DNA of 64,000 nt. It comes from Lepisosteus oculatus. Taxonomy: Eukaryota > Chordata > Actinopteri > Semionotiformes > Lepisosteidae. Under the pieces are notes generated by a model. It was not told where the DNA came from, did no database searches, and was given only the letters and a program-made list of their open reading frames with translations. How positions within the stretch are numbered: position 1 is the stretch's first letter; each line of letters opens with the position of its first letter. Positions 1-64,000 of this stretch are shown here, one piece after another. A program made the translations under genes and the position numbers. The stretch lies in NCBI RefSeq assembly GCF_040954835.1, contig NC_090705.1, positions 10,548,001-10,612,000 of the forward strand, written 5' to 3'.

Positions 1-1494
1 TACTGACGTGACAGCAAAAGAGTGGGAGGTAGGGCTGTGGGACATTCATTACTATCTGTGTCTTTCTGCGTAATTTTGATATTTGGCATAGATACTGTTC
101 GTCTAACTGTGGTTTGTCTTCACACATGTACAATTGTGTGGCAGTCACTAGTCCGTATTCGTCTCCTGGCATGATCCTCTCATGTCATTAAGGTGCGTTT
201 TCTATAGGTCTGTGAAACCTTGGTTTCTTTGCTGAAAGGCTTTGCTTTTCCAATGACTGTACTGTCATTGAGGTATCCAGTTTTGCATGAAGTGTTAAAA
301 AGCATCTTTGACATGCTTTCTATCAGGCTAAACTACATCAGCATCTATGGCAATGTGAGAGCTGATTTTGCATGTCACCGATATGGTTATCTATAAAACA
401 AGTAAACATAAGTGTATTTTATTTGTGTAATATTTTTGTATTGCATGAATGCTTTTGTGTTTGTCAATGTTCATTAAATCTCTTGTTTTAGTGTTTTTTT
501 GTTTCCTAATGCCATAAAGGTGTTTTATCACTTGAAAGGATTCACTAAAACGGTATGTAATCATGGGCCCGTTACTTGTTAAATCTATAATAGGATGGTC
601 AGATGCTATTTAAAGGTAAGGGATTTTGCACAGGTCGCATTTGCAAGAGAGTTCTGACAATGCACTTAACTTTCTAGAAGGTTAATTGAAAACACTTGAA
701 TAAAAAACACCCCGGTCTCAAACCTCTGGGTGAGAGATGCATTTGTCCCCAGACACTGTTTTTAATGACCCTGGATTGCAGCGACTGCAATTCTTTAAAG
801 AACATTGTCTTTGTCTAATGGTTGACTATTTAAATTTAGGATGATCTGTGTAGACTTTTACTAGTGTATTGTGATGATTAAATGTTTATTTTAACCTTTC
901 TGTATATCATAACTTTCGGGGGGCAGTTCTCTTAAATACACGCAATCGCAAAGAAACACATTTTTACACCTGCCTGGTTGATGGTTTCTTCATTAACATT
1001 ATTAATACAGGTAGTCATGCTTTTCCCTGACAGGAAATAATAAAAAGATGTTTAAACTAGAGGTTTCCCTACGTGATGCCGAGTTCTGTTAGTATACTCA
1101 GCCTTCCAATTCTTCTGCAACTCTCGGGGGGGACTGCACAGCGGCATGTATCTACCATGCACTGTTGCTCTTGTTTCTCTTCGATCGGTAGCCTGCCAAC
1201 ATGGAAAAGTCCAGTGTACTGTATATCGATGAATTATTGTTGATCATCAGCTGAAGTGAAATAATGGAATCATTCAGAATAGAAGCAGCAGTATCTCCCT
1301 GTGAGTAGTCCAACACTCGTAATTTTGGGGACCATGTTGCAGATAGATGATTCAGTAGGTGGTGCCGATTGAGCTCTGATATATGCAGAGGCTAGGGCCC
1401 TTCAGCTTACAACAAAGTCTAATGATTAGCTCTATGTGTCTGGTTAGTGCTAGCAGGTTTGTGCTGTACACATTCTCTCTGTTTAGGGTGAACA
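1..1494. other. non-coding, upstream of the Tc1-like copy
   Basis: AT-rich DNA with no exon or repeat that I recognise. If full-length oxr1 isoforms exist, this would lie in the intron leading to 10421. Confidence 0.5.
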
Positions 1495-2827
1495 TACAGG
1501 TGACTGACAAAATAAAGGAAACACCAACATAACGTGTCATTGTAGGGCAATGGGCCACTATGAGCTGACAGAACAGCTTCAGTGCACCTTCGCGTAGACT
1601 CTACAAGTGTCTGGAGCTCTACTGGAGGGATGATACACCACTCTTCAACGGGAAATTGCATCATTCAATGTTTTTAATGGTAGAAACCACAGTTTGGGGC
1701 GCCACTCCAGAATCTCCCATAAGTGTTGAACTGGGTTGAGATCTAGTGACTGGTATACCATGGTATAAGGTTTACATCATTTCCCTACTCATCAAACCAT
1801 TCAGTGTCCACTCGTGTCACTGGATGACAATGGGGGCACTGTCATCCTGAAAGATTCTACTCCCATCAGGACAGAAATGCTTCATCATTTGATTCACGTG
1901 ACCATTTAGATTGGCTTTGTATTAATTGGCAGTTACCTTGCCCTCTAAGGGGTTGAGTGGACCTAAACCGTGCCAGGAATATGCACCCCACACCATCACA
2001 GAGCCACCAGATCCCTTCACCATCAAAAAAAAGCAGTCAAGCCTGTAGGCTTCTTTTGGCCTGCGCCATATACAGAATGTACTGTACTCATCCCATTGTT
2101 GAGAGCAGAGTGAAGGATGACCCATCTGACCATATGACTTTTTTTGCACTGTTTAGTAGACAATTGCCCGTTTTCTCTGCACCACTTTACAAAAGTACAT
2201 TTTTAACTGTAACAAGGGTTTATGCACTGCAACCCAACTCTCGTTTTTTGTATTGGAATCCAAATAAAATTATACTTTTAGCCAAACTAGTGGTAATTGT
2301 GATGCTGGCCCCTATATGCCACAAATCATGCTTATTTCAAGCTGCATTCCAGCTGATGAAACTGCCTGCGCGCACCTTAGATTGACATTTGCAGAGAGAC
2401 GATTCAGAGTGGCTCGTCTGTTCTGCCCTGTATTCCAAACCAATGCACGGACATCGTGGTCGAGGAGTACTGTGGAATTTAGTCCACAGTTGCCCCTAGC
2501 TGACGATGTCTTTTCCCTTCGGCCTCCATGCCAGCATCACCTCAGCCACTGCTCCTTGTGAAACATCAGCCAGCTGAGCAGCTGTTGTCACTGAAGCTGC
2601 TGCCACACGTGCCCAACAATCACCCCTCTCTCGCAGTCCTTAGATCTCTTCTTGCAGCCATGGTAGCCAAAATAATGGGCACCTGGCCCTGCCCAGCATT
2701 TTTATACATGACCCTAAGCATGATGGGATGATAATTGCTGAATTAACACAGGAACCACACCTGTTTTCAATATGCTTTGGGTCCTTCATTTACTCAAGTG
2801 TTTGTTTCTTTTAAGCAGTTACCTGTA
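1495..2827 (-). mobile_element. decayed Tc1-like DNA transposon
   Basis: The element is bounded by TA dinucleotides at 1495-1496 and 2826-2827. Its ends form imperfect inverted repeats: CAGGTGACTGACAAAATAAAG on the left and, on the complement of the right end, CAGGTAACTGCTTAAAAGAAA. Length is about 1.33 kb. The - strand keeps transposase remnants: a GGSVMVWGAYSWHGLGPL block near 1950-2010 and a C-terminal piece with VEEWCIIPPVELQTLVES near 1605-1660. The frame is broken by stops and shifts, so it cannot encode an active transposase. Layout and end sequences match a Tc1/mariner family widespread in fish. Confidence 0.9.
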
Positions 2828-4414
2828 TGTCACGTGAACATACAGTATGTCAGGCCAGGACAGCCTGTATTTTTCCAACCCTTTTTTTTCCAAGGTGTCA
2901 TGTTTTCAGCATAGGGAAATACACGCACCCTATCAGTATGGTTCAGTATGGTACGACAGGCATGGTAGTAATTCTAAATTGAAATGCCTATCTCAGTAGA
3001 CTATTATTTTCCATCTCCTAGCAAGTTACTCTGTTCAGACGTAGTGAAAGTAATGAAACAACCTTATCACTCTGGGAGCACCTTGTAGAAACAGGAATAG
3101 GAAATTGCAACAGGAGTCTGTTCAGAGTTTCTACCAATGACAGCCTGAGAGGCAGCCAGAAACTGGACATAAGAGACTCTCTTGAGAGGCAGGGGTATGA
3201 AATTGATACATGACACCAAGAAATGGATACTTGAGCTCCGGCTTGAAATTTAAATATTAATGCAGATAAATGATGTAGGAAACAAAGTGGACTGATTTGT
3301 TCTCATGGGCTTCACAGACTTTGAAAAGCCACTTGATCTTGTGATTGGAATAAGTAAAACAATATCCTTTCAATGTCTCTCGGTCCTATGAGTAAGCATG
3401 ACTTTTAAGCAACATTATATTTTAAATTCCTTTTCCTCTTTAAAATAATACAAAAAGCTGAGGTTCCTGAGGCATCATATTAATAATGTTCAGCTGTATG
3501 GTATCATACACTCTCAATCCGAGTACTTTCTTGAAACGATACAATTTTTGCCCAGATACCTGTAATAGAGGGACAACGTAGGTACGAAGTGTGATGAAAA
3601 GAGTTTTATCTGGAAAGGTCTGAAGAATTACAGTAGTACTTTTTTGTGCTAAGAAGTCTGCGTTTTCTCTAGATGGTGTGTCCCTGGATAATGTTTTTTT
3701 TTTAGTTTTACTAGTAGTTAATATACCTAATACACAAAATATCTCATAGCAAAAGCACAAAACAGTGAGCTATTAAAATATCTAGATTTGGGTGCTTTGA
3801 TGTTAATATTTCTTTCGTTTTCATTCGGTATTACTTCTGTTGGTTTTATTACATAAATTGCAGAATCAAATCAGGACCAACGTAACCGACGTCTGTGCCG
3901 AGTTGTGAATATAATAGTAATGGGCGACGTATCTTGACGAGATGTTCTGGTGACGTTAATTGCCTATGTAATAATTTTATTTCTTTTAAGGATGTAATTG
4001 GGTTATGTTGTAGACTTTTTCTATTTTGTGCGAATCGTTAAGCGACACCCTGGGATCTTTTAGAGGAAACGGCTTGTAATTGCGTACCCTTACACTGGCA
4101 TGTGAATAGTTTAAAAAGATGTGTCTCTCTCAATTCCGAATGAATCAACATTATTGGATTACAGTTCTTTTTTTTGTAGAATCGTTTTTGTAATCTGCGC
4201 ACGCTAGACTGAACCTTTCTGACTTGTTTAACACTGGATACACTAACGTTGGAGAGCTTTTAAACAAAATTAACAGAAAATGACACTTAAAACAATGTGA
4301 ATTCGGCTTGTTCTGTTTAAAACAGTCATTTTCAATGTTTGTTGTCTCGTAATCTAAACTGCATTTCCTATTACAGTATAAGGTTTAATTATTGTCAGTA
4401 GTACATAAGCAATG

Positions 4415-4452
<38 letters not shown>

Positions 4453-4454
4453 GT
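2828..4454. other. non-coding spacer
   Basis: AT-rich sequence between the Tc1-like copy and the candidate oxr1 promoter. Apart from the TTG microsatellite at its end I see no exon, RNA gene or recognisable repeat. Confidence 0.5.
4415..4452. repeat. (TTG)n microsatellite
   Basis: About twelve uninterrupted TTG units. The polyvaline and polyleucine frames across it are artefacts of the repeat. Confidence 0.95.
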
Positions 4455-4789
4455 AGTTTACGCACACAGTCACGAGCTCAGGCCCCAGAAAACGGCATTT
4501 TTAGAATCCAAACAAGAATGTTCTGCGTCTTTAAATCCCGGATTCCCGTCAGAGGAAATCCCGCCTTCATCGATGGGATTCTCCAATAAGAATCGCGATC
4601 CTTCAGTCCTCACCTTCCTATTGGCCGTATGCGGTGTCTGTCGTATGTGTGCTGGAAAAGCCGAGAGAAGTGGATAATTTAGGGTAGTCGGTGCTGTTCC
4701 TTGTTTTCTGATGCTGGCAGATTCTGAATGGAAGGAAGTCAGGAAGGTGAAATGTAAATGTCACGGATCCGATTGACCCCAAATAAGAA
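4455..4789 (+). promoter_or_regulatory. candidate promoter and 5'UTR of short oxr1
   Basis: Just upstream of the internal ATG the DNA becomes more CpG-containing than the surrounding intron. It holds a CCAAT box near 4582 (ctCCAATaag) and an inverted one near 4617 (ctATTGGcc). There is no TATA box. The position fits an internal promoter, but this is inference from composition and motifs. Confidence 0.4.
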
Positions 4790-4852
4790 ATGTTTTCTTC
4801 CAGTGGAATGAAGGACGAAAAGCAGCTGACGGCTAAATACAGCTATGCTTTG
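4790..4852 (+). CDS. oxr1: oxr1 internal first exon (short isoform start)
   Basis: It codes 21 residues from ATG at 4790, with a second in-frame ATG at 4808, and ends in TTG followed by GTAATG. The phase-0 junction joins Tyr-Ala-Leu to Val-Val-Ser at 10421, the point where human OXR1 short isoforms also switch to a private first exon. The peptide differs from the human leader I know, so the call rests on position, open frame, donor and phase. Transcript support would settle it. Confidence 0.68.
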
Positions 4853-7800
4853 GTAATGTTGATTTGCTTGCTTTATTACGGCAGCTACGGTCTTGCGTTG
4901 CCTAGTAGTAGTACTAACGTTGAGCGTTGACAGTTCGGAAAAGTTTGTAGCCGGAACTGCAATATTTGTCCTTATTCACAGTTTGTGTGGCACCACTAAA
5001 AAGTCAGTATTGTATTGCCCAAGGTTCACGACAAAGTGACTGTGACCTGCGTCTGTGACTGCACGCTGGTCCCAGCAGTTATGTACCTGCATCACCACGA
5101 AAATACGACAGAGCGGTTAGCTGTCACCGAGACGTATTTTAAACGCTCTTCGGTGCACTGTGTTTAATTTTAATTTAACTGTTTCGTTCATGTACGTGTT
5201 TTTTTTTCTCCAAATACCAATACCGATCCATTGCAGTTCTCATAAATGTTACTGTAGGCGTGCAGTTATACTATAGACTTGCCATGAAGACGTGTTGTTT
5301 CGTATATGATCAAGCAAAGCGAGAGGTTCTCTGACAGCTCCCTTCAGATCAGTTGTACTCAGCTTTTTTTCTTGTTTCTTGTAATTCTTGATTCGAGTGG
5401 CGTGAATTATGCCTTACCCGACACGATAATACACTTTACTTTATACTGAGCCTTTAAGAAGGAATCGTAGCTTGGTCGTTGTCGATAGGTGCTCCCCAAG
5501 AGAAAGTGTCTCATGCTGTGCTGTTTTTGGCTGCCTGTCGTATCATTTTTATATCTAGTCCTCGATTGTCAGAGTTAGTCCCGAGATTTTCCTGGTCGTT
5601 GTACTATTTATGTAGATTACTGCATTTAAGGTTGGAAATAATTTTGATGCCATTTTGATGCTAGAGAGTATGAATGAGAGTGAATTTATGAATAGATGTT
5701 AAGTCTGGTGTTACAACTCTCAGTCCAAAATGATTAGTTTTCCAACAAACATTATAGGTAATCAGCGAAAGGCATAATTGTGGCAATTTTCCAGCTTCTC
5801 TTAATATTTCAAGTGGTTCTGATTCAAAAGTGACCTAGAAATCGGACTGAGACCACCTTGACCTAGAATATTTTGACTTGGCTTATACAGTATATTCAGC
5901 ACAAACTATTAGTACTGTAGCTGAACCTGAACTACACTCTGGTTTATCCTTCTGTCAGATTATAAAACCCTCATATTATAAAATTTATAAATTACAATAT
6001 TTATCACTGAAAGTTCCTAGCCCACCACCTTTCCAGACAATTGAGTAAAATAGATGTTTTTTTATTAACCCTATTTACTGTGATTTTAAATATGTAATTA
6101 ATGTTTTTTAATGTATTTCTACGAAATCCCTCTTTAGGATCTTTCAGTTCTTAGATACTGATGTCTTGCTAGCCTGGTCATATAAAATTGCAATTTAAAT
6201 CTTTGATGTTTTTGCTTTAGTCATTACAATCTACAAAATCATTGCTTTAACCCTTTTTACAGCTTTATTCATATAGTGTCTTAATAAAAGCACATGAAAA
6301 GTTGCAAAAATGTATCAGCTCACAAACATTTAGAATTATATGAATCTGTTTCCATTAAGATGAATTCTTTGAAATTATATTAGGTAAACGTGTCGAAAGA
6401 ACCTTATGTTACATTTGTTGCTCTGGTCATGTATTTAAAGGGGACTTGATCATTATTTTGTTTTTTACAATATCAAGTCAGTATCAGTCTGAAACCGGAG
6501 CCACATTGCTGTTATGTTTAGCCAGGTAATTGTCATGATGTTAAGCTGTTTATGAAGTTCTCTGTAAATGAGTAATTACTTACCGTATGTTTATGTCGCG
6601 TTTCACCACAAAGCACTGTTTCCCATAAGAGGGACCCATGTCATCCACTAATTAAAATGCTAGACCCACCTGGGTGAGGTGTGGCTCCCCTCACACACCA
6701 AAGTCCTACTGGACTGCAGTTCAGGCAGAGAAGCAAGAAATTGCTTTACGGTTTGCATCATGGTGGACCAGATTTTGCAAGTCCAAGTTTGTAGGACAAG
6801 AGATAACACTAATGCTGTTGAAAAACAATTCCACTTTAACTTTACCGATCAGTGTTTGGGACCTCGATTTGACAAATCTCATCCAAAGAATGGCATCTGC
6901 TACAGCACAAAGTTCCTGATCACCATGCTGGGACATTCTGGTCCAATTCCACTGAAGAGTGCCACCGACTGGTCCTCCAATACAAACTACATTAGCATCC
7001 TGATTTTCTTAAGTTGTTCCCCAATACTGACCAGACCCAACCTTGCATTGCTTCTGAGTACTGACTAGACCAGACTGGAAGGTGACGATGACCTGTGTGG
7101 TCCATGACATTTATCATTAAACTTTCATATACTATGACAGTGCTCTACAACTGGTATTTTGCTTATATTTTTATTATAGTTGTTAAGATGTATGGAAATT
7201 GGTTGTACCTGTCTGAAAACCAGTGCTAGGGTTGTGCAAATTACATTACCAATGTACCAAAGTTATAGATACTCTATTTTGCACTATCCTTCAACTTATT
7301 TTTGTTACATGGTTTTCAGATAACTATTATCTGAATAAACTGTATGCCTCAGTTTATTACTGTATTTCTTATATATATATATAACCATACATATGGCATT
7401 GTGTAATAATGGAAATTAAATTAACCATGTAGCTTGTTTTAAAAACTGTGGACCATTTTTATTCTAAAATTCCAAGTTATTTGATTTGTTCTGTAGTTAT
7501 TTACAAACTACTGTTTGCAGCATTCTTAGAATGTTTAAATCATAGATAGAAGGAGACCTGCAGCTGTTGTACCATTGACAGTTTTGCAGAATGTGAAAAA
7601 AGTTGTTACCCTAAAAAGTCTCTAGTTCTGTTACCGTGTAAGACCCTCATTAGTCAGATTTTAAATAACCTTTGTGGAATAGCCTTGATCTTTGTGATTA
7701 GCCGTAAATTGTTTTATTTATCACAGTTATATCCTTAAAGTTTTATACACACTTAAGTACAATTTGTCTGTTCAGTAGCCTCTAGTCCTGCATTAACCAA

Positions 7801-10800
7801 TCATATTGTTGTCTGCATACATACAATCATTGCATGGCTCAGCTGAATGCCTTCTGAAAATTACTGGAAGGCCTTCTCATACTAAACTTATGGAACTTGA
7901 CTTACAAGAGGTGTGAAACCATTTTATCCCAGCTTAGACTGTAAAGAGGAATCAAGCACATCTCTTGTACTGTCACATAAAAGTGTAACTGTATTCTGCT
8001 CTTTAGTACATTTGAAGGCATGTAATAGTTTAAATATCTACTGTACTGTGAATAGAATTTTATATAGCATACGATCTTGCCAATACATTTTTGTACAGTC
8101 TAAATATCTGTGAATTCTTCTTGTCCCATATCTGTGGGCAACAGTAGACAACAGGCTTTTTGCCAGGGTAGCATGCTGATGTCAGCTGATCCTATCTTGA
8201 AACAATAGCTTTCTTTGGCTCAATGATACAATCCTGTTGATTAAAGGGGTAAAGGATTCTGTTATGTCCTGAAAAGTTATCAAAGATTTCCCATTTTCAA
8301 AATACATAGCAGATTCGTCTGGGTCATTCCATGCTGAATCGGCTAAAGCAATTCTCTGATATCAAAATTAATTGACCATCTAAATTGGTCAAATGTTCAA
8401 TTATTCAGGTAGGTGCGTCAGCATGCGCAGGCTCCAAAGGAGTAAGTAAAGGTTTATTCCATGCTGAAAAGAGAAGAGAGAAAACACAACGTTTCGGCTG
8501 TGGGGTCTTCTTCGGGTGTCAGTTAGTACTTGTAATGCCTTTTTGGAAGTTCTGCCTTTCCTCGCTACCCCTAGGTGTGTACTCCCATGGCCGTGGAACA
8601 GTTTTGAGAGGTTACTTTACCAGAAGAGACTGGAGGTCTTAAAATTTGAAGAGCGACAGAAAGCATGTAGAGCATAAATTTTGTATTCTACTTTTTGTTT
8701 TAAAATGTGGTAAAATTCATCTTAATGTCCTCGGAAGCATTTGGACAATCGTGCTACTGTCGCATTCATGGAACACATGTAATTATTTGCTTATTTATTT
8801 GCAATTGGAATGTACTAGTTGATGAAACATTTTGCATTAATTTGCATTTAACTGATTGGTTCAGAACATGTGACAATGTTTATCTGGTAGAGGGATCTTA
8901 CGATACAGATCCTTTAAATTAAGCTGATTTTCCTTACGCAACGTTTTGGCCACTTTTCAGTCGTGAAGGTGTTGTATACACGTGGCAGTACGATGCGACA
9001 TGACATGACTGAGGTTTTCTTTGTAAAGATGTTGGAGTGGCGTTAGGGCTGTTGCACGCCAGATCCGATTCTGCTTCTGCTGTTAATGTGCATTATTGTC
9101 ATGTGAAAATGAAGGAGCCTTAACATTTCTTGTTACATATTTGTCATATGAGTGTGGGTGTGTTTTACAGTCAAAGTGGGTTTGGTTTCATTTGAGTTGT
9201 AGTGCATTTTAGGCACTTTGAAAATTCAGACACTTATGAAAACATGCGTTCCTTCTGTGTTACATGCAACAAGAATGGAAAGTACTGTTTCTAGCCAATC
9301 ATAATCAGCTTTAACTGCAAAGTGAAGGAATACAATATTATAGATCAAGTCACTGGTTGAATTAGAATGGTAAGCATATCAAAACAAGAAATATTTTGAC
9401 AAGTGACTAACATTTAATCCATACTCTTTATGAACTTTGGATTCTATAAACAATATACTTTATTTTTAAAGTTTAAAAAATGATACAAAATAATAAGCAA
9501 ATTGCATTTTATAGCTTTCAAAGACCACGCATTATGGCTTTAACACTTATTAATGTTACTTTTGCACATAGGAAGGACTACAGAAGCTCTTTTAGCTGTT
9601 TTAGGATCTTTAATATTGGATGCACTCAGTGATGCCTTGCTTTGAGCTTCTGGCATTATGTACTGTAGCATCTTCTTCACTGCTTGAGCACCTTTGTGCT
9701 CTCGACACTTAAGCACAAGTTCAGTATTCAGTGTCAGTATATCCATACTGCAGTGACATGAGGGATTTACAATGCACTAGATGCATAACTTTTCAGATGA
9801 GCGATCAGATCCAGTGTGCCTCATAGTCAATAAGAATAATTTGAAGCTGTTGCCAAATGTGACATCAAGGAAATTCTTCCTAGTTATGGCACTAGTAAAA
9901 GCACCAACTCATGTAATGAGATGAACTGAAATAAATGTGATTCTTTTTAACAGGAAGTAATTTGTTTCTTGACAATATAAATGGGATAAATTATGTTAAA
10001 GTGGATTTATTTATCACCTTACAGAAAGCCTGGTCGACCAAACAAGTCCATTAGGTAAAACTGCTGAATGCTGCACAGCTTTTTGCTAACAGTGAAATCC
10101 ACAGTTTTGATTCAGATCCCGATGTGGAAGTCGTTAATTTCGGTGTCAGTATGGAGGAGTGGTTAGGACTTGGGAGTCCCAAATCGCGGCTGAGGTGCTG
10201 TTGTTTTGTCCCTCGAGCAGGGTACTTCGGTAAAATGCTGAATAAATAGTTGCAAAAGCAAGTCGCTTAGGATGAAATCATTAACCAAATTACTGAGAAG
10301 CTGCATTCCCTCCGCACTGTACTGCCAGTTCCCTGTACTGTGTTCTGTTTTTCCACTGCTGTCCTGCCTCCCATTCCTCCGTTGTCAGCAGAATCATTCT
10401 CTCCCTGTCTCTGTATTCAGGTAGTGTCAGTGGCTGAGTATCACCGCAGGATCGATGCTCTAAACACTGAAGATCTGCGCTCTCTCTGCAGACGTCTCAA
10501 GGTGCCCCCTTCAGTAGTTAAAACCCTTTCACCAGAGACCGTAGTTTGTCTCCAGTGTTGTAGTGTTTTTGACTGGGACAAGTCCCACACTCGGTGGGTT
10601 TGTCAACAGCTGCTTCTCTCCACAAAATAGAGCTCCAGCAGAAAATTCCATCATTTTTTGAGGTTTGTGAATGTGTTGTGATTTTTTTTCTGCAAAGTTT
10701 GGAAAACTTTTAACCCTAACAATGCACAATATCTCAGACTGGACATTGTCTGTCCTCATGAGCGACACGTCACACTCCCACATGCATACACACTCTGTTA

Positions 10801-13800
10801 TTTGGGTTTCTTCATCAGTCAGTTTTGTGTCCAGAACAAATAATTACATCAACCCAAGGCACTGGTGGGGTTAAAACATTATCTGGGTTTTATGGTGTTA
10901 TTCCAGACAAATGAGGAATTTTCTGTTAGCCTCCTTAGTGACGCCTCACAAACTGTCCTCACATTACAGCAGCTTCTGTGGCGATGAGGAGCTAGCTGCC
11001 TTTCACAGTTCGTTTTCGTCTCGGAAGTGAGGGGGGGAGCAGAAGTGTTTTGTTTTGGCCTTGTGGGTTTGTTTGCTGAAGACAATGCAGGTAATTCAGG
11101 GAGGATCAAGTAACTTGAGTGCATCCAAGCAGTCATTGCTGATGCGCAATGCATTTTGCTTGGGCCTTAGGAAAAAAACAGCAATTCCTGAAACCACAGA
11201 AAATCACATTAAAAAAATATATATTTTGCAAGCTTTTTCGGTATAGCCGATAATACAATGGGTTCACCTGAAATTTCCTGCTTACTTCAGCTAATATCCA
11301 CAGTGTACTAACAACAGGATCAGAATGGTTTTGGTTGCACTAAACGTATAATTTAAAGACCAGAATATGCATGGTAGCAATGCAAATATCCAAGTGCAAT
11401 TCATAAAATAAATATTGCTATACATAGAGTAGTAATTACAATACTGGTATATTGTTATACTGTATGTATTGGAAGTTGTTTGGAGTTACTTTCGGAGACT
11501 TTTGTATGCATTAGATTCTCATGTCATTCAAACACTTGGAGATTTGCTTTTGTTTATAGAACCATCTTTCCTGTTCTGGATCTGCTAAACAATAGTGCTG
11601 CCACAGGATTACCACTTCTATGCTTCAGTTGTATTCTGGAAAATTGTTGGAAATTTTGCGGAAAAAAAATTAACCTTTGGTAGCATTTGAAAGTCTTTGG
11701 TGGGCAATACCCCAGTCTGTGTGTGAAAAACCTTGTTTTTTTGTTTTGAATTCATGGCATTCATCAAATCTACCTTTTAAGCTTCAGAGTTGAAAGTGAC
11801 TTTTTAGAGCAAATTTACACTCCAGAAATGCCATTTTTTGCCCATGCACAAACAATCTTTACTTGTATTTCCAACCTGCCTTTAATAGTTCTCATATATT
11901 TTTAATAGTGTGCTGAAAATGTATTTGCTTTTATCTTATTAGATCACTACAAAGGAAGAAGTCAATTCAACACAAGGTACATCCATCAAAACAGACTTGG
12001 AACCAGACACTTTCAGACCGAATCTCAGTGAGCCCAGTGACCTCCTTCAGCCAGAGCAGATTGAGAAGGTCAGCATGATTTCTTCCATATTCTTTTCATG
12101 CCTGCTGTTTTCTGCATGTTTTATTACAGTATGTTTCTTGTGGAAAGTGGATTGCCATTTTATCAAAATATTCGTTCATTGCTTTCTGTGGACTTAATCA
12201 AATTGAATGTTTGGTAGGTGAAATGCTCTGTAATTAAGAAACTGAAGTTTATTCAAAAGAGGTTTGATAAAATGCATTCAGTATTGGTTACCTTGATTAT
12301 AAAAGTTGGTATTTTTATTGTAGAACTGTGCAAGTGGCACTGGATTTTCACAAGCTGTGTATTATGTGATAACTTTATTGAATTCCAAGGAATCCCATAG
12401 AATTACAAAAAGAAACAGTTAAAGTTGTGTAGTCCAATAATACATTTGCATACAGTGCATAAGTCTTTTATGTGTATAACACCTGCTTTTGGAATTTTAA
12501 AGTTTAGTGGCAAAAATTGCTTTTTTGAAACATTCTTGCATTAAAAAAAAATTGTATACACAGTAACGGTCACACCCCTAACATCAAAGGCATGATGGAT
12601 AGTAGTACAGAATATATTTTTGTGTGAGTGTACAGGTATCTACCTGTATAGGCGGAAATTACCTTGGAAAGAGAAGATTCTGAACAAGGTAATATTTCTT
12701 AACCTTAGCATTCTTACATTTCAGCTTGCAAAACATCTTCCACCCAGAACAATTGGTTACCCATGGACGCTTGCTTTTAGCACTGCGAAGCATGGCATGA
12801 GCATCAAGACTCTGTACCGTACAATGGCAGGCCAGGACACCCCAGTGCTGATGGTGATAAAAGATAGTGATGGACAGGTAAGGATTTCATTCATTCTAGA
12901 AGTAGAATTTGTCCAGTGGGAACTAGTTTTGTTGTTCTTGCATTTTAAACAATACCTTTATCATACAAATGAAATTTATTTTGTGCAGCTAATTTCAAAG
13001 GCACCCGGTGAATAATACAGAATACATTTTTGAATGAGTCATAAATACATTTTTGGAAACCATATTGTTATGCTTGCAGTTAAGCTGTTTGGATAACAGT
13101 GAATCTAAGGTGCCTTTTCATAAGGTTTGAAACCCCCAGCAGAAAACTAATCTGATTGCAGATAATAGACCTCAGGGATCACAAATATTATGCACTCATC
13201 ATATTTCTTTACCTGAGGTTTTTTTACAGGCCATACAGAGCATTTACAGCTACAGCTTTACTATAGCTCGCCAGTGTTAGCATTCACTCCCCATACATCT
13301 CTCACTACACTATTGCAGCATACTCTGAAGACCATCCTATTACTAAAGCTAGGCAACCCCTCAGTCCTTAAACTGTAACTCCACAACAAAAATGTATCTA
13401 GAACAGTGTAATTGTAATGATACAATAATTAATTAGATCTTAATTATGTAATTATAGTCGGTGTATCACATTCAGTGAACTGTTTTAGATTTAGCATTTC
13501 AACAAATTGGTTAAGAAGACTGCCTTGAAAAGTAGAAAGGTGAACCACCAAATTGAGGAACTGAGCAGTTTTAATTGTTCCCTTGGAAAACCATGGGGGC
13601 TTTGTGCTACAATATGTTAATGGAATAATAATATGTTGTTCCAAGCCATCAGATACTGTCGCTGACATGACATGACACCCATGAATGACACGGTTATCCT
13701 TGCCATTACATACTATAGACTGTCGTGTCGCGCTTGTGGTTTTCTTTGGTTGGTAATTTATGGACTTTAATTATTTTGCAATGGGTATTGTAGAGATAGC

Positions 13801-16800
13801 TCAGAACAACCTGTATAGGCTAGGGACTGCTTGTGCTGTATTTTGTGAACATCACACATGTGGTTTCCCAAAAAGTAAATTTCTTTATAAATTCTTACGT
13901 TTAATTTCCATGCACATTTCATTACAAAGTTGTACAATTTGCAGTAAAATAAAATACTAGACTAAAAATCAGATGACTAGAAGATCTGTAGAAAAACTGT
14001 AGGTGATATGAGATGATATCCTTAAAAGACCTTTCATGTGTTTCTCTTTTATCCTTATACTTTTTCCAGGTTTTTGAGCGGTGTGAGTTATTCAAGGATT
14101 TTTATACATAAAACATAGAATGTTTTTTTTCCCCCACTATCATTTTTGATAAGACAGAATCAAATATTGTAAGTCAAAATCATGCTAAAACCTATTATAT
14201 ATTATATCGTATACCATATAGCTATTGCAATGTTCTACATTTATAATAAAGGAGACCTCAGTAAAATTTATGAAAGAATTGTTTGATGTATTTGCATGAG
14301 TAACTATAAATTAATGAAAAATGTTTTTTTCTCTAGATATTCGGTGCTTTAGCATCTGATCCCTTCAAAGTTAGTGACTGTTTTTATGGGACTGGCGAAA
14401 CATTTTTGTTTACGTTTTGCCCTGAATTTGAGGTAGGTGTACAGAGAACTTTGAAATGGAATACTTCACCTCATAATTTGAGTGACAGCCTGTTTGAAGA
14501 ATGTTACATACTGAGCATCAAAAGAAATCACTATTCACGTGTGTACAATTGAAAACAAAAAAGTATGTATATTTTGGATATTGCTCAACTGTTTTTTGCA
14601 TCTTTTTGATTAAATGACTGTGCATGGCGGTGATTTGTTTGAATGACTTTGTTGCATAAGCCTTACATTACCTTATTGTAGTGTAAGTTGACTGGGCACA
14701 TGAGATTAAGTGATTGAACCTGTTAAGTGTCAAGTCTTGTGTACCAGAAAAGAACCAAAATGACCAGTTTATCAAGGCAACGCCTTTGTGCCTTTTTTAC
14801 TATTTGCAGTGTTTTGCATTTTTGGTATTTATTTTACAACGAAATAGCTCTTGTTGAACTGCAAGTAGCAGTCAATAGGATTCAGCAAAATTTACTCATT
14901 ATCCTCTGAGTATGTTTTTACCCTTATTAACCATTAGTTTAAAATAAAAATAAAAGTTATAATTAATTGTAACTATACTATAAATGTGTACTTATAAAAG
15001 TATAATTATTGTACGCTATATAAACCTGTTATGTTGAAAAGAAATTTTAAGAGTTGTTAGCTTTAACTTGTAAACACTGGGCAAAGATTTATCTTCACAA
15101 GCTGAGGGGATGGGTAGATATGTACTGTATACACGTATTGAATTGAATAATGAGCCGCTGCACGTTTTTTAGAGTTTTTCATTATAGATGCAGGCTCTGG
15201 GATTAGTCATTGGTATGAGTCTGCTTGAGAGCCTGGTAAACTAACACATTATCAACACACGTGTGATGATGAATGAGACACAGTTCACCTTGGTTCAGAA
15301 GAACACAAACTCTGTTAATTAATTGGGAGACCAATTCAGCAAGACGCATGGTTAGAGGGACATCACTCAAAAACGTAGAATAATATTGACTAGACATCAG
15401 ATACATACATGCACCTATTGCTATACCTGTTTTACAACTACTGCCTGTTGTACAAATCAGTCATGTCAGCTGTTCTTTTCGTTGATGTACAGTATTTTGT
15501 CCAGTATGTTCACAAATCTCCCTTTTGAGGTAGTAAACCTAGGGTACAGCTTCAGTTCGACCAATGATAGTTCAGCTGCTGATATTGCTGCGCGGTTTGG
15601 AGAAGGAGTTTTGGAGATAGCGTGGTCTTGCAGTGTCCGTTTATTTCCTCAACGCTGTGTTCATATAAAGATGCCGTTATCAAGTTAGATCTGTGACATC
15701 ATCAAACAGCAGCACCACACAATTGGACGTGGGTGGAGAACATGAAACCTTACATTTATAAATGAGACAAAGCCATTTAGTCCAGGTAGAGACCAGCAGG
15801 GCGTGTGTGATTGGCACACTGATACAGTAACATCACCCAGAGCCTTGTCAAAAAGGCTCTGACCACAACTGAGTCACACCAGTAGCCAGCAGGCCAGACA
15901 GCCCTACGCTAAGGGTTGGAAGACCAGAGGGTTACTGAGCTCTGCCAAGCTTTTGATTGTCTGAGTCCCACAGCATTTAACCAAACAAAAACTGTTAGGC
16001 AAGTTACTGCCAGGTGACGTTTGAGATCATTGTGGCTTTTTACAGATCCCATATATATTGTAGTATTAAGATTTCCTGTATTGTTATACATACCTTATCA
16101 TATGACCTCTTTACAGCCCTTCTCCACTTGTTTGAAATGTGTAAGAAAACACAGGCTCATTTTAGTTTTGATAAACCTTGAGAACTAAAAAAGAACAGAC
16201 CACAAAGGACTGAAAATCCAGTAGAGAAGAAGGAAAGAGAGGCAGTCAAACCCACCCTGCCTTACCATTATAGTTTCTACACAAGCACAATAAAATGTAG
16301 CTGTACTTCCTTCCATCAGAAGTGTGTACTGTTAGTGCTGACTATTGCAGTTATAAGTCATTTGTTTCCATCCAGGCTGACTGGTTTGTACTTTGTTGAA
16401 TTTACATTAAAACATTTAATTGTGATATTTTTATGTATGAATTATTTGATATAAGCATATAAAGGTATATAATTGTATAATGCAGAACAAGATGTGTTTC
16501 GGTTCTGTTCAAATATGGGTTTCTTTACAGGTATTCAAATGGACAGGAGACAACATGTTCTTTATAAAGGGAGATATGGACTCTTTAGCTTTTGGAGGAG
16601 GGGGGTAAGTAATTTGTTCTGGTGATTTTTTCCTTGTTTAAGTATCAGCAGCATATTAAGAACATTTTTGTATTACATTCTGTGGTAATCTGTAGTTACT
16701 GTACCTTTTGTGAAGGTTTTAATGTGGTGATGAGCTTTGTTCTCCACAATCCAACTTTTTGTTTTCTGTGAAATTGAATTAATCTGAAGTTTGCAACAAA

Positions 16801-17423
16801 ATGGACAAATTCGTTTGACATTCAGCTGTCTTACTTCAAGGCTGCACTGCAGTTCACTGCAATCATGTGAATGTGATTCACAGTGTAAATCTGGACGCAT
16901 TTCTTAAACTTGCTTTCCTTGTTTGAACTACTAGTAGAAATACTATGTAATCGCTCTGGAAGGTCTGCAAATTCAGTATGAGTGTTGAAAAAGCTCTGCT
17001 GACATCAGTGCCTCAGACAAACGTTTTTCAATCTGAAAAAAGATTTGTATGTTTTGGGCGGTTTTTAATTTGAAACTGATAATACATAATTGTTCAGTAG
17101 ACCAAAATCATTCACAATATATTTACTGCATGATCTGTTGGCCTCTACAGAGAACTGTCAGCTTCTCGAAACAATAAACAAAAAAAGTGCTTGAGTATGA
17201 CAGCAGTTCTGCAGACTTCAGATTAGTAGATGTACAGTTTTACGTCTCCTGCACTTCATAACCATCTTGTTCTGCTTTTGATGGTAGGGGAGAATTTGGT
17301 TTGTGGTTGGATGGAGATCTCTATCATGGCAGAAGTCACTCCTGCAAAACGTTCGGGAACCATACACTGTCCAAGAAAGAAGACTTCTATGTGCAAGACA
17401 TTGAAATCTGGGCTTTTGAATGA
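4790..17423 (+). CDS. oxr1: oxr1, short TLDc-only form (7 exons)
   Basis: Oxidation resistance 1. The family protects cells from oxidative stress, and its TLDc domain also binds the V-ATPase. Spliced exons are 4790-4852, 10421-10501, 11943-12068, 12725-12877, 14337-14432, 16531-16604 and 17288-17423, giving 242 residues. TLDc spans about residues 85-242, with the motifs RTIGYPW, YGTGETF, FKWTGDN, FGGGGGEFGLWLDGDLYHG and the family C-terminus WAFE. The choice of OXR1 over its paralogue NCOA7 rests on RTIGYPW, DSDGQ and EIWAFE. No LysM or GRAM exons are visible upstream; full-length isoforms would start outside the window and join at 10421. Splice phases are 0 at every junction except the last, which is phase 2. 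It converges on sqle. Confidence 0.93.
4853..10420 (+). other. oxr1 intron (first of the short form)
   Basis: A 5.6-kb AT-rich intron. It holds the repeat with a hammerhead-like core at 8397-8524 and an unexplained open stretch at 6679-7068. No other exon is recognised. Confidence 0.6.
8397..8524 (-). repeat. interspersed repeat with hammerhead-like core, copy 1
   Basis: On the - strand this matches 34225-34345 almost end to end. It has a core near 8491-8518 (CGAAGA, a short hairpin, then GAAAC), then CAGCATGGAATAAACC and a tail with GCGCATGCTGACGCA. Two dispersed copies identify it as a repeat. The family (perhaps a Penelope-like or related retroelement end) is inferred. Confidence 0.65.
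10421..10501 (+). CDS. oxr1: oxr1 exon, pre-TLDc linker
   Basis: It codes 27 residues running from VVSVAEYHRRIDALN to LCRRLK, nearly identical to the human OXR1 exon before the TLDc domain. The acceptor is a good CTGTATTCAG. The donor after AAG is GTGCCC, a weak site. Reading through would add about 40 unrelated residues before a stop at 10628. Confidence 0.9.
11943..12068 (+). CDS. oxr1: oxr1 exon, linker into TLDc
   Basis: It codes 42 residues, from ITTKEEVNSTQ to FRPNLSEPSDLL and EQIEK, matching the human OXR1 linker that leads into TLDc. Acceptor TTATTAG, donor AAG/GTCAGC, phase 0 at both ends. Confidence 0.93.
12725..12877 (+). CDS. oxr1: oxr1 exon, TLDc part 1
   Basis: It codes 51 residues and includes HLPPRTIGYPW, KHGMSIKTLYRTM and PVLMVIKDSDGQ, the first beta strands of TLDc. 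Acceptor TTTCAG, donor CAG/GTAAGG, phase 0. Confidence 0.97.
14337..14432 (+). CDS. oxr1: oxr1 exon, TLDc part 2
   Basis: It codes 32 residues, from IFGALASDPFKVSDCFYGTG to ETFLFTFCPEFE. Acceptor TTTCTCTAG, donor GAG/GTAGGT, phase 0. Confidence 0.97.
16531..16604 (+). CDS. oxr1: oxr1 exon, TLDc part 3
   Basis: It codes VFKWTGDNMFFIKGD and DSLAFGGGG. The donor GG/GTAAGT leaves phase 2 inside the glycine run, as in vertebrate OXR1. Confidence 0.97.
16605..17287 (+). other. oxr1 last intron
   Basis: A 683-bp intron that splits the glycine run of the TLDc domain. Nothing else is recognised in it. Confidence 0.6.
17288..17423 (+). CDS. oxr1: oxr1 terminal coding exon
   Basis: It completes the glycine codon and codes GEFGLWLDGDLYHGRSHSC to the C-terminal DIEIWAFE, then TGA at 17421. 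This is the canonical OXR1 ending. Confidence 0.97.
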
Positions 17424-18985
17424 GAAAATGTGGAAAATACAATTAAAAAAAAAATTATCCCAAAAACAGTCGTGTCCCTAACCTGACTAGGTACCACACA
17501 GGTTCCCAGCAAGCTAGATATTCAAGTATATTTTATGCTTTGGTATGTAACTAAAGTGTGTGCACTGGTATTCCTAAAATTACTATTTTGTTACATTAAA
17601 GCTGCATACAGCTTATAACCTTCTACAGAAGTAAAGAAATGGAGAGAAAACACCGAAGATTGTCACCAAATATTTGTTTTCTAGCTGGTCGTCACATCGA
17701 GTTAAGAATGAATAGGGGATTTACACTGTTGTAAGTGTTGTTGCTGGTCGTACAGGTCTGGAAATAAAAATAATAGCCGTGACAGGCCAGGGACCTGAAC
17801 TGCTCTGGATTGTATCAGACATGTTTCTAGATTTATAGAAGGCGTGTAATAACACGATTTAGCTGGGATAAGATCACATTTTCCTGGTGTGGGCCTGGAA
17901 ACGAATCTAAAAGAATAAACTAATTTCACTTTTATCGCTGAGACAGGGTTTAAAAATAGTTTTATGAGGATTCATATGTCGGTAAGGACCATTTTTTTTA
18001 CAGTGAAGTTTCCATACCAACAATTGAAAGAAGTGTAGACTTAATGTATTATAGTCTCCCTGCCATCCACCATCATAGCACATCCTCAAGCACATAGGTA
18101 GTATCTGAATATTCATAGTTGTGATGTTCTGTCAAGTGGGTGTGTGTGAGTTCAGCTAACACCAGCTCTAAAGAAGAGTAGTGTACACTGTACGTAGGCA
18201 GTAATGTGTTGCAATAGATTTGTGGAATATGCAAATTACTGTCATGTGACCTCAGAAATACTGACAGGACCACTGCAGCCTGTCACTCTTTCAGAAGGAA
18301 CTCTTAAAGAGATTTGGAAAATGGGGGCTTTTCTGCATATCGGTAGAAAAACCTGAGATATTGTTTGTTTTACATGAAAAAAATATATATATTGCTGTTA
18401 TATGTGTGACAGTGACTTTTTTTGTGCTGATATTTTCAGCTGTTACAAATATATAATGTATATTACCCTGTAAATTAATGTTAAAATAGTAGATTTGTTC
18501 CTATATATACATATATATAAAGTGTGGATTGGTGGGTTGCTTATAGCACTTTATTATAGAAATGTAAAAGCAGAAAGCCAGGTTCTTAAGCATAATTAGA
18601 AGTAGATGTACAGTAATTTGTTTAGATCATAAAGATGTTAATTGTTTTTAGAAAGCTTGCTGCTACAGTACAAAAAGGGCAAATGTAATGTTCTGTATTA
18701 AAAGTTATTCTGAATGTTGAAGAAACAAATACAGGGCATCGTTATTTCCCTTCAATGTTTTGCATTTAGTTCTGTGACTTTTAGTATGTAGACTGAATGT
18801 TTACAAACTGATAGAGAATTTACAGTTGTAAATAAACTTAACAGCAGCTTTCTTCCCTTTTTTGGTCTTCCACAACAGTATTATTGTCCTTGTGGAGTCA
18901 ATACAAAATCTTAAAATGGTATCATCAGGCTATGATGTAATAGTGATGTATAGTAAAAAAAATAAATTATTGTAACCTGGTTATT
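17424..18985 (+). other. oxr1: oxr1 3'UTR (probable)
   Basis: AT-rich, non-coding sequence after the oxr1 stop. AATAAA hexamers at 18831-18836 and 18961-18966 are the best polyadenylation signals in this stretch, so the end near 18855 or 18985 is inferred. Reading frames here are short and have no recognised homologue. Confidence 0.5.
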
Positions 18986-20198
18986 GTCTGAATCATTGGT
19001 TTTCTTTGTCATAATCTTTTTTTAATTTGAAATAATTTTTGAATTATTTTAATTTCCAAGCTATTTGCATGTTTTACATTTAATTTATCAACTTTGCTTA
19101 GTATTTTTCTCTGTTTTATCCTCTTGAATTTTAAAACTTGAAACTGTCATAGTACAGGGAAAAATAAGCCTTTGTGATTTATTGGCATCCAGATATGCAG
19201 TATGTATGTGTATCTTTATTGTTAAGAGATTGTGAGATTTGTTTTTTTGCAGAAAAATGCACCATTCCCCAAGTCAGTGAATTTAATCTGTTTAATCACA
19301 TTTAGGTGTGTACATTCGTTGTTAGAACCATTTTATATCACCATAATCCTTAGCAATATAGAAAACGCACAATTAGACATGAGCATTGAAGTCAAACCAT
19401 GAACATAGTATTTTAATAAGCGAGACAAATCTCAAATATACACTTGAATACAGCGATATGCAGCATACCATGTAGAATTCACATAAACAGGTCATATGGA
19501 GTACAGCATCTCTTTAAACTCTTCCAAGAAATAATTTATTGACTTTATTTTTCCATTTTGCTATTCTTCTTCTGAATATACTAACACAGTTGTGAGCTAC
19601 CAATTCCCTAATCACAGTCCTCTTTTGATTGCTCCTTTAACATCTCATCGGTGCCAGACATTATGCAAATTAATAGCCTTGCAACTGCGTGCTGTGCAGC
19701 ACAAACCAAAGGCAAAGGAGTAAATAATAGTCACTAGGGGCTGTCTACCCAGGGGTAGACAGTCTCTGCTCTTCTATTCCATAGTGTTATTGAACTTAAA
19801 TTACTCTTCAGCACCTAGGTTAATTGAACAATTAAAGATCACTTTAGAAGTTAAGAATTAGTTGGAACAAACACTTAAACTGAAATACAAGGGCTAAGGT
19901 TTCCTGTTCCTGATCTAGGCTGTAGGGTCAGTAATGTAACCGTTGAAAACCACACTAGTGACAGTGTGAATAGAATGAATAGGCAGACTCTGCCACCTTG
20001 GTCTTGTGAACAGTCAAATTGTCATGCAGCTGCTGAACACCATGCTGTATATCCGCATATCCCCGTTGTTTTTTCTTAGATGAATGTGTGTAGCCAGTCC
20101 AGAGAAGTCACTGCTTTGAGACACAGGCTGTAATCTGGGCACCAGAGGAGAGCTAAAATGTGGTCTTCTGCCACTCTGATTCAGGCTGCGTCTGCCTG

Positions 20199-20226
20199 AG
20201 CCATGAGCCATGAGCCATGAGCCATG
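20199..20226. repeat. GCCATGA tandem repeat
   Basis: Four consecutive 7-bp units of GCCATGA, the last one ending in GCCATGG. Confidence 0.9.
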
Positions 20227-20680
20227 GCTGTTTGCTTATCTGCGATGTGTCAAGATGGTCCAGGCCCAGTGCCGGAGGGTCGGAGTCTCTGTAGGTGTTC
20301 TTCCCTGATCAGCTCTTTATTACCTGGTCCACTCAAACCAAGCGTCTTGCCAGTTTACCAGCTTCTCTCTGCTTATCTGGTGTTGCTTTAGAGCAGATAC
20401 TGCCTTTGTAAGACTGGCATACCTGTGTCAGATAATATTCCCACTGTTGGAAGATGCTGTCCTATTGACCAACAATGGATTCAAGGGCTTCCTCCTAATT
20501 GTAAGCTCTTATTTTTCTTAAACCCTCTTGTGTTGTGAAAATGCAAAACAGGAAATTTTGTTCTGCTTGAATCATTTACCATCAAACATTGTAAGCATCA
20601 TAATTTTGAATGCTGAGTACAGTCTGCTATGTCACACATGTTTACAAATGTTTTGCCTTCAATTTGCCATCCTCACCACC

Positions 20681-20970
20681 ATCCATTTTCTAACTGCCTT
20701 ATCTAATGCGAGGTCACAGGGGCTCTGGAGTAGTGGGCGCTAGGCAGGGTACACCCCAGACAGGACACCAGTCCAGTGCAGGGCAGACATAAGCGCACAC
20801 ATACACGATAGGGACAATTTTCCCAGAAGACATTAACATAACCTATCAATGTCTTCCACGCATGGGAAGGAAACCACAACACGCAGAGGAAACCCACACT
20901 TACCCAAAGAGAACATAAGACTCTACACCAATAGCACCCCAGGAACAGAAGTCAGGCCCCAGTACTACCA
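20681..20970 (+). repeat. fish SINE-like repeat, diverged copy 1
   Basis: Starts CCATCCATTTTCTAACTGCC, then GGCAGGGTACACCCCAGACA and GGACACCAGTCCAGTGCAGG, followed by a decayed GGAAACCACA and CGCAGAGGAAACCCACAC block. Three other copies in the window share this order: 43355-43634, 57428-57725 and 62528-63385. The family name is not known to me. Confidence 0.75.
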
Positions 20971-22000
20971 CAAACTGTCTTGCATTTCTTTCATTTTTCT
21001 AGAGCCCATCCCACAGTTCTGCAGGTTTCGAGGTCAAGCACTCACAAGAACAACATCCTCTCCTTTTCCATGGAAAGCAATTGAATTTTAATCTGGTTAT
21101 GTGTTGAGGGTTATTTTCAGTTGAAAAGCAGCTTCAAACCAAGCGACTGTACCTGTTAGATACTGTGAGGAAAAGATTCAAATGTGTAGCTTTGGCGCCA
21201 CCTACTGTTAAAACTGGAGGCATGCTTAAATGGCATGCTTAAACTGAAGTATTGCAGTACAGGATCTCACCCTGACCTTGCTTGCAGTCTGAGACTTGCA
21301 GTGTCATAACAGACAATTTGATGCTCAGTTTCTTAATTTTGGATAATTATTTCTTATTGAGTTTTTCTATTTGTCTTGTGTGAAATTGTTTACAGTGCCA
21401 TAGTGACACTAACCGCAACTATAACGTTTATCTTTTATTCCAAGAAAGAAGAAAAATCGAATTGGAAAGAATAATCGTGTTCTTTCCAGCGTGAGAGGGG
21501 CATTGTTCACCAGGATCTCAAAACCCAGATCCTTTTTGTGAAAATACTCCTGAGTGAAAGCTAACATTTGTTACAAAAAATAAAAACCTAAATACAAGAT
21601 TCAGCATCACTACAAACAGAAAAAGTGATGTGTTTGAAGAGGTGCTGGCTGTGATTTTTCACTCCTGGCAGGTTTCATAAGTGACTTCTAATCCTAAAAA
21701 GTATAGACCTGGAAAGAGTGTTAATATAAACCATTTAAACAAAAAACTGATTCAAATTCATAATCAAAGTCGCTAAAAATAGGACAAAGAGCGGGTGGGA
21801 TTTGAGTTGAGTTAGAGGTTTTCTGGACAGAAGTAGACTGTCTTATCTTTGATGTCAATTTCAAACAATTTTGACACTTGAAAGTTCATGTCAAGATGTG
21901 ACAATAGCCCTGTTTGTCACATTTTGGGAGACGAATTGTCAATCTGAGACCCATTCCACAGACACCTCCTTTTGGGTAGAATCCAGTTAGTACACAGTTA

Positions 22001-25000
22001 GGGTTCAGCTTTTTATTTTGTCTTTATTTATTTATCGTGAGCAAGGAACTCAGTAATACCCAGTTAAAATGATAGAACAGCAAACATGGAAGTAATCCAA
22101 ACAACATTTGATGGCTTATACAGTTTTCTGCTGGGTATCCTGTGATTTTTCTGCATCTTCTTTTGGATTTACCAAATGTGTCAACAGAAAAGGAAAAAAA
22201 GACTTTAAGGATACGCTCAAAGGAACGACCAAACACCCGTGTTGCAAGTGTGCCGGGGGCAGCAGGTGTCCGAGCTGGCAGCAATCAGACTCTCCCCCCA
22301 GTATGCTTCTCTTGGCTATCCTTCGAGTAAATGATTTCACAAATTTGTTCAAAACAACAGCTCCTGAAAGTGAATAGTCGTACAGGATCTCTTTTCTACT
22401 CCGTTCATGATCTCCCACGGTCACGAACAGCCCTGAAGAGGTGGAAAAAGCACTAGTTTTAAGCAAGACCACAGTCCTCCTCAAAGGCAATAATTGTCAT
22501 TTATACCTTGTGATACCACCCTTGCTTGGAATGAGGTTAGACTACAGTCTCTGCTTTTGCACACAGATTTGATGAACGGGTGACCTGTGACATGTCCCAT
22601 AATCAGCTTTTCTTTATTGTTTGCAGCAAATGCCTACTGTGATAATGGAGTTGCTGAGACCCCATGTTCAGCTCAATCAAATTACTGCTAGTAGATTACG
22701 TGTGTTGTTAAAATACAAAGGCATATGTTTAAAACTATACCGTACCTAACTAGAACTGATGCAAATTCAGTTTTACACAATCACATAGCAATCTGATTGC
22801 CTGTTTTCTCAGGGAAAGACCTGATTAGGAACATGTGAGTCTTGTACTGATGGTGCTACAGAACTCTGCTTGCCTCAGACAAGAAAATCTGTGGTTGTTT
22901 GGACCTGAAGAAGTGGGGGAGACACTGTGTTTAAACACAGGACACTTGTGTGTCTGTGTCTTCTGTTAATTGTTGGGGAGAAAATCTGTTGAGTGCCGCT
23001 GGAGTGAAGAGCTCAGAGAGGAGAAGGGGTGAGTGAGTTCATGAGTTTAGTGAAGGAGTGAGTGAGTTCATGAGTTTAGTAAAGGAGTGAGTGTGTTCAT
23101 GAGTTTAGTGGAGGTGAAGTACTATTTGGTTTTGTCATGGTAAGTATAAGCAGGATTTCACTGTGTTTTACATTATGTCACCAAGCCCTCATTAACATAC
23201 ACCAGATGAATTTTCAGCTTTGCTGAAACCGTGGGTTTAGTATTCCTGGCAATGTGCAACATTGCAAAATGCTCACAGACTTATTTTCACAATTAAATGC
23301 TTTTACAATTGGTACCTCATGTAAACACAGTTTAAACCATGAGGACACTCACACTGATCCAGAAATGAACAAGTGTGATGTGCAATTGATTCCACTGTTT
23401 AAAACTGCACGATAATGATAATGTACGTTTTAGATAAATTGTGCTGTTTTGTAATTACGACATAATTGCACTGGTAATGAATGTGCTTCCATAATTTTAT
23501 AATTAGTTTTTAACAAAAACTTTTCATCACATCTTGTGTACATTTCACATCAGTCAGGACCATTTTTATTATTGATAAAACTAGTTTTGTGCTAATCAGT
23601 TAATAACGGATAAAACACAATTACAAAAAGGTGATTTTTATTTTGAATAGCAAAGTAACAATTAACCACAAAAACCCCAACTCTGTTAATTAAAGGCTAG
23701 TCTATTATGTAGGAAAATGGAACCTTTATATATAAAGGGCAAATATATGTTTTAAATGTAATCTTAATATACAAGACACATAATTAAAAATAGCAAAACT
23801 GGTTTCTACATTTTTCTTAGCAGTACCTCTTTTATATTACTTTTAATAGTGTTTGCATAGTTTACTGTTGTTCATATTGCACTATGAAACACTAAGGACT
23901 AGTTTCTTACCAGCAGTCTCATTAGTTTCACAAGCTGATGTCAAATTCCTACATTTGAAAGTTTTATGATATAAATTTCCAATTGTTTATAATACTGATT
24001 TATTAACTGTAACTTGCTTGCTTTTATGTTAATAGATTCAAGTACACATCTTAAGTGCTCTGAAAAAAACACAAATTCATAAAAACAATATACCAGCGGG
24101 GAGATTTAGGGAAGTTTCTTGTTTACAATGGGCAGATTCTTGCAAGGCATTTCTGATTAGGAAATGATACACAGCATATACTGTATATAGCTTAATACTG
24201 ACCAGGGCTCACAATTTCTGAAATGCGATTGCTAGGGATTAAAGTTTTTGAGACACAATGTTCAGACTGTGCAATTTATTGATTGTAATACATACATTTA
24301 TTGATTGCAATATTAGTATACAGTACCCAATTATGCCAAAATAATTTTATAATAATAATAATTTTAGTAATTTCATTCTGAAGACATAAGAAAGAGCTTT
24401 TCTGCTAAACAATTGTTTTTGAGAAGCTGCAGGTCAAGAAAAACGTCAAGAAAGCAATTTCCAGCCTGTTTGCCTATGAACACTGCGCAGTTAGTGTGCA
24501 AAGAGGCCCAACTGTCACTTCGACATCTTTACAATCTGCACTTAAAGTATTGTTGTGGTGGTTGGGCCCAGGCTTGGATTCCTGTGACGTCATGGGCTGT
24601 ACTGGACCGTCTCCTGGTGTTCACTGTAATGTCATGGTGCCTCTCCGTGTTTTCTGTAAGTCCCCATAAAATGGCTGAGATCGACTGCACATAAGAGCAC
24701 CAGTGGATTTAAAAGGATCAAAAACAGCATGGTATCCTCTGGCCACTGTTGTCCACTTGTTTGTAGGCTCTGCTTGCTTGTTCACGACTGACATTATCCA
24801 GACTTTGTTCTAGGTTTTCCCATGAGACGAGCAGTTTGATTTTCTAGCTTCCTTTTCACGTTTCTACTCTAAGTTAGCGAGAGACGGAAAACTACAGCTT
24901 CAGCTTCATTTGGAAACTGTACTCCATCCCCACAGCCTTTTGCCAAGCTCCGACGGAGCTGCAGACACGTCCCAGTGATCAGCACGAGAAAACCTCCGCA

Positions 25001-26064
25001 CAATAATGCAGTCTTCACTCTACTATGTGCTCTTGAATTCTGAAAGGAAGTTTTTTTTCCGGAAGACACTGTCCATTCTAAAAAGGCATTTCTGTGCACT
25101 GTGTAAGCGGCAAGTGTAAGACAGTCCACGCAACAGTCAAGACAAGGAAAGTTGTGTAAATCACAGACCACACCCCGCCAACAAGCGGGTGCCGCTGGTA
25201 CAGCTGAGGCAGCAGATGATGGCCAGATATATTTTTTATATAAAAGACTTAAATCAAGCAACAGAAAATAGCTGAAATTAAAATCATGACATCACCTCAC
25301 ATAGATTAGCCCAAAGATTCTAGATCCAATAAAGAGCATTAATATAAAACAATTAATCAGACACTATTCACTTCTAAACATAAACCCACGCAAGGCTAAA
25401 ACATTCTTCTCATGGGGTTACATCGAAGTTTCTTTCTGTTCCTTACCTCAATTCAATCATTTTCAATGAAGAAGCTGATTAAACACAGGAATTACAAATT
25501 TAGCAGCAGAGTGGTTTGGAAATCTTGTTTCTGCACTTCATATTTGACGCATTGGATACACAAATCAATTACGAGCTGTCAAAATCAGTGCCTTTTTAAT
25601 TTTTGTTTTTAATGCAAATTCTCAGTTTTGTTCCACGCATTTGATGAGAAAAGCAAAAAAAAAATACAAGTTATTGAAAGGCAAGTCTCTCACCAGACCC
25701 ACCATGAGACACAGATTCATCATGTTAAATATATTAGAAGACCGTGTGGTAGATTCAGTCAGTTGACCCCCCAACAGTGCTCCGAAGTGTTCGATCCAAG
25801 AACACAAAATTCATACTGTGCATGTTTTTAAAACGCGCATCATTGCAAAATCACAGCCCTGCAGGTGACATCACAGTTCATAGGGAGAGGTACCAAACAG
25901 AGCTCAGTGTGATGTCAGCCCATCTGAGTCTAAAATCGTCCATCTGTGAAATGTCACAGTAAGTCCAAAGCTGGAGATGACACTTCACACCGTCAGAAGT
26001 CAGAAGTCATTATAGTAAGAGACTCAAGTGCCCCCAGACCACGCCTTCCCTTTCTATGGAGGCT
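22001..26064. other. intergenic DNA and sqle 3'UTR
   Basis: The part nearest 26064 is the sqle 3'UTR. ATTAAA on the - strand (25595-25600) is a candidate polyadenylation signal, so the UTR end is uncertain. The rest holds a 3-unit minisatellite at 23027-23120 and frames such as 24869-25261 on the - strand that resemble no protein I know. Confidence 0.45.
23027..23120. repeat. minisatellite, unit about 31 bp
   Basis: Three tandem units built on GTGAGTGAGTTCATGAGTTT followed by AGTGAAGGA, with small differences between units. Confidence 0.85.
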
Positions 26065-37197
<11,133 letters not shown>

Positions 37198-37859
37198 CTC
37201 TCGTCAATCAAGGGATCGACAACTGAGCGACAACCAAAATAAACGTGCGCTCGGAATAAGTTTTTTTTTTTGTCAAAAGTGGGGTTAAACGCGTCCCCGA
37301 GAGAAACGCACTGAAGGCGGTTATGCTTTCAAGGTTTCAAAGGCAAGGAGTCCGGCCTGGGCAACCGATACCGAAATCTGAAATGTTTGTTTTTTTTTTC
37401 CTTTTAGTGAACGAATCTGCTCGTCATCGCCGAACAGACGCCGGATCAGCTGTTATTTTGGATCCAGGACACCAATGTGAGAAGAAATGAAGCCACGGAA
37501 ATAATGGTTAAGATATTGCTCAGCTGTCTTCTAAATAATAAAAATAATGTTGTTCTTATAATAATGATATTAAAGAAATAATCCGTCCCCAAATGTCCTC
37601 CGATATTCAGTATTTATATCATTAGTACTAAAAAAAAAACAGACTTGAATAACCCAGCTCTTAAATAAATTGTAGTTCTTTCCCGAAGACCTTCACAGAC
37701 AACTGTGCAACTGTAACATGAAAAGTGAGTTTATATTTTTTTTCTGATGGTGACCAGAATAGTTGCAACCTAGCCGGCGTGTCACTCTCGTGGGATGCTG
37801 AATATTTTATGGTAATAAGGAGTCTATGCTAATGAGCCGCGTGCCCGGACCGCGCTCTT

Positions 37860-38000
37860 CCCCGCCCCTTTCTTCATCGCAGTACCCAATCAGAGGCCGC
37901 AGAGCGGTGAGCAGAGCTCACGCTATCTGGCCATTGGCCAATCCGGTCCTGCCGGTGGCCGAGCTGACAGTCAGGTCTGCTCTAGTCTGATGTGACGTCA
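37860..38000 (-). promoter_or_regulatory. candidate sqle promoter elements
   Basis: A cluster about 0.66-0.8 kb upstream of the sqle start codon. It holds a GC box CCCCGCCCC at 37860-37868, CCAAT boxes at 37886-37890 and 37938-37942, an inverted one at 37933-37937, and a perfect CRE TGACGTCA at 37993-38000, in CpG-rich DNA. Mammalian SQLE promoters use Sp1, NF-Y and SREBP sites; I find no clear sterol response element here. The distance implies a 5'UTR intron, or a promoter for something else. Confidence 0.4.
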
Positions 38001-39586
38001 TGGGGCAGGTGGGCCCGCGTCAGACGCCAGTGTCGTCCCCCTGTGCAGTACAGGCGGATCTGTCAGCCAAGGAGGGCTGGAAACACGGTTACAGCATCAC
38101 CTCGCTTCCTAGAACCTGCCTGACAAAGTGTTCCATCAAGAAACATGTTTTTATTTGTGTGTTTAATTTTCTTAATACACCAGTACCATTATGTACCCGA
38201 CAGGAATGTGCTGTGAACTATGCATTTAAAAGTATTCGTCAGGATATTTTCGTGGTGTGATAACGAGTTTATCATTCTGCCTTTATCAGATTCGTGTTCC
38301 TTGTGTATTTTGTACATACTTTTATTTATCTAGTCTCTCCGTGTGTGGATGGTTGCTATTGAATCATCTTTACTAGGATCAGAATATAATGCTTTTTTAC
38401 AATATGTACTGCCTTACAACCGGTCCTGCAGTTAAGCCCAATTATTTTCTCAATTAAATATTCGTCGTGTTCTATGTCTGAAGTGAGATTTCAGGTTTCT
38501 CTATAAACATTGTACAGGTACTCTGAAACCCACTGTTTCAGAACAGAAAAGAGTTTGAAAAGAACTAATTCATCAACGATCAATTCAGCAGAACTGTAAC
38601 AAAAACAGGGCAAGGCATTCCTGAGGCAGCAGATTTCTGGGGACACCTGAAAAACGAAGGGAAACATTCCACCCCCAAGCCTGGAAGTGTGTTAAGTCAC
38701 AAAGAAGGTCTTCACTGTCAACGTACTCAGTCGATCTGCTGACCCATTGTTCAGCTTCTTCTCTAATCTAATCACACTTTAATTTAGAATACCACACATT
38801 GATTTTCGATCTTAACTGGAGTCCTTGTGGAGAGAACCTGAGAGTTGTTCACAAAAGAGAGCATGCCATTTGTTAGTAGCTAATTGATCCCAGAATTGAT
38901 CCCCATCCTGTCACTTCTTGAAACACATTCCACCAACCTTAAGTATTAAGATGTGCCTAGGACACAACACTGTATTCAAACAAGACGATCAGTACTTTTA
39001 ACAGGTCCCCTCAGAGGGCTCTCAGTTCAAGAGAAGTTCTAGTGCACTGTACAATTTTAACCTAACATCCCTTGATGCTTCTCAACACTGTTTGCCTCTA
39101 TTGTTTCTCCACATTTAACACTGGTTTCCTTCTCGAATGGTGGAGAGAAAAGCATTAGTAAAAAGTAGAACATGCTCCCGCATAATGAATCAACATCAAC
39201 ATCATCTTTAATAATCTAACTACAGTATTCACTAAATGTTGAATAATTAAAGCAGACTATATGAAATTACAGGCAAATGCCAATGGATTAATTAACACAT
39301 CTTGAATCTAATGTGGTTAATCTAATAAGAGCCCCGGGCATAAACACCTGACCCCATTATTCCCCACAACACAGAAAACCCTGACTAAAAAGTAAATATA
39401 TTAAATTATACAATTTTAGTTTTTTGTTAAAGATCAGTAAGCATATAGTTCATATTTCCATGTGTATCTAGGGACACTTATAATGCATATAAAGCTTTAT
39501 GTATAAATAGTTTATAACTTCTATTATGCAAAAAAGGTAATTAAATAAATTATGTAGCTCTACATGCCAGCTAATGGGGTCACAGC
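38001..39586. other. intergenic DNA between sqle and the xylose isomerase gene
   Basis: AT-rich DNA with no exon, RNA gene or repeat that I recognise. It lies between the xylose isomerase 3'UTR and the sqle upstream region. Confidence 0.55.
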
Positions 39587-39643
39587 TTTATTTGCAGGCA
39601 CTGAATCAAAATAGATTTTCAAATATATAAGACAGGCTTGTCT

Positions 39644-39727
39644 TTACAAGTAATGGTTAAAAATTGATTCGTATTTTTCTTGTTTCCCTGACGTGGTCTT
39701 TGGTTCTCCATTTTGCTTGATAAACTC
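39644..39727 (-). CDS. xylA: xylose isomerase exon 14, C-terminus
   Basis: Residues 413-439, [20 protein letters not shown] then SIFNHYL, TAA. The SGKQE and FNHYL ending mirrors bacterial SGRQE and VNHYL. An AATAAA on the - strand at 39587-39592 lies about 50 nt past the stop and probably ends the transcript. Confidence 0.95.
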   Translation of the reverse strand, partial: EFIKQNGEPKTTSGKQEKYESIFNHYL

Positions 39728-42700
39728 CTATAAACAGAAAAGAAAACTTGAAAAACAAAAAAAAACATATACTGGTTTTTAAAAAAATAATATTTTTAGA
39801 ATGCTACTGATTTGTGAATCATGCCTATCAACACAAGAAAAGATAAATAAAAGAGGAAAGAGCTAATATCCTGATGTGATCAAGAAGGTAAAAGTGAGTT
39901 TGCATTTTTTTTTGTAGGACGTGTGGGTATTTTTTCAAGAAAATCATCTGAGAGGCATACGTTCTTTACAGCACTACACGTTAGTGTTAATTAATACCAC
40001 TCTGAGAGTGCAGCAATTAGAAGGGCAGTAAACATTTTAAACTTGTAACTCCAGACATTGGTATTGTAGCACTGGACAGAGGAGAAAAACTGCCCATTTC
40101 AGCCTTAGAATACTGCATTTTGTGTTAAAAAAACTGTTTTTAAACGTATACTTTAGCTTGCTTAGAGCTAGGTTTTTGAGTTGGACATTATATCTGGTGA
40201 TGAAGTAAGAGGTTTTTGTTCTATGTTACAGAAAGTTTAATTTAAGGATAACTGATAAAGTTGACTGGGATTCATTTATGATAATTTCTCATCAGCTAAA
40301 ATCCAATGCATGGCACATGAGGGCAAGGTGAAATTACTTAACTACTTCATTTTTCAAAGTGCCTCAATTATAAACTCACATTGTCGGCAGCCATATCACC
40401 CTGCAACTCACAACTGGCAACCCACTCAAGCTAAGCAGGTGTGAGCCTGGTCAGTACCTGGATAGGAGACCTCCTGGGAAAAACTAAGGCTGCTGCTGGA
40501 AGAGGTGTTCAGGGGACCAGTGGGAGCGCTCACTCTGCTGTCTGTGTTTGTCCTAATGCCCCAGTATAGTGACGGGGATTTTTTACTGTATAAAAGGCGC
40601 TGTCTTTCAGATTAGATGTAAAACCAAGTTCCTGTCTCTCTGTGGTCATTAAAAATCTCATGGTGTTTCTTAAAAAAAGATTAGGGGTGCAACCCTGTCA
40701 TCCTGGCCAAATTTCCCATTGGCCTTTACCAATCACGGCTTCCTAATAATCCCAATCTATGAATTGGCTTCATCACTCTGTTCTCCTCCCCACCGATAGC
40801 TGATGTGTGGTGAGCGTTCTGGCGCACTATGGCTGCCGTCACAACATCCAGGTGGGGGCTGCACACTGGTGGTGGTGGAGGGGGGTCCCCATTACCTGTA
40901 AAGCGCTTTGAGTGGAGTGTCCAGAAGTGTAAGGAAGCGTAATCATTATAACCCTCAGATGCGGAGAACTCTGCTAAACCCGTTGCTGTTATTACCTCCA
41001 GTTCCACTAGCGTGGCTGTGCCTTCCTCCACCATACTGCCAATTCCACTGCTGAAGCTCAGGTAGCGTTGCTGGACAACAGATACAAAGCACACACTCAA
41101 ATGTCACGGTTATGGAGAGTTATAGTACATAATGTGTTTCAAGGAACATAAAAACCTGTAACCAAGTTTGACCTGATCCGTCACTGAGCTGAGCTGTTTA
41201 GCTACGGTATTAGATCCCCTTTGTTCCAGAAACCATGTGCTTGTGGCTCCAGCGGGTCTCATCTCCTCCCTTCTGTGACCCACTTCCTGAACCGCTCTGT
41301 CCAGCTCTGAAACCTGCACTCATCCCCAACAGCAGCCCACTCCTCATATGATTTCTCAGATATTCAAAATAATTAAAAGAAATAAACATAACTTTCATCT
41401 CTGCCTTTACAAACAATAAAGATTGTCTTTTATAAAGGACTTTACCATGCATTACGTAACACACTGCATAGAGCAGAGTTTTGGGGCTCGTAGATCGTGC
41501 CACCATTGCACGTGCTTGTTTCAGGGTGCCAGTTGAATCCTAAAAAGTCTCGATATGACTCCTTCAAGTCTAGGCTACAACAGAACCCGGCTGTGGTGAC
41601 CCACCGTGGGCTGGGCCTCCTGGGATTGGCAGGGCTCGAGTCTGCCAGGGCAAGCCCAGCGCGCTACCCAACCTTCCAAGCCGCAGTGAGGTTGCAGTGA
41701 CACCTGGGAGAGACTCATCGGTCAACGAAGCCCAGCCCTGCTATCAGCATTGCAAGACTTGCAACGTTCTGAATAAGGGGGGTGGGATGGCTCAGTCCAG
41801 TGTATCTTTCGGAAGAAAGCGCAAATTGGTCTTCATCCCTTCCGTGCTGGTACTGTTCTGTCCAGGACTGGTGCTGGACCTCAGCACTGTGAAGCAGACT
41901 TGTGCCTCCCCATCTGGCTCAACGTAACAATCATACGAGCACAATTTCCCTCCGGGCAATGGGCGCACAGTACCTGCAGCATCTGAGCAATCACGCCCTC
42001 CTCGATGATCTGCACCGCGCTCCTCAGACCCCGAGCGAAGGTGTCCATGGCACCCACGTGTGCGATAAACAGATCCTCCAGGTCCGTAGACTCTCGCCGT
42101 ACTTTGGCGTCGAAGTTCAGCCCCCCAGGCTGCAGGCCCCCTTGTTCAATTACACACTGGAAAGCACCACAGAAATGCAGCTGGTGGTTTATACTGTATA
42201 CGTCAAGCGAGGTTGTATGTTTATTTTTTTTCTGTTTGGAAACTTGTACTGAAACAGAATCAAAGCTAAAGTGTGAATGAAGTTGTCTCTGTTAAACTCC
42301 CTCTCTTTGGTCCCTGATTTCTGGTTTGGATTCTAACACTCATTATCAGTCAGGCAGTGCTTGATATGCCTTATGTCTCCCTTCCAAGTAAATAACAGGT
42401 ACCACAATATCTCTTAACAACAGACAGAGACGTCACATACATGTAAATGTAACACAGGCAGTGGACTGCCATTCCTCACCTTCATCACCGTAGTGGTGTT
42501 CTTGATGTCCATAGGGAACTGGTCTGTGTCCCAACCCAAATCAGGAGACCCAGTATTAGAGTCCACTGAGCCAAGCATACCAAACCTACAAATGCAGGCA
42601 ACAGTTTCTATGACAACCAATTCAGCTAAACCTGGTAAAGCAGGCATGTTACATAAACCTCCTGCTCCTTTTACAGCAAAAAAAAACTTACTAGAGCTCT

Positions 42701-45700
42701 TCCTTATTTACCAATTCCCCATTTTCAGCATGTAGCTCACAAAACAGCTTCTAATGCAGACATCTAGTTGGGAGCATTCAAACGCATCACAGAAAGGAGT
42801 CAACAAAAAATGAAAAAATAAAAACAGAGTATGCCTCTCACCACAGCGCAGTGGATGGTTCGATTAACGAACATAGCAAACAGGCACACAGCATTCTCCT
42901 GTGGGTTTCCAAAGCCCGATGGTGTAAGATAGCACAAGAAATATTTTAAGAGTACCTGACTGAGGGAGAAAACACTGCTCCACTTACGCTGAAGCCATAA
43001 TGATGTCATGCTCGTAAGAATGTCCCGCCAAAGTGGTGTGATTCGGTTCAATATTTAACTTGAAGTAGCTGTCAAGCTCAAAATGCTTCAGGAATCCTAT
43101 AACGCTCATGGCATCTAGGAGCAGCAGACAAAAGATGACAAATCACGGAGTACAAATAATCAGAGAATCAGAGTTTTGACCTACTACATTGGTCCTATAA
43201 GCCTCCTTTATTACAACGCTGAAAAAGTGGTTAAACTTAGTTCTGAATATCTGTGTGTGAAATGAAGTAAAGCACATGATCATTCGGTACAGCAATTCCA
43301 CCTGCTTGCTTGCAATGAGACCAGCTGTCTCTCATGCTTCCCTTTAATTCTTAGAGGACACAAGGCAGGACTTCACCCAACTGGGATGAATGTCCACGGC
43401 AGGGTGCAGACACTCAGACACACATTCACTCACACAGGAACACGATTCAGACAACTTCAGTTAACTTGGACAGTGTGACTTTGGACTGTGGCAGGAAACC
43501 AGAGCACCCCGAGAAAGCCCCTGGGGAGAGAGGGGAACATGGAGCAAGCTACACAGAGCTAGCATCGCCGTGCGCAATCGAACCCAGGACGCAAGCGCTG
43601 TGAGCCAGCAGAAATAGCTACGCCCACCGTGCCACAACAACAGAAATTCTGCAAAAGAAAACGCAAAGCCTAGGATCTAAGTGCCAAAAATATCTGTAGT
43701 CAAGCAGCATGCACTGAGGAACAAGCTCTGCTTCGTGACCTAAAACCTTGATGCAAAGCACAAGCTGTTTTCTTACCGTAATCATATTGATGTTTGCAGG
43801 GCTCTTTAGGCTTGGGCTCGATAAGAAACTGGCACTTCAGGCCAATCTTCTCTTTGTACGCTGCACAGAATTGAAATAGGCAAAGATATCTGATCAGTCT
43901 AGTTAAGTGCCTCTACCCCTGCTGAACAATCTTTGAATGGGTCACTCACCGATGGCCATTCTGAAAAAGTTCGCCATGTGCTTTAATTCTGCAGCTACAT
44001 CGGTGTTGTGAGGAGAAAGGTAGCCCTCCCTGCCACCCCAGAACACTGCAAAATTAACCATGGACACATACTGTAGGTATTCACAGAATGATGTTCTTCT
44101 TATTTCATTACACAATTAATTTTGTTTCATGTGGCACTCCAAACAACCATTTGTTTTTCCTGCACATGATGAAATCTTATAATCAACACGCAAATTACAT
44201 TTAAAAATTTCACATTAGAATTCTTATACATATTTTCACCAATATATCGATCCAATATTTCAATTCAAAGAGAAAAAATACTTTAACATTTTCGTCTGCA
44301 ATACAATATGTTCAACATATATAGCCTGTAAACCAATGTTTTCTGTAACATTTTCTTATGAATACTGTCATTTTAAAAATAATGATGCTTTGCAAAGACA
44401 TGTTCTACAACATGAGGAGAAATAGGTGTTGAAATTTTGATTAGCATGGACATCTGGATCGTATTTGTTTTCTTACATGACCTTGACTGTCTTTACTAAC
44501 AGCTTTAGTGTGGTCACCTGAGAAGCAGTCCTTACCAAAGTTCTCTGCTCCCAGTTTCTTGGCTATTTCCAGTCCTTTCTTCAGCTGGGCCCCAGCATAG
44601 GCGACCACATGGGCATCAGGGTTAGTGGCTGCTCCATTCATGTATCTGTTCTATTAAAAGGGAAGGTATCTGAAATGCCATCTCATGCCTGATTTAGGCA
44701 GACTTTTACTACCTTCATGTTTAGCTACAAAGATCAATTAGTCACCCAGTATTGCATAACTTGAGTGAATACAGACAATTTTCATAACTCACAAATCGTC
44801 TTCTGCTTTAAGGACATAAAGTCCTGAAAATCTGTTCTGCTCTAGTTATATACTGTATAAATCACACCTATTGTCTTATCTATTGATACATACATGATAT
44901 ACTATATATTTTTTTCTGTTAAAATCTTACCTTTATGCCTACAAAGCTTTCAGAACAACACAGGTTTTGCTACAGCTATGCACAATAACGTAGGAGCAGA
45001 CATGTGTCAGAAGGGTTTGTAGCCTTTTATTCTAAGAACATCTGCAGATTTTTCTTAAAAAATACCTTTTCTATCATTTGCGTTGTAGGAAAAGCACAAG
45101 AAATTGATGTTCTGCAAAAAACAACAGTGTTGGATAAACCTCTAACCTGATCTGTTACTGACGTTTTCGATTTAATGTCTTTTTTATTCTTATTATACAA
45201 GAACGAATAAAGTAAGGCTATTATTGATTGTCGCAGTTCTCTTATTAAGACACTTTTAGGTTAAAAAAAATGTCCACAATACTGTCCATCAGTAAAATTA
45301 TGCATTCATGAGGACTGATCTCAAATGTTTCTGATTGCGATACAGAGCTGAGTTTTGACCTGGGGTGAGCGAAGAGGTTACAGGTGGCCCAGAGGACTTT
45401 GATCCCAGTTTTCCTCTGGAGCTCCAGGGCCAGGTCAGTGATCTCATCCAGATTCCTGTTAGTCTCCTCCAGTGTGCCGCCTTCTGGGGCCAAGTCTCTG
45501 TCAGAGGCAGAAAAACACAATTTCAATCTACAGACAGATGCAGGAGAGCACGACACTCCTGACGTTTACACAAACATGTGTGTCTGCTGCCAGTCCAACA
45601 AAACCTTCTCATTCATAATTGACTCAACAAGCATCAGTAAGTCTGGTTACTCATTGGAACCACTACTGAGCTCACTTTAAAAGCCACCTTCATAATATTT

Positions 45701-48700
45701 TTCAATTCCAAAAGAGTTAAATAAAATGGATTACTAACACAAAATCACAAAGAGCATGGTAAGGGTTGTCCATATTTTAAACATTTAAAAAAATGTTAAA
45801 AACTTAAATATGGAAGGAACATTAACAATAATTGCAGATGTATACCCAAGACTTTTTGAAATTTGCACATTTGCAACATTTGTACAGGGAATATAAATAT
45901 TTTTATAAAAGGTCAATATAAACATGTATTTTATTAGTCAATAAATGGTCACAGAAGCCAGCACTAAAGGTTGAATTATACCTGTCATGGAAGGTGTAAT
46001 ACTTTACCTGGAGGAAAAAGGAAAAAAAATCAATTAAAACTTAAATTCACAGGTTTACTGTGAATTAATGATAAGAATTTATCTTAAAAAATGAAAATGA
46101 CTAATTTTAATAGTAAAAATGTCAATTTAAACACATGAAATCTGTGATTTAATCTAAAATCTGTTGTTAGCATATATCTGGACCTGTTCTATTACAATGT
46201 TTTCTGAAAGGACAAAACTGTAGATATTTTAATATCTGTTGGACACAATTTTCACTTTTAGGCCAAACGGTTATTTTTACAGCTTTGTAGAAACAAAAAG
46301 AAACAACTAAACTACTTCTATTCACAAAAAACGTATTGTGGCAGGTTGACCTGCAAGAGTTCAGTAATGACCTAGGACCTACCACTAGAGGGCTCCTAAT
46401 CAGTCTCAAGCCTGGCTCACCTGTCAATAGGTTCACCTGTGGTGTATAATTGTTCTATTTTTGGAATGGAACTCAGAATTCTCACACAGGGTTTAGTCAG
46501 CATAACCTGTGTGATTGTAAAGGCGTGGCACTGAAGAGATTTTGCTTACCGACGTTTTATGTACTCTAAATCTCTGTTTTGTATAGAGACTTAATGAAGG
46601 ACCTTTACAGGTCATTGATGGAAGATTTGATTAAGCTGCTGAAGGAAGGACCCCTTTGCCCATTCCACACAGCCCGGTAAGTTCTGGGGTTGGAGCCGGG
46701 GCTCGGCAGTCTGATGGGACCCAACCTATTGGTGTAAGAGTGGGATCAAGCAGGCCTCCAGGCCATCGATTTTGACCCCAGCACTGTCCCCCTTGGGGTG
46801 CTGCAGGTGGTGTGAAGAACCCATTCACCCCTGGACCCCCTGTATCAAGAGGGAACCTAACTGGTTCGACAGCAGGGGGAACTTTGGACACCATTTGTAC
46901 TCTGACCTGCACACCCTCCTGCTTCAGGAAATAAATAAATACCTGTGGCAGGAAAGGAGTGCACCACATCACCCACATCAGAAGAGCCTGAAGTGGTACC
47001 TAAGGTAATAATCTTCATCATTGTTCGATGTGTTTTATATGCACAGGTCTGCATTATAGAGCTACAAGCGAGGATCCCTAACAGTATCATGTTGGATGTG
47101 CACCTTGGGATATTTTTCATGGACAGGTGCTTTAAATAAAGATTCTACCATTGGTACTAACTGCAAATATGTGCTGCTGGTGACAAGATGATCTTGCAAC
47201 CAGATGAAAAGTCTTAACCGTTGAATTTTTCAGAACTCCACATCTGTGTGGACTTACACCCAATTTTGTGAAGAATTCAAAAGCTGCATGCATTCTTCTC
47301 TTAGCTGTTTCCATTGAGTTTTTTCCATCGTCCCAGGGCCTTTTCAGTGTGGGAAATCCAAAGGGATCAGCTCCTGAAAGCCATAAGAAATTCCTTTTCC
47401 TTGAGGAAGCCAAAGTGAGCACAATAATCTATGAAACTGTATATATTACCTATATATGCAGTACTGTGACTGTATAAACACGTATTTCAAAAACACTGAT
47501 TAATCAGGAAAAGAAGAATAGCTTTTCAGGCTGTGAGGGTAATGGCAGCTTCAGGCAAGATGGCAGCTCTGACCTGAACTACATTCCCCAGAATGCTGTG
47601 AGGTCCTGCTGCCTTCAGTCACCTGAAGACTGCTGGTCAGATCATGGTTGAAAGACCAGGGAGCCAAGGCCTCCAGGAGAAGAGAGGAAACAGAAAGCAA
47701 ACCCTCTGTGGAACTGACTCTGTGTTTTTGGCAAATGTCTCAAAAAAGAGGCTAAGGTTTTGAGAGTAATTGTAACTAGAGTTATACTAGAGGGGCGTTG
47801 AAGAAACTGAGATATGATTCTGAAGTTTTTGTTTTGTTTTATTTTATTTTGCTTGTGAGGTTTTAGTTCTCCCTCACCACTGTAACTTTAAAAAGCACTA
47901 GTTTAGTACCTTACATCTGCATTTGTGTCTGCCTTCCAGGGACGGGACCCAGCTATTAAAATATCACTTGCTACTCTAACTCTAAGCCCCCAGGTGTGTC
48001 AAGATAATATCAATACTTGCCTTGTCTTGCTCTCAAAACTGCACGACTCTAGTAGCCTATTCTCATATCCAACACACCAAACCAACACCTGTGTTAGGGA
48101 CAGGAGGGTCACTTGGTGCAGTGGGAGACGGATTTCACTATCTGCATTCCTTCCTTGACAGAGTTGTGTAGAGAAGTCGCAGCAACGGTCAGTGAAATAA
48201 GTTTTAATTTGTGACAAACAAAATGCCACAGAGAAGGCGCACAAGGTTTATAACCCACAATTCCTCCTCTAAGCAGTGTCAAGAGAGAGTTTTCTAGTCC
48301 AAGCATAGCCATCGTCACCCTATGTTATTACCATGAATGGGTGTTTATGAGTGAAACTTTACCAATCATACTGAGATCATAGATAATATTTTCACTTACG
48401 GCCCAGTGGCTATTCCTGATAAGGTTACCTCCATCTTTCCGCTACTCCTGAAATGTCAGCAGGAATCAGTTTAAAATGTACTCAATCTAGGTGAGATGAA
48501 TGAGCCTGGCCCAGGGTCAGAGGTGAACATTTCTCTGCTGTGTCCACTGGCAATCTGATGACTCACTAACATCATCAGCTACACAGCTACATGCCGCCTA
48601 TATTGTCTGGTAGTGGAGCTGTTTGAAGGTCTTACCAGTTCCACAGAAAGAATGCCAGTAACAGACAGAGAACCTCAGCCAGTCTTCCATTGTCCTCCCA

Positions 48701-51700
48701 AGTAGGACCTATACAGCAAAAATGAAGTCTTGTTTATTAAATATCATCATTAACAGATTAGATATTGTGAAAGCACATTAAAGACAATCAATAACTGAGC
48801 TAGAACTATGAAAAGAATGCATCATACAGCATATTCAAAAGAATCATTTTGACTACAAATAGCCAACAAAAATATGTTTGCTAAGTTGTTATAGAAGCTA
48901 AAATGTGTGCAGTACTGACATGTCATTCTATAAGGACAAGCTCAGATATCGTAATGAACATGCAGTTTGGTCAAAGACCTGTCATTTACAAGTAAATAAA
49001 ATGTGCTTCAAATGTCAAACTGAAGATATTAAAGGATTCCATAAATGTCATCAGAGTAACGAGAAAGAGTTAAACAAATGCTGAGTGTTCTAACCATCTT
49101 CCATTACTTTAACCCTCCAGCAATCCAGAAGGTACTTCCACCTGCAAGGATGTGCTCTAAAAGACCTTGCATTATGTTGGAAAGTATAGACAATGCAGGC
49201 CTGGCTGAGGGTTTGAATTCAAGGTAAGGAGCTCAAGTAGCTCAATTTGGTTAACAAGAGCCAGCTTCATAAATGAGTTGCTTTAAATCTTATGTGATGT
49301 CCCTCTCACTCAAGGTGTTCTACAGGAGCTGTTCTGGGACATTTTATTATTTATATGCCAGCTCTCTGTCAAATTATTCAAAAACATGGACTTGGGTTTC
49401 ACCGCTGTTATGATGATGATGCTCTAATTTATTTGCAGAACATATCAAATGCCCCTGCTACAGTTTGTGCATGTTACAGACGCCTGTCTGACAGTAAGGT
49501 AACTTAAAGCAGATACAGACTGACGCTATGCACATAGGCTTCTAACAACAACTTGGCAAACGTAATGACTTCGGTGTTGCTGTTGATGGTGCTGAAATAA
49601 AATCCTAGGCTTAAGGTAGAAACATTATTGTTACTCTTTGCCTTGTGATTTGAAGTTTGTGTTACGAATGTCACAGTGGTATCCTTTTCCAAGCAGATAA
49701 CTTTGCTTGGTAAAGGGTCTTATGCAGATACTGAAACACTGATGCATCTCTTTCTCCCATTAAGATTAAACTACTGTGACACATTTCCTAACCAAAACCA
49801 CTCTGCATATAACTTCATTCCTGTATAAAAAGCACTGGATCCCTGTAAAATATACAATGGATTTCAAGGTCACTGAATACTCGGGTTTCAGGCTATCTTA
49901 AGGCCTTCATTTTGTTTTAGTTCTGTCTGCCTTGTTCATACAATCCTATACCAATCTTGACAATTAGCAGGTGCTAACTGTACAGGAGTCTCCTTGAATG
50001 TTGCAATTATTATATTGGAGTCAATATACTGTACATGTAAGTGGAATACTTTATCTGGGCTGCACTGGGGAAAATTCCAGTCATCTTTGTTGATATATAT
50101 TGTAAAGTATCGAATCAAATCAAATCTAATTGAATGCACTAGAACATATATGGGCATGTTCTTGCTGGTACAGTATGTCCTTATGGAAACGACTGCACTT
50201 TAAAGTTTATGTGATGCCAACAAAGACTTGTTTAAACAAGGAAAAGATTAAAACATTTCATTAAGACCATGCTACGCAGCTGTGAATCCGTTTTAATGAG
50301 CGCATAGTATGTGTGAAATACATAATGGTCTGTTTTTCAGCAAGCTGAATTTAAATTTCCCATTTAAACACTGTAATATGCATGAACATTGTAAAATGGA
50401 GCTTTTGTCACCAGTAGGTCTGAAGCTATTATGTTATCTTAAGAATCAAAAGAAAACCACACAACCACTGAAGTGTGCATCTCGATGAGAAGTAACACAG
50501 ATTTGAAGAGTGGGTTATACCATCATGATGTTTATCACACATTTACAGCAGCAAAGAAATTATAGATGTGCAAGTGTTTGTCTCTTGAGAATAACCTACC
50601 AGTACTAAGAGAATTCACTGGAACAGTTATGTCAGTAAAGAACTTCTGGATCAAGCTACTGGCTCTAAAAAACCACCAACATAAAACTCACCTCTTCTGC
50701 ATTGTAGTACTTGAAGCACAAAACATTTCCTGCTCCTCCATCAGGCACATAGGTAATTTTAGAAATACCTGGTAAGAAGTAAGATAGACACTGGTCCTTT
50801 ATTTGATTTAGCACAGTTTAAAATGGACTGAACTAAAATTATTTTTGTTGGTATTGTTTAAATATGATAGTATGGTAGCCAAGACTTTTTTTTTTGCAGA
50901 TTGTTTTTGTGTAGTTCAGAAAGATAGTTTATTTAAAATTACCATAGTATGATAGAGATACACATGCCATAACTATTACCACCCAATAACTTACAAAAAT
51001 ACCCACTTATCTTAGTATTCAATTTCTACTCCTGTTTAATATCTCCTCCTATTTCAAAAATTTCACAACAACATGACCACCTATGAAATGCATAGGAGAG
51101 TGGGAGTTTAATTATAAAACAAGCTCTTAATAGTCAATATTTTCATTCGTTATCATTGCAATTAAAGACAGTAGATTTTTTACCCATCACACAAATATAA
51201 GACACAAAAAATGTCCCAACATTTTGACACAATTATTTTGCCTTCAGCAGCTTTGCAATGATTAGATCCCGCTATATACTGTACATCTTATGTTTTAAGT
51301 TAAAGTGAAACCATAATATGGAGTTGTGAAACTGCAGTTTGAGAGGAGGATGAACAGTAATCTTGCACTTCTGCTCTCTTGTGTATATACAGTACATACT
51401 CGCCTCTTGTGCACAACACACACAGACTGTATCTTCTCTTGTCCCCTCCCTACACAACTGCTTCACTCTTGCAGCTGTCTCCCTGGGTCATTCCCTGGCA
51501 AGTGAGGGGGCTTGGAACATCATGACCTTACAGCCAGGGCTGCTATTTCCTCAGCCAGGAGAGTTAATGCCGAACACTAAAACTTCAAGAATGGAGCCCT
51601 TTATAGCTGTCATCTCATCTCATCTCATGTCATCTCATGTCATCTCATAAAATCGAATTTGACCACCCTACTAAATTGACTTTCGGCTTCTTGGTTATGA

Positions 51701-52825
51701 AGAAGCATCTTTAGTTTCGTTGACACAAAAGCGAGGAAATGTTCACGTTTTTGATCATCTGGAAAACTACAGAGCACTGGAGCCACACACGAACTCATAG
51801 ATAAACACTTCACTGCATTACAGCTCTTTCTTATCATTGTCTTTTCCAAAGTTATGAACTCTGTGGTGCTTGAATACTAAATGCCTAAGGCGCCACCACA
51901 TACAAAAATGTTACAGAAATGACACAGATCAGGTATTTTGGTAAGGTAAAGTGAACACACTGTGCAGTCAGACTTGGCTGTACGCGTCTTACTCTCAACA
52001 AATCCAAAAGCAGCTTCTGGAAATGAAGTTTTTTTAAGGCAAAAAGCATTAAAGCCAATTCAAAGCAAAGTGCAAGCGAGTAGAAGATGACCCTATTTAT
52101 TTATATTTGAACTGTTAGGTTGTTGGATATGCAGCTCTTAAGATACAAATTTGCCATTGTTCGTGATAGTTATTCATGCACATCCTGGACAGGTAAAACC
52201 CTCAGGAGGGCCTTTCGTACTGAGAAGACAAATCTGATTTAAATGTGGTGACAATGGCATTTGTCCTCGGCACCTGGTATTTCTGCATGGGGCAAAACAG
52301 GAGAAAATTACACAAAGCACTTCTCCACTCCCAGTAACAGATCTCGGGGAAATTTTACACTTTTAAAACTTTTTTTAAGTTTCGAACAACCTTAATTCTA
52401 TCTACAGAGTACTACCAGTTACGAAAAAGTTACACAGAAGCTTACAGTATTTTTATATCCGCTGTGACCTACGGTCATTAATTCCTAAATACTTTTCACT
52501 GTCAGAGTAACACCCCAAGTAGTATTTTTTTAAAATACAATAAAGGCCTACGCCTACGTCCCCCCTTGAGCTTGTCAATAATAGTATCTTTATTCGTACT
52601 TTGTGTTATTTATAAAGGCCACCAAATAAAAACACACCATACAGATCGTGTACAGTCTTTCGGACGTGAGAGCAAAGAGACGATTTCCTTTTCACTTTGT
52701 TACAGTACGTCAGCGTTCTCGGTTGCTCTGATGCGTAGTGCACGCCCAGTTAATTAAACACGATAAGAAGTACAATTTTTACAAATACACTGTTACCTAC
52801 CACGAAAATACTCGACATCTGCCAT
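39644..52825 (-). CDS. xylA: D-xylose isomerase, 14 exons, complete
   Basis: Class II-type D-xylose isomerase (D-xylose to D-xylulose, divalent-metal TIM barrel). Joining 14 exons gives 439 aa; E. coli XylA is 440. Signature [10 protein letters not shown] is at 103-112 and IEPKPKEP at 234-241. H104, D107, E235, K237, E271, H274, D299, D310, D312 and D342 match E. coli H101, D104, E232, K234, E268, H271, D296, D307, D309 and D339 with a constant offset of three, so the active site is intact. Other conserved blocks are [34 protein letters not shown] and [15 protein letters not shown]. No signal peptide or peroxisomal tail is seen, so it is probably cytosolic. All 13 introns are GT-AG and in phase. 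The gene lies in tandem between rnf144b and sqle. Mammals lack it. The symbol is borrowed from bacteria. Confidence 0.95.
40384..40950 (+). mobile_element. 5S rRNA-derived SINE, copy 3 (most complete)
   Basis: In xylose isomerase intron 13, antisense to the gene. The head GGCAGCCATATCACCCTG, AAGCTAAGCAGGTGTGAGCC and CTGGATAGGAGACCTCCTGG follows 5S rRNA through the internal promoter region. A tail of about 450 bp ends AAAGCGCTTTGAGTGGAGTG and a short A/T-rich end. Structure agrees with SINE3-type elements of fish. Confidence 0.92.
40996..41070 (-). CDS. xylA: xylose isomerase exon 13
   Basis: Residues 388-412, [20 protein letters not shown] then LVELE, aligning with QRYSGWNSELGQQI of bacteria. 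Acceptor GTTGTCCAG, donor GAG/GTAATA. Confidence 0.93.
41974..42156 (-). CDS. xylA: xylose isomerase exon 12
   Basis: Residues 327-387, [20 protein letters not shown] then [17 protein letters not shown]. Asp342 is the last metal ligand. Donor CAG/GTACTG, phase 0. Confidence 0.96.
42480..42585 (-). CDS. xylA: xylose isomerase exon 11
   Basis: Residues 291-326, [20 protein letters not shown] then [15 protein letters not shown]. It has metal ligands Asp299, Asp310 and Asp312. The usual GDxQxGWDTDQ reads [11 protein letters not shown]. Donor AAG/GTGAGG. Confidence 0.96.
42988..43114 (-). CDS. xylA: xylose isomerase exon 10
   Basis: Residues 249-291, including [20 protein letters not shown]. Glu271 and His274 are metal ligands. 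Acceptor GCTCCTAG, donor GC/GTAAGT, phase 2. Confidence 0.96.
43355..43634 (+). repeat. fish SINE-like repeat, copy 2
   Basis: In xylose isomerase intron 9. It has TTTGGACTGTGGCAGGAAAC, GAGCACCCCGAGAAAGCCCC, GCAATCGAACCCAGGACGC and CCCACCGTGCCAC, the typical 3' half of this repeat; the 5' half is decayed. Confidence 0.8.
43777..43860 (-). CDS. xylA: xylose isomerase exon 9, metal-site Glu
   Basis: Residues 221-249 with [17 protein letters not shown]. Glu235 binds both metals and Lys237 helps the hydride shift in characterised XylA. The 89-bp intron before it is the shortest in the gene. Confidence 0.96.
43950..44045 (-). CDS. xylA: xylose isomerase exon 8
   Basis: Residues 189-221, [15 protein letters not shown] and [19 protein letters not shown] is invariant in the family. 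The following YETLLNTD of bacteria reads YLSPHNTD here. Donor G/GTGAGT. Confidence 0.95.
44536..44645 (-). CDS. xylA: xylose isomerase exon 7
   Basis: Residues 152-189, [20 protein letters not shown] then [12 protein letters not shown]. It is close to the bacterial GAATNPDPEV and ATHKLGGENY blocks. Donor G/GTAAGG. Confidence 0.96.
44646..45359 (-). other. xylose isomerase intron 6
   Basis: A 714-bp AT-rich intron. Nothing is recognised in it. Confidence 0.6.
45360..45497 (-). CDS. xylA: xylose isomerase exon 6
   Basis: Residues 106-152, [20 protein letters not shown], then [20 protein letters not shown] and P. It contains metal-site Asp107. Acceptor CTCTGACAG, donor AG/GTCAAA, phase 2. Confidence 0.95.
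45982..46007 (-). CDS. xylA: xylose isomerase exon 5, 26-nt microexon
   Basis: Codes VKYYTFHD and two bases of Arg106. It supplies catalytic His104 and, with exon 6, the FHDRD signature. It is flanked by TTTTTTCCTCCAG and GTATAA. Exons 4 and 6 (phase 0 out, phase 2 in) only join correctly through it. Confidence 0.92.
46337..46952. other. GC-rich block of unknown nature in xylose isomerase intron 4
   Basis: About 0.6 kb of atypical, GC-richer sequence bounded by direct TGTGGCAGG at 46337-46345 and 46944-46952. A perfect inverted repeat GCAGGT-TG-ACCTGC lies at 46341-46354. No coding homology was recognised. It may be an old mobile element. Confidence 0.35.
47258..47373 (-). CDS. xylA: xylose isomerase exon 4
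   Basis: Residues 59-97, [20 protein letters not shown] to FEFFTKLG. It includes the AKRRM helix shared with plant enzymes. Donor GGT/GTAAGT, phase 0. Confidence 0.95.
47374..48635 (-). other. xylose isomerase intron 3
   Basis: A 1.26-kb intron. A ZNF143-like motif lies at 47578-47596. The frames seen here do not match known proteins. Confidence 0.5.
48636..48708 (-). CDS. xylA: xylose isomerase exon 3
   Basis: Residues 35-59, [20 protein letters not shown] then FCGTG. It matches the LGK.M.DW and YWHTF block. The usual Thr after Trp-His is Ser here. Acceptor GCTGTATAG, donor G/GTAAGA, phase 1. Confidence 0.94.
49220..49900 (+). mobile_element. decayed L2-type LINE, reverse transcriptase remnant
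   Basis: In xylose isomerase intron 2, antisense to the gene. Broken frames keep GVLQ....ILLF at 49314-49360, a YDDDALIYL version of the catalytic YADD box near 49410-49436, and near 49800-49880 a block like FIPV.KAL...KIYNGF, typical of L2 LINEs. Many stops and frame changes show it is dead. Confidence 0.7.
50692..50768 (-). CDS. xylA: xylose isomerase exon 2
   Basis: Residues 9-34, [20 protein letters not shown] to YNAEE, aligning with the N-terminal strand of XylA (E. coli VRYEG and FRHYNPDE). Acceptor TTACCAG, donor GAG/GTGAGT. Confidence 0.94.
50769..52800 (-). other. xylose isomerase intron 1
   Basis: A 2-kb intron. It carries a short TCATC-type repeat at 51610-51648; no exon or other repeat is recognised. 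Confidence 0.5.
51610..51648. repeat. TCATC/TCATG pentamer repeat
   Basis: Tandem 5-bp units: CATCT repeats, then alternating TCATG and TCATC. Confidence 0.85.
52801..52825 (-). CDS. xylA: xylose isomerase exon 1
   Basis: Codes MADVEYFR and one base of the next codon. The start is the only ATG that joins in phase to exon 2, and YF(R)GI aligns with the plant/bacterial N-terminus (YF..I.K). Donor G/GTAGGT, phase 1. Confidence 0.85.
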
Positions 52826-53010
52826 ATTTCTGTCTTTTGCAGTGAAGGGTGGTTTCGGAAAGTCCTCGACTCCTGTCGAGAGTTACTGATTACCAAGTGG
52901 GACTATGCAAAGCACGCCTTGCACTGCAGGTTACTGCCACATGGTGTCACACTACAACCATGTGACCGTTTTTTGTCTGCGAAAAGAATCCCATTCCCCA
53001 CATCTTTACA
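52826..53010 (-). promoter_or_regulatory. xylose isomerase 5'UTR and upstream region
   Basis: Upstream of the ATG on the - strand. It contains a perfect inverted repeat CTCGAC-TCCT-GTCGAG at 52865-52880. No TATA or CCAAT box is obvious, so the promoter position is inferred. Confidence 0.35.
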
Positions 53011-53128
53011 ACCTATAATAATAATAATTTCTGACACATATATAGCGCTTTTCTGGACAATCCACTCACCGGACTCCCCTCCATCACCACCAATGTGCAG
53101 CATCCACCTTGATGATGATAATAACAAC
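53011..53128 (-). mobile_element. 5S rRNA-derived SINE, copy 4 (tail fragment)
   Basis: A short piece: ATA microsatellite, CACATATATAGCGCTTTTCT, then CACTCACCGGACTCCCCTCC and CACCAATGTGCAGC. An internal deletion removes part of the tail, and no 5S head is present. Confidence 0.8.
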
Positions 53129-54375
53129 TATAACTTTTAACTGTCGTCACTCTATTTAGACATCATTGTACAAGTTACAGCTGTAAAGAATAAACAACTA
53201 TATTACACAGTACGAGCCACAATTACCAGGCCAGCTCAAAAACTATACACGACATATGGACTTTATCGGTGTTATCTTCCAGTTATATAAGAGTACTTCT
53301 CCTTTGGCAGGTTAGGGCCTGCCAATAAGTGTCTATAGAGTTTCCTCTGCTCTTTCCTGAACACTGCTTCTCTCCCAAATTACACCCTTTGTATTCCCGT
53401 GGCATGGAGCACGTTTTAAACCCCATATACTGTAGTTTTAAGGACTTCCGAAGCCGCGCTTTACAATTCTGTTCACTGCTCAGCATTTCTGATGTAGAAA
53501 CAACCTCAGTTGTGTTTCATTTAGAGGCTGCGTTTCCACCATTCCGCTACTGACAGTTTTCATAAAACGACTGTACAGTATACCCTTTTATTATATAGTT
53601 TTCCCCCTCGAAATCACATTAAGGAATTTGTATTTTAATTTTTAAAACGAGCTACCTGGCGTTATCTGTACATTAGAAGATGAGTTTTGCTCACATAGAT
53701 CTAGCTAGGATACTGTTTCCAACAACTTGATTTTCTTGCAAGAAACTCCCCCCTTTCCAATAACCGTTTTTACAGAAAGTCATTCATCAACACACAGTGC
53801 CATCTAAAATAATGCGGAGTACTGAAGATGAATTTCTGCAAGACGTGCACTTTGCATTTAAAGATTTTTTTCTGTAGAACTGCAGTTTTCTCTTTGGTTC
53901 AGCTGAGTTTTTGCATTATTTTCGTTTCCCCACCGCTGCCCTAAGAAGAAACTGTTTTCTGGTGATGGGTGAATGAAACCGTGTTTCCTAGGCAGTGAAG
54001 GGCTGTTAGACCTGGACAGAAACCATTCATAGCAAAGCCTCCTCCGTCCTCATCTGCTTCGAGATACCGTTTCTGCTGAAAAAAACAACAAATTTAAAAT
54101 GCTAAACCCTTTTCTTCAGCACACACCAACACTAACACTTTTTGCACACAATAGTTTGCGCTCTTCCGTTTCTTGACTGCTTCATGAAACACTGTGAAGC
54201 TGGATTGATCCCTCCGGGTTTCAAGATTTTTAATTTCGCCTTTCTTCAGTGTAGGTGCTAACTGGCACCCTACACAACCCCCGGCAGACATTCTCAGAGA
54301 ATTTCTTTCCTCCTAATAAGGTGTTTTCTGGTGCATTTAAAAACAAAACGCAGCAATACAGGAATTAAATTGTAG
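53129..54375. other. intergenic DNA, rnf144b side
   Basis: AT-rich sequence between two SINE fragments, with no recognised gene or RNA. Confidence 0.5.
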
Positions 54376-54868
54376 GGGAGACCTCCTGGGAAAGCTAAGG
54401 TTGATGCTGGAAGAGGTGTTAGTGGGGCCAGTAGGGGGGCGCTCACCCTGCTGTCTGTGTGGGTCCTAATGCCCCAATATAGTGACGGGGAAACTGTACT
54501 GTAAACAAAATGTTGCCCTCCTTTGGATGAAACGGAAAACTGAGGTCCTGACACTCTACAGTCATTAAATATCCCAGGGTGCTTCATGAAAAGAGTAGGG
54601 GTGTTACCCCGGTGTCCTGGACAAATTCCCAGTGTCCTTTACCAATCATGGCCTCCTAATAATCCCCATCTCTGAACTGGCTTCATCCCTCTGCTCTCCT
54701 CCCCGCTGAGAGCTGGTGTGTGGGGAGCGGACTAGTGCATCTTGACAGAAATCACCCAGGTGGGGCTGCACACTTGTCGTGGTTTACCTGTCCACAGGAT
54801 TACCTGTAAAACACTTTGAGCGGAGTGTCCAGAAAAGCGCTATATAATCGCAAGGAATTATCAGTATT
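54376..54868 (+). mobile_element. 5S rRNA-derived SINE, copy 5 (5'-truncated)
   Basis: Begins at GGGGAGACCTCCTGGGAAAG, the end of the 5S head. It continues with GGCCAGTAGGGGGGCGCTCA and CTTCATCCCTCTGCTCTCC and ends AGCGGAGTGTCCAGAAAAGC with GCTATATAATCGC. Confidence 0.88.
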
Positions 54869-55190
54869 ATGTATTATCTTGCCATTTTAACAATTAACAT
54901 TTTACCCCAACCACTGCATACAATGTGTAACATGTTTTAACAGCGAAAAGCCTAAGAAGATCTAAATAAAAGTGTTTTGATGACAACTGGTTATAGTTTA
55001 ACTCTATGTATTTCAATACTTGAATCCAATAATGTTAGGACTGTTTTGCTTGATTAGTTCTTTCAATACCGATGATCACACTTGTGATACTGTAAAAGTG
55101 AGGAAATAAAAAGGGAATTACGTGTCCCTGTTTGAAACTGTCATAAATTAAAACACACAGGCCAGACAAGACAGGCTGAAGTTTCTGGGA
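54869..55190. other. spacer before the rnf144b 3'UTR
   Basis: About 320 bp of AT-rich intergenic DNA between the SINE and the probable end of the rnf144b transcript. Nothing is recognised. Confidence 0.5.
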
Positions 55191-56103
55191 ATTGTTTTAG
55201 TTTTTAATTGACCGTTGGCAGAAAAACAGTATAAACAAAACATAATACATTCATAAATAAGAGTATGTACATGGTACAAGCTGAAAATCTAACCCCTTTG
55301 GTTTGTACAGGATACAGAATGTAAAAAAAAAAATGCAACGCAGGAAGGCTTTCCATGTCCTGCCTGTTAAACCCAGCTAAACCCTTCTGCTATCTAGTAC
55401 ACTTTCCAAAGCCATTTTGGCACATCGTAACCCGCAAGAAAATGTGGATTTCGTCCATTTGTCAAAGTGCTATGTGAAATACCAATCTGTGAAGGAGTCA
55501 GTGTGTGCAGGTATGAATCTCCAAGAGTTAAAAGAAGAAATCTCAGCTTCCATCCTCTTGACATACAAGGGGAGAAGCCTCAATAAGACTGCCTGACCCA
55601 TCCGCAGTGTTTAAAGAGGTGAGTTCAGGAACTAGCTTAATATTTTTTTTTCCCTACCAAGGGATACAATAGTCTAACACATAATAGGATATGAAACTAG
55701 GGTGAAATTCATGACAGGAAGGTACAATTAATTCCTTTAAGTTCCTTGGTCGTTACTATAAAACCTGTATATAAAGAGACCAGTACTGCAGTTGACATAA
55801 TTTATGACCAACCCCATGATATCACGTAAGATAATCCACACTTCTCAAATGTTTTAAATATTAGTAAAATAATAGTAGTATTATTTATGCATTAGAATCA
55901 TTCCAACACCGAATTAGAATACCTTTTTAACAGGAGGTACAAGCTTTTTTTTTTGCCGTTTTCTTTTTTTTTATTATAAAAATACGCAGTAAATTTGAAC
56001 CAAAGTACAGGCACATTAATCACAGGCACCTGTGTACTCTTCAGGACAGGGCTGGTATTAAACCAGGGAAAGGCACTTTTTTTTTAAAAAAAAAAAGCAA
56101 AAA
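55191..56103 (-). other. rnf144b: rnf144b 3'UTR (probable)
   Basis: Non-coding sequence after the stop. An ATTAAA on the - strand near 55203-55208 is a candidate polyadenylation signal. The extent is inferred. Confidence 0.45.
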
Positions 56104-56253
56104 CTAGATTTTTGTATCAGGCCGGGTCTCTTTCTTTTTCTTCTTGCCTCGACAGGACTTACAGATGCAGCAGATTATACAAGGAGAGGCAAGGACAAGG
56201 AGAGGGGAGGTTACCAGCACTATTATGCTCACGCCCACCAGGATACCCACCAC
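56104..56253 (-). CDS. rnf144b: rnf144b coding exon 7, membrane anchor
   Basis: Residues 249-297. The transmembrane helix, [17 protein letters not shown] and a short polar end are followed by TAG at 56104-56106. Confidence 0.96.
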
Positions 56254-59200
56254 CTGAGAGAAGAAAGCATGAGAGGTTAGGGTATCAGTGCCATGAAAAA
56301 TTCAGAACAGCCTTCTGAAGACAGGCTCAAACACACGGTTCCATTTTATGCTAGAATACAGAAAAACACTAACTTAATAAAGTCTGTGAAAAGGTTTACA
56401 ATATGGTGAGATTTCATGAGTGCAGAGAAAATATATATTAATCAAAAACATAAGTAATTAATGGAGCTAACAAGAAAGACTAATTTTACAATATGGGTAT
56501 GAAAATGTCATGCACATACTCTTCCAATTATATAGCATTTTCTGACACTGAGGAAAAAAGATTTAAGAAGGACGAAAGAATAACAGTCCAGTCGCTCAAA
56601 TATTTGGTTTGAGAACTCCCATATAACCCACACGAGAAGAGGGTCTGGAAGGACTCTACCCAGAACTTTTTTAAATTTCTCAAGACAACTGCCTAAGATT
56701 TAAAGGCAGTAAAACGCCAAGACTGCCAAAAGCAAGTATACAATCGACTGGAGATGACCACTAGTTTTCCCCTCACCTGTGTTCGATTCCACATCACTGA
56801 GGCTCTGGAGTGCCCAAGTTTATTCCTGCATGGGCCTTTATCGTAATGTCTCAGAAATATGTCACCCTGTTTGATAAAGAGAGATATTTTTAATTATAGA
56901 TTCTTAAAAGTCGGAATTGGGTTTAGAGAAAACATGCAATACATTATTAACAGCATGGTGTGTTGCAGACATCCTTTTTTCCCCCCAAGAGGAGTGCATT
57001 AGGCATGATTATATATTGTCTTTTCCAACTCTCCATCTCTACCAAAGAGCGAAAGTAGAAAAACATATTTTCATATTTCCGGCATAAAACGTTAAGTATG
57101 ACGATAGTATTAAGTCAATGCAATGTTTTAGTTTACTCAGTTGGAGCAACATTTGACCTTATAAGGAACTTTATAAGAACATCCTTATAAATTGTGGATA
57201 ACGTAGATAAACGTGTACATTGGACCGTTAGAATGTCATATTTCTATGATCTGGTATTGAATATAGGTACACTCACAGAGCTGTTTCAGTACAGGTGTCT
57301 TCCAGCAGACACTTTAGATCTAGTGCTCCAAGACAGGTGAGCAGCCTGATAACCTCCAACTGCAATACCTCCTTAGGGCCAGAGCCAAAATGGATTAAAT
57401 AACGATTCAAAATTCCCCTTCCCTACTCTAAAATCCATCCATCAATGTTCTAAGCACTTTATCTAAATACAGGCTCTGGGGGAGCCAGAGCCTATCCCAG
57501 CAAGCAATGGGTGCAAGGCAGGATACACCCGGGGTGGGACGCCAGTCCATCGCAGGGCACACACAGACACAAATACACACGCACACAAACTCACACCACA
57601 GCCCCTTTTCCCACAAGCCAATTAACCTACAGTACCAGCACGTCTTCGGAGTTTGGGAGGAAACTGGAGCACCCAGAAAACATTCAAACTCCGTGCAGAT
57701 AGCGCACCATTGTGCCACCTTGCCTCCATCCACCCCCTCTTAAATACAAAAGAAAAATGTTGCAACCTTACATCTAAACACTCCAGACAGTACCAACAGA
57801 AGGTGTGCTTGCAGTTCTTGCACAGCATTTGTGCACATCCTTGGTTTCGCTCTATGTACACGGCACACCCGGGACACTGCTTGATGGGAGAGTCTGCTTC
57901 ATCGCTGACCTGGATGCTGCCGATACAGAATTTTGACAATCGCTGTGCTTAGATTTCATGTGGGCTTGGAGATGATTAGCCATTAGTTCACGTCTCGCAA
58001 ATGTATGTAACCTCCTCCAGCTCCTACGTTTCCCCTAGATATGCAGGGGGCGCTATTCCCGACTTCTTCAGTTACATTCTCATCACAGACACTTTGGATT
58101 GTTTCAGCCTGCCCCCTGCCCAGTGGAAAACCTGCTTTCCTACTGTCTGACTGCATACACAGCTTGATCAAGACACAAAAATGTCAAATAAGATCTTTTT
58201 TTGTCATCAGTCTCACCTGAGTGCTTTAAAGTCTTAGACACTTTGCATTGTTCTGCCATTCCCACTCAACATTTTATGCAGAAACACAGTACTTTGGCAA
58301 CTAGATAAAAGTTTTGCTATTTATTTCAAATACATTCAGTAGAGGTTGTTAGAAAAGTAGACAACAGTACTGAAGACTCTGAGGAAATTGTTGATGGTTA
58401 CTACATACTGTACATGTAATCTAAGACATATGAACAGCAATCTGTTCCTTTTATACTTACGACATGAAGAAAACCTTCAGATTTTTTTAACATAATAGAA
58501 TTGTGAATTTAAAAATAAAATACGATTCTTTCCACAACGAAACCAAAGCGATGTCAGGAACATACCCGTTCTCATTAATATACCAATGAATTTCAATATT
58601 CATTCTTCCTAAATAAATGAAGGTGTTTAATGTAATGAACAATGTGCTTAACTAGGACTCCAGGAATGGGTGTTTAAAATGCATAAGGCGACAGTAATCA
58701 AGCGACAATGTTTTACTCACCCATTATCAAAGGAAGGCCGTTTCAGCGGCTGGCTTTTGGAACAGGAATGCCCCTGACGCCAGTCACTCTTACACACTGA
58801 ACAAAATACCGTGCGACAGGCCGGGCAGAGCACAGACCCCGGCTGGCCGTCACTGCGTGGGTCAACACTGCAGGCTGCTTGGCACTTCAAGACAGGACAC
58901 CAGGTCTTACTGGGATCCAGCTGCACCCCTAGAGGGAAGAAAGAAAAGAAACTGAATGAACAAGGTATGGAAATTAGCAGCAGTATCGCATCATCACTCT
59001 CATGGTGGCTGCCCCAACAAATGCAGTCTGTACAGAATGTGCCCGTTTCCTGTCGCAGTTTTTATTGTATGCAAAAGAACTCAATTAGATACGTTGTTTG
59101 GTTCACGCAGGGTACTGCAACTGAATTTGCACAAAAAGGAAGCTCGGGCTGGAATGGTACTATTCAAAACACAGGGGCTCAAAAAGCAGGATTGTTATTC

Positions 59201-62200
59201 CACTTTGCAGTTTTGCTTTGTGCTTCTCTGTCATCTTCTCTTTCCTCAAACCCGTGGACTGAGAGAGAGGCCCGGTGGTTTTTCTGGGTCTTCCGGGTTT
59301 TCATTCCAGCTCGGCCCTTAAGGAGCGAAACCTGCTGGTCACGGGTTTAGCTTCTCCCAGTTGCCTTTCCATGATAAAGAGACCTCGAAGGCCTGCAGAC
59401 TCACAGGCTCTTCAGGACTGGACAGCCCTGCCTTACACGGCCTGGAAACACACTGTAAATATTTCCCTCTCGAAAGGCCCTGGCAGAGCAGGCTGAATGC
59501 CTTACCTTGAACTTGCAGTAGCTACTACACCGACACGCATGAGAAAGACATGCCAACAAGGAACACTAGCAAAGTAAAAGCAAGAGGAGTGAAACTGGGA
59601 GGTAAGGGACAGTATGCGCTTGACCAAGCTCCTGAGATACGATAACAAATAGAACAACATCTGTTAGAATCAATAGTTCTTTGTAATAAGGATCAGCTTT
59701 TGTGGCGCAAATAAGGTATACGTAAGCAGCTACGTCTGCTCTTGATTTCTGAGAATTGTTCCTGTGACAGAGGTTCTGTTGCTGTACAATCTCCCTGACG
59801 GCAGACAGAAAGCTGACTCTGTTTTAAACTTCCTCACTCAAGTTTTCTGTTTCCTGGTTTGGATTCTAGTACTGTCCCTCATCCAGGTAATAAAGATTTA
59901 AAAGTGGATTAATAAGAGTGAAATAAAAAAGCAGTTTTATTAAATCAATCCAAAGAGGTATGAGCAGTGACGTAAGCCTGGATAGTTCTTATTTATCTCA
60001 GGAAAATGAAAGCTTGACCTGCAAAATCACGGTTATCAATACTGAGCGAAAGTGAAATAAACTTTTCTTCATTTTACAGGTTTTTATTGGCCTGTGATGA
60101 AGTGGAAATTATGTCCCTGACGTAGCACTAACTTAAATTATTTCTTCTCTCAAACACATTATATTTTGGAATTGACTTTGTTCCATTAGCTTTTGACAAG
60201 GACTAAATTCAAACTTTCTTCTGTGTGGGAGCAACAAGCCGCAGACACGAACCAGCACTTTTTCACGACTCCAGACACAAGCGCTGACATCAGCTCTCTG
60301 GAAACGCATCCATTACATGCAGTTCTTGACATCCGTGATTAGCAAGTTTCAAAACTACCGGTTTCTCCATCACTCACTCCCTGGTGCAATGAACCTTATT
60401 TGGCTTCTTAGCGGCTGACTGCTGTGGTTGTGCAATATTTCTAACGTCCAGTGGTTCTGAATTGTACATATTGTATTTTCCAAGGAAACAGAATGTTTTA
60501 CCAATAATCAGCTAGAAATAAAATAAAGAAGGTCAGGATATAAAAATTAAACATCATGTGACGTACTGTACACTCTTCTTACTCGTGGGACACATTGTAA
60601 AATATTACACTCCCCAACTTCTTTATAAGCGTTGTTCTTCTATATGATCAAGGGCAGCTGAAAACCAAATAGTGAAAAGCTAAAACCACATGTTCTGCCA
60701 TTACTTACATTAAGGTCAACAAACGTGATAGATTGTGCATTGCTAAGCACACATCTGCTGAATGCGTCTCAAATGTTCTTGAAACCAGATTAACAAAAAA
60801 ACTATCTAGTAAAGGGAAACAGCCCAAACTGTAATCAGACAGACAGGTTTGAGGATGAGAGCACAGATGGTTAAAAAGACCTTCACACTGCATTGTGACA
60901 AGAAACAAACAGTACTGTACCTCTTTCATATTTCAGTCGTTGATAAAGCTGGACTTTATCTGAAGGGGCAAAACAGGCAATCTGTAGAAAAAGAAACGGT
61001 AAAAGGAAAGATCACATTTCCAATCACCATCTCTCGATGGAAAAGTAATACCAATTATCAGGTTCTGTAACAGGTCTTTGCTTGTCTATTCAAGGGAATA
61101 AGGTTTGGCAATATTTGAAAGAACCATTTTAGACATGACTAAGTGATTACACAAACACTAATAGCATTCTTGGCTGCATTTCACTGAAGATACACAAGTC
61201 AATGCATACTAAAGATAAGACTGTTGAAGAGGCCACTACAGTCTGTGGATATCCCCAGGTATAATGTCAGTTTAAACACAGAGCAAGTGGTTTGCTTAGC
61301 AATGGCTTTAATTTGGTAAAATATGGGATACTGACAAGTAAGCAATGTAAGGAAGGGCATTTATATCAGAGCTAGGAAGAGCTATATGTTCTTAAATATG
61401 TGTTAAATGTGTTTAATAAGAGATTGTGGAAGGTACTGTAAATATAGACACTCACATGGCAGGTAATTGCATGAAAAAACAAAGTGGGCTGTGTGCACAC
61501 CAATGGGCTTCGGACCGTTTTGCAAACCTAGTTTCCTCGACATTTATTGTCAAAGCCATTGGGTCGCCTTCACAGGAACTACTCTCTCCGAACAATCCAG
61601 CACATGTGGAGAGGAAAATTAATTAAGGGAACAATGAGCTAATTAAACTATACGAAGCACAAGTAGCCTTCTAAACAGGAGCCCTTTCTCAGTTTGCCCA
61701 TCCCTTGGCTTTGCTGTGCTTCCTGTACCGATGGCCAGAGTGGCCGTACCTCAGAATCCAGAAGCACCCCCTTCTCCCGACAGGCCATGTCTGGGCAGGT
61801 GACTGGTGCTCCACAGCCCCCTCCGATGGCGAACAGCACGTACTGCTGCAGGCACTACATGGAAGACAAAGCGCCGAGGATCACCGAAGTGTCACGTTAG
61901 TCCGAACTGTATGTTTCTATGTATGAGCACTTTCTAAAGGGTTCCAAGAAAGCGTGTGTCGGTTGTACGTAAATGCAAATTCAGAAAGGAGAACCAAAAC
62001 CAGAAACAGTGCTTGGCTAAGATTGTGTATTATGACATCAGGGCCTAGCAAACATAAAAAGGGTCCGCTCAGCAGATGATGTATGACAGTGAGGCTTCAG
62101 AAGCTCAAGACTGAAAATACAGATTTCAATAATCCTCAGTAGAGTCCACTTGCTTTTTGCTAAGAAAATAAATGCACAGTCTATTAACGGTATGAACAGT

Positions 62201-62604
62201 CCAGCATATTTTACAGGCGTAACTAGGTGTAGCAGTGTGACAGCACACACTGCCAAACTGTTCAAGAGATGTTGTTTTTCCTGTTACGTGTTATTTTAGA
62301 TGAAAATGCTATGAAGCATGTTAATCTGTACCACATACACCTTCCCTGGTTTGAATGCATTAATGTTTTCAAGACAAGGCTGTTGTTAGCTAGCTGGTTT
62401 TGATTATAGTTTCGCTCCAAGACCTTTTCTATTGCTGGTATACTTAGGTGAGTTGAGTTGAAACCTGTCTCTAATCAATGGGTCATAAAATCTTTCAAAA
62501 TCATTTACTCAGAACAGCACTGTTTTTCCCATCCATCCATTTTTTTACCGGTTATCCAGTTCAGGGCTGCGGGGCAGCCAGAGCCTGTTCTGGCAGGCAA
62601 TGAG

Positions 62605-62658
<54 letters not shown>

Positions 62659-63693
62659 TCTCTACACTTATATATCACTTTTCTGGGCACTCCCCTCCAC
62701 CACCACCAATGTGCAGCTCCACCTGGATGATGCGATGGCAGCCATAGTGTGCGAGTACACTCACCACACACCAGCTATCAGTGGGGAGGAGAACAGTGAT
62801 GAAGCCAGTTTATAGATGGGGATTATTAGGAGGAAATGATTGGTAAAGGCCAACAAGAAATTGAGGTAGCACCCCTACTTTTTTCAGGAAAGTCCCGAGA
62901 TTTTGAATGACCACAGAGAGTCAGAACCTCGGGTTTACGTCTCATCCGAAGGACAGCACATCTCTGTCAATATACTGGGGCATTAGGACCCACACAGACC
63001 GCAGGGTGAGCGCCCCCTACTGGCCACACTAACACCTCTTCCAGCAGCAACCTTAGTTTTTCCCAAGAGGTCTCCCATCCAGGTACTGACCAGGCTCACA
63101 CCTGCTTAGCTTCAGTGGGTTGCCAGTTGTGAGCTGCAGGGTGATATGGCTGCTGGCAGGATACACCCTGGACTGGACGCCAGTCTATCACAGGACAGAT
63201 ACCCAGACACAAACATCAAATAACCTAGCACTAGGACTTTGGACAGTGGGAAGACACTGAAGAGTCTGCAGGAAACATGGGGAGAACATACAAACACCAC
63301 TCAGACAGCTGCCCAGGAACTGAACCCAGGGCTGCAGCTCTGTGAGCTATAAATACTAACCACCCTGCCACCACGCTACCCAATTTTTCAAACCTTATTA
63401 TTAAGTTAACTTTCTAAAATGAGTCTAGAAGCAGCCTACATTATAACACAATAGGCAGGCCATGTGATTTATTGAATGAAACACACCAAACTGTTAGAAA
63501 GCCCTTGGACGTACGCTCAGTGCTGACTCATTCCAGCAGACTAGCTGTCCAGACTTACCGGAGTACAGAAGATGCAGTCGCACATGTGAAGCCTGCTCAT
63601 CTCAGTGGAAGGATACATGCTAAGGCACAGTTTGCAGGTGGTCAGGATCCGAAGTGCCACATCCTCTTGCTCATCAGGACTCATGGCGGACAT
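56104..63693 (-). CDS. rnf144b: rnf144b-type RBR E3 ubiquitin ligase (7 coding exons)
   Basis: Membrane-anchored RING-between-RING ubiquitin ligase; 297 aa against 303 for human RNF144B. RING1 uses C20, C23, C38, C40, C43, C46, C65 and C70. The IBR domain is in exon 4. RING2 uses C184, C187, C197, C202, C205, C210 and C213, with C197 in NQGCAQ at the catalytic (thioester) position. The C-terminal helix [19 protein letters not shown] has a GxxxG motif and is followed by a Cys-rich, Lys-rich tail ([17 protein letters not shown]). The choice of B over A rests on [34 protein letters not shown] and the [10 protein letters not shown] ending. All junctions are in phase. 5' UTR exons are outside the window. 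It lies upstream of the xylose isomerase gene in the same orientation. Confidence 0.93.
56777..56866 (-). CDS. rnf144b: rnf144b coding exon 6
   Basis: Residues 219-248, [20 protein letters not shown] then [10 protein letters not shown], essentially identical to human RNF144B. Donor CAG/GTGAGG. Confidence 0.97.
57428..57725 (+). repeat. fish SINE-like repeat, copy 3 (near complete)
   Basis: In rnf144b intron 5. ATCCATCCATCAATGTTCTA, then GAGCCTATCCCAGCAAGCAA, GGACGCCAGTCCATCGCAGG, CCAATTAACCTACAG and TTTGGGAGGAAACTGGAGCA, ending ATTGTGCCACCTTG. It defines the order used to recognise the other copies. Confidence 0.85.
57772..57916 (-). CDS. rnf144b: rnf144b coding exon 5, RING2
   Basis: Residues 170-218. 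[17 protein letters not shown], then [20 protein letters not shown] with catalytic Cys197, then WYCLECLD. The acceptor ATCGGCAG is weak but is the only one nearby that keeps frame. Donor GAT/GTAAGG, phase 0. Confidence 0.93.
58721..58928 (-). CDS. rnf144b: rnf144b coding exon 4, IBR
   Basis: Residues 101-170. [20 protein letters not shown] and [20 protein letters not shown] carry the IBR zinc ligands. Donor GG/GTGAGT, phase 2. Confidence 0.95.
58929..60920 (-). other. rnf144b intron 3
   Basis: A 2-kb intron. A + strand open stretch at 58811-59350 overlaps exon 4 in antisense and has no recognised homologue. No repeat is recognised. Confidence 0.5.
60921..60981 (-). CDS. rnf144b: rnf144b coding exon 3
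   Basis: Residues 81-101, [20 protein letters not shown], matching the helix between RING1 and IBR in RNF144 proteins. Acceptor TTTTCTACAG, donor G/GTACAG, phase 1. Confidence 0.9.
61750..61854 (-). CDS. rnf144b: rnf144b coding exon 2
   Basis: Residues 46-80, [20 protein letters not shown] then [15 protein letters not shown], the end of RING1. Acceptor CCATGTAG, donor GAG/GTACGG, phase 0. Confidence 0.94.
62611..62658. repeat. (TAA)n microsatellite at a SINE 3' end
   Basis: About sixteen TAA units, probably grown from the SINE's terminal repeat. Confidence 0.95.
62611..63154 (-). mobile_element. 5S rRNA-derived SINE, copy 6 (full-length, nested)
   Basis: The TAA microsatellite comes first on the + strand, then ACTTATATATCACTTTTCTG, the body (GTGAGCGCCCCCTACTGGCC) and a clear 5S head at the end: AGGTCTCCCATCCAGGTACT, GGCTCACACCTGCTTAGCTT and GCAGGGTGATATGGCTGC, which is 5S rRNA read on the opposite strand. 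Confidence 0.92.
63559..63693 (-). CDS. rnf144b: rnf144b coding exon 1
   Basis: Residues 1-45, [20 protein letters not shown] then [20 protein letters not shown] and IFCTP. The upstream frame stays open, but a TCTCGCAG acceptor next to 63765 marks a 5'UTR junction, so ATG at 63691 is preferred. A second ATG lies three codons later. Donor CCG/GTAAGT. Confidence 0.85.
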
Positions 63694-64000
63694 GCTGAAT
63701 TCTTGCCTGGTTCCTCTCGGCAAGCCCAGCAACTCGAGAAATTCTGAAACACTACCTCGGCATTCCTGCGAGACAGAAATACGGACCACACGAGCAGCGT
63801 GTGAAAGCCTGCCCCCAAGGAGATATCATAATGCTACGCGTAATCGTCTATCTAAGCTAAAGTAAGACTATAAAAGAGGATTAAAGATGCACAGAGCTCC
63901 CTTTTGGAATGAACCAGGATAAAGATTTTTTAAATATAACACAGCAGCTTATTTTCCTCAACTAGAATAGAGAATTTTAATGCCTCCCAGGATTGATATT
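63694..64000 (-). other. rnf144b 5'UTR piece and upstream intron
   Basis: 63694-63765 reads as 5'UTR behind a splice acceptor (TCTCGCAG). The rest up to the window end is presumably intron. Confidence 0.55.

Follow-up and report, generated by a model that had tools for sequence, protein, structure and literature searches.

Xylose isomerase is commonly treated as absent from animals, whose free D-xylose is taken to pass through reductases or to be wasted. A 64,000-nucleotide stretch of the Lepisosteus oculatus genome (the window), placed 10.5 Mb along a 44-Mb contig (C10) of a 1.2-Gb assembly in 813 contigs, raises the question of whether a vertebrate can hold a working gene for this enzyme and, if so, what the gene does and where it came from. 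Judged by its sequence, the locus encodes class II xylose isomerase in full length within a fish genome. It is very probably a functional nuclear gene, single-copy as far as the search sees, and its likeliest origin is an old line of animal XylA kept by fish and molluscs.

Gene model and active site

The gene lies on the minus strand, a point on which the first-pass annotation was silent, and comprises 14 exons, each found once in the window. Their phases fit into a single open frame of 439 codons plus stop, running from 52825 (the A of the ATG) to 39644 (the last base of the TAA), and all 13 introns have GT-AG ends. The first-pass annotation had proposed this model, and its exon count, coordinates, joints, and 439-aa frame were recovered exactly. 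Exon 1 (52801..52825, as all exons on the minus strand) carries the start codon, amino acids 1–8, and the first base of codon 9, and ends at a GT donor; exon 2 (50692..50768) is bounded by AG and GT sites. Trp52, one of two substrate-stacking tryptophans, is encoded by exon 3 (48636..48708) and Trp191 by exon 8 (43950..44045). Exon 5 (45982..46007) is a 26-nt microexon encoding the region of the catalytic His104, and Asp107 follows in exon 6 (45360..45497). The metal ligands are distributed over exon 9 (43777..43860; Glu235, together with Lys237), exon 10 (42988..43114; Glu271 and His274), exon 11 (42480..42585; Asp299, Asp310, and Asp312), and exon 12 (41974..42156; Asp342), while exons 4 (47258..47373), 7 (44536..44645), and 13 (40996..41070) continue the splice-joined frame. 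Exon 14 (39644..39727) supplies the C-terminus and the TAA stop, and an AATAAA signal on the same strand (39587..39592) has its first base 52 nt past the stop codon.

The spliced protein matches TIGR02630, the xylose isomerase equivalog, at 647.9 bits against a cut-off of 533.25 (E = 7.5e-195), over profile positions 1–435 of 435 and fish residues 6–439. The class I model TIGR02631, in contrast, covers only residues 93–348 at 119.6 bits, below its cut-off of 447, and the protein is thus assigned to class II rather than class I. Its Pfam domain is PF01261. Among PDB sequences, 45 distinct entries are matched, the best being the class II enzymes 1a0d (E = 2.3e-150, like the profile match far outside what chance would give), 1a0c, and 1a0e; solved class II chains align over almost the whole length.

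Residues His104 and Lys237, which we take to be the catalytic histidine and lysine, are both present. Against a provisional E. coli XylA sequence, the offset is a constant +3 from residue 17 to 418, in keeping with the earlier claim that the active-site residues keep that spacing. The fish protein also agrees with the PDB chain of Piromyces XylA at all 13 active-site positions checked, at a constant offset of +2. PMC6954610 names nine of the positions, those of seven metal ligands and of the tryptophan pair, and the other four come from general background on the enzyme family; at one of the 13 a single bacterial row reads X. Following the ligand sets given in that paper, the fish protein has the M1 ligands Glu235, Glu271, Asp299, and Asp342, the M2 ligands Glu271, His274, Asp310, and Asp312, and the stacking pair Trp52 and Trp191 (PMC6954610).

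Conservation extends beyond the active site. There are 89 near-invariant columns (at least 98% identical across 87 bacterial rows), and the fish protein keeps 87 of them, departing only at Phe188 (Tyr in 87/87 bacterial rows) and Thr275 (Ala in 87/87). When each bacterial row was left out in turn, it showed at most three departures, with a mean of 0.39; the two of the fish are therefore few, yet above the bacterial mean. The codon for Phe188 falls at exon 7/8 and that for Thr275 in exon 10.

A predicted route for xylose

The protein is expected to be a cytosolic enzyme with two divalent metals and a TIM-barrel fold, the fold and a possible tetramer being suggested by homology to solved class II enzymes. 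It would convert D-xylose and D-xylulose into each other through a hydride shift assisted by metal, and from the D-xylulose the host xylulokinase could supply the pentose phosphate pathway with xylulose 5-phosphate. Activity, metal use, cell location, physiological substrate, and vertical descent are all inferred.

The first-pass annotation had supposed that a xylulokinase stands ready to take the product, and a gene for one is indeed present. The bacterial xylulokinase profile TIGR01312 gave no more than three weak matches, all of them within long open frames of contig C16, and a search of the assembly with PF00370 gave three on C15; neither identified xylulokinase, hence human XYLB was taken as the query. 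This yielded eight matches, 48–82% identical, lying in order over 75 kb of contig C6. Stop codons occur within the reported stretch of 4/8 matches; local re-alignment of the eight loci resolved ten distinct stop-free exon segments (53–84% identical) that span residues 126–480 of 536. With a xylose isomerase gene and a xylulokinase orthologue in the same genome, both steps from D-xylose through xylulose to xylulose 5-phosphate appear to be encoded, and the animal may use the pair on dietary xylose. The three matches on contig C16 resemble FGGY kinases and score equally; they lie on both strands of a stretch of about 20 kb (C16:9820521-9840825), each in an open frame of 658–665 codons, and are possibly recent copies of a retrogene.

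What the enzyme is for can be proposed with less assurance. Mammals are not known to have a xylose isomerase, and a plausible but tentative account is that fishes keep a vertically inherited ancestral animal enzyme, lost in mammals, for salvage of D-xylose (from the diet or from their own proteoglycan linkers) into the pentose phosphate pathway without xylitol as an intermediate. It is possible as well, although we rate it as rather doubtful, that the intact gene has a main job other than growth on dietary xylose, acting on glucose and fructose or on xylose released from host glycans such as proteoglycan linkers. Xylose isomerases generally act on glucose too, and the sequence points to no particular sugar pool. 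The pocket residues Trp142, Thr144, and Val189 are those of wild-type class II enzymes, which by mutagenesis prefer xylose; this match suggests xylose rather than glucose as the favoured substrate and leaves the source of the xylose unfixed.

An intact vertebrate gene alongside an ordinary xylulokinase makes the use of xylose isomerase by an animal directly testable in fish, and the matter bears on xylan-rich aquaculture feeds.

Descent of the gene

Three sources might be considered for the gene: recent transfer from bacteria, older transfer, and vertical descent within animals. At least 590 of 594 candidate bacterial stretches were confirmed as relatives, of which the best 80 were kept for the tree, so that the bacterial sample is biased towards similar sequences. 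The tree set of 90 rows included these 80, four of the 185 matching plasmid records, and four PDB chains (of five available, 4xkm being left out). Among the best 80 of the at least 590 loci, identity to the fish protein is 50–57% over almost the full length, and the loci belong to Planctomycetota, Verrucomicrobiota, Bacillota, Bacteroidota, and others; the highest bacterial identity, taking these loci with the other tree rows, is about 57%–58%. The fish row sits on a long end branch of 1.09, and none of the starred sets (of up to half the rows) in the 90-row tree holds it. Low identity and a long, deep branch together make recent transfer from any sampled bacterium unlikely, as the first-pass annotation had held, and with the thirteen introns also weighing against it this origin was rejected.

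The tree thus speaks against recent transfer from the sampled bacteria; on ancient transfer it gives no verdict. For horizontal transfer in the distant past, from bacteria into animals or an early fish with introns gained later, there is a precedent of sorts: in the same 90-row tree, the fungal Piromyces enzyme and a plasmid copy from Bacteroides form a pair at 100/98, and transfers of this gene into eukaryotes therefore do occur. The fish row behaves otherwise, however, lying on its long branch within no starred set and at no more than 57%–58% identity to a bacterial sequence (best 80 of at least 590 loci plus other tree rows). Great age is further suggested by the thirteen introns and by a Phe188 shared with a mollusc peptide (see below). 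Once a provisional Arabidopsis sequence was added, moreover, the fish paired with the plant at 83/85, a grouping that is unstarred and is a lead only. On this evidence, we consider an old transfer unlikely. Relatives were also sought on viral contigs: a protein query gave seven pattern matches and an alignment query 99, none of them a relative, and a DNA pattern for the Phe188 stretch had no match there.

The preferred reading, by which the gene most likely comes from an old animal XylA lineage kept in fish and molluscs, draws on other animal records. In PMC5007756, Arctic charr embryo reads are mapped to Atlantic salmon EST contigs, and 'Xylose isomerase', with six contigs, is tabulated among the genes expressed more strongly in the AC morph (logFC -1.55, FDR 0.0035); the name is those authors' label, and the record was compared by name. 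For octopus ink, PMC10142993 prints three peptides that it assigns to a 'Xylose isomerase-like' protein of Crassostrea gigas. They derive from an in silico trypsin digest of the identified proteins, and they hence show database sequence, octopus or oyster, rather than spectra. One of them, LGAENFVFWGGR, is identical to fish residues 183–194, Phe188 included, and none of the 89 other sequences in the tree set contains the string. Another of the peptides, FSVCFWHTFR, matches the fish protein at 7/10 residues, and the third is by eye unlike XylA (PMC10142993). A scallop protein, XP_021350524.1, is likewise named 'xylose isomerase-like' at 41% peptide coverage in PMC12357810, whose authors allow for contamination from adjacent bands.

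Phe188, common to the fish and a mollusc peptide, hints at a single animal lineage and may be a mark of animal XylA; orthology of the salmonid and mollusc records to the fish gene is a lead. The first-pass annotation described the enzyme as typical of bacteria, plants, and some fungi, which proves too narrow: salmonid EST contigs and mollusc records carry the name, and with animal copies, fish included, already recorded by name, its picture of rarity was overstated. The fish gene extends a known family, already listed under this name in other fish and in molluscs. Many biochemists would be surprised to meet it in a vertebrate, yet the gene is not new in kind; it would be a clear example of an ancient metabolic gene that disappeared in the line leading to mammals.

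Two further records were set aside as support. In the isopod study PMC6798089, the peptides printed for xylose isomerase resemble phosphoglucomutase by motif, and across phosphoglucomutase, glucose-6-phosphate isomerase, and xylose isomerase the peptides seem, again by motif, to have slipped one label out of place. In that case the peptide of the isopod xylose isomerase would be LGAENFVFFHPR, with Phe at 188 and another Phe replacing the invariant substrate Trp. The sponge study PMC4772301, so far as its available text goes, concerns a microbial domain only. A term search of the termite protist paper PMC5569483 found no statement on animals in the text covered, and among the open-licence papers searched no title or abstract opening dealt with a vertebrate xylose isomerase gene as such.

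Integrity, genomic setting, and known counterparts

A gene may look intact and yet have lost its expression or its selection in Lepisosteus oculatus, as would follow recent silencing. How quickly neglect would show was gauged by simulating neutral drift from this coding sequence with substitutions only, in 2000 runs per level. At 0.01, 0.02, 0.05, 0.1, and 0.2 substitutions per site, a stop-free frame persisted in 61%, 38%, 10.5%, 1.5%, and 0% of runs, respectively; the full set of 87 conserved residues came through in 13% and 1.7% at the first two levels and in 0% at each of the other three. Leaving indels and splice sites out of the simulation makes this a lenient test. Taken with the intact frame, the outcome makes long neutral neglect of the gene unlikely. 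Silencing recent enough to leave the sequence whole is improbable too: frame, splice sites, and 87 of 89 near-invariant residues are all intact, and the simulation leaves little room above about 0.02 substitutions per site.

Downstream, six profile matches mark exons of squalene monooxygenase (sqle) at 26146..32383 on the minus strand, one of which aligns with the human enzyme, 6c6n (E = 6.3e-32), and this neighbour stands as first annotated. Upstream, exons of an RBR E3 ubiquitin ligase lie at 57622..59061, also on the minus strand. Pfam finds IBR domains in two of four candidate ligase fragments, and the PDB relatives of one fragment are ARIH2, ARIH1, cullin-9, and parkin. The earlier assignment of this neighbour to rnf144b holds as regards an RBR E3 ligase with IBR domains, while by its motifs the gene is presumably RNF144-like and may be either rnf144b or rnf144a. 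Within the last intron, on the strand opposite to the gene, a 5S rRNA-like element (40383..40501, plus strand; RF00001 at 45.6 bits, gathering score 38) is probably a 5S-derived SINE; the bases beyond it look by eye like the remainder of such an element. Bacterial contamination of the assembly, as the first-pass annotation had concluded, is negligibly probable, for although the family is mainly bacterial within the collections searched, it is refuted by the thirteen GT-AG introns, and the gene stands between vertebrate sqle and the RBR ligase, carries the 5S-like repeat in an intron, and lies 10.5 Mb into a 44-Mb contig.

A TIGR02630 search of the assembly scored 11 candidates and returned nine matches at E <= 0.001, all nine overlapping nine different exons of this gene; the exon-by-exon profile search thus found no second xylose isomerase copy in the 1.2-Gb assembly. 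Searching the assembly with PF01261 gave three matches, on contigs C12 and C9, and none inside the window, and PF01261 is therefore too weak, exon by exon, to find the gene. Elsewhere in the window, a minus-strand fragment at 1922-2152 looks, judged by eye from a motif, like part of a Tc1/mariner transposase, with no Pfam match at E 0.001. The genome also contains 33 matches to the FISNA domain, known from fish NLR proteins and from some mammalian ones; 27 are on contig C18 (3.1–19.2 Mb), many within open frames some 600 codons long, and this is probably a large NLR gene cluster. The FISNA set, the 5S-like repeat, and the closeness of sqle and xylulokinase to their human counterparts all point to a fish genome.

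Set beside class II bacterial XylA, the fish protein has matching full length, the checked metal and substrate residues, and the same C-terminus; its gene differs in having 13 introns and the protein in an identity of at most about 57%–58% (best 80 of at least 590 loci) and in Phe188 and Thr275 in place of Tyr and Ala. Plant XylA, represented by the provisional Arabidopsis sequence, is identical in 238/431 aligned columns, with common stretches near fish residues 72–85 and 116–132; it has an N-terminal extension, whereas the fish protein has none. Salmonid, oyster, and scallop records, compared through their names and the three printed peptides, bear the same name as the fish gene. The fungal enzyme of Piromyces (XylA, 5nh4), which has found use in engineered yeast, belongs to the same family and corresponds at 13/13 residues with the +2 offset; in the tree its partner is a Bacteroides copy, whereas the fish row has no such grouping.
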